64,000 nucleotides of DNA from a virus: the IMG/VR virus record IMGVR_UViG_3300015202_000003, positions 124,001-188,000 of that record; one strand, 5' to 3'. Positions 1 through 64,000 of the stretch are shown here, one piece after another; the stretch's first letter is position 1; the number at the start of each line of letters is the position of its first letter. Made by a program: the position numbers and the translations under genes. The notes beneath the pieces are model-generated. The model did no database searches. It was not told the DNA's origin and saw only the letters and a list, made by a program, of their open reading frames with translations.

Positions 1-2093
1 TTGGAAAATTGTTTACGGCGCGTCCTATTTTAGTAAAGGCTTATCAACATGGTGAAAGTTTAAATTTGGAACATCCTTTTACTAAAAGTGAAATTGTAAT
101 TTCGACTCACGATGATGTTAGGTTAGAACATTTTTGGAGACAGGATTTCGAGTTTAAAAATATATCGGCACCTCGTTACATACATATAGATCAAAGCTTT
201 GGGTCTTCTGACAATAACGGCGACTGCGGCGGAATTTCGCAGGTTTACATTGACAGGTTTGAAGAGAAAAACGGTCTTTTAAAACCTGTTTTTTGTGTGG
301 ATTATATGCTTCAAATTAACCCTCCAAGACTGCCTCAAAAACTTTCTATTTCAAAAGTAAGAGATTTTGTTTTTTGGTTACAAGACAACAAAAATATAAA
401 TTTTGGATTCATTTCTTATGACGGCGCGGGTTCTGCGGAATCTCTTCAAACTATTTCAGAGAGGGGAATACCTTGTAAGTTGTTATCTGTTGATAGAAGC
501 GATGATGCGTATACTTCTCTTGTGAACATAATTTTCGAGGAAAGGCTTTACTCTTATTTTTACGAGCCTTTTGAAAATAACTTTTTAAATTTAATACACG
601 ACAGAGCCAACAGAAAAGTAGATCATCCAAAAAGTTGTTTTGTTGCCGACACAAAAATAAAATTGTTAGACGGCACATATCCAACAATTAAAGAGTTGTC
701 TGATAGAACATTAGAAGACCCCAACTATGAATTTTGGGTTTATTCTTCTCTGCCAGATGGAACACCCGTTCCCGGAAAAGCACGTCGCGCTCGATTAACT
801 TCATTAAACCGAGAAATAGTTGAAGTCAAATTGGACAACGGCGAAACAATCAGATGCACTCCTGACCACAGGTTTCTTCTACGAAACGGAGAGTATAGAG
901 AAGCTGAGTTTTTAACAACGGGAGATTCTTTAATGCCTTTGTATTGGGCTTTTAAGAGTCGTTTGAAAAAAAGAGAGTGTGAAAAAGAAGACGGATATGA
1001 AAGAATAAAAAATAATAAAACAGGTCAGTGGTGTTTAACTCATTCTTGGGTCAGTCGGTTTTTTGATTTTGGCGTGGTGTGGAAAAGTGGTAACGTTATA
1101 CATCACGTTGATTATAACAAGAAGAACAATATTCCCGAAAATTTACAGCTATTAACTAACAGCGAACACATGAAAATTCATGCTCTTTCTGAAGCTATAG
1201 CTAAAATGAAAATTTCTCTTAAAAAGTATTTTGAGGAAAACCCAAGCTCTGCTAAAGAAAGAAGGAAGGGCTATGTTCCTCAACATCTGATTGATTTTTT
1301 GAAAACGGAAGAAGGGATAAATCAGTCCGGAAAAAAAATCGAAAAAGTGAACGAAGTTTATTGGAAATCTGAAGAAGGTGTTTTAAAAAGAAATCAGATT
1401 CGTAAAGAGCTTACTGAAAAGGGCTATACAGAAGTCCTTGAGAAAAACAATTTAAAATTTGAACATACTCAAAAAGAAAAATCAAAGCCCTGTTTGGACT
1501 ATGTTCTTTGTTCTGGTCATGCGAAGTATTTACTTGGGGGCAGAAAAAGTTCGTGGGTTAGAAGGTTTGAACAGTGGGACATAAACCTTCAAGAAAACTA
1601 TAAACGAGTGAAAGAATTATCCGAAAATTCAATAGAGGAAGCTGTTGAGAAAACGGGTTTGAAAGATGTAAGGCATTTAAAAATCTATCTCAACAAATGT
1701 AAAAACACACACAATCACAAAGTAATTTCTGTTAAATTTTTAGGGGAGAAAGAAGATGTTTACGACATAGAAGTTCCTGAATATCACAACTTCGCATTAG
1801 CATCGGGGATTTTCGTTCACAATAGTAAAAAAGATGTGAGTGATTCTCTGGCGGGGGCTATTTATTCTGCTATTAAAAACTCTTCTAATTCCAACATTCA
1901 AAGATACGATCCTAATTTATTAATTTTATCTAACAATAATTCAGAAGAAGATGAAGACAGTAGTTATAAAGATTTCGGTTTCAATTTAAATTCAAGTAAT
2001 CCACAGATTCAAGTATTAAATAAAAGTTCGGATGCGTTTGATTTATTTGAGGATAAAGGAGAAGAGGGTTCCGGGGTTTCAATTTTCTTTTAA
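1..2093 (+). CDS. Terminase large subunit, C-terminal part, with intein (5' partial)
   Basis: This is the nuclease half of the DNA-packaging terminase, which cuts concatemeric phage DNA and with its ATPase half pumps it through the portal. The frame is open to the left window edge, so the ATPase domain lies upstream; the TTG at 9 need not be a start. An RNase H-like fold is visible: an acidic strand in YIHIDQSFGSS, a second in GFISYDGAGSA, and DVSDSLAGAIY carrying the last catalytic acid. About 298 extein residues are present. Residues 210-605, counted from the TTG at 9, are an intein inserted between DHPKS and SKKDVSD, next to the last active-site motif, so activity should depend on splicing. 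The C-terminal 80 residues are Ser/Asn/acidic and look disordered. Seen: motifs and intein ends. Known: T4 gp17-type nuclease. Certainty is high for the family. Confidence 0.88.
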   Translation, partial: GKLFTARPILVKAYQHGESLNLEHPFTKSEIVISTHDDVRLEHFWRQDFEFKNISAPRYIHIDQSFGSSDNNGDCGGISQVYIDRFEEKNGLLKPVFCVDYMLQINPPRLPQKLSISKVRDFVFWLQDNKNINFGFISYDGAGSAESLQTISERGIPCKLLSVDRSDDAYTSLVNIIFEERLYSYFYEPFENNFLNLIHDRANRKVDHPKSCFVADTKIKLLDGTYPTIKELSDRTLEDPNYEFWVYSSLPDGTPVPGKARRARLTSLNREIVEVKLDNGETIRCTPDHRFLLRNGEYREAEFLTTGDSLMPLYWAFKSRLKKRECEKEDGYERIKNNKTGQWCLTHSWVSRFFDFGVVWKSGNVIHHVDYNKKNNIPENLQLLTNSEHMKIHALSEAIAKMKISLKKYFEENPSSAKERRKGYVPQHLIDFLKTEEGINQSGKKIEKVNEVYWKSEEGVLKRNQIRKELTEKGYTEVLEKNNLKFEHTQKEKSKPCLDYVLCSGHAKYLLGGRKSSWVRRFEQWDINLQENYKRVKELSENSIEEAVEKTGLKDVRHLKIYLNKCKNTHNHKVISVKFLGEKEDVYDIEVPEYHNFALASGIFVHNSKKDVSDSLAGAIYSAIKNSSNSNIQRYDPNLLILSNNNSEEDEDSSYKDFGFNLNSSNPQIQVLNKSSDAFDLFEDKGEEGSGVSIFF
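636..1823 (+). other. Intein with HNH homing endonuclease in the terminase gene
   Basis: A 396-residue protein-splicing element. It begins with Cys1 in CFVADTKIKLLDG, has a block-B-like segment (RCTPDHRFLLRNGEYREAE), and ends in a typical block F/G (YDIEVPEYHNFALASG then IFVHN) followed by Ser +1. The centre holds an HNH nuclease signature, IHHVDYNKKNNIPENLQLLT. Splicing would join DHPKS to SKKDVSD. The remaining central 200 residues are lysine-rich and probably DNA-binding. All canonical splice residues (Cys1, the B-block His, terminal His-Asn, Ser +1) are present, so it looks active. It resembles the portal intein at both ends. Confidence 0.92.
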
Positions 2094-2140
2094 CTTTTAT
2101 TTTTTATTTACACCTCTTTTTCTTTTCTTAATTTTCTTTT

Positions 2141-3187
2141 ATGTCTCGTTTTATTTTTTCTTCTTCTAACACTCCTGAAGATATAGGGGGTATTAGAGTT
2201 TTTTTAAAGGAGCAGTCGGGAGAAAAATGTAAAAATACAAGGGGAGAGTGGGTAGATAGAAAAGATGCTGATAGGGAAAGAAAAGTTCTTTACGATATTT
2301 GGAGAAAATTAAATCCTAACAAGTCTATACCTCCTTCTTTAAATTTAGTCTCTCTTCCTGAATTAAAAGAGATGTTATCTGAAGAAATTAAAAAAAGAAA
2401 AGAAGATAAGTTACCAAAAAGCAATCAAAAGATTTCAACGGAAAAAGACAAGCAAATCGAAAAAGAATCTGAAAAAGAGATTGATTTAGATTTAGAGAAG
2501 AGTGAGAAGAAAAAACCTAAAGAAAAAAAAGAAACTGAAATAGAATCTAAGGAACAAAATAAAAAACATATTGATAGTGGTGAGAAAAAAGAAAGTTCAG
2601 AAGATGAGTCGGAAGAAGACATAACAGATAAACCTAAAAAACCGAATGAAGTTATTAATCCTAATTTAACGGAGGATTCTTTTCCTTTAGATTTAAGTAA
2701 GAATCCTGAAAAGAAAAAAGAGGTTGAAAAAACAACTCATAATTATTTCGATGATTCGGGTTCTTCTTCTAAGATGTTAGATTTTACGAAATCTTTAAAT
2801 TTAGGTCCTATAGTTTCAACGGTAGCAACCTCAGCCGCAGAAGTTGGGTTGGGGGTTTATTTTATTGCTTTATTGGCGGCTTGTCCTTTTGGTGGGGTGG
2901 GAATTTCTTTAATTTTGGGCATGACTTTAGGTTTGTATGGTTTATTTGAAGAAGCCGGAACAAAGCCGATTAGAGTTTCTTTAAAAGATGATAAGAGAAT
3001 TACATCAAATTTAAAAGAGTTGTCTAAAATTAAAATTGTAAATCAAATTCCCAACGATAAAAATTTAAAAAGTTTAATTGCGGTTGCGGTCAAAGTTAAA
3101 ATGGATTACGATTTAAAATGGAGTCTGAGAGAGTGGGGCGATAATTTTATTAAATTTTTTCATCCTGATAAGGATAGAGTAAAATAG
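2141..3187 (+). CDS. Unrecognised protein, family A paralogue 1
   Basis: 348 residues, no recognised function. The first ~90 residues resemble the N-termini of the genes at 3875 and 5524: an IFSS-N-P start, a GIR motif, then a G-W-D segment (RGEWVDRK), and a PP...SLPEL segment. Residues ~95-200 are an extreme Lys/Glu/Ser low-complexity linker, surely disordered. Residues ~225-275 are hydrophobic and glycine-rich (VGLGVYFIALLAACPFGG, ISLILGMTLGLYGLF), able to form two membrane helices. The C-terminus is basic. A targeting domain, flexible linker and membrane-active tail would suit a head-internal protein injected with the DNA, but that is inference. The start has no Shine-Dalgarno. Confidence 0.75.
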   Translation: MSRFIFSSSNTPEDIGGIRVFLKEQSGEKCKNTRGEWVDRKDADRERKVLYDIWRKLNPNKSIPPSLNLVSLPELKEMLSEEIKKRKEDKLPKSNQKISTEKDKQIEKESEKEIDLDLEKSEKKKPKEKKETEIESKEQNKKHIDSGEKKESSEDESEEDITDKPKKPNEVINPNLTEDSFPLDLSKNPEKKKEVEKTTHNYFDDSGSSSKMLDFTKSLNLGPIVSTVATSAAEVGLGVYFIALLAACPFGGVGISLILGMTLGLYGLFEEAGTKPIRVSLKDDKRITSNLKELSKIKIVNQIPNDKNLKSLIAVAVKVKMDYDLKWSLREWGDNFIKFFHPDKDRVK

Positions 3188-3235
3188 TAGATTTAAAATA
3201 GTAGATTTAAAACAGTAAAGATAAAGTAATTACGA

Positions 3236-3829
3236 ATGTCAAACAGATTTTTAATTTTTCAGGATGGAAACTTTCAAGTTTCTTCTTTTCCTTTCGCTTC
3301 TTCTATTTTAGTAGAAGATATAAACAGAAACATTTCAACAGTTTTAATTGGAAAAGAATCACAACAATTTTTAAAAGATTTTAGCGGTCTAATTCCAAAA
3401 GAAAAGAGTTCTCTTTGTGAGGATGTTTCTAAAGATTCCCGGTCAAAATCAAAATACGGAAATTTAACTTCCGATTTAGATGGGGTTTACGATGAAATGT
3501 TAAAATTAGGATTTGACAAAAAACCTAATTTTAATTTAAATTTTACAACTTCAGAGCAAAGTGTTCCGACAGTTTCGTTGTTATTTTACAATGATCCTAA
3601 ACAAAACAGAGAGAACGTATTGCCTAATGTAACTTTAAGTTTTTCGGAATTAAATTCTAAAACCAAGGCTTTGTTATATGTGAATGGGGGGGATAAAAAT
3701 ACAAACTATATAAAGTTTGTTTCTAAGAAAGTAAGTCTACAATCGGTTGCTTTGGATTTTTCTTTGACTGAATTTGTTTCTCTTTTAAAAGAAATTTCAA
3801 CCTTTTCAAAAACGGAGTTATCGGATTAG
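3236..3829 (+). CDS. Unrecognised protein, family B paralogue 1
   Basis: 197 residues with no function I can name. Residues ~15-50 (FPFASSILVEDINR, GKESQQFLKDFS, SSLCEDV) match residues ~78-125 of the 275-residue protein at 7331 (YPFANSIEIEDKE, GEECEGFLQLLS, DALCSWAV), so the two are paralogues. Both are followed by alternating hydrophobic beta-type segments (TVSLLFYND; YIKFVSKKVSLQSVALDFSL) and a short C-terminal helix (EFVSLLKEISTF). No signal peptide or membrane segment is seen. It lies between two family A genes in the terminase-portal interval, suggesting a head or packaging-associated role. The leader between 3187 and 3236 contains a direct repeat, agtagatttaaaa. Confidence 0.72.
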   Translation: MSNRFLIFQDGNFQVSSFPFASSILVEDINRNISTVLIGKESQQFLKDFSGLIPKEKSSLCEDVSKDSRSKSKYGNLTSDLDGVYDEMLKLGFDKKPNFNLNFTTSEQSVPTVSLLFYNDPKQNRENVLPNVTLSFSELNSKTKALLYVNGGDKNTNYIKFVSKKVSLQSVALDFSLTEFVSLLKEISTFSKTELSD

Positions 3830-3874
3830 ATTTGAAAATATATCTTATACAGCTAAACAAACCATAGAATTTTA

Positions 3875-5182
3875 ATGTCTGTTTTAATTTTCAGTTCAAA
3901 GAATGTTCCTTTAGTAGAAGGAATTAGAGAATCTCCGTTAGAAATTTTAGACGAAGATATGGCGGAGTTTTCTTATAATGCTTTGCATCCGAAAAGTAGA
4001 AAAGTAAAAGACATCCAAGGAAAATGGGTTGATTCCAAAACGGGCGAACAGAAGAGACAAGAAATCTACGCTTTTTATTTAAAATATCTTCGTTCAAAAG
4101 GTTATGAGGATAAAAAAGTTCCTCCTTGTTTTGATGATATGAGTTTGCCTCAAATAGACAAGTTTATTAAAAAAGTTTTTGCGGGAGATGAAGAAAACAA
4201 ACAGAAAAAATCTTTGAACACTGTTCAAAGAATTGGTTTAAAAGCTTATCAAGCGGGTTCCGAAATAGCATCTGGAAAGATACCTTTTAGTCCTGCAGAA
4301 GAAGAGGGCGAAGAAGAGGATGAGGAAAAGGAGGGGAAAGGTAAAGAAGAAAATCCAACTGAATTAACTCCTGAGCAAGTTAAAGAACATCATAAAATTT
4401 TAGAAGACGTTGAAAAACAAAGTCATTCTAAAGTCAGCGAAAGTCTTGGAAAGATATGGGAGTTTTTATCGGAGCAAGGAAAAGATTTTACGAAAGAGGT
4501 AAAAAGAGATGTAGTTTCTACTGCTGTAGAATTAAATCCAATTTATCATGGAGAAATTGGTTCGGTAGATGGTTCAACGGATGCTTCTCATTCCGAAGTA
4601 GGGACGGATACAACACATACTTCTGTTGACGACTTAACTTCTGCTTCTTCCGAAGAGGAGGCTGTTTCAACGGAAAAATCATCGTCTCATCATCATTATC
4701 ATGGTTTACATCCAAACAGACCTTTAGAAGATCAAATTGAAAGGAGTTGTAAAGCTTCGGCTTCTGTTTCTAACAAAGAAAAAATAATACGTTTAGCGAA
4801 AGGGGGTTTAACGTGTGTTGCGGCTTATTACTTGTTTTCCAGTGGGGGTGTAGGGGCGGACGCTTTAATAGAACACGCTAAAACTTTAGTTCCTCATTTA
4901 GAGAATGTTTCTCCTATTTTAGCACACGGTTTAGATTCTTGTTTGGAAGTAGCTAATCATATTACGGAAGTTGTAAGTGATGTTGGAAAAGATGCTGCCC
5001 AACACGTCATGTCTCCTGAGAATTTTTCTTCAAATCCGCGTCGTTCTATGCGTAATGCAGTTAAAAGAGTTGGGGAAATTGCGGCTTCAAAGCATCCTAT
5101 TTTAACTACTGCTGTGGGGGTTGTAAAGGGAACTTTAAATTCTTTGTCTCCTTGGGCGAATCTTACTGCGGGAGGTGCATAA
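3875..5182 (+). CDS. Unrecognised protein, family A paralogue 2
   Basis: 435 residues, closely related along its length to the 458-residue protein at 5524. The N-terminal domain (1-110) begins MSVLIFSSKNVP, identical to its neighbour, and carries IQGKWVDSKTG and PPCFDDMSLPQI. A Glu-rich linker (~145-170) leads to a region with LTPEQVKEHHKIL, then a Ser/Thr/Glu-rich stretch and a His-rich run (SSHHHYHGLHPNRPLE). The last 150 residues are mostly helical with an amphipathic or hydrophobic stretch (GGLTCVAAYYLFSSGG) and a SPENFSSNPRRSMRN motif. No enzyme motif is seen. It forms a pair with the small gene at 5185, and the pair is repeated downstream. A head-internal or ejected protein is possible; function unknown. 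Confidence 0.75.
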   Translation: MSVLIFSSKNVPLVEGIRESPLEILDEDMAEFSYNALHPKSRKVKDIQGKWVDSKTGEQKRQEIYAFYLKYLRSKGYEDKKVPPCFDDMSLPQIDKFIKKVFAGDEENKQKKSLNTVQRIGLKAYQAGSEIASGKIPFSPAEEEGEEEDEEKEGKGKEENPTELTPEQVKEHHKILEDVEKQSHSKVSESLGKIWEFLSEQGKDFTKEVKRDVVSTAVELNPIYHGEIGSVDGSTDASHSEVGTDTTHTSVDDLTSASSEEEAVSTEKSSSHHHYHGLHPNRPLEDQIERSCKASASVSNKEKIIRLAKGGLTCVAAYYLFSSGGVGADALIEHAKTLVPHLENVSPILAHGLDSCLEVANHITEVVSDVGKDAAQHVMSPENFSSNPRRSMRNAVKRVGEIAASKHPILTTAVGVVKGTLNSLSPWANLTAGGA

Positions 5183-5184
5183 AA

Positions 5185-5505
5185 ATGTTAAAAAATAAAT
5201 TTTCGATTGTAGAGTCTGTTAAAAATTCCAACTTTTCTTCCAAACCTTCTATTGTAGATTATTCAATTGCTCAGTTGGAGGGAGAGAAACGGGCATTTGA
5301 AGAAGCTGGAAGTAAGATTCCAAGTGCTTACGAAATGATAGAATTAAATGCAATGGCCCAAGTTTTAGGGTTTAAGCCTTCTCCGAAATGGACGGGTATG
5401 GATTGGGGGAAAGCAATAGGAGAAGGAATAGAAAATTCTAAAATGTCTATGGATGTTATTATTAAAAAAGTTACAACTCTTTTAAAAACCCAAGTTAAAA
5501 AATAG
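5185..5505 (+). CDS. Small unrecognised protein, family C paralogue 1
   Basis: 106 residues. I take the ATG at 5185, two bases after the previous stop, rather than the TTG-type start at 5152, because MLKNKFSI is also the N-terminus of the paralogue at 6925 and the earlier start would overlap the upstream gene by 31 bases. Shared landmarks are KPSIVDYSIAQLEGEK, a central helix (YEMIELNAMAQVLGFKP) and WTGMDWGKAI. It is soluble and helical, with no membrane segment. It is always immediately downstream of a long family A gene, so the two products probably act together. Function not recognised. Confidence 0.75.
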   Translation: MLKNKFSIVESVKNSNFSSKPSIVDYSIAQLEGEKRAFEEAGSKIPSAYEMIELNAMAQVLGFKPSPKWTGMDWGKAIGEGIENSKMSMDVIIKKVTTLLKTQVKK

Positions 5506-5523
5506 AAAAAATAAAATTTCACT

Positions 5524-6900
5524 ATGTCTGTTTTAATTTTCAGTTCTAAAAATGTTCCTCTTACGGAGGGCATTAGAAAATCAAATTCTCTTTTAATTTT
5601 AAATGAGTTTGGTTTTGCTGAATCTAAGCACGCGGTAAAGGATGTGAAGGGAAAATGGATTGATTCTCAACACGCCCAACAAGAGAGACAAAAAGTTTAT
5701 TCAATTTATTTACAGGCGGCTCGAAAAAAACAAGATTTGGCGGATGTTAAGAGTAACAAACAGATTGTGACTCCGCCTTGTTTTGACAAAATGAGTTTGC
5801 CTCAGATTAGTCATTACATTCATACTTTTATAGATTCAAAAGAAGAAGCAAAACCTAAAAAAGAAACTTTGGGGGACAAAGCAAAACATTTAGCAGCAAC
5901 CGTAGCTTTGGCAGCAACTTTAGCCCCTCACAAAATTGTAAGCGGGGAATATGAAGGAGAAGGAGAAGAGGGAAACAAAAAAGAGGAGGAAGAACCCGAA
6001 CCTTCTCCTGATTTAACACCTGAACAGTTGGTAGAACATCATAAATTAGTAGGGAAATCACATAAATTTGGTTATGACAAGGTAAAAAAAGAATTTGGTA
6101 GTTTGAAAAAACTTTTAAAAAACGTAGTTCGCGCTCAGCTTTCGGATGCTATTTCTACGTCAATAGAAAGTTCGAGAAGTTTGCAGAGTGTTGAACAAGG
6201 AGGGGGTCATGCAGAGGGAGGGGCTGCAAATTTACCTTCTGCAGAGGGGGGTTCTGAAGGTGGTGGAGAAGCGTTGGCATCATCTTCTGTAGAAAGTTCC
6301 GCACACGTTGGAGTCGAGGCTTCGACTGATTTTGTTCATTCTACGGAAGATTCTTTCAGAGAAGAAGACGGCAAATTAAAATCACATACTACAAAAAATT
6401 ATTTACACGCTTTACATCCATTAGCTCCTTTAGAGAGACATACCAGAGAACTTTGTAGCGTTGTTAAAGAGCGCGGTTTAAGTAAAACCGCTCAAAATTT
6501 AATGGTTGGAGGTGCTACGGCTTTAGTGGGCGCTTTATTATTTGCACATGGATGTTCAGAAGCAACTGTTTTAATAGATTATGCAAAAGAAATGATACCT
6601 CATTTGCATGCTTTACCTCCTATGGTAGCTCATGCTGCTACGGGCGGTTTAGAACACGTCGCTAAATTTACGGATCATTTGAAAGAGGCATCAGGAGAAG
6701 TCGGGAAAAATTTTCTAAGTCCGGAACATTGGGCTGAAAGTCCGAAACGTTCAGCTCGTTTATTAATACAAAGATTTACAGAAATAGCTAAAGCTAAAGA
6801 TTTTAAAGAAGTAGTAAAAACGTCTACTGTTGGGGCTATAAAAGGAACTGTAAAAAACTTTGTAGCGGGGAGTAGTTCTTCTTTTGATGGTTTTGGTTAA
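5524..6900 (+). CDS. Unrecognised protein, family A paralogue 3
   Basis: 458 residues, the second full-length copy of the family A type at 3875. It has the same start (MSVLIFSSKNVP), VKGKWIDSQHA, PPCFDKMSLPQI, a Glu-rich linker with LTPEQLVEHHKL, a Gly/Ser/Ala/Glu-rich segment (~225-280), and the same helical C-terminal domain (NYLHALHPLAPLERHT; SPEHWAESPKRSARLL). The hydrophobic glycine-rich stretch (MVGGATALVGALLFAHG) is conserved in nature with the paralogue. The two copies have diverged strongly at DNA level, so the duplication is old. It is followed 24 bases later by the second family C gene. No enzymatic motif is seen; a structural or ejected head protein is an inference. Confidence 0.75.
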   Translation: MSVLIFSSKNVPLTEGIRKSNSLLILNEFGFAESKHAVKDVKGKWIDSQHAQQERQKVYSIYLQAARKKQDLADVKSNKQIVTPPCFDKMSLPQISHYIHTFIDSKEEAKPKKETLGDKAKHLAATVALAATLAPHKIVSGEYEGEGEEGNKKEEEEPEPSPDLTPEQLVEHHKLVGKSHKFGYDKVKKEFGSLKKLLKNVVRAQLSDAISTSIESSRSLQSVEQGGGHAEGGAANLPSAEGGSEGGGEALASSSVESSAHVGVEASTDFVHSTEDSFREEDGKLKSHTTKNYLHALHPLAPLERHTRELCSVVKERGLSKTAQNLMVGGATALVGALLFAHGCSEATVLIDYAKEMIPHLHALPPMVAHAATGGLEHVAKFTDHLKEASGEVGKNFLSPEHWAESPKRSARLLIQRFTEIAKAKDFKEVVKTSTVGAIKGTVKNFVAGSSSSFDGFG

Positions 6901-6924
6901 AATAACAGTGTATAATTTAAAAAA

Positions 6925-7248
6925 ATGTTAAAAAATAAATTTTCAATTAAAGAAGCTGTTAGCAACAACAATAATAAAACACAGAGTAAAAAGCCTTCTG
7001 TGTTAGACTATTCGATTGCTCAGTTGGAGGGAGAAAAAAAAGCTTATTTAGAAGAGGGAAAAGCGATGCCAACTTCTGTTCAATTAGAAGAGTTAAATGC
7101 TTTTGCTAAAGTTTTTAATATAAAGCCTTTAGCACATTGGACAATGATGGATTGGGGCAATGTTTTAGCTAAAGAGTTGGACAATACAAAATTAACATCT
7201 GACCAAATTTTAAAGAAAGTCAATGATATATTAAAGTCTCAGAGTTAG
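6925..7248 (+). CDS. Small unrecognised protein, family C paralogue 2
   Basis: 107 residues, paralogous to the gene at 5185: identical MLKNKFSI start, KPSVLDYSIAQLEGEKKA, LEELNAFAKVFNIKP, and WTMMDWGNVL. The N-terminal 20 residues hold an Asn/Lys run (SNNNNKTQSKK). It is predicted helical and soluble. It completes the second copy of the A+C gene pair. The function is not recognised; strict pairing with family A suggests a binding partner or chaperone for it, which is inference. Confidence 0.75.
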   Translation: MLKNKFSIKEAVSNNNNKTQSKKPSVLDYSIAQLEGEKKAYLEEGKAMPTSVQLEELNAFAKVFNIKPLAHWTMMDWGNVLAKELDNTKLTSDQILKKVNDILKSQS

Positions 7249-7330
7249 TTTTTAGTATAAGATTAAAAAAATAGTTTTTAATTTAAGTTTAGATAAAGAA
7301 AACAGAAAACAAATTTAGACATTTTAAATT

Positions 7331-8158
7331 ATGGCATCAACTTTTAGTTTCAAGAAATTGCTTGAGGATTCTCAGGCCAACAACAAGAAATCAGACAACA
7401 CGAAAGAAATGGGTTTTCCTGTTGTTCATGTTACGTCTAAGAGCAAGCTACTTGTTCCTGACTCTTCTCCCAATATGATTTCCACATCAACTGGGGAGAG
7501 TGTGGAAGTAGAAAGCCCAGAAACTTCTTATGAGAGTGCGGCTTACGAGGTTACTTATTATCCTTTTGCCAATTCAATTGAAATCGAAGATAAAGAAATG
7601 GGATTAGAGACTTTCTTTTCTGGGGAAGAGTGTGAAGGGTTTTTACAATTACTATCAAAAACCTCTAAATCGAAGCGCGATGCGCTTTGTTCATGGGCTG
7701 TATCGAATCCCATTGTAAATTCTGTTTCAACGGATTCTACTGATTCTGTTACGGAATCCAAGGAGGAATGGGATGATACAAATGGTTATACAAGGAGAAA
7801 CTTTGGAGACATTAAAAAATATGTTTTAGAGGGGAAAGCAGGTTTAAACTATGTTAAATTGGGTAAATTAGTAGATGAGCAGTTAGAACATTCTAAAGTT
7901 GTTGCTACTGAAACAGTTCTAACAATATCTTACACTGTAAAGCCAAACCCTAATAGTGAAGACCCGATAGAGAAAAAGGGTATTAAGGATATATTTCGAG
8001 TAGATGGTTTGAAATATTCTGTGGTAGGAGAAGATTTCATTCCTCTTTGGAAAAAGTCTACAAAGCTTTCTGTAACAGGAACATTTAAGGATTACGCGGA
8101 TGCAGAAGAGGCCATTAAATTATTTGTGGAGCGATTAGTTTATTTAGCTGAGTATTAA
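7331..8158 (+). CDS. Unrecognised protein, family B paralogue 2
   Basis: 275 residues, the longer paralogue of the gene at 3236, with about 65 extra N-terminal residues (MASTFSFKKLLEDSQANN...) that look disordered and Ser-rich. The shared core runs from YPFANSIEIEDKE to DALCSWAV. The C-terminal half is beta-rich (TVLTISYTVKPN; GLKYSVVGEDFIPLWKK; TKLSVTGTF) and ends in a helix (AEEAIKLFVERLVYLAEY). No catalytic motif is seen. It closes the transcription unit upstream of the portal: a strong terminator follows at 8232. A head-associated role fits position only. Confidence 0.7.
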   Translation: MASTFSFKKLLEDSQANNKKSDNTKEMGFPVVHVTSKSKLLVPDSSPNMISTSTGESVEVESPETSYESAAYEVTYYPFANSIEIEDKEMGLETFFSGEECEGFLQLLSKTSKSKRDALCSWAVSNPIVNSVSTDSTDSVTESKEEWDDTNGYTRRNFGDIKKYVLEGKAGLNYVKLGKLVDEQLEHSKVVATETVLTISYTVKPNPNSEDPIEKKGIKDIFRVDGLKYSVVGEDFIPLWKKSTKLSVTGTFKDYADAEEAIKLFVERLVYLAEY

Positions 8159-8231
8159 AAGATGAAAATTTTAGTTTTATGTTTAGAATACCTTTAAGAT
8201 TAGAATTGTAATTACAGAAATAAAATCGGAA

Positions 8232-8272
8232 AAACCCTTTTAGAATATAAATCTAAAAGGGTTTATTTTTTG
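8232..8272 (+). terminator. Rho-independent-type terminator before the portal gene
   Basis: A perfect 13-bp stem (aaacccttttaga / tctaaaagggttt) with a 7-base loop is followed by a T-rich stretch (atttttt). It lies between the family B gene at 7331 and the portal gene, ending the early cassette. Confidence 0.88.
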
Positions 8273-8342
8273 CTTTTATTTTAAATTTATATTAAACTCA
8301 TAAACATTATAGATAAGTTATAAAAACAGTTAATTTTTTAAT

Positions 8343-10832
8343 ATGAAAATTTTTGGCATTAGTTTATTTGAGAAGAACAACAATCTTTCTAATAATTTTA
8401 CGAATCAGCATCAACAACAAATAGAAGTCAAATCGGACATTCCTGATTTTGACGATATAAATGATTCTAACTCTTTGTGGACTTTAGTTTCTGGGGCTAA
8501 AATTATTTCTGAGGTTCGTTCTGCTAAATTGAGGCAGTTTAAAACGATGGGTTATCATACGACTATCAATTCTGCATTAGAAATGATGTCTGAGGATGCG
8601 ACACAATTAAATCAGGAAAACAGAAAAATATTTTGGGTAACATCGGAAACACCTGAAATAGAAGAGCATTTAAATGATTTTTTAACTGACCAAGTAAGAA
8701 TCCAAGAGCGTTTATTTCTATGGGCTTATCGAATTGCCAGAGACGGAGAATGTTATTTAAAAACTTATTTTACGGAAAGGGAAAACGCTAACAAATTAAA
8801 AGAAGATCATTTTACTAAAATAGAAAAGATAAATTCTCTTAACGAATCAAATTTCCAAGAGAGAAAATTAAAACAGGAATTAATTAAAAAATCTGTTTTA
8901 ACGATAGAAGAAAAAAGAAGTCTGGAAGTATTAGATGATGATGAATATTATGAAGAAGTTCAAGATTCCAGTAAAGTTTCAAACTTAACTTTATATGGAA
9001 AAACTTCTGCTTTTTTGTTTATAGAAAACGATGGGAATAGTGTTATTTTCAAACCTCAAGATTACATACATTTTGTTTCTGATAGAAACATGAACCGAGA
9101 AGATGTTGAAATTGAATTTACGAATAATGACAAGACAAAAGAAAAAAGAAAATTTTTAATTAAATATGGAACTTCTTTTTTGGAGGGTGTAGTTCAGGAT
9201 TACAATGTAATTGAATTGTTAGAAAACGTTTTAGTAGTTTCTCGTTTAAGCCGTTCTCAGTTGTTTAGATTATTTTTAATTAATGTAGGGGCTTCTTCTA
9301 ACATAGAGGCTCTTAAAATGGTAAGGGATTTTAAAAATTCTATTAAAAACAGAGAGTCGGTAGATGTTAAATCGGGAAAATATGTAAACACTTCTTCTCC
9401 TCTTCCAATTTCAGATAATATCTTTATTCCTACCCGCCAAGGTAAGGGAGATGTAAGTGTTCAGGATATTGGGGGAAATGTAGATGTTAAATCTATCGTA
9501 GATTTTGATTTTTTTTGGAGTAAATTTTGTGGTGCCCTGCGCGTGCCAAAGGCATACTTATGTCTAAGAGGAAACACAAAAGTATCTCTTTTAGATGGAA
9601 CAACACCTACATTGGCAGAAATGAGCGAAAACTCTTCTTATTACGTTGGAAGGTCAATTCTTACTTGTGATGCTACAGGAGAGATTAAACCAACAACTAT
9701 TACTCATGTTCACAAGACACGTTTAAACGCTTCTTTTGTTAGAGTTACTTTAGACAACAATGAATTTGTAGACTTTACGCCAGATCATTTATTTCAAATG
9801 AGAGACGGTAGTTTTAAAGAAGCAGGTAAATTGTTGCCCGACGATTCTTTAATGCCTTTTTATACGAGAGTATGTGAGAAAGGATATTCTTGTGTAAAAA
9901 GAAACAATAAATCTGGAGGTTGGGTTCCTATACATCGTTTAATGGCAAAAAGCGGTTTTTTGGGAGAAATGCCGAAAGGCTACGTTGTTCATCACAAAGA
10001 TAAAAATAAGTTAAACAATGACGCATCTAATTTGGAAGTAATGTCTCGTTACGACTATTATAAAAAACACAGTGAAGAACATATAAAAAATCGTTTAGCC
10101 TCTTTTCTAAAAAGTAGGGCTGAAAAGTTTTCAAAATCTTATTCCTCTGTTGAGGATGAAAATTTTAACAGCCATAAAGTTCTTAAAGTTGAATTTTTAA
10201 ATGTTGTAGAAGATGCTTATGATTTAGGAGTAGACGACGATTCTCATACTTTTCCTTTAGCTTGCGGTATTTTTGTTCACAACTCTTTTGATGATGCAAT
10301 CGGAGGACAGTATTCCAACACATCTTTGACAAGACTTGATATAAGATATGCCAGAACGGTTAAAAGAATAGTGGTTGCATTACAAGTTGGGATTGAAAAA
10401 ATAATTGACAATCATTTAGAGACAATTAAAAAAGAAGATTGGAAAGGAAAATATAAAGTGGTATCTACCCCGGTATCCGATGCAGAAGAATCCGATAGAC
10501 TTCAAGACTTACAAACTAAAATAGAATTTTGCTCTACTTTAGGAAGTGTTTTAACTTCTGTAGAGGGTGTTTATTCTCCTTTAGAACAAAAGGCTATTTT
10601 ACGAAGTTTCATTAAAGATAAAGTTGGAATAGATGTAGAAAAAGTTCTTGCTGCTTATTTAGAATTACACCCCGAAGAAGAAGAAGTTCCCGTTCCTGCC
10701 GAAGATGGACAAGAACAAGACCCTAACCAAGAAGCTGCCCCTGAAGATGGAGAACAACAAGAACCAAAAACTAATTCAACAACAAAAGAGCCTTCTCTGG
10801 AAGATTTATCTTCTCAGTTGGACGCCCTCTAA
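8343..10832 (+). CDS. Portal protein with intein
   Basis: The portal is the dodecameric vertex ring through which terminase pumps DNA and to which the neck attaches. The 829-residue precursor holds a 241-residue intein (residues 407-647), leaving 588 residues of portal against 524 for T4 gp20. Portal-like features are the N-terminal SGAKIISEVRSAKLRQFKTM and YHTTINSALEMMSEDA, the clip/wing-type RLSRSQLFRLFLINVG with LKMVRDFKNSIKNRE, then LRVPKAYL, the intein, and SFDDAIGGQYSNTSLTRLD, matching the gp20-type LR-P-AYL...T-SLTRLDI sequence. The C-terminal 55 residues are acidic and Gln/Pro-rich, probably flexible. The start ATG lies 70 bases after a terminator. Confidence 0.88.
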   Translation: MKIFGISLFEKNNNLSNNFTNQHQQQIEVKSDIPDFDDINDSNSLWTLVSGAKIISEVRSAKLRQFKTMGYHTTINSALEMMSEDATQLNQENRKIFWVTSETPEIEEHLNDFLTDQVRIQERLFLWAYRIARDGECYLKTYFTERENANKLKEDHFTKIEKINSLNESNFQERKLKQELIKKSVLTIEEKRSLEVLDDDEYYEEVQDSSKVSNLTLYGKTSAFLFIENDGNSVIFKPQDYIHFVSDRNMNREDVEIEFTNNDKTKEKRKFLIKYGTSFLEGVVQDYNVIELLENVLVVSRLSRSQLFRLFLINVGASSNIEALKMVRDFKNSIKNRESVDVKSGKYVNTSSPLPISDNIFIPTRQGKGDVSVQDIGGNVDVKSIVDFDFFWSKFCGALRVPKAYLCLRGNTKVSLLDGTTPTLAEMSENSSYYVGRSILTCDATGEIKPTTITHVHKTRLNASFVRVTLDNNEFVDFTPDHLFQMRDGSFKEAGKLLPDDSLMPFYTRVCEKGYSCVKRNNKSGGWVPIHRLMAKSGFLGEMPKGYVVHHKDKNKLNNDASNLEVMSRYDYYKKHSEEHIKNRLASFLKSRAEKFSKSYSSVEDENFNSHKVLKVEFLNVVEDAYDLGVDDDSHTFPLACGIFVHNSFDDAIGGQYSNTSLTRLDIRYARTVKRIVVALQVGIEKIIDNHLETIKKEDWKGKYKVVSTPVSDAEESDRLQDLQTKIEFCSTLGSVLTSVEGVYSPLEQKAILRSFIKDKVGIDVEKVLAAYLELHPEEEEVPVPAEDGQEQDPNQEAAPEDGEQQEPKTNSTTKEPSLEDLSSQLDAL
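9561..10283 (+). other. Intein with small HNH domain in the portal gene
   Basis: A compact 241-residue intein. It starts CLRGNTKVSLLDGTTPT (Cys1), has the block-B-like DFTPDHLFQMRDGSFKEA, and ends YDLGVDDDSHTFPLACGI then FVHN with Ser +1. An HNH nuclease signature, VVHHKDKNKLNNDASNLEVM, sits in the middle, with IHRLMA upstream. The endonuclease part is only ~100 residues, short even for HNH inteins, but its His and Asn residues look intact. Splicing would join VPKAYL to SFDDAIG. Its end blocks resemble those of the terminase intein, so the two may share ancestry. Confidence 0.92.
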
Positions 10833-10835
10833 AAA

Positions 10836-11366
10836 ATGAAAAATTCAATTATTTCCAAGATTTACGATGTTATTTTTGAATGTGAAAAGAATAACATAGA
10901 AGTTTTTTCTTTAAGAGAAAGTTTAAGTTTATTTTTTTCAGGTAAAATAACACAGGAAAATTTAGAGCGGAATTTAAATTTATTTTATTTGAGTTCTGTT
11001 GAAAAGGAAGAAGTTCCATTAGAGCAAGAAGAAACAAACAAAATTATTTTAGAGTTTCAAAATTCTTGTTCTTCCAAACCTTTTTGGAAGGAGTTAACAA
11101 AATTTTTATATTTAAGCTTAGAAGACGAAGAAAATTTAAATTTGTCTGAAATCTCTCTGGCAAAGGCTTTAAGTTCTTTTTTGACACATGTTTTAATTCA
11201 GGTGGAAAAGCAAGAAGATTCCTATGTTACTTTAGGAGGTGCGGACTTGAGCTTCCAACTTCATTCTTTTATTTGTGGAGAATTGTCTGTAGAAGATTTG
11301 CAGAATTGGTTAAAGGAAACTTACGATTTTCTTTCAATAAAGAACAGTGATTTTACAATAAATTAA
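10836..11366 (+). CDS. Unrecognised protein downstream of portal
   Basis: 176 residues, starting 3 bases after the portal stop and ending directly against the next ATG, so it is translated in the portal operon. It is acidic and mostly helical (IISKIYDVIFECEKNNIEV; LSLFFSGKITQENLERNL; DLQNWLKETYDFLSI). An internal similarity is visible: LFFSGKITQENLERNLNLFYL near residue 35 and FICGELSVEDLQNWLKETYDFL near residue 145 look like two copies of one helical unit. No membrane segment or catalytic motif is seen. Function unknown. Confidence 0.72.
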   Translation: MKNSIISKIYDVIFECEKNNIEVFSLRESLSLFFSGKITQENLERNLNLFYLSSVEKEEVPLEQEETNKIILEFQNSCSSKPFWKELTKFLYLSLEDEENLNLSEISLAKALSSFLTHVLIQVEKQEDSYVTLGGADLSFQLHSFICGELSVEDLQNWLKETYDFLSIKNSDFTIN

Positions 11367-11942
11367 ATGTTATCTTTAAAAGTAAGACAGTTTGAAAAAG
11401 AGTTTAGAAAAACTTTAGTTATAGATAGAAAGAATAACGGTTTTACGGATGTATATGTAGCCAAACACTATGCGATGTTGCCAACTATTTTTGAAGGGAG
11501 TGTCGGCAATATTAAAAAAGAGAGTTTGCAGAGTGCTTTAAGTCTCAATTTGTTAGACGTTGTTTATTGGGGAGATTTTGCAGGACAAGTTACAACATTA
11601 CAAAAGTTAAATTCTTCGGATACGTTGCCCTACCCTTTTAAAGACGAGGTAATTCCACGAATAGAATCTTCTGACCCAATGGGAAAGGAGTTAATGTCTT
11701 TTGCTCATCTTTTATATTTAAATTTTTATTTGCAAGTTTTACACTCTGTAACGGAGAAAAGTAAACCTTTAAAATCTAATTTTTTCCTTTCAACTGCGTA
11801 TGATGATTTGGTAAACTTAAAAAAAATAAAAGAAAACAATTATAGTTTAGATGAATCTCAAATTAAATATTTAAGATTGAACTATGTTTATATAATTAAA
11901 TATTTAATCGAAAGTTTTGAGAACCTTTCTTCTTCTGATTAA
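11367..11942 (+). CDS. Unrecognised protein in the portal operon
   Basis: 191 residues; the ATG abuts the preceding stop codon, implying translational coupling. The N-terminus is basic (MLSLKVRQFEKEFRKTLVIDRKNN), followed by mixed segments with aromatic-rich helices (MSFAHLLYLNFYLQVLHSV; YLRLNYVYIIKYLIESFENL). A comparable YFLSLNFLFLYLRS segment occurs in the gene at 13084, so distant relatedness is possible but not demonstrated. No known motif. Likely a virion or head-assembly protein by position only. Confidence 0.7.
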   Translation: MLSLKVRQFEKEFRKTLVIDRKNNGFTDVYVAKHYAMLPTIFEGSVGNIKKESLQSALSLNLLDVVYWGDFAGQVTTLQKLNSSDTLPYPFKDEVIPRIESSDPMGKELMSFAHLLYLNFYLQVLHSVTEKSKPLKSNFFLSTAYDDLVNLKKIKENNYSLDESQIKYLRLNYVYIIKYLIESFENLSSSD

Positions 11943-11967
11943 GATTTATAACATTGAAAAAATTAAT

Positions 11968-13083
11968 ATGACTTTTATTGATAATTTAAATGAATTGGAA
12001 AAATATCCTTGGTTTTCCAATTGGCTATTTTCTTCGGACGACATATCAAGTCATTTTAATGGCCTTACAACTGAAAGTTTTCCGGGTTTTTGGATTGCGG
12101 GAAGCTATAAAAACGAAGTTCAAGTGGAACTTGCAGACTTAGAGGGGGCAACAAAATACCCTTTTTTGGGCTTTGACATTTGTTTACTGTCCGGAGAAAA
12201 CATTGTTTTTAGTTTGGGAGGTCGCGTTTTATGGTGGTTTAATTTTTACGGTGGAAACATTAAAGTTGAAGATTTATTAAAAGCATTTCAACTGTCTTCT
12301 TTGGGAGGCATGTGTTTAGAAGATGCTTTCAGTCAAGTTTTTTCGGACACTGAATCATCTTTTTCTTACGATACTTCTAAAAGCGTTATTTCTAATTATA
12401 ATAATTATAAGGTAACAACTAAGTCAAATAGAGCGGATGTTCTACAAGCATTAGCAGAGTTAGGTCTTTTTTTAGGGAGGAGGGTTAACGAACTGGCTAC
12501 TTTGTCTCAGTTTGATTTTTCCTATACTCCTGAAGTTTGGATAGGAAAATATAGAGTTTCGGAATCTATTAGGAAAAAAATTCAACAGTTTCCTTTTTTT
12601 CTTCCCGCTTTATCTTATAAGAGAGACGTTTTTTCTAAATATGCAATTATTTTTCCTTCAGAATTTTTAAAATCTAAATCTTTAGCTATTGTTTTATCTA
12701 ACAATTCAACATATTCTGAATTAACATTAGATCAATATAAAGTTTTAAATGCGTTAGAGTTAACGAGACAGAGTTCTAAGTCTGCTTTTTTATATGATTG
12801 GTTAAGATTAAAAGACGGAGGGGAAAATTTTGGGGGTGAGAATGTGCCTGATCCTTATGAGGTTTTAACCCAAGTAGGTTTAGATAAAATTTTAGGGGAT
12901 GATTGTATTAAGTCCCAATCTTCAAAAACAATGCAAGAGTTAGAGCCAGAAATCACGGACGCTTTAATTTACCCTCCTGAAACAGATAAATATACAGAAG
13001 AACAAAAGAAAGTCTTTGACCCTGTTTTTATCAATAGATACAATTCTTTGATGGGTTTTTGGAGAAGGTTTTTAAAAATTTAA
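11968..13083 (+). CDS. Unrecognised protein, portal-operon paralogue family member 1
   Basis: 371 residues from the ATG at 11968; a start at 11917 would overlap the previous gene and adds no conserved residues. It is the most diverged of three related proteins (with 13735 and 14766). Shared features are a beta-type block around FLGFDICLLSGENIVFSLGG and VLWWFNFYGG, a segment equivalent to the WEVYL-LGM region of the others, SYDTSKSVISNYNNYK matching SYDKNKSTIFNYINFQ in 13735, and a C-terminal DPYEVLTQVGLDKILGDD section. It ends YNSLMGFWRRFLKI. No enzyme motif is seen. Function unknown; probably structural. Confidence 0.7.
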   Translation: MTFIDNLNELEKYPWFSNWLFSSDDISSHFNGLTTESFPGFWIAGSYKNEVQVELADLEGATKYPFLGFDICLLSGENIVFSLGGRVLWWFNFYGGNIKVEDLLKAFQLSSLGGMCLEDAFSQVFSDTESSFSYDTSKSVISNYNNYKVTTKSNRADVLQALAELGLFLGRRVNELATLSQFDFSYTPEVWIGKYRVSESIRKKIQQFPFFLPALSYKRDVFSKYAIIFPSEFLKSKSLAIVLSNNSTYSELTLDQYKVLNALELTRQSSKSAFLYDWLRLKDGGENFGGENVPDPYEVLTQVGLDKILGDDCIKSQSSKTMQELEPEITDALIYPPETDKYTEEQKKVFDPVFINRYNSLMGFWRRFLKI

Positions 13084-13731
13084 ATGAATTACGAAGCACA
13101 AGTTTATCGTTTAGGGGTTTACCGTCAATTTTTAGCAAAAGAAATAGTAAATGCTAAAGAGTGGGATGTGGTAGTAGCTCGTCAAATGTCCTTGGTTCTT
13201 CCTTACAGTAAAGAAGAATTAAAAAAAGCTCATATTTATCAACATGACACTTCAGAAGATATTGACGTTGAATTAATTTTTCCGTCTTATTTAAGATTTT
13301 TTCTTAAAGACCTTGAAATAAAAAAACAATGGGTTAATTTAACGACTTACGATAAGAGTTTATTTTCTCCTGACGCCGTCAAAGCGATTAGTTCTTTAAC
13401 GGCGATTTATTTTCTCAGTTTGAATTTTTTATTTTTGTATTTGCGTTCGGATAAAGACATGAGCTATTCTGAAAACTTTGAAAAAATAAAAGGTAAATCT
13501 CCGGTATCGGAAAAGTTGTTTTTATATTTTTTCAAAGCGATGGAAACTTTTCACGTTGGGGGAGAGTTATACGAATCTTTAAAAGAGGTTGTTCCTAAAG
13601 GAAAAAATTTGGGTGTTGAGTTAACTTCTAACGATTGCGATTTTTTTAATTTTACTGCGGCACGTTTAGCTTATTCTTTTTTAATTTATTCTCGGAAAGG
13701 GGGAACAACAGTTTCAACAAAAACGCCTTAA
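13084..13731 (+). CDS. Unrecognised protein in the portal operon
   Basis: 215 residues; its ATG directly follows the previous stop. The sequence is predicted helical with a hydrophobic aromatic stretch, SLTAIYFLSLNFLFLYLRS, that could be a buried helix or a membrane segment. It resembles the 11367 protein in its layout (N-terminal EAQVYRLGVYRQFLAKEIV, a WVNLTTYDKSLF centre, a leucine-rich helix). The C-terminus is short and Thr/Lys-rich. No catalytic residues recognised. Function unknown. Confidence 0.7.
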   Translation: MNYEAQVYRLGVYRQFLAKEIVNAKEWDVVVARQMSLVLPYSKEELKKAHIYQHDTSEDIDVELIFPSYLRFFLKDLEIKKQWVNLTTYDKSLFSPDAVKAISSLTAIYFLSLNFLFLYLRSDKDMSYSENFEKIKGKSPVSEKLFLYFFKAMETFHVGGELYESLKEVVPKGKNLGVELTSNDCDFFNFTAARLAYSFLIYSRKGGTTVSTKTP

Positions 13732-13734
13732 AAA

Positions 13735-14739
13735 ATGTCTTTTAAACTTACAAGGAAACAGATTGAAGTTTCTTACAGAAATTTAATTGACTTCGAGAAT
13801 ATTTTAGCGGAAGCTCCTAATCTTCACAGATCAACGGCCCTTCCGCTGAAAGGCCCTTGTCTTCTAAAATCAAAGGCGTTTATAGTTTCTATTTTTAAAA
13901 TAGACGCTGCATCTAAAAAATGTTATTTAAATTATTTAGAGGTAGAATCAACTGGTTTACAAATTCCATTTTGTTTAGGTAGCGTTAGCTTATTTTGGTT
14001 AGATGCTGAAACAGGTTACATCTATTCTTCTGTTTCTGCTTTGCCGATTTACGTTCCTCTTTACAATTTAAAAGGTTTGATAGAAAGTTTAGATTTCAAT
14101 TGGGAGGTTTATCTTAAATTGGGAATGAATGGTTTTAACCCGACATCGGGTTTTGATTGGAGATGTAGCCGAACGACTGAACTCGAAAATGTAGGGGGGT
14201 TATACTCCAATTCAATTTCTTACGATAAAAATAAATCTACAATTTTTAATTATATAAATTTTCAAAAAACAGAGGTTTCTCCTGATAAAACTCTTAAAGC
14301 AGAAGCTTGGGGAATGTGTCAGAAATTTTTTAATGTTTTGGCCTCGACTGATTTCTACAATTCTTTAAATATAGAAAATGTTTTGGGAAATTTAATTTCT
14401 GTTTCAAAGGATTTTCTTGAAGCTAAAGAATCGTTTGATTATTTATTATTAGAAAATTCTTTTCAGTCTCCGATTATGAAAGATTTTTTATTGGAAAATT
14501 CTTTTCAGTCTTTTAATATGAGAGATGTTATTAAGAAAGCAGAAGATGCCAATATACTAAATACTTTGAATATGGGGATTGGAAGTTTTTATGAAAACTA
14601 CATTAAAAAATATTTTGATGATGAAAGTATTTCTAAACAAATTGAAAAAGTAGAAGATAAAAATTTATTTCCCTACGAGATAGTATTAACTCAGTTTTCA
14701 AAATTAGTAAGGAGATTTAAAATCAAAGGAATAATTTAA
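13735..14739 (+). CDS. Unrecognised protein, portal-operon paralogue family member 2
   Basis: 334 residues, 3 bases after the preceding stop. It is clearly paralogous to the next gene: LNYLEVESTGLQIPF, LFWLDAETGYIYSSVSALPI, YVPLYNLK, FNWEVYLKLGMNGF, KSTIFNYINF, and the C-terminal FPYEIVLTQFSKLVRRFKI are shared. It contains an internal repeat LLENSFQS at two sites 16 residues apart. Sequence up to ~110 is beta-rich, the rest helical. No recognised domain. A virion structural role is inferred only from context and duplication. Confidence 0.73.
   Translation: MSFKLTRKQIEVSYRNLIDFENILAEAPNLHRSTALPLKGPCLLKSKAFIVSIFKIDAASKKCYLNYLEVESTGLQIPFCLGSVSLFWLDAETGYIYSSVSALPIYVPLYNLKGLIESLDFNWEVYLKLGMNGFNPTSGFDWRCSRTTELENVGGLYSNSISYDKNKSTIFNYINFQKTEVSPDKTLKAEAWGMCQKFFNVLASTDFYNSLNIENVLGNLISVSKDFLEAKESFDYLLLENSFQSPIMKDFLLENSFQSFNMRDVIKKAEDANILNTLNMGIGSFYENYIKKYFDDESISKQIEKVEDKNLFPYEIVLTQFSKLVRRFKIKGII
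14662..14739 (+). repeat. 78-bp direct repeat, copy 1 (C-terminal coding)
   Basis: Matches 15618-15695 at 77 of 78 positions (C versus T in the Tyr codon of FPYEIV). It encodes the shared C-terminus of two neighbouring paralogues and ends exactly at the stop codons. Confidence 0.9.
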
Positions 14740-14765
14740 GATTTAATTTTAGCTCCTAAAACACA

Positions 14766-15695
14766 ATGTCTTTTAAAAACACAGAAAAGCAAGTAGCAAT
14801 TTCTTTTAAAGATGCTAAGATGGTAGACAGCTATCTTTCAATTTATCCGAAAATAAAGAAGTTAATTGTTCCTAAAGTTAGCCCCTACGGTGATACTTTA
14901 AATTATTTAGAAACAGAGTCTACGGGGCTACAAGTTCCTATTTATTTAGTGGGATCATCAATTTCTCAGAATCATTTATTTTGGTTAGATGCTGAAACAG
15001 GGTTTCTTTTTTCTTCCGTTTCTGCTTTGCCTGTTTATGTTCCTCTTTTTGATTTAAAAAGTTTTGTAGAAATTTTTGGTTTCAATTGGGAGGTTTATCT
15101 TAGATTGGGAATGGAGAATTTTGATACAGACGCAGGTTTTGATTACAACGGAAGAAATTTTGACGTGAAAGAGTTGTTTTCAAGTTATTCTTTTTACGAT
15201 AAAACTAAATCTACAGTTTTTAATTATATAAATTATAGAAGTTCTTTAGTCTCTCCTGATCAAGAAAAGAGTTTAAAATTATGGCGGCAGTTTCTGCCAG
15301 TGTTTATAACTATATCTACGAATGTTTTTTATAATGCTTTAAACTCAAATAATATTTTAGGTTCTTTAATAGATGCTGATGCCTACGCTAAAAACAGACT
15401 GGACTATCTATTATTAGAAAACTCGTTTCAATCTCCCATATTAAAAGACTTGTTGGGAGTATTAGCAATGGACACTTCTCCCGAACAAATAATAGAAAAA
15501 GCAACCAAAGCTAAGATTTTCGATACGCTCAAAACAGAGCCTCTTATGTTTTCTTCTTCAAACATTAAAAAATATTTTGATGATGTGGATGTTTCTACAG
15601 AGTTTAAAGAATCTGACAATTTATTTCCCTATGAGATAGTATTAACTCAGTTTTCAAAATTAGTAAGGAGATTTAAAATCAAAGGAATAATTTAA
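14766..15695 (+). CDS. Unrecognised protein, portal-operon paralogue family member 3
   Basis: 309 residues, the tandem partner of the 13735 gene. Conserved blocks include NYLETESTGLQVPIYL, LFWLDAETGFLFSSVSALPV, FNWEVYLRLGMENF, KSTVFNYINYR and the identical C-terminus FPYEIVLTQFSKLVRRFKI. The last 78 bases differ from those of the previous gene at one position, although the rest has diverged widely, which points to gene conversion or strong constraint at the C-terminus. It lacks one copy of the LLENSFQS repeat present in 13735. Function unknown. Confidence 0.73.
   Translation: MSFKNTEKQVAISFKDAKMVDSYLSIYPKIKKLIVPKVSPYGDTLNYLETESTGLQVPIYLVGSSISQNHLFWLDAETGFLFSSVSALPVYVPLFDLKSFVEIFGFNWEVYLRLGMENFDTDAGFDYNGRNFDVKELFSSYSFYDKTKSTVFNYINYRSSLVSPDQEKSLKLWRQFLPVFITISTNVFYNALNSNNILGSLIDADAYAKNRLDYLLLENSFQSPILKDLLGVLAMDTSPEQIIEKATKAKIFDTLKTEPLMFSSSNIKKYFDDVDVSTEFKESDNLFPYEIVLTQFSKLVRRFKIKGII
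15618..15695 (+). repeat. 78-bp direct repeat, copy 2 (C-terminal coding)
   Basis: Second copy of the repeat at 14662-14739, 956 bases downstream. The flanking coding sequence is only moderately similar, so identity is concentrated in this block. Confidence 0.9.
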
Positions 15696-15728
15696 AAGAT
15701 AAAGAAGATAGAAATTAACAATTAAAAA

Positions 15729-18700
15729 ATGATTTACAGTTCAGTATTACCTTTCATAGAACAGTCCAAACTTTGTGGTTCTGGATTTATTGAGAATTTC
15801 GATTTAACTCAAGTTTATTTTCCTTTAACACTAACACCAGACTTACAAAAAGTTTTGGATAGCGTTTCTTATAGCTCTTCTTCTCATAATCCTCTTGTTA
15901 TTCATGTTCAACCATTGGATATTTATATCATAGATGCTGTTGACCCTTTGTTTGCTTTATGGCAGTTGAGTAAAAAGACTTCTGATGTAACTTTGAGAAG
16001 AGTAGATTATTCCAATGTTGCCGAGCAGTTAGTTTATTTTAGGGACACGGTAGAAAACAAAGAGAAAGTTTATATTCCCAGTCATGGCAATACGGGGGAT
16101 GTATTAGATATTCAAAACTGTTCTTTAATTTTAAAAGCTAAATTGGGACAAGTTGCGGAGGAAAAAGATTTAGTTTCTTTTTCTTTAAGTTCAGAATTTG
16201 AGGTTTACGAAAATTTAAATTTAGAAGATAACCAAGTTCAAATTGAAGAGCATTTGGAAGAGTTAGATGCTTTGGCTTTTAATTTAAATAAGGAGAAGAG
16301 AAAGTTGTTTAAAAAATTAAATGAAGAGTTGAGTGACGACGAAAAGAGTTTAGATTTAAGTTATACGGGCCAAGTCAACGATAGTTCTGTTATTATGGCG
16401 TTTCTTACGTCTTATTTATTAGAGCCTAAAAATCCTCCTAAAGTCCCTATGATTCAGTCGAACTCGGGAATGGGAAAAAGTTCGATCATTAAATCTTTAG
16501 CTAATAAGTTAGGTTTTAGAATGGTGGATATTCGCGCGGCTTTCATGTTGCCGTTAGATTTTAAAGGTTTGGCAGAGGTGGTGGCGGAAGACAATCAAAC
16601 AACAACAACTTACGCTCCAAGTGCAAAACTTTTGGAGTGTTCGGACGCCGGAATTTATTTTGCCCGTAGCACAGTTGAGAAAATTAAAGTTTTAATTCAA
16701 GACATTGTTGAAACTTTACCAAAAGAGTTTTCTTCTCAAAATTTAGAACAAGTTTTAAAATTGGATGTTTCCAAAGAGGATAAAACCATTCAAGATATTG
16801 TTTCTCGTTTAAAGAATTTAGCTTATTTTCAAGCTAAGTATGAAGAGAAGTCAAAAAGACCTCTTTTATTTTTAGATGAATATACAAGAGCAATTCCTAT
16901 GATTCAGGGAGCGTTCTTTGAAATTTTTACGGACAGAAAATTTGCAGATCAAGAAATGACTTTAGCAAAGGTTTTGGCTGCGACTAACTTTCCTGTAGGG
17001 ATTGACCCGGAGTTAGCTTCTAATATGTTCCCCGGTGTGGGTTTAGTAGAGAATCCTGCCGCTTTAAATAGATTCTTAATTTTAAATGTTACGGAGAATG
17101 ATGTTATTCCTGATTGGTTGGTTTGGGCGGGACAAACGAACAAAGAAACGGGAAAACAAAACATTCATCCTTCTGTTTATAAATTTCTCCAAGATAAAAA
17201 ATATCAAATTTACGACTTTAAAGTTGTAGAGAACGCTTTTAATGCTTCTATAGCTGATCAAGACCCTCGTCCTCAAACAAAAGTAGCAACTACTCCTTTC
17301 CCCAATTTTAGAACTTGGGAGATGGTTTCTAATTATTTATATAGTGAAGAATCTAAGATGGGAGCTACAGCATTTTCTTCTACAGAAAATGTAGGTAATG
17401 AATTAGACATAACCTCCACAGAAGATGCTCAGGTAGATAAAGATAGTTCAACATTTTCTCCTTCTTCTCCTCTAACATACATAGCAAAGTATACGGCGAA
17501 AGATCGTTACGAATCCGGGCCTAGAACAGGTGTGATTCGTGCTAATTCTAAAGCAAGAGAGCAAGAAGAAGCTAAAAAGAGTGGTTTGACTTTTGAAGAC
17601 AGGGGGTCGGAAGTTGAAATTAATAGTTCGGGAGAAAAAGGCGTTGTTAAATCTTACGACGTTTCTTCTGAAATCTTTGATATTACAACTTCTACAGGAG
17701 ATCAAAAGGTTTATAAAAAAGATGTTACTCTTATTCACTCAAAAGATTATTTATTGTCGTCATCATCAGGGTTAGTTTCTTATTCTGATTCCGTTAAAGA
17801 TAAAACCTCTCAAAAATTAAATTCTAAATTACCTGTAATTTTACCGACAGCCCTTGAAAAATTAGTTGGCATAGGGGCTTCTAATGATTTCTTAAAATCA
17901 GGTTTTTACAAATGTAATAAAAAACTAACAAAGCCAGAAACTTCTATGACGGATGTTACGGATGCGGCATTAAGCTCAAACACTCCTTTGTTATTAGCAG
18001 GAAGCAGCAGTCTTGGCAAGTCGGCAAGAGTTTATCAATGGGCAGAAAAAAACAATGCGGAAGTTATTACAATTTTATTATCTCAAACTGACCCTGCATT
18101 AGTAATGGGTAGACCAGATACGGTAAAAGCGATTGATTACATGGCGGGAAGCGTTATTTCTTCTGATTCAAAAATAAGAAATCCTCAAACTGGTTTATAT
18201 GATGATAAAGTTTCTGTTCAAGGAATGGATGGAAAGCCTGTTGAAATAAACCAAACTCGTTACGCTCAAAGCAATTTAGAAAAATCTGAACCTGAACTTT
18301 ATCACGATTTAGCGGTAGATTTTCCTCCTGCTTTAGCTAAGTCTTTTACGACAAGAGTTCCGGATAGAAAATTAAAATCTCAAATGGAGGATATAATTTT
18401 CAACAAGAAAAAAACTTGTATTATATATTTTGATGAGGTAAATATATGCTCAACTCCTGCCGTAATGAGTGCGATTTTCGAGTGTTATTCGGACTCAAGA
18501 GTGTTTGGCATTGACTTTTCTTCTTTTAAAGACAGAGTAAGAATTGTTTGCGCTTGTAACTTAAAGGGTTCGGGAGTATTAGATTTGGACACGGCTTTTG
18601 GCGCACGGTTTATGACGTTTGCCAAAGAAAAATATGATATTTCGGATGCCAAAGCCTATTTAAATTACGCTGAAACTAAATTAGAAAAGGGAGAGTTTTC

Positions 18701-19790
18701 TCCAATTTTATATAAGCATTTGAAAGCTTTAAGTCCAACAGATTTATTGGATTTTCTAAGTTCTGTTGACCAAACAGATCAAGGGCAAAAATATGCTGAA
18801 TCGACGGCGTTACCTTCTTCAAGAAGTTTTGAAACACTAAGTCAGTTTTTAAGTTCTGATTCCTACTCTTATTTACGAGGCTCTTTGGTTTGGGCTGATT
18901 TAGAAGTAGATAGCAGATTTAATAGTATTGAAACTTCTAATTTAGCTTTAGATACTTCAAAAGACAAATTAAGGGATTTGTGTGATTTAGTTTCCTCTCG
19001 TTTATCAAATTGGACTTGTTTACGTTCTGACCCCAACGGCTATTATGCAACCACTTTAGTAGGAACATTAAATGCCAGCGGCCCTAAAATAAAAGAGTTA
19101 TTTGAATACAATTATAATTTGGCATTTAAAGACGCTTCTGTTTCAGACGATAAAAAATTAAAATCCTGTAATTCTTTAATGGTTTTAATTAAGGCTATGC
19201 GAGATATGGAAAAGAGGGTAGAAGATAAAAGAAGAGAAACAACAAATAATATCATTGGCCCAGAAGCAGGTTCAAAATTTTTAAATTTTTATAATCCTTT
19301 AAGTGGCATGGATGGGGATATGTATGAGATTCCGGATTTGGGAGACTTAAAATTAATACCTGTTTATTGGAAACAACAATATGCTTTAGCGGATTCTTCT
19401 GTTAATGAAGGCGGAAGAATCAATCTAATTAATTCTTTGTCTTTGGAATTTACGAAGTTTTGGAGTTCTAAACCAGAATTTAAAGAAGATCAATGTTTGG
19501 CATGGTTAAATTCTTTGTTAAGTCCAATTCCTCAAGTGGATGTTCAAAAAGATGCAGTGATTTCTTTAACAACAAATCCAGACACGGATATAATTTTTTA
19601 TAAATTGTCTGAAGACAGTCAGAAAATTATTTTAACACAGGTTTACGGCGCTAAAGAAGTAGATTCTAAATGGAATGATTTAATTGCTTCTCGAAACCCT
19701 GAAGCGCAAAAAACAATTTCTACTGGAAATCTTTTCCCAATGGATGAATCTTTTGCGGCCAAGTTAAGAAAGTTTGGTTTTGCGGTTTAG
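15729..19790 (+). CDS. Tandem MoxR-like AAA+ ATPase
   Basis: 1353 residues with two AAA+ modules of MoxR type, ATP-driven remodelling enzymes that usually act with VWA-domain partners. Module 1: Walker A SNSGMGKSS (Lys250), Walker B LLFLDEYTRA (Asp383-Glu384), sensor-1-like AATNFPVG, sensor-2-like PNFRTWEMVSNYL. Module 2: Walker A GSSSLGKSA (Lys764), Walker B IIYFDEVNI (Asp902-Glu903), sensor-1 CACNLKGSG, and PSSRSFETLSQFL. A ~230-residue N-terminal region and a ~130-residue linker have no recognised domain. Both active sites look complete. Two fused MoxR modules are unusual; family members are normally single-module. The genes downstream encode the metallopeptidase-like and VWA partners expected for this family. 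Possible role: ATP-driven assembly or quality control of head or tail parts. A strong terminator follows. Confidence 0.85.
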   Translation: MIYSSVLPFIEQSKLCGSGFIENFDLTQVYFPLTLTPDLQKVLDSVSYSSSSHNPLVIHVQPLDIYIIDAVDPLFALWQLSKKTSDVTLRRVDYSNVAEQLVYFRDTVENKEKVYIPSHGNTGDVLDIQNCSLILKAKLGQVAEEKDLVSFSLSSEFEVYENLNLEDNQVQIEEHLEELDALAFNLNKEKRKLFKKLNEELSDDEKSLDLSYTGQVNDSSVIMAFLTSYLLEPKNPPKVPMIQSNSGMGKSSIIKSLANKLGFRMVDIRAAFMLPLDFKGLAEVVAEDNQTTTTYAPSAKLLECSDAGIYFARSTVEKIKVLIQDIVETLPKEFSSQNLEQVLKLDVSKEDKTIQDIVSRLKNLAYFQAKYEEKSKRPLLFLDEYTRAIPMIQGAFFEIFTDRKFADQEMTLAKVLAATNFPVGIDPELASNMFPGVGLVENPAALNRFLILNVTENDVIPDWLVWAGQTNKETGKQNIHPSVYKFLQDKKYQIYDFKVVENAFNASIADQDPRPQTKVATTPFPNFRTWEMVSNYLYSEESKMGATAFSSTENVGNELDITSTEDAQVDKDSSTFSPSSPLTYIAKYTAKDRYESGPRTGVIRANSKAREQEEAKKSGLTFEDRGSEVEINSSGEKGVVKSYDVSSEIFDITTSTGDQKVYKKDVTLIHSKDYLLSSSSGLVSYSDSVKDKTSQKLNSKLPVILPTALEKLVGIGASNDFLKSGFYKCNKKLTKPETSMTDVTDAALSSNTPLLLAGSSSLGKSARVYQWAEKNNAEVITILLSQTDPALVMGRPDTVKAIDYMAGSVISSDSKIRNPQTGLYDDKVSVQGMDGKPVEINQTRYAQSNLEKSEPELYHDLAVDFPPALAKSFTTRVPDRKLKSQMEDIIFNKKKTCIIYFDEVNICSTPAVMSAIFECYSDSRVFGIDFSSFKDRVRIVCACNLKGSGVLDLDTAFGARFMTFAKEKYDISDAKAYLNYAETKLEKGEFSPILYKHLKALSPTDLLDFLSSVDQTDQGQKYAESTALPSSRSFETLSQFLSSDSYSYLRGSLVWADLEVDSRFNSIETSNLALDTSKDKLRDLCDLVSSRLSNWTCLRSDPNGYYATTLVGTLNASGPKIKELFEYNYNLAFKDASVSDDKKLKSCNSLMVLIKAMRDMEKRVEDKRRETTNNIIGPEAGSKFLNFYNPLSGMDGDMYEIPDLGDLKLIPVYWKQQYALADSSVNEGGRINLINSLSLEFTKFWSSKPEFKEDQCLAWLNSLLSPIPQVDVQKDAVISLTTNPDTDIIFYKLSEDSQKIILTQVYGAKEVDSKWNDLIASRNPEAQKTISTGNLFPMDESFAAKLRKFGFAV

Positions 19791-19811
19791 AGGGGGGGGT
19801 AGGGTTTGTAA

Positions 19812-19866
19812 AAAGAGGAAGTTGAAATCTTGTTTAATTTCAAATTTCAACTTCCTCTTTATTAAA
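19812..19866 (+). terminator. Long-stem terminator after the AAA+ gene
   Basis: A perfect 17-bp stem (aaagaggaagttgaaat / atttcaacttcctcttt) with a 15-base loop, then tattaaaaat. It ends only 9 bases before the ATG at 19875, so if the downstream genes have no separate promoter it may act as a partial terminator or RNA-processing site tuning their expression. Confidence 0.88.
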
Positions 19867-19874
19867 AATAAAAA

Positions 19875-20270
19875 ATGTTACAAGTAGATTTTCTTTCTTA
19901 TATATTTCTTCGTTTGGGTTTTTCTGATGAGGTAGCTTATCAAAAGACGTTAAGCGAACAAGACAGGGTTTTAGTTTATATTCCGTTAGATTTTAATTTG
20001 TTAGAATCTAACTTTCGGGTATGTGAATCTTTAATTTTACAAACTCAGTTTGATTTTGATAAGATTACGTTACCTTATAAATACTTCGATTTCGGTTCAA
20101 AGAGTTGGGTAAATGTTAAATTAGATTTTGAGTTATTTAAATCTGGTGTGCAATTGGAAGTTACAACCACGTCTGTAGAGGTTAAATCTCCCAGTGGAGT
20201 TTTATTGGAGTGTCCAACTTTTGCATTGAGGGACATCTTTTTACCGGAATATAAAACACAAAATGATTAG
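19875..20270 (+). CDS. Small unrecognised protein before the metallopeptidase-like gene
   Basis: 131 residues: an N-terminal helix-like segment (MLQVDFLSYIFLRLGFSDE), then beta-type segments (DRVLVYIPLDFNLLESN; VQLEVTTTSVEVKSPSGV). It shares 8 bases with the next gene (ATGATTAG), so the two are likely translationally coupled. No catalytic motif. Its fixed place between the ATPase and the HExxH protein suggests an adaptor or small subunit of that complex, but this is inference. Confidence 0.68.
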   Translation: MLQVDFLSYIFLRLGFSDEVAYQKTLSEQDRVLVYIPLDFNLLESNFRVCESLILQTQFDFDKITLPYKYFDFGSKSWVNVKLDFELFKSGVQLEVTTTSVEVKSPSGVLLECPTFALRDIFLPEYKTQND

Positions 20271-21669
20271 CAACATTTACAAAATGGATGAATTTTTAGA
20301 GGGTTTTTCCGTCCGTCCTATTCCTCCAACTCTTAGCACAAATTTATTGGATATAAATTTAATTTACCCTGTAAAACAAAACGGCGTTCCGGGCATGGCT
20401 CAGACCATTATAGAAGTTAAAAAAAGTTCTGCTTTAAAAACTAATATTTCAACTGCTCAAGTAAATTTTAATAAAGACGGTATTTCAACTTTAGACCCTA
20501 ATTGGAAAGTAAATTCACAGTGGGATTCTTATTCTTCTGTAGGAAAACCTTTAGGAATTAAGAATGAAAAAATTCTTCCGGAGTGCGATGCTTATTCTTT
20601 TTGGAAGCAGTGTGAAAAAGAAATTTACGATACTATTTACATAGCTGCTAAATCTTCTTATTTAGTTTTGATGGGGATTGATAAAACTGTTGTTAAAAGT
20701 TCAGGGATGTATGCTGCCATTGGGCCTAAACAATCTACTTTAAAAGCGACAGGAAAATATGTTTTTGAAATGGTTTTTAATCCGAGCAATTTATTAAAGG
20801 TTGCTTTGGATTTTTATTTTTATTATCGAGAATATTTTAAAACTTTTAAAGACGCTTTTATTTACACCTATGCTTTTATTTTCATACATGAAACGTTACA
20901 TCTTTCGATGGATCATTTCACGACAAAAAACAAAGACTTACAAGATTTACAAGCTGAGGGCGGGGGAGGTCACATGACAATTAATAAATTAGCGGATATG
21001 ACAATCAATTTAAGAACCGCTAAAAGATTAAGTTATTTAACTAAGTCTGTAGCTTTAAGACCGATTGGTTTTTATACTACAAAAACAGAGTTTCATGGTA
21101 ATGCCAGCTCTAATTTTTTTAAGTTTTCTGATTTATCTTCTTTACTTTCAAAAATTTTTGGTTTTTCATTTAGTTTTAGCTCTGTCCCTTCTAATTTAGG
21201 AGCCTACGAAATTAACCCGACAGATTGGATTAACATGGAACTTACGATAAGTCCTGATTTAGTAGATGATTTTTTTAATTCCAGTTCAACTTCTTTTTTG
21301 TCTTTTGCAAAAAATATAAGAGATTTCTTTTTAATTAATCCCGAAGTGGGGAGTTTAAGTTATGCTCAGAAAAAAGAGAAGGAGATAAAAATTTCTTTAG
21401 AGGATTTAGAACCTGCTGAAACTTGTGTAGGAGAGATTTTATATTCCGCTAAAGCTGGAAAGGCGTTGGGTGATTTATCAGAAGAAAACTTAGGTAGAAT
21501 TATATCTATTTGTTCTGTTCTTTCTTCTGAGAGAGGGAAATTAGTCGGGAATACAGACCCTCAAAAAATAGAAGATTACGGTGATTTGTTATATCAACAA
21601 ATTGATAAGTTAAATAAGTTTTTAGTTGGTTTATTTCCTTCTCCGGAAATTTCTTTGGAAACGTCTTAA
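20263..21669 (+). CDS. HExxH metallopeptidase-like protein (VWA-partner type)
   Basis: 468 residues. FIHETLHLSMDHFTT contains HExxHxxxxH (His209, Glu210, His213, His218), a zinc-binding signature of the putative metallopeptidase domain that in bacteria is often fused to a VWA-like domain and encoded beside MoxR ATPases (DUF2201 type). Here the VWA part is a separate downstream gene. The N-terminal 90 residues and the C-terminal 150 (including ISLEDLEPAETCVGEILY) are not recognised. An alternative start is the ATG at 20284. The active-site residues are intact, so either proteolysis or a structural zinc site is possible. Context: 6 bases upstream of the VWA gene. Confidence 0.7.
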   Translation: MISNIYKMDEFLEGFSVRPIPPTLSTNLLDINLIYPVKQNGVPGMAQTIIEVKKSSALKTNISTAQVNFNKDGISTLDPNWKVNSQWDSYSSVGKPLGIKNEKILPECDAYSFWKQCEKEIYDTIYIAAKSSYLVLMGIDKTVVKSSGMYAAIGPKQSTLKATGKYVFEMVFNPSNLLKVALDFYFYYREYFKTFKDAFIYTYAFIFIHETLHLSMDHFTTKNKDLQDLQAEGGGGHMTINKLADMTINLRTAKRLSYLTKSVALRPIGFYTTKTEFHGNASSNFFKFSDLSSLLSKIFGFSFSFSSVPSNLGAYEINPTDWINMELTISPDLVDDFFNSSSTSFLSFAKNIRDFFLINPEVGSLSYAQKKEKEIKISLEDLEPAETCVGEILYSAKAGKALGDLSEENLGRIISICSVLSSERGKLVGNTDPQKIEDYGDLLYQQIDKLNKFLVGLFPSPEISLETS

Positions 21670-21675
21670 AAAATT

Positions 21676-23394
21676 ATGTCAGATCAAGCAACAATTTTAA
21701 AAAAAATAGCGGTTACAAATAAATTCGCAAAAGAAAAATTAACAGGTTTTAAATTTCCTTGGGGTGGAAAGCCTGATCCATTCGCCAGAGTTAATGATTT
21801 AGAGGGTGGAGATATTACGATTAATTCCGGGGGCGGAGAAGATTCTCCTCCTTCTAATCCTTTGGACAAACAACCTCCTACAAAAAACAAAAATGGAACT
21901 GTTACTTTAATGGGACAGAACAGTTCTTCTCCTCCAAAAACAAAGGGGGAAGAAGAAAGCCCAGAAGACGATGATGCGAAAACTATTGATAAAAGAAATG
22001 GTGGCGAACCGGGACAAGATAACCAAGATAAAAATAATGAAAAAGGAGACGAAAAAGGAGATGAAAAACCACAGGGGGGACAACAAAAACCCCAATCTCA
22101 AAATTCTGATTCTAAAAAAAATTCTGATTCTAAAAAAAATTCTGATTCAGAAGGTAAAAAATCCGATGAGGATATTGAAAATTATTTAGATGAACAGGGT
22201 TTAACGGGAAAAGAAAGAGAAGATAAGAAAAAACAATTAGAAAAAGAACGCGGAAAAGATTCCGAGGAAGAAGATGAGGGTTCAGAAGGAGGGGATGGTG
22301 TTTCCGGTTCAAATTCTTCTGAAGAAGGAAAACAAAAATCAAATTCTAAACCGGAACAAAAGGGCGGTGATGGGGGAGACACTCAAAATTCTCCGCAACA
22401 AGATTCTGGAAAACAAGAAGGCAAGGAGAAGGGGACTCCCGGCCAATCTGGTCAAGAGGGCGAAGAAAACACTCCTGACCCAACTTACAGCCCGGAAGAT
22501 GCCTCTTACGATAAAGCGAAAGAAGACGCTAAAAATAGTCCAAGAGATTTTTCTGGTAAGAGCCAAACGGAGGAGCAAAAAGCATCTGAACAATTAATTA
22601 GAGATGCTTTAAAAAAAGCGGACGCAGAAAAGAAAGCGGACAACACTGATGATAACGGAAAACCTGTTGAAAAAGGAAAAGATTTAATAGCGGATTCTTT
22701 AAAAGCGGACGGTGCGGGTGAAATGGTTCCTACTGATAATTCTTCTAATTTAAATTGGAAGTTAAGATTAAGAGATATTTTTAACAAGGGAATTAACTCT
22801 GAAATTTATGTAGATATGACAGAGGTTTCCATTGTTGATAAAAGAGCAGATGGAAATATGAGAGACAAGCCCAAACCTAAAACAGTTGTTTTAATTTGTG
22901 ATATGTCTGGTTCGATGGATGAAACTAAATATAAATTAGCTTTTCAACAATTGGATGCTGTTTTACAAGCGTTACCAACCACTTCAGTAAAACCGGAAGT
23001 TGTTTTTTATACTTCTTACAATAACGCACAAAGCCATTTAATTAAGTTGAGAGGCCCAAGAAAAATATCTGATAAATTAAATAAGATGGTCGGTGCGGGT
23101 TCTGGAGAGTTAATTGTTTTCAATGAGAAGTTGCCTTATATGTTAACCCCCGATAAAATTGATTTGTTGATGTTTTTTACAGACGGTGAATTTACAGAGT
23201 CCCTTCCGGGTAGTGGATATGGTAGAAAACCTTTAAATGATTATGCTGTAAGAACAATCCGACAGTTGGGAAGAGAGAAAAAATTATTTTGGGTTTTAAC
23301 TCCCGATGGTGTTATTGATTCTTCTTATGGAACAAGCATAAAAGAAATAGACCCTTCTGCAAAAGCCCAAAAAAGAGTTGTATGGATGAGATAG
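21676..23394 (+). CDS. VWA-domain protein with long low-complexity N-terminus
   Basis: 572 residues. Residues ~400-572 form a von Willebrand A domain with a full MIDAS: DMSGSMD (Asp409, Ser411, Ser413) and a downstream FFTDGEFTE acid. Residues ~25-330 are Gly/Pro/Asn/Gln/Lys/Glu low complexity, with an 18-bp unit (NSDSKK) repeated in tandem near 22103-22150; this part is surely disordered. Before the VWA domain lies LNWKLRLRDIFNKGIN, a segment typical of the metallopeptidase/VWA family. In MoxR systems the VWA partner binds metal and recruits substrates to the ATPase. It would act with the AAA+ protein at 15729 and the HExxH protein at 20263. A terminator follows. Confidence 0.85.
   Translation: MSDQATILKKIAVTNKFAKEKLTGFKFPWGGKPDPFARVNDLEGGDITINSGGGEDSPPSNPLDKQPPTKNKNGTVTLMGQNSSSPPKTKGEEESPEDDDAKTIDKRNGGEPGQDNQDKNNEKGDEKGDEKPQGGQQKPQSQNSDSKKNSDSKKNSDSEGKKSDEDIENYLDEQGLTGKEREDKKKQLEKERGKDSEEEDEGSEGGDGVSGSNSSEEGKQKSNSKPEQKGGDGGDTQNSPQQDSGKQEGKEKGTPGQSGQEGEENTPDPTYSPEDASYDKAKEDAKNSPRDFSGKSQTEEQKASEQLIRDALKKADAEKKADNTDDNGKPVEKGKDLIADSLKADGAGEMVPTDNSSNLNWKLRLRDIFNKGINSEIYVDMTEVSIVDKRADGNMRDKPKPKTVVLICDMSGSMDETKYKLAFQQLDAVLQALPTTSVKPEVVFYTSYNNAQSHLIKLRGPRKISDKLNKMVGAGSGELIVFNEKLPYMLTPDKIDLLMFFTDGEFTESLPGSGYGRKPLNDYAVRTIRQLGREKKLFWVLTPDGVIDSSYGTSIKEIDPSAKAQKRVVWMR
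22103..22150 (+). repeat. Tandem 18-bp coding repeat
   Basis: Unit aattctgattctaaaaaa occurs twice in full, then a third partial copy, encoding NSDSKK repeats in the disordered part of the VWA protein. Likely a replication-slippage product. Confidence 0.8.
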
Positions 23395-23425
23395 GAATTA
23401 AGTTAGAAAAATTTTAATTTGTAAT

Positions 23426-23467
23426 AAAAACCCTGTTAGATTAAATTTCTAACGGGGTTTTTTGTTA
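23426..23467 (+). terminator. Terminator after the VWA gene
   Basis: Stem aaaccctgttaga / tctaacggggttt (13 bp, one G-T pair) with a 7-base loop followed by ttttgtt. It closes the MoxR/VWA unit; an 87-base leader to the prohead protease gene follows. Confidence 0.88.
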
Positions 23468-23553
23468 TTTTTTTATTAAAAGTTAAAAATTAAAATTTGA
23501 ATGCATATAGAAAAAAGAAATCTTTTTAATTTGTTTTAAAAAGAGTTTTTTTC

Positions 23554-25194
23554 ATGCTTCAAGTCTTAAACGAACAAGTAGGCCACATTACAGAATCTCG
23601 CAGGGTATCTAAGCCCGGAGTGTTGCGTGAAATGGAGGGTATTTTTTCGGTGTCGGATAGAGTTTCTTTGAGTGACAATCGGAACAACCGTTTATATTCA
23701 GAAAATTTATTGAGAAATAAAATTTTAAATTCTCCTCAGACACAGGAGAAGATGAATAAGAAATGTTTGTTAGGGGAAGCGGATCATCCGGCAGATAGAT
23801 TGGAAGTTCGTATTAACGAGGTTTCTCACAGGGTAGCGGAGATGTATTACGAAGACGGCTACATAAAAGGTAGAATAGAAGTATTGGATACACCTTCTGG
23901 GAGAATTGTTGATACGTTAAGTGAAGCGGGCGTTCAGATTGGGATTTCTTCAAGGGCGGAGGGAAGTTTAAAAGATGAGGGTTCTAAGAAGCGTGTGAAT
24001 GAGAACGATTATTTTTTTCATACATACGATTTAGTTTTGAATCCGGGTTTTGCATCTTCCGTATTAAGTCCGGTGTTGGAATCTGTTGCAGAGAACTCTT
24101 CTACTCTAAAAACAATGGAAGAGCAAGTAGGAATTTTAATTGAAGAAGAGACAAATTTATCAACTTTAAATGTTTATGAATCTGTTTTACGTTCAATTGG
24201 AAGTTCTGTTTTAAATCCGTTGTTAGAAAAGTTAGAAGAGAAAAAAGATTCGTTACAAGTAAGTTCTCCAAAAGAAATAGAAATTCCGGCTCACACTTTG
24301 GGTTTGATTGAATCTTTATATCGGGAGCAAAAAGAAAGTAACGAAGAGATAGAATCTTTGCAAAAACAATTGAAACAGAAAAATTTTCAGAACACTTTCT
24401 CTGAAGACAAAGAGCTATTGGCTCAAGAATTAGCTGTTTCAGAAGGTTTCTTAAAAGAAGCTGAACAAGTTAGTTTCCATTTTAAAGAAAAGGTAGAAGA
24501 GTTAGAAGAAGAGTTGGAATCAACTCGGAAGTTTCGTTCACGCAATTTAAATTCTCAAAGAAAAATCAACGAATTAGAAGTTGGTTTAAAAGAAAAAGAA
24601 GAGGAGTTAGAAATTATTTTCCAAGAGCGAGCAGAGTTGGAAAGCAAATTAGAAGAGAGAAAAAGAGAATTTGAAGAGGGGTTGAACGAATCAAATAGGA
24701 ACTACGAATTTTTAGAAAAGAGAAGTTTAATTTTGTTAGAGTTGTTAACAACTCACGAAGAGGATTTCTTGGCTGAGTGTTTAGAGTTTTCTCGCGGTTT
24801 GAATGAAAGTTTAGTAGAGAAATTAAAATCTGGCTCTAAGTTTTTTTACGATACAAAAGAAAATGTTGTAGAAGAGAACAGAAAAACAGTTTCTAATAAA
24901 ACTACTCTTAATCAATTAGAAGAGAACATTGAAGAAAAAACTGTTGAGTCTAATTTTTTGGGCGGGGACAATGTTTTTGAACATGGTTTATCTGATAAGA
25001 AACCTTTCAAAAATTCTTCTAATTCTAATAAGTTAGAAAAGAAGGGAGTTAAAACCAATCAAATTTTATTTGAATCTCAGCCAGTAAAAGTTGTTAGTTC
25101 AAAAGAAGATTTCCAAGCAGAAAATGCTTTGGGATTACCTTCTGGTCACATGAGTAAGTTTAGTCGTTTATTTACGTCTTTGTCTTCAGGTTAG
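23554..25194 (+). CDS. Prohead protease with C-terminal coiled-coil (scaffold-like) extension
   Basis: 546 residues. The first ~200 form a herpesvirus-assemblin/T4 gp21-type maturation protease: NRNNRLYSENLL, the catalytic His in GEADHPADR (His78), the serine in GISSRA (Ser132/133), and YDLVLNPGFASSVLSP. T4 gp21 is only 212 residues, so ~340 are extra. Residues ~245-395 are heptad-rich coiled coil (EEIESLQKQLKQ; ELEVGLKEKEEELEI), and the tail ends in LPSGHMSKFSRLFTSLSSG. No separate scaffold gene lies between it and the capsid gene, so the extension probably serves as internal scaffold and is destroyed by the protease on maturation. That is inference, based on protease-scaffold fusions in other phages. 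Confidence 0.85.
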   Translation: MLQVLNEQVGHITESRRVSKPGVLREMEGIFSVSDRVSLSDNRNNRLYSENLLRNKILNSPQTQEKMNKKCLLGEADHPADRLEVRINEVSHRVAEMYYEDGYIKGRIEVLDTPSGRIVDTLSEAGVQIGISSRAEGSLKDEGSKKRVNENDYFFHTYDLVLNPGFASSVLSPVLESVAENSSTLKTMEEQVGILIEEETNLSTLNVYESVLRSIGSSVLNPLLEKLEEKKDSLQVSSPKEIEIPAHTLGLIESLYREQKESNEEIESLQKQLKQKNFQNTFSEDKELLAQELAVSEGFLKEAEQVSFHFKEKVEELEEELESTRKFRSRNLNSQRKINELEVGLKEKEEELEIIFQERAELESKLEERKREFEEGLNESNRNYEFLEKRSLILLELLTTHEEDFLAECLEFSRGLNESLVEKLKSGSKFFYDTKENVVEENRKTVSNKTTLNQLEENIEEKTVESNFLGGDNVFEHGLSDKKPFKNSSNSNKLEKKGVKTNQILFESQPVKVVSSKEDFQAENALGLPSGHMSKFSRLFTSLSSG

Positions 25195-25216
25195 AAAAGC
25201 ATTTCAAAAAATTTTT

Positions 25217-26644
25217 ATGAACACCCTTGATGGAACACCTTTAATGGAAAATGCGCGTCGGGACAATACCGAGCGTCTTTTTGAAACATGGACTCCTTAC
25301 CTTTCAAAAGTTATGGAGCATCGCCCTAATCTTTCAGAGCTTGCGGCTTACAACTTAGCCCAAGTTTTAGAAAACACTCGTTCTTTATTTTCTGGCGCCA
25401 ATCGCGGAAGAGTTAACGAGACAACTCAAGTTGGAGATGTAAACCAAGATCGTCATTTTTATTATGACGTAATTGCCAGCGTATTTCCCAACATGGTAGC
25501 TCAACAGTTTGTTTCTGTTCAGCCAATGACTTCCCGTATTGGAGTTATTTCTTTCTTAGATTATTCTTACGGTTCTAACAAAGGTTCTATTAATCGTGGC
25601 GAGATTATGCAAAATCCTCGCACGGGTCATAGAATTGGAACTGGGGCCACTAACTATACTGGGGAAATTATTGATAATGAAGAGGTCGGTAACACAGGTG
25701 GAACAGCTTATACGGGTAGTTTGAGCTATTTGCCCGTTCGTCCCGGTTCAGTTATTTTTACAATCGGTGCTATTAGATTAATTGATAACGGTTCTGGTGT
25801 TTTGGTTAACGGTAATTCAACGGGAACACCTCTAACAAGTGCGGCTGCGACTGTTAGCTACGATAACGGTCAGTTTGCTTTGACGCTTTCTGCTTCAGCA
25901 ACGGATAACGTTTATGTAACGTATGAATATAATAATGAACATTCTCCTTCACAAGTGCCGGAGATGAACATTCATATTGACAACCGTTCAATTACTGCTC
26001 GTTCAAGAAAATTAAAAGCTCTTTATGCTTTGGACGGTGCTTACGATGTTCAGACTCAGTTTGGTTTGGACATGGATGAACTTATTCTAAAAGCCGCGTC
26101 TTCGGAAATCATGTATGAGTTAGACTCAGAGATTTTCAATGACCTTCTTTTGGGAGCTTCTGGCACTTCAACTTGGTATTCCAAGCCACCCCAAGCGGTT
26201 TCGATGCTTGACCACAAAACAACTTTTGTGGATGAATTGATTAGTGCATCTAACTCAATTTATAGCGCGACACAGCGTTATGGCGGTAACTTCGTAGTGG
26301 CGGGCGTTGGCGCTTGTTCTGTTTTGGAATCTTTAGGAGCCCCTCGTTTCGTTTCAACTGGTGTTACTGGAAACGGCCCCCACATTTGCGGTGTTTTGGA
26401 TGGTAAGTGGCAAATCATTAAAAATCCTTATTATAACATTGACACTTATTTAGTGGGTTATAAGGGTGAAAGTCCAATTGATGCTGGCTATGTTTGGGCG
26501 CCTTATCGTCCGTTGTTTTCAACTCAGTTAATTCAAACTGCTGACTTTACGGCTCAAAGAGGATTCTCTTCAATGAACGGCAAAGCAATGATTAATCCCG
26601 GTGCTTATGTTCGTGGCACAATTATTCATACTCAGGCTCCGTAA
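25217..26644 (+). CDS. Major capsid protein (T4 gp23-like)
   Basis: 475 residues, close to T4 gp23 (521). It is the HK97-fold shell subunit. Supporting segments are VFPNMVAQQFVSVQPMTSRI, the conserved P-N-V-x-x-FVSVQPM motif of gp23 relatives, IGVISFLDYSYGSNKGSI, MNIHIDNRSITARSRKLKA, the helix VQTQFGLDMDELILKAASSEI, and the C-terminal YKGESPIDAGYVWAPYRPLF. The N-terminal 60 residues are helical (NLSELAAYNLAQVLENTRSL) and may be the delta region trimmed by the protease encoded directly upstream. An insertion around residues 165-240 (SYLPVRPGSVIFTIGAIRL...) is beta-rich and could be a surface domain. Confidence 0.92.
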   Translation: MNTLDGTPLMENARRDNTERLFETWTPYLSKVMEHRPNLSELAAYNLAQVLENTRSLFSGANRGRVNETTQVGDVNQDRHFYYDVIASVFPNMVAQQFVSVQPMTSRIGVISFLDYSYGSNKGSINRGEIMQNPRTGHRIGTGATNYTGEIIDNEEVGNTGGTAYTGSLSYLPVRPGSVIFTIGAIRLIDNGSGVLVNGNSTGTPLTSAAATVSYDNGQFALTLSASATDNVYVTYEYNNEHSPSQVPEMNIHIDNRSITARSRKLKALYALDGAYDVQTQFGLDMDELILKAASSEIMYELDSEIFNDLLLGASGTSTWYSKPPQAVSMLDHKTTFVDELISASNSIYSATQRYGGNFVVAGVGACSVLESLGAPRFVSTGVTGNGPHICGVLDGKWQIIKNPYYNIDTYLVGYKGESPIDAGYVWAPYRPLFSTQLIQTADFTAQRGFSSMNGKAMINPGAYVRGTIIHTQAP

Positions 26645-26723
26645 TAAATTTTAGCGGGTAAAAAACTAAGTTAAAAAATTAAGAAAGAGTGATGTTTTGG
26701 GAAAGGATTTTAAAACCTCTTTT

Positions 26724-26740
26724 TTAGAACTTCGCTCTTT
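26724..26740 (+). promoter_or_regulatory. Variant of the GAATCTTCG(T/C)TC intergenic element
   Basis: Reads ttagaacttcgctcttt, lacking one T of the common form. It sits between the capsid gene and the triple-repeat gene. Related copies are at 27492, 39853, 46272, 51729 and (inverted) 51798. Role not established. Confidence 0.5.
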
Positions 26741-26767
26741 TTTAGTTTAGAAAAGAGAAAAAAAATT

Positions 26768-27478
26768 ATGTCAAATACAAACAGTGAAAATAACGATGCC
26801 GTGGGTTTAGATTACGGCCAAACTAATGAAGTTCCAAACGATGCCAACCCTAAAATTTCATCTGGGGCACCTGAAGGAAAAGTTTTAGGTTATGTTGAAT
26901 CTTCTGATGAGGTTTCGGAAGCCGCTCTTCCAGTAAAAGAAGAATTAAAAGCGGTAGGTGCGGATTACGGTTCACAAAACGCATCTCACAATGACGTTAA
27001 CCCTAAAATTCCATCTGGGGCACCTGAAGGGGAGGTTTTGGGTTATGTTGAATCTTCTGATGAGGTTTCAAACTCTAAAACACCTGTTAAGGATGAAATA
27101 AATGCTTTAGGTGGCGGTGACTACGGGCATACTAATGAAGTTCCTAATGACGCCAACCCTAAGATTCCTTCGGGTGCCCCAGAAGGGGAAGTTTTAGGTT
27201 ATGCTTTACCAACAAGCATTAGAGAGGATACGGTGGAACCTTTTACGGCTTCTCCCAACACAGAAGTCCCTGTTTTTGGAGGTGAGATTGACACCACAAA
27301 CGGTCAAGCTGATTCTTCTCGTGCTGCTAATGAAGTTGTAGGGGAAACAATTCCTGATTTAACTCAAACAGTTTTTCAAAACGTGGACAACGCAACTAAA
27401 GTTTCTGTTTCTGAGGGTTTAGCGGATAGCACACAAAAGAAAGGGTTGCCAGACAGATCACTAACGAAAACTTTTTAA
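26768..27478 (+). CDS. Triple-repeat acidic protein next to the capsid gene
   Basis: 236 residues, acidic and without hydrophobic core, built around three copies of a ~36-residue unit (DYG..N-VPNDANPKI-SGAPEG-VLGYVESSDEVS) at 26810-26918, 26963-27070 and 27119-27204. The rest (EPFTASPNTEVPVFGG and a C-terminal KKGLPDRSLTKTF) is low in order. Position directly after the major capsid gene suggests a head decoration or an internal protein. No known motif. The 123-base leader upstream carries a variant of the GAA-CTTCG-CTC element. Confidence 0.72.
   Translation: MSNTNSENNDAVGLDYGQTNEVPNDANPKISSGAPEGKVLGYVESSDEVSEAALPVKEELKAVGADYGSQNASHNDVNPKIPSGAPEGEVLGYVESSDEVSNSKTPVKDEINALGGGDYGHTNEVPNDANPKIPSGAPEGEVLGYALPTSIREDTVEPFTASPNTEVPVFGGEIDTTNGQADSSRAANEVVGETIPDLTQTVFQNVDNATKVSVSEGLADSTQKKGLPDRSLTKTF
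26810..27204 (+). repeat. Three in-gene repeats (about 36 codons each)
   Basis: Copies start at 26810, 26963 and 27119, spaced 153 and 156 bases. They share NPKI-SGAPEG-VLGY at protein level; copies 1 and 3 both have TNEVPNDANP, while copies 1 and 2 share VESSDEVS after LGY. Frame and spacing are preserved. Confidence 0.88.
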
Positions 27479-27491
27479 AAATTAATTTAAC

Positions 27492-27509
27492 TTAGAATCT
27501 TCGCTCTTT
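27492..27509 (+). promoter_or_regulatory. GAATCTTCGCTC intergenic element
   Basis: Reads ttagaatcttcgctcttt in the 70-base gap between the triple-repeat gene and the next gene. No long stem surrounds this copy, unlike those at 39853, 46272 and 51729. Confidence 0.5.
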
Positions 27510-27548
27510 GTTTTATGTTATTTTTTAATTTAGGTTTAAATTTTCTCA

Positions 27549-28220
27549 ATGCCTAAAGTCACACAGCCACAAGTTGTCGCTTATGTCAAATCTTCTTTAG
27601 GTTATCCGAGTGTTAACATAGAAGTGTCTGATTCTGTGATAGAAGCTCATTTAGCGGTAGCTTTGTTGTTTGTGGCTCCTTATTATTCTGGAACTGTATT
27701 TTTAGAGAAGAATTTTAATACTGTTGTAGATTTAAGGGATGATAAAGTTGAAGAAGTGGTTCAGGTTTATGAAACCACTTCTTTAAACTCTGATTCTTTT
27801 GTTTCGGGTTTAAATTTTGGATTAGCTAATACATATAATTTAAGTGTAAATCCAATCGACAGAGCGATAAACTCTTATAATCAAGCGGAGTTAGTGTCTT
27901 CTTTGGGGAGAAACTTTAAATTTATTGATGGGAGGTTATACGTTTACGGATATGTAGCTTCTACAATTTCTATAGAGTGTTTAAAAACTTTGGAATCTGT
28001 AGAAGAGTTGCGCGACCCTGTTATGATAAATTATCTTTTGGAGTATACTTTAGCCTTAACAAAAATAACTTTAGGAAATATCCGTAGAAAATTTAGTATT
28101 TCTTCTAACCCTGTTCAGATAGATGGTGATGCAATGGCTTCAGACGGTCAGAGTCAAAAAAGCGATTTAGAATCGAGAATAAAAGAGGGGAATGTAGGAA
28201 TCTTTTTTGTTGAGAGGTAG
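27549..28220 (+). CDS. Probable neck / head-completion protein
   Basis: 223 residues. The N-terminus (QPQVVAYVKSSLGYPSVNIEV, SDSVIEAHLAVALLFVAPYY) followed by TVVDLRDDKVEEVVQVYET resembles neck proteins that follow the capsid gene in T4-related giant phages. The C-terminal half holds a helix (MINYLLEYTLALTKITLGNI RRK broken here for length) and ends IKEGNVGIFFVER. No membrane segment or catalytic site. It would join the portal to the tail. The call rests on position and general resemblance, so the exact T4 equivalent (gp13 or gp14) is not assigned. Confidence 0.6.
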   Translation: MPKVTQPQVVAYVKSSLGYPSVNIEVSDSVIEAHLAVALLFVAPYYSGTVFLEKNFNTVVDLRDDKVEEVVQVYETTSLNSDSFVSGLNFGLANTYNLSVNPIDRAINSYNQAELVSSLGRNFKFIDGRLYVYGYVASTISIECLKTLESVEELRDPVMINYLLEYTLALTKITLGNIRRKFSISSNPVQIDGDAMASDGQSQKSDLESRIKEGNVGIFFVER

Positions 28221-28230
28221 AAGATTAGAG

Positions 28231-28258
28231 TTTTTATTTTAAAAATTTAAAATAAAAA
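28231..28258. terminator. AT-only hairpin
   Basis: A 13-bp inverted repeat (tttttattttaaa / tttaaaataaaaa) with a 2-base centre in the gap between two neck-region genes. With no G-C pairs it is a weak terminator at best. Confidence 0.4.
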
Positions 28259-28289
28259 GAAGATATGAAAGATAAAATTTAAAAGGAAT

Positions 28290-29054
28290 ATGTTTAATTC
28301 TTACATTCAGAATCAAGTAGAACAAAAGTTTTCTTCTTATTTCGGCCCCAAATTATTTTTACAAAAATTTAAGTCTTCTCTAAATAAACTTGAATTTTTA
28401 AATTCGGGTGCTACTTCAGGTATTCAATTTACGATTTTCTTTGATGCGTCTCAGATAAATGGGACGTGTTGGAACTCAAAAGACCCTGAAGACTTCACAA
28501 ATTTCACAAAGTATACATCTGAGGGATGCGTAGATTCTTATTTAAGTTTTGTTATTTCTTTTTGTCAATGGTTGGAAGAGACTTTTAATTATTCAAAAAC
28601 CCCTGAATATATTTCTCAATCGGTTTTAGCAAAAACTCCAGAAACAAAACAAAATCCTTTTTTCTTAAATATGAGTAAGCTAAGAGAAAAAGGAGATGGG
28701 GATTCGGGGGTGTTTTTAAATTATTCTCCTAATTTATATTCTTCTCCGATGGGGGAGGGTTCTTCCAATGTAGATTTAAAAGAGGTTTATATTTTTTGTG
28801 AGCGTCAAATTAAGGGTCAGTTGTTGGAGAATAGGGTTCAATTAATTTTAAACGAAGACAGTGTTGAATTACTTTATCCTAAATATGAAGCTGTTTTACG
28901 AGCAACAATCGGGGGTAATTTTGAAATAGTTTCTTCAATTGCTTTACCTTCTAAGTTTTCAATTGATTATTCTTCTCCGATTAGCACACAAAATATGTGT
29001 CGTATTTTTTCTCGTTGGTTTTTTTGTGAAAGTGAGTTAGGTTTCTATTTATAA
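28290..29054 (+). CDS. Unrecognised protein in the neck region
   Basis: 254 residues, the only gene here with a near-consensus Shine-Dalgarno-like stretch (aaaaggaatATG), though the spacing is short. Mixed alpha/beta: an N-terminal helix (YIQNQVEQKFSSYF), a strand (GIQFTIFFDASQING), a helical block (YLSFVISFCQWLEETFNYS), and C-terminal strands (YEAVLRATIGGNFEIVSS) ending CRIFSRWFFCESELGFYL. No motif recognised. Its position between a neck candidate and large accessory proteins suggests a head-tail connector component, unproven. Confidence 0.65.
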   Translation: MFNSYIQNQVEQKFSSYFGPKLFLQKFKSSLNKLEFLNSGATSGIQFTIFFDASQINGTCWNSKDPEDFTNFTKYTSEGCVDSYLSFVISFCQWLEETFNYSKTPEYISQSVLAKTPETKQNPFFLNMSKLREKGDGDSGVFLNYSPNLYSSPMGEGSSNVDLKEVYIFCERQIKGQLLENRVQLILNEDSVELLYPKYEAVLRATIGGNFEIVSSIALPSKFSIDYSSPISTQNMCRIFSRWFFCESELGFYL

Positions 29055-29104
29055 TTAACAATTTAATATAGGAATTTAGAAAGAAAAATTTAAATTTTTA
29101 AATC

Positions 29105-30640
29105 ATGTCTAAAACAAAGGTATTGAGAGAGATTTTTGAAAGGATTGTTGTTTCTAATAAGGAAACCGATTTCGATGTTAATCCCCATTTATTTTTAGGG
29201 GAAAGCAAGATGCAAGTTTTGGGTATCAGTCCATTACACAGAGTAGGTTCTGAACAAATTGTTGAAAGAGACAAACCTCTTTCTTCCACTTCAAGTTCAT
29301 CTGCTCCTAAAGATAATGGAAAATCCGATGAACAACATCAAGCGGAAATGGATTCTTGGTTAAAGCGCAATCAGGAGTTTATGGGTTCTCAAACTCCTGA
29401 CGAACAAAAAGCTATTAAAAGTTGGAAGTCCAATCGTTACAAACAAAAAGCTTTTGGTATTACGGGACAATTAAAACCGGGAACTCCTTATAACAAAGAG
29501 TGGGCGGTTCGTCACCAACAAAGAGTAATGGTAAAGTCTCCTGACCAGAAATCTCTTCAAACTTCAAAAATAAAAGTTTTGAATATGATTAAGGTTACGA
29601 AGAAACGGGCAGCTTCAGGTCGCTGGAAAGTAAATTTTAAGAAGTCAATTGACAAGCGTCATGCTTTAGGTTTGAAAGCGGGTTCAGGAACAAGGAAATA
29701 TAATCCCAAGAAACTTTTAAACAATAAGTCTTTTCAAAATCAAAAGTTTTACGATAAGCGCAAGGAGTTGATTCAAGCACATGGCGGCGAAGAGGGTGCG
29801 AAAAAACACGTTGATGATTTGATTGCAAAAGACAATTTAAATGTAAGGGCTTACAATGCTGGAAAAGAAGGTGCTGAAAAATTCTTTCATTCAACTCTTA
29901 CGGACGATCAACACAAGGAATTGGGTGGTTTGAGAGGCTTGTCAAAAGCGAAGAAAATCCGTCAATTTAAACAAGCTGCTCATCCTGATGTTTTAGACAA
30001 AATGGATAAGATGGTTGGTGGTGATGGTTATAAAGAAACGTCTAACTCAAAAGATTCCGATAAGAAAACAACTTCAAATAACACTTCAATTTCAAAAAGA
30101 AAAAGTTCAATTGCCAATGTTCAATTAGAAGAATCTTATTACAAACTTCCTTCTCAGAAGAAATTGAACGAAGCATTAGAGAACGACGAAGAATATGCTA
30201 CTTACGAACAGTTGTTCCAAACATATTTTCCTGATTTTGATGTTACTTATGTTGACACCGATGCTGGAGCAACTTTTACATTAACGGATGATGATGGGGA
30301 TGTTGTTTTAACTTTAGTTGTTTTAGAGAATGAAAATGACGAAGATGATTTGGAAGAAGAGACAGATACGGTAACAGTTTTCGTTGGGGACGGTTATGAG
30401 TATTTAGAATCTGTTGTTCAATCTTATGAGGGAGACGAAGGCGTTTTCCCTTCCGAAGATTTAGAAGATTTCTTGGATGAAGCTTCACAGTTGTATTACG
30501 ATACTGAAGATGAGGAAGACGATGAGGTAGAAGATGACGACGGCGAAAATGTTTTACAACAAGATGGTATGGGTAACTTTGTTACAGTTGAAACTCCTTC
30601 TTCTTTAGCAAAAACAGAATCTGGATTTTACGGAGATTAA
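29105..30640 (+). CDS. Unrecognised charged protein with HPD motif
   Basis: 511 residues in two parts. Residues ~100-310 are strongly basic (KIKVLNMIKVTKKRAASGR, FKKSIDKRHALGLKAG, YNPKKLLNNKSF) and contain KKIRQFKQAAHPDVLDKMDK, an HPD tripeptide between two helices as in a DnaJ J-domain, although the rest of a J-domain is not convincing. Residues ~355-490 are very acidic (VTYVDTDAGATFTLTDDDGD; EDEEDDEVEDDDGE) and may form a small alpha/beta domain. The charge split suggests a DNA-binding head protein with a DNA-mimic-like tail, which is inference. A terminator follows. Confidence 0.7.
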   Translation: MSKTKVLREIFERIVVSNKETDFDVNPHLFLGESKMQVLGISPLHRVGSEQIVERDKPLSSTSSSSAPKDNGKSDEQHQAEMDSWLKRNQEFMGSQTPDEQKAIKSWKSNRYKQKAFGITGQLKPGTPYNKEWAVRHQQRVMVKSPDQKSLQTSKIKVLNMIKVTKKRAASGRWKVNFKKSIDKRHALGLKAGSGTRKYNPKKLLNNKSFQNQKFYDKRKELIQAHGGEEGAKKHVDDLIAKDNLNVRAYNAGKEGAEKFFHSTLTDDQHKELGGLRGLSKAKKIRQFKQAAHPDVLDKMDKMVGGDGYKETSNSKDSDKKTTSNNTSISKRKSSIANVQLEESYYKLPSQKKLNEALENDEEYATYEQLFQTYFPDFDVTYVDTDAGATFTLTDDDGDVVLTLVVLENENDEDDLEEETDTVTVFVGDGYEYLESVVQSYEGDEGVFPSEDLEDFLDEASQLYYDTEDEEDDEVEDDDGENVLQQDGMGNFVTVETPSSLAKTESGFYGD

Positions 30641-30660
30641 AATTTAAAAAAATTAAATAA

Positions 30661-30706
30661 GAAGATAAGATAAACAATAACAATTAAACATCTTATCTTT
30701 TTATTT
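30661..30706 (+). terminator. Hairpin terminator before the 1149-residue gene
   Basis: A 10-bp stem aagataagat / atcttatctt with an 18-base loop, then ttttattt. It ends about 15 bases before the ATG at 30721, so it lies in that gene's leader and could act as an attenuator. Confidence 0.7.
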
Positions 30707-30720
30707 AATTTTATTTTCAA

Positions 30721-33700
30721 ATGAAAAAACAAATTTCAGAGGGTTTTTTACCTTTAGAAAAATTCAACAAAGTTTTCTACAATGATCCTAAGTTATGGTC
30801 TTCTTCGGCTAACAAGTTAGATTATAAATTTGAAGTTTTAAATACTAACAGTTGGAAAGTTTATTTACCTAACAGTGTTATCTTATATGTAAATACGAAA
30901 GGGGATTTTTATATTGAATCTAAAGAGAGAGATGTTCAAATTGCATTGGATTCAATGGCTGTAGTTTGGAGTGATTTATATTTAAAAGACATGTATGAGA
31001 TAGAAGATTTTTTTAAATTTGTAAATGAAACAATAGAAAAGAAATTACCCAAACAAACTCCTCTTTCTTACCCAACAATTTCCATTGAAAATTTAAATTT
31101 AAGTTCAACAGATTCTCAAATAAAAAGATTACAAGAAATAGCTGTTTTAGCTAAAAAATATGGTTTTAAATCTAAACTAAGTAGAAATGCTTCTTATGTA
31201 GATTGTGGTAAATTAGCAGATGGTGTAGAATTTAACATAGGTTTTAGTGGAAACCTTTCTTTTACGGGCTTTGATTGTAAAAAATGGGAGTGGCTTTTCC
31301 CTCTTCAAAGAGGTTTAGGAAGAGATTTAAAAGACATTGAAGTTTTATTTCAATTAATTAAAAAACAAAATTCTTCTTTAATAATTAAAGAGTCTTCAAA
31401 CTTGGAAGCTGTCAAATCATTACAGAAAAGACTGTTTAAAAATTTAAATTTGGAAGTAGAAAAAGCGGGTTTTGAGCCGGGAGAAGTTTTAGAAATTACG
31501 ACTTTTTCTAACAAAGTTTTGATTCATCTAACAGCAGATAAAAAAGAAGATTTAACGGAATTAGAAAACATTATTTCTAATAATGAAGTTATTAAATCTA
31601 TAGACTCGGACAGTTTAGACTGGGAAGGGCATAACGATTTTATGTCTTCTGTCAATATTTCTTTAAAACAAATTAAAGAATCTTATGATGATGAAGAAGA
31701 CGACGGAGATTTTTCTCGTAGTCTTCCAGACATAGAATCTGACATTAAAGCAAAAGAACCTCAAGAAAAAGATAATAGAGAAGAAGAGCTAACTAATTTT
31801 ATTAAATCTTTGTTGGGTTCTTCCGTTAGATTAAAGACGGTTAAAAAATCAAAAACAAAAGTTTCTTTGATAGGAACTAATAAAGGAAAGACGGTTCAAA
31901 TAGATTATGACAGTTCTAATTCAATAGAAGCCACAGTTTTAACTCTTTCGGTTTCTCCTGAACTTTTAGTTAAAGACAAGTTAAAAAAATACAATTCTTT
32001 CTTTTTAGGGGATGGAGATTTGTGTTTTCAAAAAGAGGCAGTAGAACCTATCGGTTCTTTCATAAATAAAATGATTAAATTTAAAAACCCTTCTTCTTTA
32101 CGAGAAGACGTTAATCCAGACAACGAAGATGCTGTCTTAGATTTGGACAGAGTGGAGACTTTGTTAGACAATCTTTTTTCTGATTTCAATATGGAATCTA
32201 AAATTGAAGGTGGAACATTAACTTACGGTTATTTAGAAGACGGCGACACTCTTGAAATCACAGAGGAGGGCGAAGTTTCTTATGATGGTTTAATGGAGTT
32301 GGCAACCAAAGTTTTTTCGGAAGATTCCGAAATTGATTCTTTTGACGATGAAGATGATTTAAATTCTTTTCTTTCGGATTTTGCTTCTGCTTTTACGGAA
32401 GTCATGGAAGCATTAGAAGAAACCGTTCCCGATTCAGAAGATGAAAAAGAAGATGTAACCGAGGAAGGAGAGGTTTCCGAATCTTACAATCCCAAAAAAG
32501 GAGGCAGAGTTGTTTTTGAATTAGAAGGCGAAGTTTACGGGGGACAAATTTTAACTTGTGAGAATCTATCTGTTTCAAAGACTCCGAATTGGAACATTGT
32601 TTTCTTAGATGAAGAAAACGAAATTCAAAATATTACACAAGATAGAGATGGGGCTTTAAATTTTAAATTTTCTCGTTTAGAAAATAAAGTAGGAAAAACA
32701 AATTCTTTATTAGAACAGGTAGAGAATCTAAGTCCAGACATCTTAACTTCTCTTTCTGAAGGAATTTTTAGGGCGGTAGAAGTTTTTCCTGAGTTGTCAA
32801 TTGAACAAGTTTTTGAAACACTTTCAGTTTTCAAGGGCGGTTTATTTGAAGGTTTTCAGTTTCGTCGCACGGTTCACGGTTTAGTAAAACAAAGAACTGG
32901 TTTAATTCATCATACTGCGGCTCAAATTGCGGGTTTCCGTCATGCTGCTCGTATTCGTGCCCGCAAGCCAAAAATGAGTGCAACGATTAGAAATAAAATT
33001 AAAAGAAGTTTAATCAAAGCACATAGGAAAGGTTTCTTCAAAGATGCTTTAGTAACTCGCAGAGTGGGTAAGTTTGGTTTACAACAGAACAGACTAAAGA
33101 AATTTAATTCTTCTAACAGGTTTCAAAAACCTGATTTAATGACAAAACCTGTTGTTCAACATCCTCAATTAGCTTTTTCAAAACACGAATCTAATAGAAC
33201 AAACAGAAAGAACCCATTTTTAATGGAGTCTAATGAATTGGAAGATTATGGCGATGAAGGGACTGTCAAACAAATTTTAAATTTTATTGCTCGTTATTAT
33301 CGTAAAGCAAACGGCTGTCTCACTCCTAATTTGACGGGTCTTTTTAAATCTGAGAATATCAACCCAACTTCGGGTTTGAAAATTCTTGATGGTTTAGTAA
33401 AGTCGGGTTATTTAACGCAAAAAGCCTATGGGGACAAAGAAGAAGAAACTTTTGAATACGAGTTTTCTTCTCAGGGAATAAACTGGTATAAAGGATTAAA
33501 AGAATCTTTAATGGAAGATGATTCGGATTCTCTTAAAAATACAACTTTAAAAATTCTTTCTTGGGTAATTGAATTAGATTCAAAAGACGAATCTTTTACG
33601 TTAACTAATAAAAAATCGAAAGTTAACATCGAAGTTTCAAAATCAGATGATGCTAAAAACTACGCTGCTTTATTAAAACTAATGGATGAGGAAGAAGTAA

Positions 33701-34170
33701 CTGTAAGAGTTTCTGCTTTCTTCAAACTCCTTCCCGGTCTAAAGAAAGTGCAAGAGAGTCGTTTTGTTAGCTTATTCAACGATTCGGACGCGGATGAGGA
33801 AGAAGAGTTGACTTACGAAGATGGTTATTTAATGTTGGGGGATTATAGGTTTATTAACAGAAAATTTTCTTCTTTAGATAAGGCTCAAAAATGGTTGAAA
33901 ACTCTCAAACTAAAATTTTCAATTAAAGACCCAGAAGATGAGGGGTATCACGAAGACGATAAAGTTTCCGAGGGTTATTCTTTTAAATCTAATAAAAATT
34001 TAAAAGAGAACAATACAAAAACTTATACGGCCAATTACGAAGAAACAGATTTTTATAAATTTGGTTCCTTGGCGGGCAGAGTAAAAGCTCAAGCTAAAGC
34101 CCGCGAGCGTTCCATTGCGGAATCAACGGGAAGAAAGTTTAGAGACTTAGTTTCTTTAACTGAGCATTAA
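30721..34170 (+). CDS. Large unrecognised multidomain protein with winged-helix-like segment
   Basis: 1149 residues. N-terminal ~330 residues are alpha/beta, with internally similar segments (YKFEVLNTNSWKVYLP...; KFGFKSKLSR-type). Acidic linkers follow (~320-350, 530-585). Near residues 715-815 there is a very basic, His/Arg-rich block (HGLVKQRTGLIHHTAAQIAG, RIRARKPKMSATIRNKIKR). Residues ~835-925 read like a winged helix (VKQILNFIARYYRKANG, GLKILDGLVKSGYLTQKAYG), suggesting DNA binding. The C-terminus ends RERSIAESTGRKFRDLVSL. Alternating acid and basic domains near the capsid genes suggest an internal DNA-associated head protein, unproven. A strong terminator follows. Confidence 0.72.
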   Translation: MKKQISEGFLPLEKFNKVFYNDPKLWSSSANKLDYKFEVLNTNSWKVYLPNSVILYVNTKGDFYIESKERDVQIALDSMAVVWSDLYLKDMYEIEDFFKFVNETIEKKLPKQTPLSYPTISIENLNLSSTDSQIKRLQEIAVLAKKYGFKSKLSRNASYVDCGKLADGVEFNIGFSGNLSFTGFDCKKWEWLFPLQRGLGRDLKDIEVLFQLIKKQNSSLIIKESSNLEAVKSLQKRLFKNLNLEVEKAGFEPGEVLEITTFSNKVLIHLTADKKEDLTELENIISNNEVIKSIDSDSLDWEGHNDFMSSVNISLKQIKESYDDEEDDGDFSRSLPDIESDIKAKEPQEKDNREEELTNFIKSLLGSSVRLKTVKKSKTKVSLIGTNKGKTVQIDYDSSNSIEATVLTLSVSPELLVKDKLKKYNSFFLGDGDLCFQKEAVEPIGSFINKMIKFKNPSSLREDVNPDNEDAVLDLDRVETLLDNLFSDFNMESKIEGGTLTYGYLEDGDTLEITEEGEVSYDGLMELATKVFSEDSEIDSFDDEDDLNSFLSDFASAFTEVMEALEETVPDSEDEKEDVTEEGEVSESYNPKKGGRVVFELEGEVYGGQILTCENLSVSKTPNWNIVFLDEENEIQNITQDRDGALNFKFSRLENKVGKTNSLLEQVENLSPDILTSLSEGIFRAVEVFPELSIEQVFETLSVFKGGLFEGFQFRRTVHGLVKQRTGLIHHTAAQIAGFRHAARIRARKPKMSATIRNKIKRSLIKAHRKGFFKDALVTRRVGKFGLQQNRLKKFNSSNRFQKPDLMTKPVVQHPQLAFSKHESNRTNRKNPFLMESNELEDYGDEGTVKQILNFIARYYRKANGCLTPNLTGLFKSENINPTSGLKILDGLVKSGYLTQKAYGDKEEETFEYEFSSQGINWYKGLKESLMEDDSDSLKNTTLKILSWVIELDSKDESFTLTNKKSKVNIEVSKSDDAKNYAALLKLMDEEEVTVRVSAFFKLLPGLKKVQESRFVSLFNDSDADEEEELTYEDGYLMLGDYRFINRKFSSLDKAQKWLKTLKLKFSIKDPEDEGYHEDDKVSEGYSFKSNKNLKENNTKTYTANYEETDFYKFGSLAGRVKAQAKARERSIAESTGRKFRDLVSLTEH

Positions 34171-34190
34171 AAAGAGATTATAAACAAATT

Positions 34191-34226
34191 AAAAAGACCT
34201 TATCTTTTTTGATAAGGTCTTTTTTG
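34191..34226 (+). terminator. Terminator after the 1149-residue gene
   Basis: A 14-bp stem aaaaagaccttatc / gataaggtcttttt with a 5-base loop runs into a T-run and ttgttg. Downstream, 34232-34257 contains a run of taaa units. Confidence 0.9.
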
Positions 34227-34285
34227 TTGTATATATTAAATAAATAAATAAATAAAGAAGTAGGAGACAACAAAAACCTTAAAAA

Positions 34286-34903
34286 ATGTTTGACATAGAA
34301 AAACTATCTTTTCCAAGCATAGACCCTCAAACCAACGAAGTAAATTATTTGAGGGATAGGTTTTACGAATCTCTTTCTATCAGGGGATATAAAGCAAAAA
34401 TTTATTTGGTAACATCTGAAACGGACGATTACAACATGGATGCTAATAATATTTCCTATAAGGAACCTATTTCAAGTTTTTTACATTTGGAAGAATACCC
34501 TAAAAGAACAATTTTATCGGCATTTGGTTGGATGAGTGAAACAGATCAACAACAACCGATAGCTTATTTACCTACATATTATTACGATCCAATAACAAAA
34601 GAACAGTTTAATTTTTATCCGAAAAGAAATACAAAAATAGAATTAGAGTATGATTCTTTATTTAGCGAACATTCTTCTCGTTTATTTTTAGTTTCTGACA
34701 TTCAAGCGGATAGTCCTCATGTTATTAATTGGATTTGTTTGTTAGTTCCTCATAGGGAGAAGTTAGTTCTTCCTATTTCAACGATTCCTCTTCCTGACGA
34801 CGATTTAGTTTCACAAACAAGTTTCGATGCGACTTCTACGGGGCCAATCGGAGATTCTGATTTTAGATATTTAAATCCTAACAGTCCTAATAGGAGAAGT
34901 TAG
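34286..34903 (+). CDS. Probable neck / head-tail connector protein
   Basis: 205 residues, beta-rich. It starts MFDIEKLSFPSIDPQTNEVNY and contains GYKAKIYLVTSETDDYNMDA, FGWMSETDQQQPIAYLPTYY, and IELEYDSLFSEHSSRLFLVS, ending in a Pro/Asn tail (FRYLNPNSPNRRS). Sequences of this sort, short beta proteins between capsid and sheath, are commonly neck or connector components, but I cannot place it against a specific T4 protein. It begins a new transcription unit after the terminator at 34191. Confidence 0.55.
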   Translation: MFDIEKLSFPSIDPQTNEVNYLRDRFYESLSIRGYKAKIYLVTSETDDYNMDANNISYKEPISSFLHLEEYPKRTILSAFGWMSETDQQQPIAYLPTYYYDPITKEQFNFYPKRNTKIELEYDSLFSEHSSRLFLVSDIQADSPHVINWICLLVPHREKLVLPISTIPLPDDDLVSQTSFDATSTGPIGDSDFRYLNPNSPNRRS

Positions 34904-34970
34904 TTAATTAATTTAACTTAGAGTTTTAATTTTTTGTATTTTTATAGTTTAATTTTTAAAAATTTAAAAA

Positions 34971-35363
34971 GTGTTACCTTCTCATTTAATTTTCAAGTTT
35001 CATAATTCTCATTTAAAGAAAAATAAGTTTTATGGAACTTTGGATTCAAAAAACAAGTTAAAATTTGAACAGAAATTAGAAGAAAAACATTTTAAATTTT
35101 TAGAGAGTTTGTGGAATAAAAGACCTAAAGAATATGAGAAGTTTAAAATAGAAAAGATTAAACATATAAATCATCTGTTTACGATAAGACCTAAAATCTC
35201 TTCTTATGTAGAAGAAAGGGAGTTGAAAGAAATAGAGTATGGAAGTTTAGATTCCAAGAGAAAACAAAAACCCCATAAATTTTTAAATGGGGTTTTCAAT
35301 AAATTAAAAGAGAAGTCTCATATTTTAATAAAAGAGACAGAAAAAGAATTTAAAAAAATATAA
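34971..35363 (+). CDS. Small basic unrecognised protein (GTG start)
   Basis: 130 residues, strongly basic (Lys-rich), starting with GTG; no in-frame ATG is close. Two related motifs are visible: YGTLDSKNKLKFEQKLEE near residue 21 and YGSLDSKRKQKPHKFLNG near residue 90, so it is an internal duplication. It abuts the next gene (1 base apart). No known motif; nucleic-acid contact or a minor structural role is possible from its charge. Confidence in the reading frame is supported by the tight packing. Confidence 0.62.
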   Translation: MLPSHLIFKFHNSHLKKNKFYGTLDSKNKLKFEQKLEEKHFKFLESLWNKRPKEYEKFKIEKIKHINHLFTIRPKISSYVEERELKEIEYGSLDSKRKQKPHKFLNGVFNKLKEKSHILIKETEKEFKKI

Positions 35364-35364
35364 T

Positions 35365-35958
35365 ATGTTTTTAACCTTGTATTCTAAAGCGGTAACACAA
35401 AAAATAAAAGCGATTTTTCCGAATACTTTTTATTCTCTTCCAGAACAATTGTTAGAAAAAGCGGCAATTCAAACAACGCCGTCCAATCTTCCAATTTTAC
35501 CTGTGTTGGGGGTTTATCGTTCAAGTTGGGAAATAATACAAGATCAATCTTACGTTCAAAGTTTTCAAGGAGTAGCGGGTTTAAGAAGTCCTTCTAATAC
35601 GAACGGGAATTTTTTGAAATTGAAAAGACAAGGAATAAAAATAATTTTTCAATTTGATATTGTTTCCAACACACAAAGGGAAATGGACACTGTAGCGGAG
35701 GAGTTGTATTGGTTTTTAATTTCTTATCCGAAAGTTTCTTTTCAAATTAAGAATCCGTTTCCTTTTACTTTTAACGAATCAAATTTAATTTTTCAAAATG
35801 TAACGGACAACTCTTCTCCCAATGAATTTAAACAGAGTGGTTATTTATATCGAACGACTTATGATTTTTCTTTAGAGGGTTGTTATTTAATAAATTGGGC
35901 TAATTGGGAGGAGATAAGACAGATAGATGTTGGATTGGAATTAATAACTTCCGATTAA
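35365..35958 (+). CDS. Probable tail terminator / tail completion protein
   Basis: 197 residues, mixed alpha/beta. VLGVYRSSWEIIQDQSYVQS, IKIIFQFDIVSNTQREMD, TVAEELYWFLISYPKVSFQI and YLYRTTYDFSLEGCYLINWA follow the layout of tail-terminator proteins that cap the tube (lambda gpU / T4 gp15 class): a hydrophobic strand core, a central helix with ELYWFL, and a C-terminal strand pair. The position just upstream of the sheath gene agrees with this. The family match is by pattern only, so gp15 equivalence is a suggestion. Confidence 0.52.
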   Translation: MFLTLYSKAVTQKIKAIFPNTFYSLPEQLLEKAAIQTTPSNLPILPVLGVYRSSWEIIQDQSYVQSFQGVAGLRSPSNTNGNFLKLKRQGIKIIFQFDIVSNTQREMDTVAEELYWFLISYPKVSFQIKNPFPFTFNESNLIFQNVTDNSSPNEFKQSGYLYRTTYDFSLEGCYLINWANWEEIRQIDVGLELITSD

Positions 35959-36033
35959 ACTTTTAACAAATCTAAAATTAAATTTGTCTCATTTTTATTT
36001 TAATTTATCATAAAGAAGAAAAGACCTATTAAG

Positions 36034-36387
36034 ATGAAATATCAAATAAGGAACATTACAAGACAAGTTTTAAATTTGGAGGGTGGGATTACGTTGTTAG
36101 GGGGTCAAACAATTATTGGAGAGAAAACTTTTAAAATTGAAACGTATGAACAGCGTGGTTATGTGGCTTTGGTAGAACAGACCGAGGAGGAAGAAAAGTT
36201 AAATTCTTCTGAAGAAAACAAAACTGAGCCGATTGAAGCTGAGAGTGTTTCTACGGGTGTTTCGAGAATTGTTTCCAATGAAATTGAGCCTTTAAGTTCT
36301 TTAAATCAAAAAAACACGAAAGAGCCTATAAAAGAGACACCTAATTCTAAAGACACTAAGATTCTCTCTACTCCCCTTGTTTCCTAA
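36034..36387 (+). CDS. Small protein before the sheath gene
   Basis: 117 residues. The first ~50 residues form a compact beta domain (YQIRNITRQVLNLEGGITLL, GGQTIIGEKTFKIETYEQRG). The rest is a Glu/Ser/Thr/Lys linker without structure. Short beta domains of this type with disordered tails often precede sheath genes in large phages, but I do not recognise a named family. It could be a sheath accessory or a capsid-edge protein. Confidence 0.6.
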   Translation: MKYQIRNITRQVLNLEGGITLLGGQTIIGEKTFKIETYEQRGYVALVEQTEEEEKLNSSEENKTEPIEAESVSTGVSRIVSNEIEPLSSLNQKNTKEPIKETPNSKDTKILSTPLVS

Positions 36388-36427
36388 GTTTTGGTTTAGA
36401 CAGTTTCTAAATTTTAAATTATAAATT

Positions 36428-37957
36428 ATGCTTGAATCTGCTGGAATTTTATTAACAGAAACGGAAGTCCCAATTTCCGATACAACGGTATCTCAAACTG
36501 TTATTGGTATGGTGGGAACGGCTCATAAAGGCCCGTTTAATACACCGACTTTAATTAGAAATTTGAGTGGTTACGTTTCAACTTTTGGGGTTGTGGACAC
36601 CAACTCTTTTGGTAGTTTGGCAGCTTATCAATATTTAAGAAACGGCAACCAGTTATGGTATTGTCGTGTAGGAAATGCTGTTGTTTCTCCTTCTCAAACA
36701 CCTGCCGCAAATTATTCTTCTTCTTCTTTTACTAATTTTAAATTAAGTGCATTAACAAAAGGAATTTGGGGAAATGACATTGCTGTTCGATTTGTTTACC
36801 CAAACCCTGATAGCGATGCAACTATTTTTAATTTAGAAGTTCATTCTTTAAATTCTCAAGGGAAATATGTTTTACGAGAATACATTAAAGGTTTAACTTT
36901 AACACCGACTTCTTCCAATTTTATTTTAACTCGTTTAGGAACAAAGAGCAGTGATGTTGTTTCGCCTAATGAATCAGGATATATAGTTGCAGAAATTTTA
37001 ACTTCTGCGTTAACCCGTCCAACTGCAACTGTTGTGGGGGCATTTCTTCCTCTTTCTGGGGGTCAAAGCGGTTTAAGTCCAACAATTGCGGAAGTAGTTG
37101 GAACAACTGTTAATGGAGTTTCAACGGGTATTCAATGTTTTTCTTCTTTAGAGAACATGAATATTAATGTTATTTCGGCTCCCGGCTATACAGAGCCTAC
37201 TCACATAAATGCCTTAATTACATTGGCAGAGTCTCGTTTAGATGTAATTGCTTTAGTTGACCCTCCACAAGGTTTAACTGTTCAACAAATGACAACTTGG
37301 CAATTAGATTATGTTAGTTCTTATGCTGCGGTTTATTGGCCTTGGGTTCAAGTGTTAACACCTGACAAAACAGCTGCGGTTTTCGTCCCACCTTCTTCTG
37401 TTGTTGGGGGACAAATGGCTTATAACGACAGAGTAGGCTATCCTTGGTTTGCTCCTGCGGGTTGGGATAGAGGTTTAGTAACAAACGCAATTGGTGTTGA
37501 ATATATAACAAATATTTCGGACAGAGATTTACTTCAAAGCGATAATAATTCTGTTAATCCAATTGTTTATGTTAGAGGGAGAGGAGTTGCTTTATGGGGA
37601 CAGAAAACCTTGGCAAGAGAAGCATTGTTAGTGAACCGAGTTAATGTTCGGAGATTGGTTCTTTATTTACGCAAAGAGATTGGGAGAGTTGCTTCTAATT
37701 TATTATTTGAACAAAACGATTCGTCTACATGGGCCAGATTTGCAATGGCGGCAGACCCAATTTTAGCTTCCGTTAAAAATTCCAGAGGTATTTCAGATTT
37801 TAAAATTAGATTTGATGGGACAACAACTTCTCAAGAAGATATTCGTAACAATCGTATGAACGGTGTAATTTATATTAAGCCTGTTAATGCTGCGGAATAT
37901 ATTTATTTGAATTTTACTTTAACTCCGTTGGGAGTAGATTTCAATTCTTTGGCTTAA
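36428..37957 (+). CDS. Tail sheath protein
   Basis: 509 residues. The contractile sheath subunit polymerises around the tube and shortens at injection. Diagnostic features: the N-terminal ESAGILLTETEVPISDTTV, GMVGTAHKGPFNTPTLI (the conserved G-x-A-x-x-GP motif), FGSLAAYQYLRNGNQLWYCR, PVNRVNVRRLVLYLRKEIGRV (here NRVNVRRLVLYLRKEIG) and the C-terminal ETSQEDIRNNRMNGVIYIKP-type handshake (TSQEDIRNNRMNGVIYI). T4 gp18 is 659 residues, so this is a shorter form lacking outer domains. It is 25 bases upstream of the tube gene. Confidence 0.93.
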   Translation: MLESAGILLTETEVPISDTTVSQTVIGMVGTAHKGPFNTPTLIRNLSGYVSTFGVVDTNSFGSLAAYQYLRNGNQLWYCRVGNAVVSPSQTPAANYSSSSFTNFKLSALTKGIWGNDIAVRFVYPNPDSDATIFNLEVHSLNSQGKYVLREYIKGLTLTPTSSNFILTRLGTKSSDVVSPNESGYIVAEILTSALTRPTATVVGAFLPLSGGQSGLSPTIAEVVGTTVNGVSTGIQCFSSLENMNINVISAPGYTEPTHINALITLAESRLDVIALVDPPQGLTVQQMTTWQLDYVSSYAAVYWPWVQVLTPDKTAAVFVPPSSVVGGQMAYNDRVGYPWFAPAGWDRGLVTNAIGVEYITNISDRDLLQSDNNSVNPIVYVRGRGVALWGQKTLAREALLVNRVNVRRLVLYLRKEIGRVASNLLFEQNDSSTWARFAMAADPILASVKNSRGISDFKIRFDGTTTSQEDIRNNRMNGVIYIKPVNAAEYIYLNFTLTPLGVDFNSLA

Positions 37958-37982
37958 AATTAAAATAGAAAATTAAAATATT

Positions 37983-38675
37983 ATGGCAGATTTTTTCACT
38001 CAAGCAGACACTTTAGACACTACATCTTCAGAAGATAGAGGTGCATCCCGTGCGATGGGCTACGGTTCTTTAGCAGACGATAGGCAATACGAAGTTCAAA
38101 GGGGCAATCATTTCACTGTGATTTTCGGCCCTGCTTCTTCTAAGGACGCAAAAGCCTCCGACGATGTTTGGATTAAGACAATTGAAATGGCGGTAGAAGG
38201 TTTATCTCTTCCCAATATAACTGTGGATGCCATGAGTTTAAGTAGGGGAAATCAGACTTATAAAGTAGCGGGTAAAGTTCAAATTGAATTTGGAGAATTA
38301 ACTTTACGAGATTTTATAACGGCGGATACAGAGGCCATGTTAATGAACTGGTTTTCCAAAGTTTATAATCCACAGACGGCGCAAATAGGTTTTGCGGCGG
38401 ATTATAAACGACAAGCAAGGTTAATAGAGTATTCTCCAGACGGCTCTGTAGCGCGTAATTGGAAATTGGAGGGGTGTTGGCCTTCTACAATGACTTCCGG
38501 AGCTTTGAGTTCTGATAACAGCGAAAAGAAACAGGTAACTTGCCAAGTCCAAGTGGACAATGCTTACCCGATTGATCTGAGCGGAAATCTAAGAATTTCT
38601 TCATCCACATCTCCTGTAAATCCTCTTGTAAATAATTTAATTCGTATTCCTTCTGGAGGCGCTCTAAATGTTTAA
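37983..38675 (+). CDS. Tail tube protein
   Basis: 230 residues, beta-rich, directly after the sheath gene as expected for the gp19-type tube subunit. Supporting segments: RGNHFTVIFGPASS, MAVEGLSLPNITVDAMSLSR (the loop plus strand of the tube fold), YKVAGKVQIEFGELTLRDF (the conserved strand hairpin with LTLRDF), and LIEYSPDGSVARNWKLEGCW (strand then WxLEGCWP). T4 gp19 is 163 residues; the longer N-terminus here is rich in Asp/Ser/Ala. A small membrane ORF and a terminator follow it. Confidence 0.9.
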   Translation: MADFFTQADTLDTTSSEDRGASRAMGYGSLADDRQYEVQRGNHFTVIFGPASSKDAKASDDVWIKTIEMAVEGLSLPNITVDAMSLSRGNQTYKVAGKVQIEFGELTLRDFITADTEAMLMNWFSKVYNPQTAQIGFAADYKRQARLIEYSPDGSVARNWKLEGCWPSTMTSGALSSDNSEKKQVTCQVQVDNAYPIDLSGNLRISSSTSPVNPLVNNLIRIPSGGALNV

Positions 38676-38683
38676 TATTAAAA

Positions 38684-38791
38684 GTGGTTAGGTTTATTAT
38701 TTTAAATATAATAGCGTTTACGATTGCATTTACTTTGTTTTATCCTGCTATTCACAGCATAGAAACAAAAAAATTATTTTTAAAAAAGTAG
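38684..38791 (+). CDS. Possible 35-residue membrane peptide (GTG start)
   Basis: An ORF too short for a length cut-off: VRFIILNIIAFTIAFTLF is a single hydrophobic helix, followed by YPAIHSIETKK and a basic end (LFLKK). The GTG at 38684 is 8 bases after the tube stop codon; there is no in-frame ATG. A membrane peptide fits the composition, but no homologue is known to me and the region could be non-coding. Confidence 0.35.
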   Translation: MVRFIILNIIAFTIAFTLFYPAIHSIETKKLFLKK

Positions 38792-38831
38792 ACATTTCTA
38801 TAACAATTTAGTAAAATAAAATAAGAGTTAT

Positions 38832-38870
38832 AAAAAGAGGATTTTAACAAAAACAATCCTCTTTTTCATT
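38832..38870 (+). terminator. Terminator between tube and chaperone genes
   Basis: A 12-bp stem aaaaagaggatt / aatcctcttttt with an 11-base loop ending in a T-run, 12 bases before the ATG at 38882. It would lower expression of the chaperone and tape-measure region relative to sheath and tube. Confidence 0.86.
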
Positions 38871-38881
38871 AAAAGTTTTCA

Positions 38882-39649
38882 ATGTCAACAAAATTTCAAG
38901 AAGAGGTAATGTTACCTTCAAAAGGTTTAGCTTATCCACAGGGCTATATTCCAGAGGGAAAAGTAGTTATTTCGATGATGGGCACCCAAGAAGAAAAAAT
39001 CTTAGCGGGCGGTAAGATGAATTTCAATACGATGTTAACCACAATTTTGGACAGATTAATTGTCAGTCCAAAAATTGAAAGTTCAAAATTGTTAACATTG
39101 GACAGAATGTTTCTTTTAATTAAAATTAGAGTTTTATCTTTAGGTTCTAAATATTCATTTAAAATGAAATGTTCTGAGTGCGGGGAAGAATCAGAGTTTG
39201 AGGTAGAATTAGCGGAGTTAGAAATCAAAGACTTTCCAGATAATTGGACGGAACCGTTGGCTTGTCATTTACCAATTTTAGATGAAGAAATAAAATTAAG
39301 ACTTTTACGGGCAACGGACGAAGTGGATGTAGATAGATATGTTCAAAAATTAAGGGCGAAGAACGCAAGATTATTTCAACAGGGCGATCCAACTTATATT
39401 CCTTTAATGGCAAAGGCTGTAGTTTCTACTTCTAATTTAGAAGAGAGTTCTTTGTTTCAAGATAAGATAGCATGGGTTCAAGAATTAAAATCAAGAGATT
39501 CTATAGCGATTCAGGATACGTTAAGCGATAACGATTTTGGGGTAGTCATGCAAACCGAAGTGACTTGTCCCGTCTGTGGTGCGGAATTGGATGGAGTAAA
39601 TATTGGGTTAGACCCCAGTTTTTTTCGCCCCCGCTCCCGTTCAAAATAA
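38882..39649 (+). CDS. Tail / baseplate-hub assembly chaperone (T4 gp26-like)
   Basis: 255 residues. It contains MLPSKGLAYPQGYIPEGKV, LDRLIVSPKIESSKLLTLDR, a first Cys pair in KCSECGEESEFEVEL and a second in VTCPVCGAELDG (two CxxC, presumably one zinc site), and helical EVDVDRYVQKLRAKNARLF. This pattern is that of the T4 gp26-like family located just before the tape measure, where tail chaperones sit. The 3' end holds a slippery TTTTTTTCGC at 39619-39628 that would allow +1 shifting into the downstream frame (see the 39612-39833 entry). Unshifted, it ends SFFRPRSRSK. Confidence 0.72.
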   Translation: MSTKFQEEVMLPSKGLAYPQGYIPEGKVVISMMGTQEEKILAGGKMNFNTMLTTILDRLIVSPKIESSKLLTLDRMFLLIKIRVLSLGSKYSFKMKCSECGEESEFEVELAELEIKDFPDNWTEPLACHLPILDEEIKLRLLRATDEVDVDRYVQKLRAKNARLFQQGDPTYIPLMAKAVVSTSNLEESSLFQDKIAWVQELKSRDSIAIQDTLSDNDFGVVMQTEVTCPVCGAELDGVNIGLDPSFFRPRSRSK

Positions 39650-39833
39650 ACAGTATTTAGATTATATTTTAAATATGAGTTTCGAGTTAGTTTATTATGG
39701 TCAAGGTTTTACTTTGGAGGACATAGAAAATCTTTCTACTTACGAAAGGGATTTTTATTATCGGAAATTAGTAGATACCAAGCAAGAAGAATTAAAAAGA
39801 CAGAAAGAACAAATGGCTAAAAACAAGTCCTAA
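39612..39833 (+). other. Candidate +1 programmed frameshift region
   Basis: Frame 3 is open from 39612 to 39833 and overlaps the last 38 bases of the gp26-like gene. The zero frame reads AGT TTT TTT CGC. A tRNA-Phe in the P site on TTT (39623-39625) can slip to TTC (39624-39626), which pairs better with its GAA anticodon, leaving GCC next. The result would be ...DPSFF joined to APAPVQNKQYLDYILN and then the 52-residue downstream protein: 316 residues in all. A GC-rich tract (gcccccgctcccg), odd for this genome, lies directly after the slip site. Not experimentally shown. Confidence 0.5.
39675..39833 (+). CDS. Small gp51-like tail chaperone partner (or frameshift extension)
   Basis: 52 residues from the ATG at 39675: MSFELVYYGQGFTLEDIENL then STYERDFYYRKLVDTKQEEL and a Lys-rich end. 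The acid-aromatic pattern (DIENLSTYERDFYYRKL) is typical of the second tail-chaperone product placed before the tape measure. It may be made as a separate protein, or only as the C-terminal end of a frameshift fusion with the preceding gp26-like protein. No Shine-Dalgarno is present before the ATG. A terminator with the conserved loop follows. Confidence 0.6.
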   Translation: MSFELVYYGQGFTLEDIENLSTYERDFYYRKLVDTKQEELKRQKEQMAKNKS

Positions 39834-39840
39834 GTTAAAA

Positions 39841-39884
39841 AATAAAAATTCCTTGGAATCTTCGTTCTGGGGAATTTTTATTTT
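39841..39884 (+). terminator. Terminator with conserved GAATCTTCGTTC loop
   Basis: A 12-bp stem aataaaaattcc / ggaatttttatt encloses the 18-base loop ttggaatcttcgttctgg, followed by ttc. The loop itself can pair as GGAA/TTCT around TCTTCG. Closes the chaperone unit before the tape measure gene. Confidence 0.85.
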
Positions 39885-39952
39885 CTATATAACAGATAAA
39901 GAGAAGAGGTTAGTTATTAATTCTTTTGTAATTTAATTTTAAAATCTAAACA

Positions 39953-42900
39953 ATGCCTCCTTCTGGTTCTCCGTCTTCAGCAAGTCCGTCTTCAGCAAGT
40001 CCGTCTTCAGCAAGTCCTATAAATCCAACATCCCCTCCAAAGACGGGGCCGGGGTGGGGTGTTTCTGCGGCATGGAGTTTTTTAGCGGGAATAGTGGGTT
40101 CTTCTCAAAATGCTTGGGCGGGTGCTTTTAAAACTTTTAGTTCCACATTTAAAACTGTTTTCGATGTTAATTTAAAAAAATCCGGGGTGGGATTAAATTC
40201 TGGTTTAAAAAAAGATGTAAAAGACACGTCTATTTCTGCCGCACAAAGTTTAAAAAAGTGTTTCTTAGACCCTTTAAATTTGGGGGTTAAAAACTCTACT
40301 TTAGGTTTGTTAGGATTAGTGGCGGGAATAAGAGACGTTGTGAGGGGCCAAGGAACTTTACATGATGTTTATGTAAAACAAGGTCAAGTTACGGGATTAG
40401 ATTTAGATACTTTAAAAGAGAAGGCGGAAACTTTTAGAGAAAGGATGAACAATGCCAATACTGCTTATAGTCTTTACACGAAAAAACAACAAGACGATTT
40501 TGCAGAAAGTGTTCGCAAAGAAGGAGTATCACTTTATAAATTGACAAATGGCAGGGTAGATAGAAAAGAGGTGGCAGAAAAGATGGAGGAGGTTCAAAAA
40601 AGTTCTGGAATCCGTGATCCAGAGGTTGTCCAACAAATTACTCGCCAAGTTATTTTATTAGAGAAAGCTAATGCTCCTGTTACTGGTTATGCGGATGCAG
40701 CTGCGGAACTTTATAACAATAAAAACTTTGACAAAAAAGAACTTCCTGCTCTTTTAAATAATCTTTCTCAAACACTTACTCAAGCCAAACAATCTTTAAA
40801 TTTAGATGAAACTCAATCCAGTTCGTTGTTGGAGGGTTTCAAAGGCGATTTAGAGCAGGCTTTTCGTTTTACGGGAAATAACCCTGCTCTTATAAAACAA
40901 TTTACTCAGGGGGATATTTTAGGAAGGGCTTATGAAAAAAGAGCGGGATTAGATAATTTTGACATTAGTAAAAAAGCAATTGAAGCTGTAGATGATAAGG
41001 GTGGTGAAGCTGCTAAAGCTTTCAGTATTATGCACGTTAACCCTGAAGAACTTATTGCGGCAATGAAGACGGGCGGTGACGCCGTTCCTAAATTTTATCA
41101 AAAGTTTATGGATAAGTTAGGTTCTTTGTCCAAAAGGGATCAAATAAACATGAAACCTGTTTGGGATTCTTTAGGCACAGGTGTTGATTTTGAAACCATT
41201 GTTTCAAAAGTCGGTTCAAGATTGCAAGGAGCCGACAAAGAATTAGAAGCTTCTTACGGTCATTTTGGAGAGGGTTTAGCAAAAGAAGCAGATTTTGTGA
41301 ACTCTATTCTGGGAGATAAGATAAAGGCTCAAAGTTCTGCATTTGGAGAGAAAATTAAACATTTTGTAGAGAACTCTAAATTATCTTTATATATAGATGG
41401 TTTTTTCAAAGATTTAGGAATTGACTGGACAACTATAACTCATATTTTTGAAATTGCGACACCTTTAGTTATTTTATTTGAAAGTTCTATCAAAAGATTA
41501 GGTTTAACTTTAATTGAGATTCCGTTAAAACCTTTTAAGTTTCTTGGAAACTTGTTTAAGAGTTTTACGGGTGTTGCAGGAAAAGAAGGCGAAGAAGCGA
41601 CAGTAGGATTAGCTGGAAAGATAGCGGCTTCTATTAGAGGCACATTAAAAGGTTTATTTTCTGGCGTTGGCGCAAGGTTGTTTGGAACGGCAGAAAAAGA
41701 AGGTGTAAAAGCTTCTTCTGGTTTGTTTATGAAAGTAAGTCGTTTCTTTGTAAACATTTTAGCAGACGGTTTAAAAGCTTTTGGTAGAATAGGAGAAATT
41801 TTTTCAGATTATTTTAAATACGCTTGGGGTTTGATAGCTTACGAACTTAAAAATATTTCTTTTATTCGTCTCATAGGAACTCGTCTTTCAGTCGTTAGCG
41901 GCTATATAAGCCGTTGGATTTTAACAATTTTAACAACCGCTTCTGGTTGGATTTCTTCAATTACGGCTCCTATTAGAACATGGGCATCTGGAATTTTATC
42001 TTCTATGTCTTCTTCTTTGAAGGGAACTTTTTTAAGTAAACTTGGTAATTTGGGAAAGGGAATGTTTGGAGAAATAGGGGATGTATTAAAACAGTTGGGT
42101 GGAAAGTTGTGGACTTCAATTACGGAAGCCGTTGGAATAGGGGGTGCAGCGGAAGAAGGTGAGGGTTTATTAGGTGGACTGTTAAAAAATTCTGGTAAGT
42201 TTTTAGGAAGTTTAGCGGGAAAATTGGCGGGTTCTTTAGGCGGATTAGCAGAAGGAATGTTTGGAATTTTAGAAAAATTAAATCCAATAGCTTTAATTTT
42301 TACGGTGGTAGCGGGCTATTTTCAAATTGGAAAAGCAAAAGACAAAATAAAAGCGTCAGTTAATTTTGCGGGACAAACGATAGGTGGTTTGTTAGGTTTT
42401 GCGGTAGGTGGCCCAATAGGAGCCCTGATAGGGACTTTATTAGGTGGTTTTCTATCTAAATTTTTAGAAAAGCCTGTCAGGGATTTCTTAGAAAAAAATC
42501 CGAAAGTTTCAGAGGCTTTAAGCAAGTTTGGTAATTGGATAAAAGACATTGGCGATAAAGCGATGGTTTTCTTAGGGGGTTTATGGAAAAGCATTAAAAA
42601 AATTGATTGGGGGAAAGTATTAGATGTAATTACGGGAGCCTTCTCTTCCTTTTGGAATTTTTTAAAACCTATTATTGCTGTTGTGGTTCCGGCTTTAATT
42701 GCAACGGGAAAAACAATTTGGAGATTTATTGATACGTCTTTAATTCAACCTTTTAAAACTTTATTGGCTTTATTTAAAGGATCGGGAACAAAAGAATCTA
42801 CTGGAGGTTTTGGAAAGTGGCTTACGATGCTAAGGGATAAAGCAGTTGAAATTTCTAATTTCGTTCTTCCCATTATTTTTAGATTTGTGGACTGGGCGGG

Positions 42901-45900
42901 GAGGGCAATTGGAGGTTTATTTAAATGGTTAATTCCGGTTTTATCCAAATATTATGAAATTATAACTGCTATAGTTGCATGGTTGGCGGATGCTATCTTA
43001 GCTACGGCTAAAGTTTTATATGCTGCTTTCAATGCTATTTTACCTTGGATTGGAAAAGCTTTTGATTGGTTAGTTAAAATATTTAGAAAATATATTGAAC
43101 CTTATTTAATAAATACTTTTAAATCAATTTTAGATTGGGGAGTGCTTTTCGGTAAGTGGGCTTCTAAAAATCTTCCGGAATTTTTGGATCAAACTATAGA
43201 TGTATTGGGTGCATTTGTAGACAGTTTTGGAACGAGCATGTCTGTTTTATTTAAGACGTGGGATTATACTTTAGAAGCAATTGCTGACTTGGATGCGGGT
43301 TTTCATCATTTGCAAGGTTCTATTTGGTCTTTTATGTCTCACATTCCCGGTTGGTCTAAACTTACGGGGGTAACTCAGGAACAAATAGATGCAGAAAAAA
43401 GTTATGTTTCTCCTTATAGAGACAATAAAATAGGGGATGAAACAATTAAGAGTTTAGCTAATTTACATACCGCTAAAGCATTACACGCTTTAATTAAAGG
43501 GGCATTAGACCCTAAAACAAACAAACCAGACACAACAACAGATTACGGAAAAGCACAGAAACAAACGAATAATTATTTAGACGATACATTGCCTACTTTC
43601 GGCAAAGAAGTGGGGAAACCTGTTTGGGATGCCGGAGTGGGTGTTGTTAAAGGAGTGGGTAAAAAAATAGAAGGTGGGATGAAAACGGCTTATGATTGGT
43701 TAAAAGAAAAAGCTCCTGAAACAAAAGAACAAGCTGTTTCTTACGTTATTCAGGGAAAGGCTTCTTTCAGTGATATTTTATCTCAAACAAAAGATAAATT
43801 TGGAGAAACAAGTCCACAATACCTACAAGCATTAAAAAGAATCAATCCTATTTTAGCGAGTTTTGAAAAAATGAGGCATAACATTATGGCCTCTACGGGA
43901 ATAGGTTTCAAAAAAATAATTGGGGGTTCTACCTTTGAGGGCATGAAAAAGGGCTTTGGTTCGGCATTAGATTGGATTAAAGATAAAATGTCCAAAGATG
44001 GTATAAGTTTTGGAGGTGTTAATGGCCCTTCTAATTCTTCTAATGGGGATTCAAGTTCTACAGGCCAAAAAAATTCAGAGGGTTATAATATTACGTCGGG
44101 AGGGCCAATGGGACAAAAAGTTTCAGCAGCTGCAATTGCAATGAATCCTTCAGGGGCTAATTTGGATGGAGATTCTGAGTGGCATCGCAATTGTCAAGTC
44201 AAAGCAAGAGAAGCTTTTCGTAAAGCAACGGGTTACAGACATTCTGCTTTTGGTCTTTCGGCGGCAGATACAATGAATAATTTCAAAAGTAAAGGTATTG
44301 GATATGCTTGGACGGGAAAAGACACTCCTATTCCCGTAGGGGCTTTAGTTTATTCTTCTGGAAGAGTTGGTAATGGTTCTGGACACGTTCAAATAATGGG
44401 TTCAGATGGTATGTTTCACGATCAATACGGCGCTCATCCTCGTCCAAAAACCCGTCCTGATTGGATTGTTCCTTCTGACGGGCTATCGCGTGGCGCGGGA
44501 GGAAAAGTTTCTGATTATAATGCACAAAATTATATTGGAGGTTCGGTAGCAACGGCTGAAAACTCTGACAATCAAAACGGAACTTACGTTAATTCTTCTG
44601 ATAAAAAAGTAAAAAGTTTTCAATTTTCAGATGATTTTAAAAAACAAGTTGCGAGCGATCCGACTTCACAAAGAGAGGTAAGAAACCATTTTGGTAAAAA
44701 GGGAAAAGCAGGGCCAGCAGCTTGGGCTAAATTTTATCAATATTACGGAGATTCCAGACATTCTATTAATGTTTTAGCCAATAGAATAATTAAAAATGTA
44801 AATGAGCCTCAAAAAGACCTTCCTTTTGAGCAGACACAGCAGTATAAAAACATTCAAAACAAATATAGAATTTCTCGAAAGTCTCTACAAAAAGATAGTG
44901 AAAACTACGGGCTTATAAGTCAACTTACTGACCCCAACAATATTAATTTAAAACATTTTTCTGAATCTAACGATGAAATGTCGAACCGTCATGCTGACAG
45001 AGTTCGTCGTTCATATGAAAAAATGCGACTGAAACAGGATAGGGAAGTAGCAAAAGCAAGACAAGAATACAATGGAAATAATTTTTATAGAAAAGAACAT
45101 GCACAATGGAGAATGTCCCATGAAGGCAAAGGTTACTACGGACAATGGGGAACAAAAACAATAAAAGGGAAAAGAAGGTTTGTTCCCAACAAAGTTTCTT
45201 CCGATAAACCTTCTGTTTCAGATTATCAGACTACGGGGGGTGCGGGTTCTGGTGAAAGTTTGGGAGGTTTTGATTTTTCACATTTTGGTTTAGATGCTGT
45301 AGGAAAAGGAAATTTAAATAAGTATGTAGGTGTAATAGAGGCTTCTTCTAAGGCGTCTGGTGTTCCCGGTCAGTTATTAGCTTCTGTTATGGCAGTTGAG
45401 TCTCATTTTAAAAATCTTCCTTTAAATAGTGCAGGGGCGGGGGGTATTGCTCAGTTCAAACCTTCTACTTTGAAAGAGTATGGTGGGGGAACGAAGGTAA
45501 TGAATATAAAGGCTTCCATAATGGCTGAAGGCCGTATGTATGCCCATTTAATTAAAAAATACTCTGCTTCTAAATATCAGGGAAAGGGTTACTCTGCTCA
45601 AGAGTTAGCAACCGCAGCTTACAATAATGGCGAAAAGGGTTTTGAGGATTGGTGGAATAGTGGCAGGTCTAAAAATAGTCCTGAGCAAAGATACATTACG
45701 AAACTAAGAAAAGTAAATGCTTTTGGTGGCGGAAGTGATGGGGCTACTGATTCTTCTTTTCCAAGTTCAACATCTAATTCTTCTTCTAAACCTTATTCTC
45801 CCGGTGGAATGAAACACGTTGTATTAAAAAACGATCCTAATACAAATCCTTCTTTAAGTTCTTTTAGATTAAACTCGGATCAAATGGAAAAGTTTTTTGG

Positions 45901-46252
45901 TCAATCTACGGAGATGGGGCAAAGAGCGGGAACAATGACAAATTTTGGAATTGGAAATACAATTCAACAGGCATATAGTTCGGTTCCAAGTTCAATGACT
46001 CCTGACATGAACCCTGTTTCTTTAAATCCTACGCCTTTACCGTTTAATTTTCAAGGTGGGATAGGTTCTATTTCTTCTCCTATAAAACCGGATGCGACTT
46101 TACAAGATATAGTAGATGCGATACATAGTCAAACAAAAGTGTTGGAAGAAATGGATTCTTTTGATGGAGATGGTGATTCTGATTCTAAGAACCCTGTTAA
46201 GTTCAATAAGGACTTACCTGCTCCTGCTCTTCCTTTTGGCTATAAATTATAA
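39953..46252 (+). CDS. Tail tape measure protein with CHAP/NlpC-like and lytic transglycosylase domains
   Basis: 2099 residues, the longest gene, in the canonical place after the tail chaperones. It sets tail length inside the tube and is ejected with the DNA. N-terminus: three tandem PSSAS repeats. Residues ~50-700 are helical; ~780-900 and ~920-1090 have hydrophobic, glycine-rich segments (GFAVGGPIGALIGTLLGGFL; YYEIITAIVAWLADAIL) able to enter membranes. Near 1405-1490 is a CHAP/NlpC-type cysteine hydrolase (Cys1414 in RNCQVKAREAF, His1478 in GSGHVQIMG). Near 1785-1925 is a goose-type transglycosylase (Glu1816 in MAVESHF; GAGGIAQFKPSTL; ATAAYNNGEKGFEDWW). Both would cut the cell wall for tube passage. 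The ATG leader is A-rich. Confidence 0.9.
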   Translation: MPPSGSPSSASPSSASPSSASPINPTSPPKTGPGWGVSAAWSFLAGIVGSSQNAWAGAFKTFSSTFKTVFDVNLKKSGVGLNSGLKKDVKDTSISAAQSLKKCFLDPLNLGVKNSTLGLLGLVAGIRDVVRGQGTLHDVYVKQGQVTGLDLDTLKEKAETFRERMNNANTAYSLYTKKQQDDFAESVRKEGVSLYKLTNGRVDRKEVAEKMEEVQKSSGIRDPEVVQQITRQVILLEKANAPVTGYADAAAELYNNKNFDKKELPALLNNLSQTLTQAKQSLNLDETQSSSLLEGFKGDLEQAFRFTGNNPALIKQFTQGDILGRAYEKRAGLDNFDISKKAIEAVDDKGGEAAKAFSIMHVNPEELIAAMKTGGDAVPKFYQKFMDKLGSLSKRDQINMKPVWDSLGTGVDFETIVSKVGSRLQGADKELEASYGHFGEGLAKEADFVNSILGDKIKAQSSAFGEKIKHFVENSKLSLYIDGFFKDLGIDWTTITHIFEIATPLVILFESSIKRLGLTLIEIPLKPFKFLGNLFKSFTGVAGKEGEEATVGLAGKIAASIRGTLKGLFSGVGARLFGTAEKEGVKASSGLFMKVSRFFVNILADGLKAFGRIGEIFSDYFKYAWGLIAYELKNISFIRLIGTRLSVVSGYISRWILTILTTASGWISSITAPIRTWASGILSSMSSSLKGTFLSKLGNLGKGMFGEIGDVLKQLGGKLWTSITEAVGIGGAAEEGEGLLGGLLKNSGKFLGSLAGKLAGSLGGLAEGMFGILEKLNPIALIFTVVAGYFQIGKAKDKIKASVNFAGQTIGGLLGFAVGGPIGALIGTLLGGFLSKFLEKPVRDFLEKNPKVSEALSKFGNWIKDIGDKAMVFLGGLWKSIKKIDWGKVLDVITGAFSSFWNFLKPIIAVVVPALIATGKTIWRFIDTSLIQPFKTLLALFKGSGTKESTGGFGKWLTMLRDKAVEISNFVLPIIFRFVDWAGRAIGGLFKWLIPVLSKYYEIITAIVAWLADAILATAKVLYAAFNAILPWIGKAFDWLVKIFRKYIEPYLINTFKSILDWGVLFGKWASKNLPEFLDQTIDVLGAFVDSFGTSMSVLFKTWDYTLEAIADLDAGFHHLQGSIWSFMSHIPGWSKLTGVTQEQIDAEKSYVSPYRDNKIGDETIKSLANLHTAKALHALIKGALDPKTNKPDTTTDYGKAQKQTNNYLDDTLPTFGKEVGKPVWDAGVGVVKGVGKKIEGGMKTAYDWLKEKAPETKEQAVSYVIQGKASFSDILSQTKDKFGETSPQYLQALKRINPILASFEKMRHNIMASTGIGFKKIIGGSTFEGMKKGFGSALDWIKDKMSKDGISFGGVNGPSNSSNGDSSSTGQKNSEGYNITSGGPMGQKVSAAAIAMNPSGANLDGDSEWHRNCQVKAREAFRKATGYRHSAFGLSAADTMNNFKSKGIGYAWTGKDTPIPVGALVYSSGRVGNGSGHVQIMGSDGMFHDQYGAHPRPKTRPDWIVPSDGLSRGAGGKVSDYNAQNYIGGSVATAENSDNQNGTYVNSSDKKVKSFQFSDDFKKQVASDPTSQREVRNHFGKKGKAGPAAWAKFYQYYGDSRHSINVLANRIIKNVNEPQKDLPFEQTQQYKNIQNKYRISRKSLQKDSENYGLISQLTDPNNINLKHFSESNDEMSNRHADRVRRSYEKMRLKQDREVAKARQEYNGNNFYRKEHAQWRMSHEGKGYYGQWGTKTIKGKRRFVPNKVSSDKPSVSDYQTTGGAGSGESLGGFDFSHFGLDAVGKGNLNKYVGVIEASSKASGVPGQLLASVMAVESHFKNLPLNSAGAGGIAQFKPSTLKEYGGGTKVMNIKASIMAEGRMYAHLIKKYSASKYQGKGYSAQELATAAYNNGEKGFEDWWNSGRSKNSPEQRYITKLRKVNAFGGGSDGATDSSFPSSTSNSSSKPYSPGGMKHVVLKNDPNTNPSLSSFRLNSDQMEKFFGQSTEMGQRAGTMTNFGIGNTIQQAYSSVPSSMTPDMNPVSLNPTPLPFNFQGGIGSISSPIKPDATLQDIVDAIHSQTKVLEEMDSFDGDGDSDSKNPVKFNKDLPAPALPFGYKL

Positions 46253-46268
46253 AAAATTTAATTAAATT

Positions 46269-46296
46269 AAATTAGAATCTTCGTTCTAATTTTTAA
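46269..46296 (+). terminator. Hairpin with conserved GAATCTTCGTTC loop
   Basis: A 9-bp stem aaattagaa / ttctaattt around the TCTTCG loop, followed by ttaattttaaac, between the tape measure and the first baseplate gene. The core ttagaatcttcgttctaa (46272-46289) is the most palindromic copy of the element. Confidence 0.68.
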
Positions 46297-46318
46297 TTTT
46301 AAACAGTATTAAAAAACA

Positions 46319-47452
46319 ATGGAACTTTCATATATTAGGGATTTAAATAGTAACAGTGCGCTTCGTTTTGATTATTTAACTGACGGGGCTGAATTTACTG
46401 ACACTGTTTCTGTTTCTTGGGGAGAGCAAGCTATTATTGGGCGTTCGGAACCTTTTAGATATTACGAAGGAACTTCTAAAAGGAGCATAGGAATTTCTTT
46501 ATTTTTTTGTAGTAGTGTTTGCGTAGAGGATACTTTTTATGGAATAGAAAACAATTCCAACATAAAAACTTCTTCTAATCCTGCCTATGCTACAAAAAAC
46601 AAATCAATTGCTCAAAATATAAAACATCAACTTAGTGATAGAAAAGTGGGGGGAGTGGTTTGGGTAAACGAACAAGTTCCTATGGAGTGGAGAGTTGTGC
46701 ATCAAGTTAATTTTTTAAGAAGTTTTTTATATCCCACTTACGTTCCTAATCAAGATGGAACGGGAGTTTCCAGAGTAGATAAGCCTCCTTTGGCTTATCT
46801 TTCTTTGGCTTCTTTTTTAAAATTTAAAGGGATTGTAACGGAAGTCGGAGTAAGCTGGAAAAGGCCTTTTATTTCTAACGATTTGCAATTGCCGATTGTG
46901 GCGGAAGTTACATTAAATTTTGATGTTATATCGGATACGCCTTATGATTCTAATATGATAAGAAACAGTTTAAATTTTTTAAACAATACTTCATTGCAAG
47001 CGGCAACACCTAATCAAACATCTTCTAATTTACTTTCTGCTCAAAACACTCAAAAATTGCCGAGTTTGCCTGAAAAATATGTTTCTTTATATAATTTAAA
47101 TTACACAAACATGAAAGCGTATAAAGCTAAATCTCATGCAAGCAATTATCATACTTTATACAGTAATTACATAGATAGCTACACGAACTTAGAATCTTAT
47201 TTAAATTTAAATAAAGTAACAAATGAACAGAGAGATTTCTTAGAAAAGAGATTAAAAAGTGAAAGTTTTCAACAAGTGGGAACATTACAAGATGCTTTCC
47301 ATTCGGGCGGTGTAAACGATGTTAAATCTTATCCTGTAGGCGTTCAACCTTTAAAACTACCAAATTCTAATGCTTTAAATCTTGCACTTAGAAAACCTTC
47401 TCCTGCCCGTTCTCCTCGATTAGGTTCTACTGACAATGGAAGTGGACATTAA
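46319..47452 (+). CDS. Baseplate tail-tube initiator candidate (gp48/gp54-like)
   Basis: 377 residues. VSWGEQAIIGRSEPFRYYEG then TSKRSIGISLFFCSS resembles the beta-rich start of baseplate tube-initiator/junction proteins that follow the tape measure. The middle (LASFLKFKGIVTEVGVSWKR PFI broken here for length) continues as strands; the C-terminal third is Asn/Ser-rich and helical with little order (LPEKYVSLYNLNYTNM; KPSPARSPRLGS). It is 8 bases upstream of the gp53-like gene. Equivalent T4 proteins gp48 or gp54 are smaller (364 and 320 residues). The match is by pattern and location. Confidence 0.58.
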   Translation: MELSYIRDLNSNSALRFDYLTDGAEFTDTVSVSWGEQAIIGRSEPFRYYEGTSKRSIGISLFFCSSVCVEDTFYGIENNSNIKTSSNPAYATKNKSIAQNIKHQLSDRKVGGVVWVNEQVPMEWRVVHQVNFLRSFLYPTYVPNQDGTGVSRVDKPPLAYLSLASFLKFKGIVTEVGVSWKRPFISNDLQLPIVAEVTLNFDVISDTPYDSNMIRNSLNFLNNTSLQAATPNQTSSNLLSAQNTQKLPSLPEKYVSLYNLNYTNMKAYKAKSHASNYHTLYSNYIDSYTNLESYLNLNKVTNEQRDFLEKRLKSESFQQVGTLQDAFHSGGVNDVKSYPVGVQPLKLPNSNALNLALRKPSPARSPRLGSTDNGSGH

Positions 47453-47459
47453 ATAAAAA

Positions 47460-47804
47460 ATGAATTTTAATTTAAATGAAATTAAAGAGATTGCGGATTC
47501 TCCTAATAATTTACCTGCTTTTTCGAGGTATAAGTTTGTTACTTTATTAGAAACAAATTATAGGGATTTTTTAGATTTGCCTTATTTTCCACAAATTTAC
47601 GATTTGCCTGTTAATTCTTATTTTACTGTTACTCTGTCTGAAGAAGACCGGATTGATAAGGTTTCATATAAGGTCTTTGGAAATACAAGATTATGGTGGG
47701 TTATCTGTATTTACAATAAAATCGAGAATCCCTACGATCTTCCTATGGGTTTTGTTCTAAAGATACCGTCGTTAGAAAGTCTTTACAATTTTGATGTTGT
47801 ATAA
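47460..47804 (+). CDS. Baseplate wedge protein gp53-like
   Basis: 114 residues. The sequence NYRDFLDLPYFPQIYDLPV, then EDRIDKVSYKVFGNTRLWWV and NKIENPYDLPMGFVLKIPSL is the hallmark of gp53-type wedge proteins: an RID-SY-KYG-T-WWV segment followed by N-I-NP-D-P-G-L-IP. The C-terminal part is a LysM-like fold, thought to clamp the wedge ring. T4 gp53 is 196 residues, so only the core is present. It is followed by a homing-type endonuclease gene rather than another baseplate gene. Confidence 0.85.
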   Translation: MNFNLNEIKEIADSPNNLPAFSRYKFVTLLETNYRDFLDLPYFPQIYDLPVNSYFTVTLSEEDRIDKVSYKVFGNTRLWWVICIYNKIENPYDLPMGFVLKIPSLESLYNFDVV

Positions 47805-47825
47805 TTTGTTAGACTATTTTTTTAA

Positions 47826-48635
47826 ATGCCTCGTTCTAAACCTGCTTGGACAAAAGAGCAAGATTCTCTTCTTTTATCTTTAATTGAGCAAAAAACTCCT
47901 TCTGAAAAAATATCTGTGTGTTTAGGAAGAACTCGAAACGCTGTCGAAAGTAGAGCCAGACGTTTGGGAAGTAGTGTGTCTTTAAATTGTTGGACAGATG
48001 AGCAAGTTAGTCTTTTACGTTCTTGTGTTTCTCAGGGAAAAACTATTGAAGAAATGGTTTTTTTGTTGGGTGTAACGAGAAAAAGATTACGTCCTAAGCT
48101 AAATCATTTGGGAATTAATTCTTTTAAAAGTCAAAGTAGGAAAGAACAAAAAGATTTGAGATTAAAGGGTTTAAAACGCTGTCCTAATTGTAAAGAAATT
48201 AAACCTCTCAATACTGAGTATTTTGTTCCTCCTCTTGTTTATTGTATTTTTTGTGAACCTGTCCTTAGAAACAAAAGAAGAATCTCTTCTTTGAAAAGTG
48301 TTCTAAATTCACGTCTTAAAGGTGCAAAAGCAACTTCTAAAAAGAAAGGAAGAGAATTTAATTTAACTTTAGATTGTTTATTAGACTTGCTTGAAAAACA
48401 AGAGGGTAAATGTTTTTATACAGGTGAAATTATGACGGTTGGGGGAGAAGAAAGAAGCACTTTTACATCTGCTTTTTCTATTTCCATTGACAGGGTAGAT
48501 TCTTCAAAAGAATATGTAGAAGGAAATGTTGTTTTGTGTTGTTGGAGAGTGAACCAAATGAAAAGTGAGTTTTCTGTTGAAGATTTGAAATTTTGGTGCG
48601 AAAGAATTTCTTCTTGTAAAAATAAGATAGTTTAA
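47826..48635 (+). CDS. HNH endonuclease with helix-turn-helix repeats, inserted in the baseplate cluster
   Basis: 269 residues. Two N-terminal Trp-anchored helix-turn-helix units (PAWTKEQDSLLLSLIEQ...; NCWTDEQVSLLRSCVSQ...) resemble SANT/Myb or GcrA-type DNA binding. A zinc pair follows (CPNCKE, CIFCEP). The C-terminal nuclease contains EGKCFYTGEIM, SISIDRVDSSKEYVEGNVV and LCCWRVNQMKSEFS, the pattern of phage HNH enzymes. Such stand-alone genes cut phage DNA lacking the insertion and so spread. It separates gp53 and the hub gene and is likely not needed for virion assembly. A variant of the intergenic element (gaagattccaag) lies in the 80-base gap after it. Confidence 0.8.
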   Translation: MPRSKPAWTKEQDSLLLSLIEQKTPSEKISVCLGRTRNAVESRARRLGSSVSLNCWTDEQVSLLRSCVSQGKTIEEMVFLLGVTRKRLRPKLNHLGINSFKSQSRKEQKDLRLKGLKRCPNCKEIKPLNTEYFVPPLVYCIFCEPVLRNKRRISSLKSVLNSRLKGAKATSKKKGREFNLTLDCLLDLLEKQEGKCFYTGEIMTVGGEERSTFTSAFSISIDRVDSSKEYVEGNVVLCCWRVNQMKSEFSVEDLKFWCERISSCKNKIV

Positions 48636-48715
48636 TTGAAATAAAACAAAGAAAGAAGATTCCAAGTAAATTTTTTTTCAATTTTCATATTATTGTCGTT
48701 AAATTAAAATTTCCA

Positions 48716-50137
48716 ATGTTAAAAAACAGAAGTAAAAATACAAAATCGCAATTTACGGGTGTTTCGGAAAGCCATACTCCGAATCCGAGTATGGTTTTTC
48801 TGAGTTTTCTCTTAGACCCCTTAAACCCTCAAAATCCCGGTCATGTAGATTTGACGACATTTCCTAATTTTACATTTGTTAGTTTTACGCACACTTATGT
48901 TGGTAAAGGAATGAGTGGAGATAGTTGGAGTTTGCAGTTATATGATCCCACATGGACGGACATTGAATTTTATTTATTTCAGAAAGAGATATCACAAACA
49001 TACGTTTTATTTAGGTATGGTTACACAGATGAGGGATCTGCTAAAAGCCCTCCTCGTTATGGGGTTGTATCGGGAGTTACTTGTAATTTAGAAACGTCGG
49101 GAATGACAATTACAATTACTGGGGGGAGTTCTAATATTATTACTCAATTTACTCAGAGATTCGAGAATTTTTCGGATGCGAGTATTTCGGACATTATTAA
49201 AAAAATGATTTCTTTTGAAGGATTAAGAGAGGGTTTAATTGTTCCCACAAAAAAAATCCCTCATCCTAACAACGACAGTCAGCATTTTACGTTTCAAATG
49301 CACGGTCAAACTTTCATGCAATTTATTAACAGCTATTTAATTCCTCACAGTATTTCTGAAAGTGGGGAGGCCAATTATAAGTTACATATAAGTTCGGCAA
49401 CGGAGCCTCCAACTGTTCATTATTATCCAGAGAATTACGATACGAGCGACTATTTTAAAACAGAGGATAAAGCATATAAAACTTATTTGTATCAACGTTC
49501 GGAAAAGTCTGAGGTTATTTCTTGGGCGCCTTCAATTATTCCTATAAACATTTATTCTAAGAAGAGTATCCATGAAGCGGGCGGTATTTTAAGTAGCACA
49601 CAAATAAATAAAAAAACGGGTTTAGTGGAAAATATAAAAACTGACCCTAAGGATTTAAAAGACAATAAAAATCCTGCTACTAAAAAAGACCCTAAAAAAT
49701 TTCAAACGGAAACATTGAAACAAAAAGTAAAACCGAATCCGTTAGCTTCTCCTAAAGACAGAGCGGCACGGAATCCGGGCAGGAATTTCATTTTACCTTC
49801 TTCTTCTGTTCAAACTGTTCAAGTAAGACAACGATGTGCTTTAGCTTGTGCTGATTCTTCCGGGATTACGGGGAATTTAACCCTTGTTGGCGACCCTCAT
49901 TTTCCTTCAGGTGAGCTTTCAAGGGTAAGGTTAATTGTTTTAACGCCTTTAAATCAAGAGCATTATTCCTCTGGTTTATATCAAGTAACGCAAGTAACCC
50001 ATACAATTTCTTCTTCTTATACAACATCTGTTGAACTTAAAAGCCCTGTTTTCCAATCATCTGACCAGAAACCTTCTCAATCTCCGATTCCTTTACCGCG
50101 TCCAACTGTTATTACTCCTCCAAAAACAACCGTTTAA
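48716..50137 (+). CDS. Baseplate hub protein (gp27/gpD-like)
   Basis: 473 residues. Beta-rich start (PSMVFLSFLLDPLNPQNPG, FVSFTHTYVGKGMSGDSWSL, then TWTDIEFYLFQKEIS and VLFRYGYTDEG) followed by GVVSGVTCNLETSGMTITIT and helices (ISDIIKKMISFEGLREGLIV) fits hub proteins that form the trimer linking tube and spike. A mid linker (~300-345) is Lys/Pro-rich, then a final beta segment (TGNLTLVGDPHFPSGELSR and VRLIVLTPLNQEHYSSGLYQ). Direct neighbour of the spike gene, as in other contractile systems. T4 gp27 is 391 residues. Confidence 0.72.
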   Translation: MLKNRSKNTKSQFTGVSESHTPNPSMVFLSFLLDPLNPQNPGHVDLTTFPNFTFVSFTHTYVGKGMSGDSWSLQLYDPTWTDIEFYLFQKEISQTYVLFRYGYTDEGSAKSPPRYGVVSGVTCNLETSGMTITITGGSSNIITQFTQRFENFSDASISDIIKKMISFEGLREGLIVPTKKIPHPNNDSQHFTFQMHGQTFMQFINSYLIPHSISESGEANYKLHISSATEPPTVHYYPENYDTSDYFKTEDKAYKTYLYQRSEKSEVISWAPSIIPINIYSKKSIHEAGGILSSTQINKKTGLVENIKTDPKDLKDNKNPATKKDPKKFQTETLKQKVKPNPLASPKDRAARNPGRNFILPSSSVQTVQVRQRCALACADSSGITGNLTLVGDPHFPSGELSRVRLIVLTPLNQEHYSSGLYQVTQVTHTISSSYTTSVELKSPVFQSSDQKPSQSPIPLPRPTVITPPKTTV

Positions 50138-50152
50138 ATTTTAAAATTAATC

Positions 50153-50839
50153 ATGGCTAAACATCCCTATGAAGAACTTGCAGATGCAATATCTTCTATT
50201 GTTTATGGAAGTGAAGATGGAATGTATATGTTTCCATTAAGAGCATATTGTAAAAACAATGTTGACCCACATAAGCAGGGAAGGGTTCAAATTTACTGTC
50301 CTTCGATTTCGGGTGAAAAATGCCCTCCTCTTAAAGATTTATTATGGGCTTCTCCCTGTATTCCATTGGGGGGCAGTTCTAATTTAAGTTCTTTTACGGT
50401 TCCTGAAATGGGGGCTAAATTGTGGGTAATTTTCGAGGCGGGTTCATTAAATTTTCCTTTGTATATAGGACAGTGGCCCGCCCAAAATGAATTGTCGGAA
50501 GAAACGTATGACAGTGAAAATAGTCCTGCTTATGATTTTATTTATCATCGAAATAAAATTAAAATAAGAACAAAAAGAGATCAAAAGGAACTTTTAATTC
50601 AATTTGATGAAAATACGACACAGGCTTTAACATCTGATTCAATTAACATTAAAAGAAAAGATTCTGTTGTAAATTTATCTGACAATTTAATTTCTTTAAG
50701 TGTGGGTTCAACAAACATAACTTTAACGGGAGATTCTATTTCTCTCTCTTCTGGTGGTTCTAATATTAAAATTAATTCTTCTACGATAGATTTGTTATCT
50801 GCCGTTGTTAATGTCAAAGAAATCTTAAATGTGGGATAA
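50153..50839 (+). CDS. Baseplate spike (gp5 / gpV-like)
   Basis: 228 residues. Residues ~25-110 are an OB-fold typical of spike proteins (NVDPHKQGRVQIYCPSISGE, LLWASPCIPLGG, FTVPEMGAKLWVIFEAG, FPLYIGQWP). The C-terminal third is a beta-helix with short repeats (VNLSDNLISLSVGS, NITLTGDSISLSSGG, NIKINSSTIDLL). Unlike T4 gp5 there is no lysozyme domain between them; wall degradation is provided elsewhere, by the tape measure. The PAAR tip gene is 600 bases downstream, separated by a minus-strand methyltransferase. 16 bases after the hub stop. Confidence 0.86.
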   Translation: MAKHPYEELADAISSIVYGSEDGMYMFPLRAYCKNNVDPHKQGRVQIYCPSISGEKCPPLKDLLWASPCIPLGGSSNLSSFTVPEMGAKLWVIFEAGSLNFPLYIGQWPAQNELSEETYDSENSPAYDFIYHRNKIKIRTKRDQKELLIQFDENTTQALTSDSINIKRKDSVVNLSDNLISLSVGSTNITLTGDSISLSSGGSNIKINSSTIDLLSAVVNVKEILNVG

Positions 50840-50871
50840 ACAGTTTTATTTTTAATTTTTTAAAACTGTTT
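50838..50871. terminator. Bidirectional hairpin between convergent genes
   Basis: An 11-bp inverted repeat aaacagtttta / taaaactgttt with a T-rich 12-base loop overlaps the end of the minus-strand methyltransferase and the end of the spike gene. It would stop both strands' transcripts. Confidence 0.68.
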
Positions 50872-51370
50872 CAAATAGATTTTCACAGGGTAGAATTTGC
50901 TTGCATAGCCACACAGAAGAAAATGGAGGGCAAACTGAAGGTTTCTGTTCTTCGTAAGATTTAAAATAGGAGATTCTTTTGTTTAGCCACATGATTTCAA
51001 ATTTATTTTTACTAAACAAATTGAAACGTTTTTGACTTTCAAAAAGCCCTACAACTCCTACTAACATGGCAAAGGGTATATTTAATTCAAATAGTTTTTC
51101 AAACACTTCAAATTTTTTACTGTAGGGGGGGTTGGAAATTATAATTTCTCCTTGGGGCTGAGTGGAGAAAAAATCTTCTCCATTTTTAATGTGTGTTGCG
51201 TTAACTTTTAAATCTTTTTCTTTTAAAGTTTTTACGATTAAACTTTCTTCTGTATCAAAAGGACACCAGATAATTTTTTCTTTTGGTAAATATTTTAATA
51301 GGGGTTCTACTGCATATCTGGGTGTATAAAATTCGTCGTTTCCACTGTTAGCTATTTTATCCATTTTCAT
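50852..51370 (-). CDS. DNA adenine methyltransferase-like protein
   Basis: 172 residues, the only complete minus-strand gene. NSGNDEFYTPRYAVEPLLKY, then WCPFDTEESLIVKTLKE and IIISNPPYSKKFEVFEKLFE contain the NPPY motif (80-83) of amino-methyltransferases; the first part corresponds to the substrate/AdoMet side. At 172 residues it is short for a complete adenine methyltransferase and has no obvious FxGxG motif, so it could be a minimal or a specialised enzyme. Placed as a small island between the spike and the PAAR tip gene; it starts divergently from the PAAR gene with a 79-base gap. Probable role: protection of phage DNA or marking. Confidence 0.72.
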   Translation of the reverse strand: MKMDKIANSGNDEFYTPRYAVEPLLKYLPKEKIIWCPFDTEESLIVKTLKEKDLKVNATHIKNGEDFFSTQPQGEIIISNPPYSKKFEVFEKLFELNIPFAMLVGVVGLFESQKRFNLFSKNKFEIMWLNKRISYFKSYEEQKPSVCPPFSSVWLCKQILPCENLFETVLKN

Positions 51371-51449
51371 AATTTAATTTCAAATAGTTTAGCAAATTAA
51401 AATAAATTGTAAGGGATAAAGACTAATTAAAGAACACAAAAATAAAATT

Positions 51450-51704
51450 ATGAAATCCATATCGGTTTCTGGTTCAACAACTACACATGGAGGTGAAATT
51501 TTTGGTTCTGGCAATTTATTAAAAATAAATTCTCTACCTGCTATTATTAACGGGGATGTATTTAATTGTCCAGATCACGGTTATCAAACTGTAATTTCAT
51601 CTACAAACAAAATTAAGATAAAGGGGGTTTCTGTCGTTCGAGATGGGGATTTTACAACTTGCGGAGCGCAAGTTATTTCTACTACTCGTTCTTCTTCTGA
51701 TTAA
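51450..51704 (+). CDS. PAAR-motif spike tip protein
   Basis: 84 residues, a complete PAAR protein: GSTTTHGGEIFGSG, LPAIINGDVFNCPDHGYQTV, KGVSVVRDGDFTTCGAQVIS. The Cys and His residues (His in THGG, Cys and His in NCPDHG, Cys in TCGA) bind the metal that sharpens the tip. It would cap the beta-helix of the spike protein at 50153. The gene has its own short divergent intergenic region shared with the methyltransferase gene. Confidence 0.88.
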   Translation: MKSISVSGSTTTHGGEIFGSGNLLKINSLPAIINGDVFNCPDHGYQTVISSTNKIKIKGVSVVRDGDFTTCGAQVISTTRSSSD

Positions 51705-51718
51705 AACTTACGATATAA

Positions 51719-51758
51719 AAAATTAAAATTGGAATCTTCGTTCTTATTTTAATTTTAG
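51719..51758 (+). terminator. Terminator with conserved GAATCTTCGTTC loop
   Basis: An 11-bp stem aaaattaaaat / attttaatttt encloses tggaatcttcgttctt. An inverted copy of the core (gaacgaagattc) lies at 51801-51812, so the two can form a second, longer hairpin with each other. Confidence 0.75.
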
Positions 51759-51797
51759 AGAAAAGTTTTTTAAAACATTAACATTTAGTTTTCCAAT

Positions 51798-51816
51798 AAA
51801 GAACGAAGATTCTAAA
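51798..51816 (-). promoter_or_regulatory. Inverted copy of the GAATCTTCGTTC element
   Basis: Reads aaagaacgaagattctaaa on the plus strand, ending 10 bases before the gp25-like ATG. It is the only inverted copy and can pair with the copy in the hairpin at 51719-51758, possibly masking the leader of the gp25-like gene. Confidence 0.5.
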
Positions 51817-51826
51817 TATAAAAGTT

Positions 51827-52180
51827 ATGAAAGGATTACAATACCTGTTTAATTTAAATTCCGGATACAATTATTCTGAATCTCAATATATTCAGTCTGG
51901 CATACGGGCGTTTTTAGACATACAATTTTTTGATTTATTTCATAAGCCTTGGGGGGTAGATTTGGATGCTTTAATTTTTGATTCTGTAGATGCTGTTTTT
52001 TTAGATTTTTTGGAGGAAAAGATAGCGAGTGCATTAAAACAATACGAACCAATCAATTTAAATTATATGCAATTTGATGAAGAGCCGAATCAACCTAACT
52101 CTTTAATTGTCAATTTGTTTTATACTATTAACTCTACGGGACAGCAAGATTATTACTCATATATTTTGGATAGAAATTAG
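51827..52180 (+). CDS. Baseplate wedge protein gp25-like
   Basis: 117 residues of the gp25/gpW wedge family, also related to the type VI secretion TssE. Key features are YIQSGIRAFLDIQFFDLFHK (N-terminal helices), DAVFLDFLEEKIASALKQYE with the conserved Y-EP, and strands INLNYMQFDEEPNQPN and SLIVNLFYTINSTG. It interacts with the gp6-like wedge protein encoded downstream at 52426 and starts sheath assembly. The following 66-codon fragment separates the two wedge genes. Confidence 0.86.
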   Translation: MKGLQYLFNLNSGYNYSESQYIQSGIRAFLDIQFFDLFHKPWGVDLDALIFDSVDAVFLDFLEEKIASALKQYEPINLNYMQFDEEPNQPNSLIVNLFYTINSTGQQDYYSYILDRN

Positions 52181-52220
52181 AGAAAACAAGGTTGAATTGG
52201 TTTAATTAGATTTTTAAATT

Positions 52221-52421
52221 ATGAAGATGTTAGATGTAGTAGGGCATCATTACGGGATGCTTGAAGTTTTAAATTATAGCGGCCTCGGCAAAAAAGGAGC
52301 CGTTTTTTCTTGTAGGTGTGACTTTAGAAATATCATTTTACGAACAAGTTCTTCTCTTAAAAATAGCACAAGTTTTAATTTTACAAGTTTTCACAAGCTT
52401 TTAGAGTTTCGTTTATTTTAA
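52221..52421 (+). pseudogene. Remnant of an AP2/HNH-type endonuclease
   Basis: 66 codons. MLDVVGHHYGMLEVLNYSGL then KKGAVFSCRCDF matches the start of AP2-domain or HNH homing endonucleases (D-G--YG-L-VL...K----C-CDCGN). The second Cys-rich part and the nuclease domain are absent, and the C-terminus (NFTSFHKLLEFRLF) is unrelated. It therefore looks like the decayed end of an inserted endonuclease gene; its stop is 4 bases before the next ATG. It might still be translated. Confidence 0.6.
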
Positions 52422-52425
52422 AATC

Positions 52426-53934
52426 ATGTCAACAACACCCTTAACTCGCTTGGACTTAACCTTATTAGAATATGACAATTTAAATGCTGAATTGTCGTCT
52501 TTAATTGCGACTCGAACTCCGTTTTGGAATAACCCTTCGTCATCTGATCCACTGATAATATTAATTAATCAAGTTTCGGCATTGGGTGATATGTTCCATT
52601 TTTTCATCGAACAAAGGACAAATGAAATGATTTTAACAAGGTCACAGAGAAAAAAATCTGTGATTGATTTGGGAAAAGTTTTTGACTATCATTTAACACG
52701 TCCATTTACGACGGTATATTCTTTAAATGTGAGAGCTAAAGCGTCTCGTTCTCCTACAACTTCTGCAACTCAAACTTTCCCTGTCGGAACAAAGTTCAAT
52801 TCTAATCAAAAATCTTTTATTTTAAAGCAGGAGTTAACGGCGGATTTTACAAGTTACCCTCCTCCTTCTGAGAAGGAGGGTAAAGAGGGGGTTTTAAAGG
52901 TTTACGAAGGAGTTTTTTATCAAGAAACTTTTTCTTTATCTCCGTTGGCTACGGATCAAAAAATTTATGAAATACCTTTGACGTATTCTAACATAAGCCA
53001 GAATTTTTTAATTGTTAAAGTGAATGGAGTAGAGTGGCAAGAAGAAGATTTTTCTCCTTCCATTGAATTTAACACACAGAAATATATTATTGAAACGGAC
53101 GAACAGGGTTTTTCAACTTTGGTTTTCAACGGTTTTAAATATGATTTGCCTCAAGATGTTAATTCCAGTTCAAGTTCTAAGGTAGAAGTTTCTTATGTTT
53201 CTACAACTGGTGTAGAGGGAATAATTACTAACGCTTCGGAAATAAATACTTTTGATTTGCCTTACGATGTTCCTGTCAATTTTTCTTCTGATTTTGAAAT
53301 AGATTCTGTTAATATAACATTAAAAGACCCGTATATTCCAGAAGCGGATTGGAAGCAAGCTAAATATAAAGTTTCTTCTTCTTTGTCTACTTTGTGGCGG
53401 GCGGTTAGTTTAAATGACTATGAAAAATTAACTTTAACTCTTCCTAAAATTTCATCCGTTAAAGCTATTCGTAAAGACGATAATCTAAATAGACACATAG
53501 CTCAAGTTTATATAAATTCTGAGGGGGGTCAGTTAGAGGCTTACAATATGAAGGATGATGTTCAACAATTTTTATTGGATAGAAGCTGTGTAGGAGTAGG
53601 GGTAGAAGTTTTACCTTCTTCTCCAAGAGATTTTTATTTAACAGTGGAAGCTAATTATTTAAGTCGTTACACAATTTCGCAGATACAACTAAGTTTAACT
53701 CAAAAAGCCATAGAAATTTCAAATTCTTTGGGTGTGGGTGAAACTTTAACTGTTGATAGGGTTTACGAAACTTTGAGTTTAGTTGAGGGTATCGTTTCTT
53801 TAAAAATAAATACTATGAGTTTTGTAAAAGACAGCAATACAGTTTCTCATTTACAACCTTTGCCACAAGAAACTTTAACTTTAAAAAATAGCAATGTAAG
53901 AATTTTACCGGTGTTTATTAAAACGGCTGTTTAA
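52426..53934 (+). CDS. Baseplate wedge protein gp6-like (gpJ family)
   Basis: 502 residues. The N-terminus (TRLDLTLLEYDNLNAELSSL, WNNPSSSDPLIILINQVSAL, EQRTNEMILTRSQRKKSVID, LGKVFDYHLTRP) is the pattern of P2 gpJ / T4 gp6 wedge proteins, which tie gp25 and gp53 into the ring. A beta-rich middle follows, then a C-terminal gpJ-like region (DVQQFLLDRSCVGVGVEVLP, FYLTVEANYLSRYT, LGVGETLTVDRVYETLSLVE). T4 gp6 is 660 residues, so this is shorter. Confident call. Confidence 0.85.
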   Translation: MSTTPLTRLDLTLLEYDNLNAELSSLIATRTPFWNNPSSSDPLIILINQVSALGDMFHFFIEQRTNEMILTRSQRKKSVIDLGKVFDYHLTRPFTTVYSLNVRAKASRSPTTSATQTFPVGTKFNSNQKSFILKQELTADFTSYPPPSEKEGKEGVLKVYEGVFYQETFSLSPLATDQKIYEIPLTYSNISQNFLIVKVNGVEWQEEDFSPSIEFNTQKYIIETDEQGFSTLVFNGFKYDLPQDVNSSSSSKVEVSYVSTTGVEGIITNASEINTFDLPYDVPVNFSSDFEIDSVNITLKDPYIPEADWKQAKYKVSSSLSTLWRAVSLNDYEKLTLTLPKISSVKAIRKDDNLNRHIAQVYINSEGGQLEAYNMKDDVQQFLLDRSCVGVGVEVLPSSPRDFYLTVEANYLSRYTISQIQLSLTQKAIEISNSLGVGETLTVDRVYETLSLVEGIVSLKINTMSFVKDSNTVSHLQPLPQETLTLKNSNVRILPVFIKTAV

Positions 53935-53972
53935 AGATATAGAGATGTAGAGAGTTAGAATAAAAAATAACA

Positions 53973-54536
53973 ATGTCTAATAACCTAAAATTTGTTCATC
54001 CCAAAGCACAAAAAGCTTTGAAATTAGCTTTTAAAGAGTCTAATCTTAAATTAGTTGTTGTTCAAACAATGAGTTTAGGCGGCAACGATGCAGTTAAAGC
54101 AAGTGCGGGAACACATAACCAAGCGGGAACTTATAGAAATTTATTTGGAATTAATATTCCTTATTCTTCGTGTATAGATTTATCTGTTAACCAAGAAGCT
54201 ACGAGAATTAGTGACGGCAAGGCAATTAAATTGGATGAAACTCATATTAAATGGGTTTTAATGAATTTGGCACAGGAAGGGTTTTGCGGATGGTTCCGAA
54301 CATTTCAAGAAGGATTCTCGGCTCAACATATTCATGTTTGCTGTCCTCAAGCTCCTATTTCTGGATTGCCTTTGGAACAAGTTTTAGATTTTCTTACGGG
54401 AAAAGATGGTTTAAGGTATCATCGGAAAGAAGAGTTTTATTCTCCTTCAGAAGAATATGATAAGATAATTGTTCAAAAAATGTTGGAAGCCAATCCTCAT
54501 CTAAAAGATAAAGTTCCACAGAAATTTAGGGTTTAA
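53973..54536 (+). CDS. M15-like cell-wall peptidase
   Basis: 187 residues with a D-Ala-D-Ala-type zinc peptidase pattern: ASAGTHNQAGTYRN (His48), SSCIDLSVN (Asp69), HIKWVLMNLAQEGFCGWFRT and QHIHVCC (His119/His121). The S-x-GTH...D...HIH order agrees with the M15/VanY fold, whose zinc is bound by His, Asp and His. Such proteins cut peptide cross-links in peptidoglycan. It could be the phage endolysin or a baseplate-attached wall cutter; position among baseplate and fibre genes favours the latter. No signal peptide is seen. Confidence 0.68.
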   Translation: MSNNLKFVHPKAQKALKLAFKESNLKLVVVQTMSLGGNDAVKASAGTHNQAGTYRNLFGINIPYSSCIDLSVNQEATRISDGKAIKLDETHIKWVLMNLAQEGFCGWFRTFQEGFSAQHIHVCCPQAPISGLPLEQVLDFLTGKDGLRYHRKEEFYSPSEEYDKIIVQKMLEANPHLKDKVPQKFRV

Positions 54537-54538
54537 TT

Positions 54539-55021
54539 ATGCCGAATCAAATAGCGCAGGGGACTACGGGTCAAGCTCTTCCTTGGCAAACTCAGGTTTA
54601 TTTATATAATGCGGGTGATTCCAGAGAAGGGACGTGGGGGGTTTATCCTAACGACAACAATGTTCCAGTTTTATCTTCACAACCTTTTGGTTGGAATGTT
54701 ACAATTGATGGTTTGATTACGGTTCCTTTTAACGGTAGAACAACTGATTATAGTGCTGTTATTTTCCAGAAAACTGGGGTAGATTCAAGCGGAAAAGATA
54801 TAGTTCAAGCTAACACTTATATTTTTAATGTTGTGCCTCCTTCTGTTATTGTAAATCCTCCGATTGTTTTAAATGTTCCGGGTGCGGAATCTTCTCCTTC
54901 TAATGTTGTATCTGTCACTCCAACAACTGCGGTTTCTGTTATACCTCCTGTAATTATCAATTCTTATGTAACAATTTTTCAAGCTTTAAGAGTTTTTGAA
55001 AAGTGTGTAAGAATAGGTTAG
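54539..55021 (+). CDS. Tail or fibre-associated protein with CVRIG end
   Basis: 160 residues; the ATG lies 2 bases after the M15-like gene stop. Beta-rich (ALPWQTQVYLYNAGDSREGT, WNVTIDGLITVPFNGRTTD, TYIFNVVPPSVIVNPPIVL), with a Pro/Val/Ser-rich stalk at residues ~100-145. It ends FQALRVFEKCVRIG. The next gene also ends in CVRIG, which suggests a shared C-terminal attachment or folding signal. A small fibre or head-decoration role is suggested but not proven. Confidence 0.6.
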   Translation: MPNQIAQGTTGQALPWQTQVYLYNAGDSREGTWGVYPNDNNVPVLSSQPFGWNVTIDGLITVPFNGRTTDYSAVIFQKTGVDSSGKDIVQANTYIFNVVPPSVIVNPPIVLNVPGAESSPSNVVSVTPTTAVSVIPPVIINSYVTIFQALRVFEKCVRIG

Positions 55022-55035
55022 ATTTTTTAAGAAAC

Positions 55036-56916
55036 ATGAATCTAAATTTGGTTGTTACTCAGCCGGGACAAGCTGCAATAGAGATTTCTAATCTTGCCGT
55101 TGGAATTGACACTATTTCAATTATAGATTCTTTTAGTAGTCACGCTGTTTATAGCGGATTAATTTCTCAGGCACCTTCTCCTTTAATAGTAACGGCATCT
55201 CCAAATTCTTTAGGACAAGTAGAGCTTTCAGTAACGGCAACTTCTTCTACAAACAATACAATTTCGGATTCTGGGGTGTTTTTAAAAGATACTTTTGCTC
55301 CTTTTTCTCCTGTAAACGATGTTAAATCTTCTGCTATTCAAATAAACACTGAAAGCGGGAGTTTAAACGGCACGACTCTTTACGCTAAAACTTTTGGAGA
55401 CAGCAATAACTACTACAATTTATGGTATAAGTTTGTCGCTCCTAAAAATGGGCGTTATTATTTTACAGTTTTAGGAGAAAATTCTTATGTTGGTTCTATA
55501 CAAGGTTCAAATGTTTCTTATGATTCTTCTTCCTCAGTTTCTACTTTAAATAATAGTAGCGGTCAACCTTATTTGGCTTCTAAAAAAAGAGCTTGTAATT
55601 TAGTTTCCGGGCAAATTTGTTACGTTGAAATTTTTTCGGCTTTTACAGTAGGACAATCTGTTCTTAATAACGCAATTCCTTGGGGTAGTTTTTCTTTATC
55701 TTGGTCTTTTACGGGCGACCCTGATATATTTCTTTTGGTAGGTGCGGGCGGTTCCGTTCCAAATAACCTTAGATGTTTAAATACTCAAGGGCAAAATGTT
55801 TTAGACATTTCTGCTTTAGATGTTAGAGACGGAGGTGTTTTAAATACAAATTTCACACATTCTCCAGATGGAAGATATTTAGCTTATTCAACGGGTGTTC
55901 CCAATGTTTTTAACAGTAGTCAAATTGTTATTTTTGACCGACAAACTCAAACCTCTAATTTTTTAAGTTATAGCATAAATGCAAGTGTTGTTGGTTTATC
56001 TAACGAACAGGGTTTTTGGGCTGAGAAAGTTGCAAACGGTAATTCTAATTGGGTTTTAATGTCTTGGTCTGGCGAAGAACGGTCTTCTATTTCTGCTGTT
56101 GATGGAAATGTTTTATCTTCTTCTTATTTTTTGTTGAGTTTTAGCGGTGTTATTTCTGGAAATGTTGCTCGTTATGTTTTAGATTCTTCTTTAGGTGCCC
56201 CTTTAAGGGAGTTTCTTTTCCCCAATACTTATACTATTTTATCGGCTTCTTCTGACGGTTCTGTTTTATTGGTTTTAGATTCTTCGGGAGGTTTTAAATT
56301 TGTATTTCCGTCTCTTGGAGATTTAATACAAAATACCACTCTTTCTTTGCTTTCTGAAAAAATAAAAGACGAACAAGGAAATGCTTTTACGAGCTTTGAT
56401 TTTAGCAATAATTATTGGTCTAAAGATTTGTTTGCGTGGTCTTCTTCTCATTTATATTTAATTGCAAAAAATAGTAGTGGCTCTCAAATTTTAAAAATTA
56501 GTTTGGGAGTTAGCCCTGTTATTACGAATAGGAGCGTTTATGCACCAGTTCCTTCCAACGACGAATATTGGAGTCCTCCTTTTGCTAAAATTCCTTTTAC
56601 TTCTTTGGGTTTGAGCGTCAATAAAAATGTTTTGTGGGTAGGCCGTTCTTATTATTTTGGATACGGCTCGGGGGGGTGGATGTCAAACCGAACAACTGTT
56701 GAAAGAAGAAACACTACAGATTTAACATTAATAGATACTTTTCCTTATTCTACGGATTCTCTTAACCCCGTGATTGTTGGAACAAACCCTCATTCTTGGT
56801 ATTTTCTTCTTCCGTATAACAATAATAGTAGTTCAGGCGGCGGTTCAAATAATACAACGGAAACTTCAACAGCACTTCAAACATCTTTAGAAGAGTATTG
56901 TGTTAGAATAGGATAA
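55036..56916 (+). CDS. Adhesin-like tail fibre with PPC-like and beta-propeller-like parts
   Basis: 626 residues from the ATG at 55036, which I prefer over a GTG at 55003 lying inside the previous gene. Residues ~90-235 resemble a jelly-roll or pre-peptidase C-type domain (NNYYNLWYKFVAPKNGRYYF, YFTVLGENSYVGSIQGS). Residues ~240-595 contain repeats of beta-propeller type (HSPDGRYLAYSTGVPN; SSQIVIFDRQTQTSNFLSY; SSDGSVLLVLDSSGGFKF). A Ser/Asn/Gly linker precedes the end LEEYCVRIG. Propellers suit carbohydrate or receptor binding, so this is a host-recognition candidate. Shares the CVRIG end with the gene upstream. Confidence 0.68.
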   Translation: MNLNLVVTQPGQAAIEISNLAVGIDTISIIDSFSSHAVYSGLISQAPSPLIVTASPNSLGQVELSVTATSSTNNTISDSGVFLKDTFAPFSPVNDVKSSAIQINTESGSLNGTTLYAKTFGDSNNYYNLWYKFVAPKNGRYYFTVLGENSYVGSIQGSNVSYDSSSSVSTLNNSSGQPYLASKKRACNLVSGQICYVEIFSAFTVGQSVLNNAIPWGSFSLSWSFTGDPDIFLLVGAGGSVPNNLRCLNTQGQNVLDISALDVRDGGVLNTNFTHSPDGRYLAYSTGVPNVFNSSQIVIFDRQTQTSNFLSYSINASVVGLSNEQGFWAEKVANGNSNWVLMSWSGEERSSISAVDGNVLSSSYFLLSFSGVISGNVARYVLDSSLGAPLREFLFPNTYTILSASSDGSVLLVLDSSGGFKFVFPSLGDLIQNTTLSLLSEKIKDEQGNAFTSFDFSNNYWSKDLFAWSSSHLYLIAKNSSGSQILKISLGVSPVITNRSVYAPVPSNDEYWSPPFAKIPFTSLGLSVNKNVLWVGRSYYFGYGSGGWMSNRTTVERRNTTDLTLIDTFPYSTDSLNPVIVGTNPHSWYFLLPYNNNSSSGGGSNNTTETSTALQTSLEEYCVRIG

Positions 56917-56930
56917 AATTTAATTTTAAA

Positions 56931-57809
56931 ATGACGGAATCTCCTTCTTCTAATGTAGCTCATACAACTCCCCAACTCCCTTTGTCTTCAATTGTATTAG
57001 GCCGATGGGAGGGGGGTTTATTTTACGAACAGATGCCACCAAAATGGTCAGAAGATGGAGCTTCTGCTTTACATTTAAGTTCTTATTGTTCTATTATAGG
57101 AAGGGGTTTGGATAGAATAGAGCAATCTATTGATGCAACGAGAGACTATGTGTTTCTCCAAAATAAATTTTATTTAGAGGCTTTTTTAGAGCATTTGGGG
57201 TATGAAGATTTACCAAATTATTTTACAACTGATGATTTAAGACTTTTTGCTCCTGTTTTGTTACAATGTCATAAACTAAAAGGAACATTAGTTCCTTTGG
57301 AGAACATAACTCAATTTGTTTTTCGGGATGCTCCTTTAGGTTTTTTTTATGTAATAGACCCTCCTGATTTGAACAGTAATTTAAACATAGAAGTTTCTAT
57401 GCCTGTTTTAGACAATCTTTCAATTGGTAATTTCACAAGTTACCTTCAAAGAAAGATGAGGGGTTTATTTTATGTTTTAACTCGTTTTGTTCCTTTTTGG
57501 TTAAATTTAAAGATTCTTCTTAGTTATTCTTTTATAGAAATTTTCGATGTAAGTTTCAACGATTCTAATTATAATTTTTATTTTGAATTTGACTATGTAG
57601 AAGATATTTTCAATGGTGGGGGACAAAATTCTTTTTCAGAAGAAACTTTAATTGAGTGGGTTTACGATGTTCGTCAACAGTTGGACAATTCTTTTAATTT
57701 AAATCGTCCGGTTTTAAATCACAACAGTTTAGACCATTTTAAATTGAACAATAATTTAGAGGTTGTCGGTTTATTTTCGGAGGGAGATGTTTTGATAGAG
57801 TTATTTTAA
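56931..57809 (+). CDS. Probable tail protein I-like baseplate/fibre connector
   Basis: 292 residues. LSSIVLGRWEGGLFYEQMPP, then IGRGLDRIEQSIDATRDYVF and FYLEAFLEHLGYEDLPNYFT resemble the helical start of gpI-type tail proteins that lie between wedge and fibre genes (KLKGTLVPLENITQFVF also fits an L-G-T--AL-x-x pattern). The C-terminal half has beta strands (VLTRFVPFWLNLKILLSYSF) and ends EVVGLFSEGDVLIELF. The gp6 gene is two genes upstream. Assignment to gpI is tentative. Confidence 0.5.
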   Translation: MTESPSSNVAHTTPQLPLSSIVLGRWEGGLFYEQMPPKWSEDGASALHLSSYCSIIGRGLDRIEQSIDATRDYVFLQNKFYLEAFLEHLGYEDLPNYFTTDDLRLFAPVLLQCHKLKGTLVPLENITQFVFRDAPLGFFYVIDPPDLNSNLNIEVSMPVLDNLSIGNFTSYLQRKMRGLFYVLTRFVPFWLNLKILLSYSFIEIFDVSFNDSNYNFYFEFDYVEDIFNGGGQNSFSEETLIEWVYDVRQQLDNSFNLNRPVLNHNSLDHFKLNNNLEVVGLFSEGDVLIELF

Positions 57810-57837
57810 TGTTTAGATTTTAGTTTAAATTTCAATT

Positions 57838-58338
57838 ATGTATGAAACTACTTTTCAATTATATGAAGGTTGGGTAGAAGGCGAGTTGGTTTGTGACAAA
57901 ACACAAAAAACAATTTTAAATTTAAGAGAGCATTTCCAATTTAAAAATCATAATATGGTTATGAAATTGGCAGGTGTTGCTTTAGCTGCTTCTTTAAAAG
58001 GAGATTCTTCTGTTTTAAATTTTATGTCTATTGGAACGGGTTCCAGTAACGAGATTAATACTGCTTCGAGTTTAGATGCCGAACTTTCAAGAAAATCTGT
58101 TTCTGTTAATTACGATACGACAACATCTGGAGTTTTAGTTTCTGGCAGTTTTTCAAATCGTTTAGTTGTAACGGCAGTTTTTGACACTTCCGTTGTAGGA
58201 ACAATTTCAGAAATGGCTATTTGGAGTTCGGGAACTTCCGTTTTAAATTCTGGTATTATGCTTTCTCGCAAAAAAGTTACTCCTATTACTAAAACGGCAG
58301 AGACAAGTTTGCGTTTAACTTGGAACTTAGTTTTTTAA
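57838..58338 (+). CDS. Tail fibre / fibre-attachment protein
   Basis: 166 residues, ending 5 bases before the next ATG. It contains a fibre-like beta region: FMSIGTGSSNEINTASSLDA, ELSRKSVSVNYDTTTSGV, SNRLVVTAVFDTSVVGTISE MAIW (GTG...L-EL-R...F--S-VGTI-EM). This pattern recurs in proximal fibre proteins of many phages. The N-terminal 50 residues hold two helices (KTILNLREHFQFKNHNMVMKL). It could be an attachment subunit for the larger protein downstream. Confidence 0.58.
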   Translation: MYETTFQLYEGWVEGELVCDKTQKTILNLREHFQFKNHNMVMKLAGVALAASLKGDSSVLNFMSIGTGSSNEINTASSLDAELSRKSVSVNYDTTTSGVLVSGSFSNRLVVTAVFDTSVVGTISEMAIWSSGTSVLNSGIMLSRKKVTPITKTAETSLRLTWNLVF

Positions 58339-58343
58339 AAAAT

Positions 58344-59741
58344 ATGTCAAATCCTTCAAGAGATACATTTCAATCTACTTTAAATTTTTCAAAGGTTTTG
58401 TGGATTGAAAACAGAGATGTTTTAGATTCAGAGTTAAACGAGTTACAGGATAATATTTCCCGTCAATTTAACAATAGAGATGGTATTAATCTTCCTAATT
58501 GCATGGTTTGTAATCCGAGTTACAGCATTGATTCGGTAAATAAATTATTTACGATAAATCATTTAGAAATTAGATCGCAGGGTTTTAGTTGGGTTATCAA
58601 AGACCGTGTTTTGAATTTTTTTTCCGTAACGGATTTAGTTCCTTCTATAATTTTGGAGATAGATGTTTTTCGGAGAGATGCTACAACAAACCCTGATATT
58701 TTAAAACATCCTGAAACTTCTTTACCTGTAGCTGAGAGGTTGGAATGGGTTTTTTATTTTTATGCACTCCCACGCCCCGCCAATCTTTTACAGTCTGAAA
58801 ATACCCTTTATATAGATTTGTGTCAAATTTCTTGGGCCACCTCTACTTTAACTTGGGGAGCTAACATAGTAAGGGGTTTCGATGTTAGTGATAAAAGTAG
58901 TTTAGACAGGCATTTACTTCCGGAAATAGAAAAACCGGGTATACCTTCTCACGATTTAGTATCGGCTTTAAATCCCGGTTTTATGAGTGTGCCTCATTTT
59001 ACGAAAGTAGATACTCTGGATTTGAGCGTTTTTAGTTATTTAAAGGCTTTTAAATCTGTTTATACACCTTACAATACATGGTATGTTCGTTCTCGTCTGA
59101 CGGGTTATAATTCTATGTTAAAACCTAAATTAGATTTTAACGAGGCATGGCAAAGCGACGTTCACAGTTTTATGGGCACGCGATCTTGTATAAATGGCGC
59201 CCTTTGTGAAACAGATCGAACTTTGTTCCCTACTTATACAGGTTGGGATGACAACTCTTATTTTTTGTTTTTTCTTGTAAAAGCAGAAGTTATAGGAAAT
59301 GAAAGTGTTTTAGACGGTGCCACTGCAAGTTTTCAAATTTCTAAGTTTTTACAAGGTGAGCATGGAGGGGATGTGGCGAGAGTCTATTACCATCATAATT
59401 TTTATCAGCCTATTATTCCCGGAAATACGCGCCTCAATTTACCTCCTGATATAAACAGTGTTGGTTGGGAAAGGGCAGAAGCAAGTGTTAATAACTCTTC
59501 TAACGGAACTAATTTTATTACAGAATATGATAGTGTGCCGTCTTCTTTTTTTCTTTTGCCTGTTACTTTAGGTTTTACATATTCTGTTTGTTTTGTAACG
59601 CATCAGAATGGTTTCGATGATAATTTTTATTTAAATTTCAGCAGTTGGTTAAATGTGCCTCCTATTTTAGGAGATACTCGTTTAGTTTTAGTTCCTGACC
59701 CCGATTATTTAACATATATTAAAGATGGGGGAAGATTTTAA
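58344..59741 (+). CDS. Tail structural protein, fibre region
   Basis: 465 residues from the ATG at 58344; an earlier start at 58320 lies in the previous gene. The N-terminal ~40 residues (FSKVLWIENRDVLDSELNEL, QDNISRQFNNRDG) are typical of large virion proteins that begin with an R-x-x-x-DSELNELQ helix. The rest is beta-rich, with FYFYALPRPANLLQSENTLY, then a segment VFSYLKAFKSVYTPYNTWYV and a C-terminal jelly-roll-like part. A central Cys pair is visible (CMVC). Likely a baseplate-fibre or distal tail component. No enzymatic motif. Confidence 0.6.
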   Translation: MSNPSRDTFQSTLNFSKVLWIENRDVLDSELNELQDNISRQFNNRDGINLPNCMVCNPSYSIDSVNKLFTINHLEIRSQGFSWVIKDRVLNFFSVTDLVPSIILEIDVFRRDATTNPDILKHPETSLPVAERLEWVFYFYALPRPANLLQSENTLYIDLCQISWATSTLTWGANIVRGFDVSDKSSLDRHLLPEIEKPGIPSHDLVSALNPGFMSVPHFTKVDTLDLSVFSYLKAFKSVYTPYNTWYVRSRLTGYNSMLKPKLDFNEAWQSDVHSFMGTRSCINGALCETDRTLFPTYTGWDDNSYFLFFLVKAEVIGNESVLDGATASFQISKFLQGEHGGDVARVYYHHNFYQPIIPGNTRLNLPPDINSVGWERAEASVNNSSNGTNFITEYDSVPSSFFLLPVTLGFTYSVCFVTHQNGFDDNFYLNFSSWLNVPPILGDTRLVLVPDPDYLTYIKDGGRF

Positions 59742-59770
59742 AATAGATAAATTATAATTTTAGGTAGAAT

Positions 59771-60295
59771 ATGTTTACATCAGAAGATACACAGCAAAAA
59801 GTTTTTGAAAATCCTATAGAAAGAAGACAGAGAAAAAATCATTTGTCTCGTTTTTTGTTTTCTTGGTTTTTTTCGATAGATACAGATACGTTAGAAAAGC
59901 TTAACATTCTGCGGAAGTTGTTTTTTGTTTTTGCAATTAGCTATTACGGCTCCAGTGTGCTTAAATTGCCGCCTCCTTATTATAGTAATCACTTTATAGT
60001 TTTAAAGGTTTGGATGTGGTCTTTTCTTTTTCTTTTAGCAATCGGGGTTCAGCTTTATGGCAGATATAAAAATTCTCTTTTTATTCGGGCGCGTGGTGCT
60101 TTATTAGGATTAGTTTTTTGCGGCGCTATTTTAGAACCTCTTTATTCTAAAAAATCGTTTCCTGATATTGATTTTTTCGCTTATTTGGTAACTTTTTTTG
60201 AGATTATTTTGTGGTCAAGGTTATCTCAAGAATGTCGTCTATTGCATAAGGTTGTTTCTAATTCATTAGATTTAAATAAAGAAATAAGTGGATAA
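59771..60295 (+). CDS. Integral membrane protein with four hydrophobic segments
   Basis: 174 residues. After a charged 35-residue N-terminus (ENPIERRQRKNHLSRF), hydrophobic stretches occur at ~55-75 (LRKLFFVFAISYYGSSVL), ~80-100 (VLKVWMWSFLFLLAIGVQ), ~112-130 (ARGALLGLVFCGAILEPLY) and ~140-158 (FFAYLVTFFEIILWSRL). The C-terminus is charged. It overlaps the next gene by 8 bases, so both are probably co-translated and may work together. Four segments would also be compatible with a holin, but that name is not supported by motif. Confidence 0.7.
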   Translation: MFTSEDTQQKVFENPIERRQRKNHLSRFLFSWFFSIDTDTLEKLNILRKLFFVFAISYYGSSVLKLPPPYYSNHFIVLKVWMWSFLFLLAIGVQLYGRYKNSLFIRARGALLGLVFCGAILEPLYSKKSFPDIDFFAYLVTFFEIILWSRLSQECRLLHKVVSNSLDLNKEISG

Positions 60296-61592
60296 TAAAA
60301 TAGAGCAATACATAAATTTTTTCGTTCATTATTTTTTTAGTAGTTTGTCCCCTGTATATAGGGGGATAGGTGGAACAACTTTGTTAGCAGCATTTTTAAA
60401 CTGGTGGCTCAAAAAACAAGAGAGTAAACAAGACAAAGGAGACAAGAAAAAAGAAGATTCTCAAACTGCTAATGCGACGGTGGAAGTTGCTCGTATTACG
60501 GATAGTGCGAGCGCCCTTCAATTTGTTTCTGGTCAATTGGAAAAATCTCAATTTCGCTCTGATTCTCTCCAAACGGACAACAATGAAAAAAACATTAAAA
60601 TAAATTCTCTAACTTATGATTTAGAAAGGGAAAAAAAGGGGGGTCAACAAGTTCAGGAAAGGTTGGAGTTTTTAAAAGAGGAAATGGCGAGAAAGAGTAA
60701 AGATTACGAAGAAATAGGTTTTAGGTCAGCATTATTTTTAGATTCTCTTCCAGATATTGTATGGTCTGCACGACAGGATGGTTTCGTAGATTACTTAAAC
60801 AGAAAGTATTTTGATACGGTAGGGCATCAATTGCCAGAGATAGAGGGTTGGGGGTGGGAGAGTTTTGTTCATTCTTCGGATATAAAATTAGTAGAAGATA
60901 TGTGGAAGAAATCTTTGGCAACGGGAGCTAATTTTGAAATTATTTATCGTTTATATCGGGCTTACGATAAATCTTATCGTTGGCAATTGACAAGAGCAAC
61001 TTTAGTAAAAATAAAAGACAGAGGGGATAAATGGGTAGGGATTTCAGTAGACATAGACAATTTAATTTCTTCTCGAAATTCTTCTTCTTTAGATTTGACT
61101 GTTGTTGGAGGTAGTTCTGAAATTAAAAACAACCCTGTAAAAATCTTAGTGGCGGATGGGGATACTGCGATTTGGGGAGTTTTAAAAACCCTGTTCAAAC
61201 TGAATGGTTGGGAAGGTTTCTTTGTGGAGGATGGAGAGCGAGCTTGGGATTCTTACGTTTCTAATTTATCTTCTTCTCCTTTTGACGTTATTATTTTAGA
61301 ACTCTCTATTCCTAAAAAAACGGGTGAACAGGTTGTAAGACAAATAAGGGAGAGTGGTGATAAAAAAACCCCTATTTTTATTGTTTCTGCTAACATTGAG
61401 GTTTTAACATTGGGCGCAAGAGAAAGTCTTTTATTAAAAGGTGTTTTATCTAAACCTTTTAATTTGGAAAATTTAAAAAGGGAAATTTTAAATGTTTTAA
61501 ATCTTAAAGTAGAAAGTGAAGCTACAAAAGAAGTGCGCGCCAAAGAAGCATTAAAAAAAGAGTTAGAAGATTTAACAGGTGATATGTTGTAA
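60288..61592 (+). CDS. Membrane-anchored PAS plus pseudo-receiver protein
   Basis: 434 residues, GTG start overlapping the previous gene. A hydrophobic anchor (~19-42, IGGTTLLAAFLNWWLKK), a disordered and coiled-coil region (~45-140), a PAS_3-type domain (~145-258: FLDSLPDIVWSARQDGFVDYL, GWGWESFVHSSDI, EIIYRLYRAYDKSYRWQL, WVGISVDID) and a receiver-like domain (~282-405: KILVADGDTAIW, DVIILELSIPKKTGEQVV, IFIVSAN, LSKPF). In the receiver the acid pair is reduced (Asp290, Gly291, Asp292), and the phosphoacceptor position is Glu338, where an Asp is normal; Ser367 and Lys389 are present. It therefore probably does not take phosphate as a standard receiver does and could mimic the active state. No kinase domain exists. 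Role unknown; a sensor or host-signalling decoy is suggested. Confidence 0.82.
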   Translation: MDNKIEQYINFFVHYFFSSLSPVYRGIGGTTLLAAFLNWWLKKQESKQDKGDKKKEDSQTANATVEVARITDSASALQFVSGQLEKSQFRSDSLQTDNNEKNIKINSLTYDLEREKKGGQQVQERLEFLKEEMARKSKDYEEIGFRSALFLDSLPDIVWSARQDGFVDYLNRKYFDTVGHQLPEIEGWGWESFVHSSDIKLVEDMWKKSLATGANFEIIYRLYRAYDKSYRWQLTRATLVKIKDRGDKWVGISVDIDNLISSRNSSSLDLTVVGGSSEIKNNPVKILVADGDTAIWGVLKTLFKLNGWEGFFVEDGERAWDSYVSNLSSSPFDVIILELSIPKKTGEQVVRQIRESGDKKTPIFIVSANIEVLTLGARESLLLKGVLSKPFNLENLKREILNVLNLKVESEATKEVRAKEALKKELEDLTGDML

Positions 61593-61695
61593 GAAGAAGA
61601 GTTTTAAAAAACTATGATTTTAGAAGAAAAAGTTTTGGTGTCTTATAAATTTTTTCAGTTTGATTTTGTTCAAAAGTAGAAAATACTAAATTATA

Positions 61696-62688
61696 ATGAT
61701 TGTTCCTATTGAAGAAATAGCTAAAAGTCCTATTGTATTCTTGTGCGATTTGAGTTGGGTTAGCTACAAAAGCCATCACGCCTATACTTATTTTGATCCT
61801 ATTTCAAAAACAAAAAAACCAACATTAACAGTTGAATTTGCAGGAGCAACTTTTTCTTCTGGTCATGTTTACGGCGTTTTAAATACAATAAAAAATATAA
61901 AAACAAGGTTTCCAGATTCTTCTATTGTTCTTTGTATGGATGGTTTAAATTACAAAGAAAAAATAAAAGAAACTCATCCAGAATCAGAATACAAGCAAAA
62001 CAGGGGTGGCGGGATTTCAGAAGAAATTCATAGAGATAGTGTTGAAACTTTGTCAATGGCTTCGGCTTTTCCTCAAGTTTATTATTCGTATCATCAAGAC
62101 TACGAAGCGGACACTTTAATGGCTTCTATTGCATGGGAGTTAGAAAAATTTAAAAATATAAAAAGAGTTCTAATTTACACTGCTGACAAGGATTTGTTAC
62201 AAACAACTTCTAATAAAATTTCTTTAATTAAACAATGGGAATCACATCCGAATCAATTAGGTTTAATGGGGCAGAGTTATGCTCAGGCTTTTTTTGGAGT
62301 AGATGTTAAGCAAATTCCTTTGTTTAGGGCAATTACGGGAGATGCTTCGGACAATTTAAAAGGGATTCAAAGATTCCCCAAAAAACTTTTAAAAGATGTT
62401 TTTAATGAATCTAAAGTAGAAGACCCCAAACAATTGTGGGAATTGATTACGTTAAATCCTAAATTAAAATCTAACAAGTCAATTAAAAATTTAATAAGAG
62501 AGTTTGAAACGGTTAGAGTTAATTATTCTTTAATGAAAATTGTTCCTAAACCTTTTCAAATAGAGAGAATGGAAAGAAAAGATTTACAAGATCAATTATT
62601 TGAAAAATGGAGAATGGGTTCTATCGAATGTTTTCTAAAAAAGTTTCTGAGAGAGAGGAAGTTAGAGGAAAAAACAAATTTAATTTAA
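61696..62688 (+). CDS. 5'-3' exonuclease (FEN / RNase H-like)
   Basis: 330 residues of the 5'-3' exonuclease family (T4 RNase H / Pol I 5' domain), which removes primers and flaps at replication forks. Motifs in order: VFLCDLSWVSYKSHHAY (first metal-binding Asp), SIVLCMDGLNYKEK (second Asp), ESEYKQNRGGG (the basic YK..R segment), YEADTLMASIAWELEK (Glu/Asp pair), VLIYTADKDLLQ (Asp cluster) and FRAITGDASDNLKGIQRF (GD-SDN and the H2TH helix). Complete active site. Length is near T4 RNase H (305). It starts a small replication-type cluster after the virion genes. Confidence 0.9.
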   Translation: MIVPIEEIAKSPIVFLCDLSWVSYKSHHAYTYFDPISKTKKPTLTVEFAGATFSSGHVYGVLNTIKNIKTRFPDSSIVLCMDGLNYKEKIKETHPESEYKQNRGGGISEEIHRDSVETLSMASAFPQVYYSYHQDYEADTLMASIAWELEKFKNIKRVLIYTADKDLLQTTSNKISLIKQWESHPNQLGLMGQSYAQAFFGVDVKQIPLFRAITGDASDNLKGIQRFPKKLLKDVFNESKVEDPKQLWELITLNPKLKSNKSIKNLIREFETVRVNYSLMKIVPKPFQIERMERKDLQDQLFEKWRMGSIECFLKKFLRERKLEEKTNLI

Positions 62689-62770
62689 CATACAATCTTC
62701 TTTTTTTTTAAAAATTTTTTATAAAAACAAAACCTAATCTCTTAAAACAGAGATTTTTATTTTTAACAAC

Positions 62771-63256
62771 ATGAAACTTATTTACGGCAGTTTATGGGAT
62801 AATATTTCTCCATTAGATTTAATTTTAGTTCCAGCCAGTAGAACTTTGGACAGGACAGATAAAGTATTAGCTTATAGTTCTGAACTTCAAAAAACCCAAG
62901 AAATTTTTCCAGATTTTCTTTCTAAATTTGGAAAAGAGTTGGATGGTTCTGAGTCTTTTTACGGCTTATTAACAGAATCTTTTTTATATAAAAATAAACC
63001 TGTTAGTTTGGGTTTATTTCAGGTTCATACTCATTTTAGAAACTCGTATTCTTTGAATTTGTTTAAACTGAGCATTGAGAAGTTAAATTTGGTTTCTAAT
63101 CAATTTAGTAGAATTTGTTTAAGTTTTCCGGTTGGTTTTCTATCGTGCTATAAAACTAAAGAGTTAATTCCTTTGTTAGAAATGCTACCTGAAAATTGTG
63201 TTGTATGGGTTCCGTTAAGTATGAAACCTAAGAAACAAAAGAAATTTAAATCTTAG
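62771..63256 (+). CDS. Macro-domain-like protein (tentative)
   Basis: 161 residues. The layout MKLIYGSLWD..., LDLILVPASRTLDRTDKVLA, SELQKTQEIFPDFLSKFGKEL, VSLGLFQVHTHFRNSYSLNL, FKLSIEKLNLVSNQFSRICL matches phage macro-domain-like proteins (G-LW, a conserved VIPxxGxxxxxxGxAM region, F-H-W, L, and RV-LP). However the expected glycine-rich loop and Asp/Asn are changed (PASRTLDRTDK), so ADP-ribose binding is uncertain. In other phages these proteins remove or bind ADP-ribose as counter-defence. A palindromic terminator follows. Confidence 0.45.
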   Translation: MKLIYGSLWDNISPLDLILVPASRTLDRTDKVLAYSSELQKTQEIFPDFLSKFGKELDGSESFYGLLTESFLYKNKPVSLGLFQVHTHFRNSYSLNLFKLSIEKLNLVSNQFSRICLSFPVGFLSCYKTKELIPLLEMLPENCVVWVPLSMKPKKQKKFKS

Positions 63257-63297
63257 GAAAAACCTCTGTTAAATTTTATTTTAACAGGGTTTTTTCC
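63256..63297. terminator. Palindromic terminator after the macro-domain-like gene
   Basis: An 18-bp inverted repeat with one bulge: ggaaaaacctctgttaaa / tttaacagggttttttcc, followed by aaccaaa. It is symmetrical and could stop transcripts of both strands. Confidence 0.8.
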
Positions 63298-63618
63298 AAC
63301 CAAATTCAGTGTTTCCTCTTCCGTGAGATTCTATGGAGATAACCTCCCACAAGTTTTTCTGTCAAAGGAACCTAAGAATAACCTTTACGTTCAAATATAG
63401 GATATTAGAAAAAAGTTGGTTTATTAAAGATTTTCAATTTAAATTTCCAGTCTTTCCGAATGAAACTTGTTCTCTTTAAGAGACAAAATGTTTCCCTTAT
63501 AATAAAGCTGAGTTTTTAAAATTAAAAACCTAATTAAGAATAAATTTTGATTTCTAAATTTGAATGTAGGGTTTAATTTAAAATCTGTTATTGAACAGTT
63601 TTTTTCTTATTTTTTGTT
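63298..63618. other. 321-base intergenic stretch with nothing recognised
   Basis: No gene of convincing length, no tRNA-like cloverleaf and no repeat was seen. Minus-strand pieces around 63270-63420 read like the end of a protein (VISIESHGRGNTEFGW) but are split by an in-frame TGA. It may be a decayed gene end or a leader region for the gene at 63619. Confidence 0.5.
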
Positions 63619-63807
63619 ATGTTTTCAAATGAAGCTGAAGAGAAGACAGAAAATTTCTCTATTTTAGATTTAAAGAATAGATTAGAGGAAGAAAATCCGT
63701 TATTAAAAGAAACTTACGCTGATTTTTTAAAAAGTTACGTCAGGTTTAATTCTCAATACAATAAATTTTTGGACGGGTTTACGAACAGAGGTAAAGAAGT
63801 TAGGTAG
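63619..63807 (+). CDS. Small unrecognised helical protein
   Basis: 62 residues, starting MFSNEAEEKTENFSILDLKN. Predicted helical and acidic at the start, then NRLEEENPLLKETYADFLKS and a final YNKFLDGFTNRGKEVR. It has an A/T-rich leader without Shine-Dalgarno and stops in TAG. No known motif and no recognised neighbour, so function unknown. The reading frame is the only sizeable plus-strand one here. Confidence 0.5.
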   Translation: MFSNEAEEKTENFSILDLKNRLEEENPLLKETYADFLKSYVRFNSQYNKFLDGFTNRGKEVR

Positions 63808-63847
63808 AGGTGTTTTTTGAAAGGTAGATTCAGATGGTTGTAGAGAA

Positions 63848-64000
63848 TTAAGCTAAAACTAAATTGGTTTTTAGTAGTTCTCTGATGTAGTTCAGTTTCT
63901 TTTCTATTTCGGGAGTGAGTTCTGTTTCCTTTCCGAATCCGAAAAACGGAGGTTCTTTTGCTTGGAAGACACCTAGGTATATTCTCAGCGAGATAAGGAA
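63848..64000 (-). CDS. Minus-strand gene, C-terminal end only (cut by the right window edge)
   Basis: Reading leftward from the window edge, 50 codons are open to a TAA at 63848-63850: LISLRIYLGVFQAKEPPFFG, then FGKETELTPEIEKKLNYIRE, LLKTNLVLA. The residue pattern, with a Pro-rich turn and a C-terminal amphipathic helix, is protein-like. It uses more ctc, ctg and atc codons than the plus-strand genes. The product cannot be named from this piece. It converges with the gene at 63619 across 40 bases, suggesting a module border. Confidence 0.5.
   Translation of the reverse strand, partial: FLISLRIYLGVFQAKEPPFFGFGKETELTPEIEKKLNYIRELLKTNLVLA

Follow-up and report, generated by a model that had tools for sequence, protein, structure and literature searches.

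Receivers without the phospho-Asp, or without other residues that are key to phosphotransfer, are termed aspartate-less receivers (ALR) or pseudo-receivers (PsR) (PMC4395418, PMC12632262). This class makes up 4% of receivers. Glu is the most frequent replacement in it (26% of the class), and loss of the second metal-binding acid is typical (PMC4395418). A change from Asp to Glu alone is often insufficient for receiver activation (PMC4395418, PMC12632262), and a 2025 review (PMC12632262) speaks of a mystery as regards the mode of action of pseudo-receivers in bacteria. In phages, two-component parts are usually taken for host-metabolism genes. The gene set of Alteromonas phage A5 that includes a receiver was assigned by its authors to a host-recognition module, and the receiver itself was regarded as an auxiliary metabolic gene (PMC10579305; PMC7289586). 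In Alteromonas phage R8W, the endolysin (g43) and the holin (g46) lie close to g48, a PhoB-like regulator (PMC8228385).

The gene described here is located in a 198,095-bp myovirus contig (IMG/VR record IMGVR_UViG_3300015202_000003). The window is the whole stretch of 64,000 nucleotides that was analysed, corresponding to bases 124001-188000 of this record. Head and tail genes of the record comprise a T4-type major head protein, a portal, a prohead protease and a contractile sheath; the nearest cultured head proteins are those of Listeria phage LIS04 (42% identity) and Bacillus phage SP-15 (39% identity). A Shine-Dalgarno-like motif precedes none of the 45 window genes, with about 5 expected by chance, which suggests that the host probably belongs to a lineage whose translation does without such motifs. 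TATAAT is depleted in the intergenic DNA of the window (4 occurrences vs. about 16), so that both promoter and translation signals of the host appear unusual; the Bacteroidota promoter motif TAnnTTTG displays no enrichment in the window.

Several other features of the record deserve mention. In the portal ORF (8343-10832, 829 aa), the portal match is followed by an HNH-endonuclease stretch, and a 694-aa ORF at window positions 9-2093 also contains HNH; both stretches are probable inteins or inserted homing elements. Window positions 50852-51370 hold one of the rare genes on the minus strand in the late region, with weak likeness to EcoRI-type adenine methylases (E 2e-5, under the cut-off). An IS607-type element, consisting of a MerR-resolvase followed by a TnpB-like ORF, is found at L068:7877-9680 (record 191877-193680), and further TnpB-like ORFs at L061:3784-4905 and L066:7870-9030; TnpB was called by eye from the sequence in all of these. 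A small secreted-looking protein (L066:9160-9528) with a DPBB lytic-transglycosylase-like domain (E 1.7e-8) is a possible lysis enzyme of the phage.

The locus consists of two overlapping genes with the following features, as derived from ORF calls, Pfam, alignment, hydropathy and AlphaFold2:

59771-60295, plus strand: 174-aa multi-spanning membrane protein with four strong segments and no known family (ORF call, Pfam, hydropathy)
60288-61592, plus strand: coding sequence, 434 aa, GTG start, ordered as anchor, coiled coil, PAS and pseudo-receiver (ORF call, Pfam, AlphaFold2)
60288-60425, plus strand: residues 1-46, two hydrophobic helices (2-19 and 28-46) followed by a Lys-rich stretch; probable membrane anchor (moderate confidence)
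60447-60743, plus strand: residues 54-152, long predicted helix or coiled coil (AlphaFold2)
60735-61055, plus strand: residues 150-256, PAS_3 domain (Pfam, alignment, AlphaFold2)
61056-61136, plus strand: residues 257-283, short linker at the position of the HisKA-HATPase kinase core in bacterial relatives
61137-61499, plus strand: residues 284-404, receiver domain with canonical (beta-alpha)5 fold (Pfam, alignment, AlphaFold2)
61512-61586, plus strand: residues 409-433, C-terminal helix past the receiver (AlphaFold2)

Residues lost and kept in the receiver

The original prediction of a PAS_3-like domain and a receiver fold is borne out by Pfam and structure models. Residues 286-399 match Response_reg (PF00072) with E 7.3e-12 and 45.9 bits, above the cut-off of 30.2. 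The AlphaFold2 model of this part (pLDDT 92) displays the canonical fold and matches the receivers of CpxR, PhoP, ArlR and PorX (Foldseek; CpxR E 4.8e-10). Alignments with solved receivers agree with the residues that had been predicted from the sequence: Glu338 falls on the phospho-Asp column (PFDVIILELSIP in the phage protein vs. PFDVVILDIMLP), the acid pair reads Asp290-Gly291, so that its second, metal-binding acid is replaced by Gly, and Asp290, Ser367 and Lys389 are unchanged. The aromatic switch position (Tyr106 of CheY), three residues before the Lys, is occupied by Val386, with loss of the Tyr or Phe. The corresponding codons, all assigned by alignment, are:

61158-61160, plus strand: Gly291, lost second metal-binding acid
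61299-61301, plus strand: Glu338 (GAA), phospho-Asp position
61386-61388, plus strand: Ser367, conserved Thr/Ser position
61443-61445, plus strand: Val386, aromatic-switch position
61452-61454, plus strand: Lys389, conserved active-site Lys

In an alignment of the phage receiver with 36 relatives, nine columns are at least 90% conserved; seven of the nine are kept, and the sole two departures concern the phospho-Asp and the second acid that binds metal. Among 104 bacterial receivers in the fetched loci, 100 have Asp at the phospho site and none has Glu. A phosphorylatable response regulator has the phospho-Asp and two metal acids, of which the phage protein has replaced the former by Glu338 and one of the latter by Gly291. 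Judged from its sequence, the phage receiver is an aspartate-less receiver (pseudo-receiver) of the commonest kind, the one with Glu. Since Glu is the commonest replacement in this class, whose members typically lack the second acid, the substitution itself is of a known kind. A constitutively active (phosphomimetic) state, as in the suggested fixed-on decoy, appears doubtful, because neither the metal-binding acid nor the aromatic switch is retained.

Membership in the cyclic-phosphate processing receivers (cREC) (PMC7824862) was considered and rejected, PF20274 being absent from the Pfam matches of the protein. A cREC gene is present elsewhere in the phage (L062:8493-8834, record 28493-28834; PF20274 E 2.2e-17). 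The phage record holds no second PF00072 receiver.

PAS domain, missing kinase and membrane context

PAS_3 is matched at residues 169-251 (E 3.8e-10, 40.3 bits vs. a cut-off of 25.6). AlphaFold2 models the domain at pLDDT 86-97, behind the long helix and a pair of short N-terminal helices; the models of PAS and receiver come from separate alignments and carry no information on their mutual arrangement. Of the PAS_3 columns that are at least 90% conserved among relatives, 21 of 23 are kept. The domain is 41% identical to the PAS of a hybrid kinase of Cupriavidus necator (WP_078201887).

In each of the 28 close bacterial PAS relatives whose ORF also includes a receiver further downstream, a kinase lies in between, and the distance from PAS start to receiver end is 474-639 aa, as compared to about 260 aa in the phage protein. 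In a hybrid histidine kinase, PAS and receiver are separated by HisKA and HATPase_c; here the two are joined by a linker of 27 residues, Pfam finds no kinase domain in the protein, and a domain search finds no HATPase domain in the whole phage record. The suggestion of a phage PAS-receiver protein devoid of kinase thus holds. In the simplest reading, we infer that the gene derives from a hybrid-kinase-like module of PAS, kinase and receiver that has lost the kinase core and the phosphotransfer acids. Alternatively, it may be a fusion of a PAS and a receiver that were acquired separately.

For the whole 434-aa protein no relative, and hence no orthologue, was found among viral_contigs, phages, 42 related phage records and genome_contigs. 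The PAS profile has no match among viral contigs. PAS families have none in 40 phage records, a negative that is weak because the PAS-like proteins of Cellulophaga phages (see below) were missed as well. A neutral acquisition or a decaying gene that has no function in the phage would agree with the absence of homologues from the 42 related records. We regard this as quite improbable: the ORF is intact over 434 codons, its codon composition resembles that of its neighbours (GC 0.348, GC3 0.262), the cores of both domains are conserved, and its start overlaps the stop of the upstream gene by 8 bases.

This overlap suggests that 59771-60295 and 60288-61592 are probably translationally coupled. 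The upstream product, predicted to be a four-segment protein, does have four good membrane segments, to which a weak fifth must be added; it has no relative in viral_contigs or phages. The membrane anchor claimed for the PAS-receiver protein is less clear-cut, as residues 9-27 partition favourably into the membrane on the octanol scale, yet mean Kyte-Doolittle hydropathy is only 0.75, and as a membrane segment the second helix (28-46) is borderline. The N-terminal helices nevertheless likely anchor the protein in the membrane. From the Lys-rich stretch after the anchor, the positive-inside rule would place PAS and receiver in the cytoplasm.

A polytopic membrane protein as partner and the well-kept PAS core (21 of 23 columns) would also be compatible with an accessory sensor of another late function, such as the exclusion of superinfecting phages or the control of a membrane channel through redox or ligand sensing by the PAS, with the receiver as a structural remnant. 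This appears unlikely. The receiver core is kept too, save two acids, which disfavours a mere remnant.

Two-component parts in other phages

Within the late region, the gene pair is situated at the end that holds the tail fibres, with tail-fibre-like genes upstream and a 5'-3' exonuclease gene downstream. Loci of other phages were reached by Foldseek against viral models and by following the matches, and hence do not represent an unbiased count. Most receiver matches in records labelled as phage were set aside, since they look like bacterial sequence from mislabelled or contaminated records. Genuine phage receivers of the CheY-like type are the following:

L184:25749-26198, L188:4001-4444, L185:4013-4390 and L189:2044-2457: lone receivers with intact Asp in four Alteromonas phages of different groups

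These belong to the phages V22 (gp30), A5 (gp11), PB15 and XX1924. In V22, the gene order is tail fibre, chaperone, papain-like amidase, TM/coiled-coil protein, receiver, spanin-like protein and small TM protein, and A5 has a corresponding set; in both, the receiver directly follows the TM/coiled-coil protein. In PB15 and XX1924, the order is tail fibre, 4-TM protein, TM/coiled-coil protein and receiver, and PB15 additionally has a peptidase M15 and a GTA_holin_3TM protein. The four receivers are neighboured by endolysin, GTA_holin_3TM or spanin-like genes. Like the window protein they are phage-borne, and they lie between tail-fibre and lysis genes; unlike it, they stand alone, have their Asp intact and lack a PAS. 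Their annotation is that of auxiliary metabolic genes (PMC7289586, PMC10579305).

A more complete arrangement is found in L091 (IMGVR_UViG_3300033512_000218), a contig of 139.6 kb that includes a sheath-like gene. At L091:2495-4804, beside tail-fibre-like genes, a receiver, a TM/coiled-coil protein (4-base overlap) and a PAS-histidine kinase are adjacent, apparently a complete phage two-component set; the HATPase_c of the kinase is matched with E 5e-16, and its PAS was called by eye. PAS, TM/coiled coil and receiver near tail fibres are the same types of parts as in the window protein, although here they are separate genes, a kinase is present and the receiver Asp is intact. Cellulophaga phages phi18:3 (gp090, phrog_10199) and phi19:1 (gp108, phrog_31932) encode TM/coiled-coil proteins with a PAS-like predicted fold in the lysis region, beside multi-TM membrane proteins and an endolysin. 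In contrast to the window protein, these have no receiver, are unrecognised by Pfam and display no detectable sequence homology.

An alphaproteobacterial-type contig (L090, IMGVR_UViG_3300047994_000350), which terminase, head-decoration and tail genes identify as a tailed phage, encodes a CtrA-like response regulator (L090:2369-3139) with Glu at the phospho-Asp position (LLELGLP) and Pro in the acid pair (VEPD). The gene directly follows a multi-TM protein and precedes a DNA methyltransferase. In this regulator we see the classical CtrA D51E allele matched by a natural counterpart. When receivers with Glu were specifically scanned for, only L090 was returned again. Among the genuine phage receivers, Glu is thus found in L090 and Asp in V22, A5, PB15, XX1924 and L091, where about 1% Glu would be expected (4% ALR x 26% Glu; PMC4395418), and the window itself had been picked for its Glu; the excess of Glu is suggestive, but the receivers are too few.

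The change in L090, which is the same as in the window protein, agrees with a protein that acts on host two-component signalling as a decoy or dominant-negative. Its receiver would dock on a host kinase (DHp domain) or mimic a phosphorylated regulator and titrate partners, and PAS and coiled coil may form heterodimers with a host sensor kinase. The identity of 41% to a hybrid-kinase PAS and the preserved receiver fold, Lys and Ser fit this idea, as does Glu being a classical mimic of phosphorylation (PMC12632262). We consider a decoy rather unlikely: it is without a known host partner, true mimicry of the active state is doubtful with metal acid and aromatic switch lost, and a decoy would not need membrane anchoring or a 4-TM partner.

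Gene order in unrelated phages lends indirect support to the further proposal that the protein senses the state of lysis. A putative group of phage lysis-cassette receivers would be marked by a place between tail-fibre and lysis genes and by a homologous membrane partner. In the window, the gene follows tail-fibre-like genes and the 4-TM gene, but no endolysin or spanin gene adjoins 60288-61592, and the 4-TM neighbours have no detectable sequence homology. Homology of the 4-TM proteins or the N-terminal stalks across phages was rejected (hhalign probability about 0 between 4-TM proteins), and only the receivers are related. The link to lysis is an analogy of gene order, because membrane partners, stalks and Cellulophaga PAS-like proteins are without detectable homology.

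Proposed function and known systems

Based on this dataset, we tentatively favour, with slightly less than even confidence, a probably membrane-tethered, kinase-less PAS-pseudo-receiver that acts through binding; its most likely target would be the 4-TM neighbour or another late or lysis component. Such a protein would most likely work phosphate-free. Coiled coil and PAS may form a dimer that senses some state at the inner membrane, and the receiver may serve as a fixed docking surface that controls the adjoining membrane protein or another late or lysis component, as the gene order in other phages would suggest. In a wider and more speculative hypothesis, to which we give a fairly low probability, unrelated tailed phages repeatedly group two-component parts (receiver, PAS and even a complete PAS kinase) and membrane proteins together in the tail-fibre/lysis region and thereby control the timing of lysis; in the phage described here, these parts would be reduced to one membrane-tethered PAS-pseudo-receiver that signals phosphate-free. 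If true, phages use building blocks of two-component systems to sense the state of the cell and to time lysis. V22, A5, PB15 and XX1924 are cultured phages, so the idea of lysis timing is open to experiment.

Besides the phage loci above, two further known systems are close to the phage protein. Bacterial hybrid histidine kinases of the order PAS_3, HisKA, HATPase and receiver, such as WP_078201887 of Cupriavidus necator, share with it a PAS_3 followed by a receiver, but the phage protein is without the kinase core and its receiver is not phosphorylatable. ALR/PsR proteins such as ChxR share the PF00072 fold, the replacement of the phospho-Asp by Glu, the preserved first acid and Lys, and the loss of the second acid. 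In contrast to these, the phage receiver is located C-terminal to a PAS, is probably membrane-tethered and phage-borne, and comes without a DNA-binding or enzymatic output domain. The window protein adds a natural, kinase-less example to the class of pseudo-receivers.
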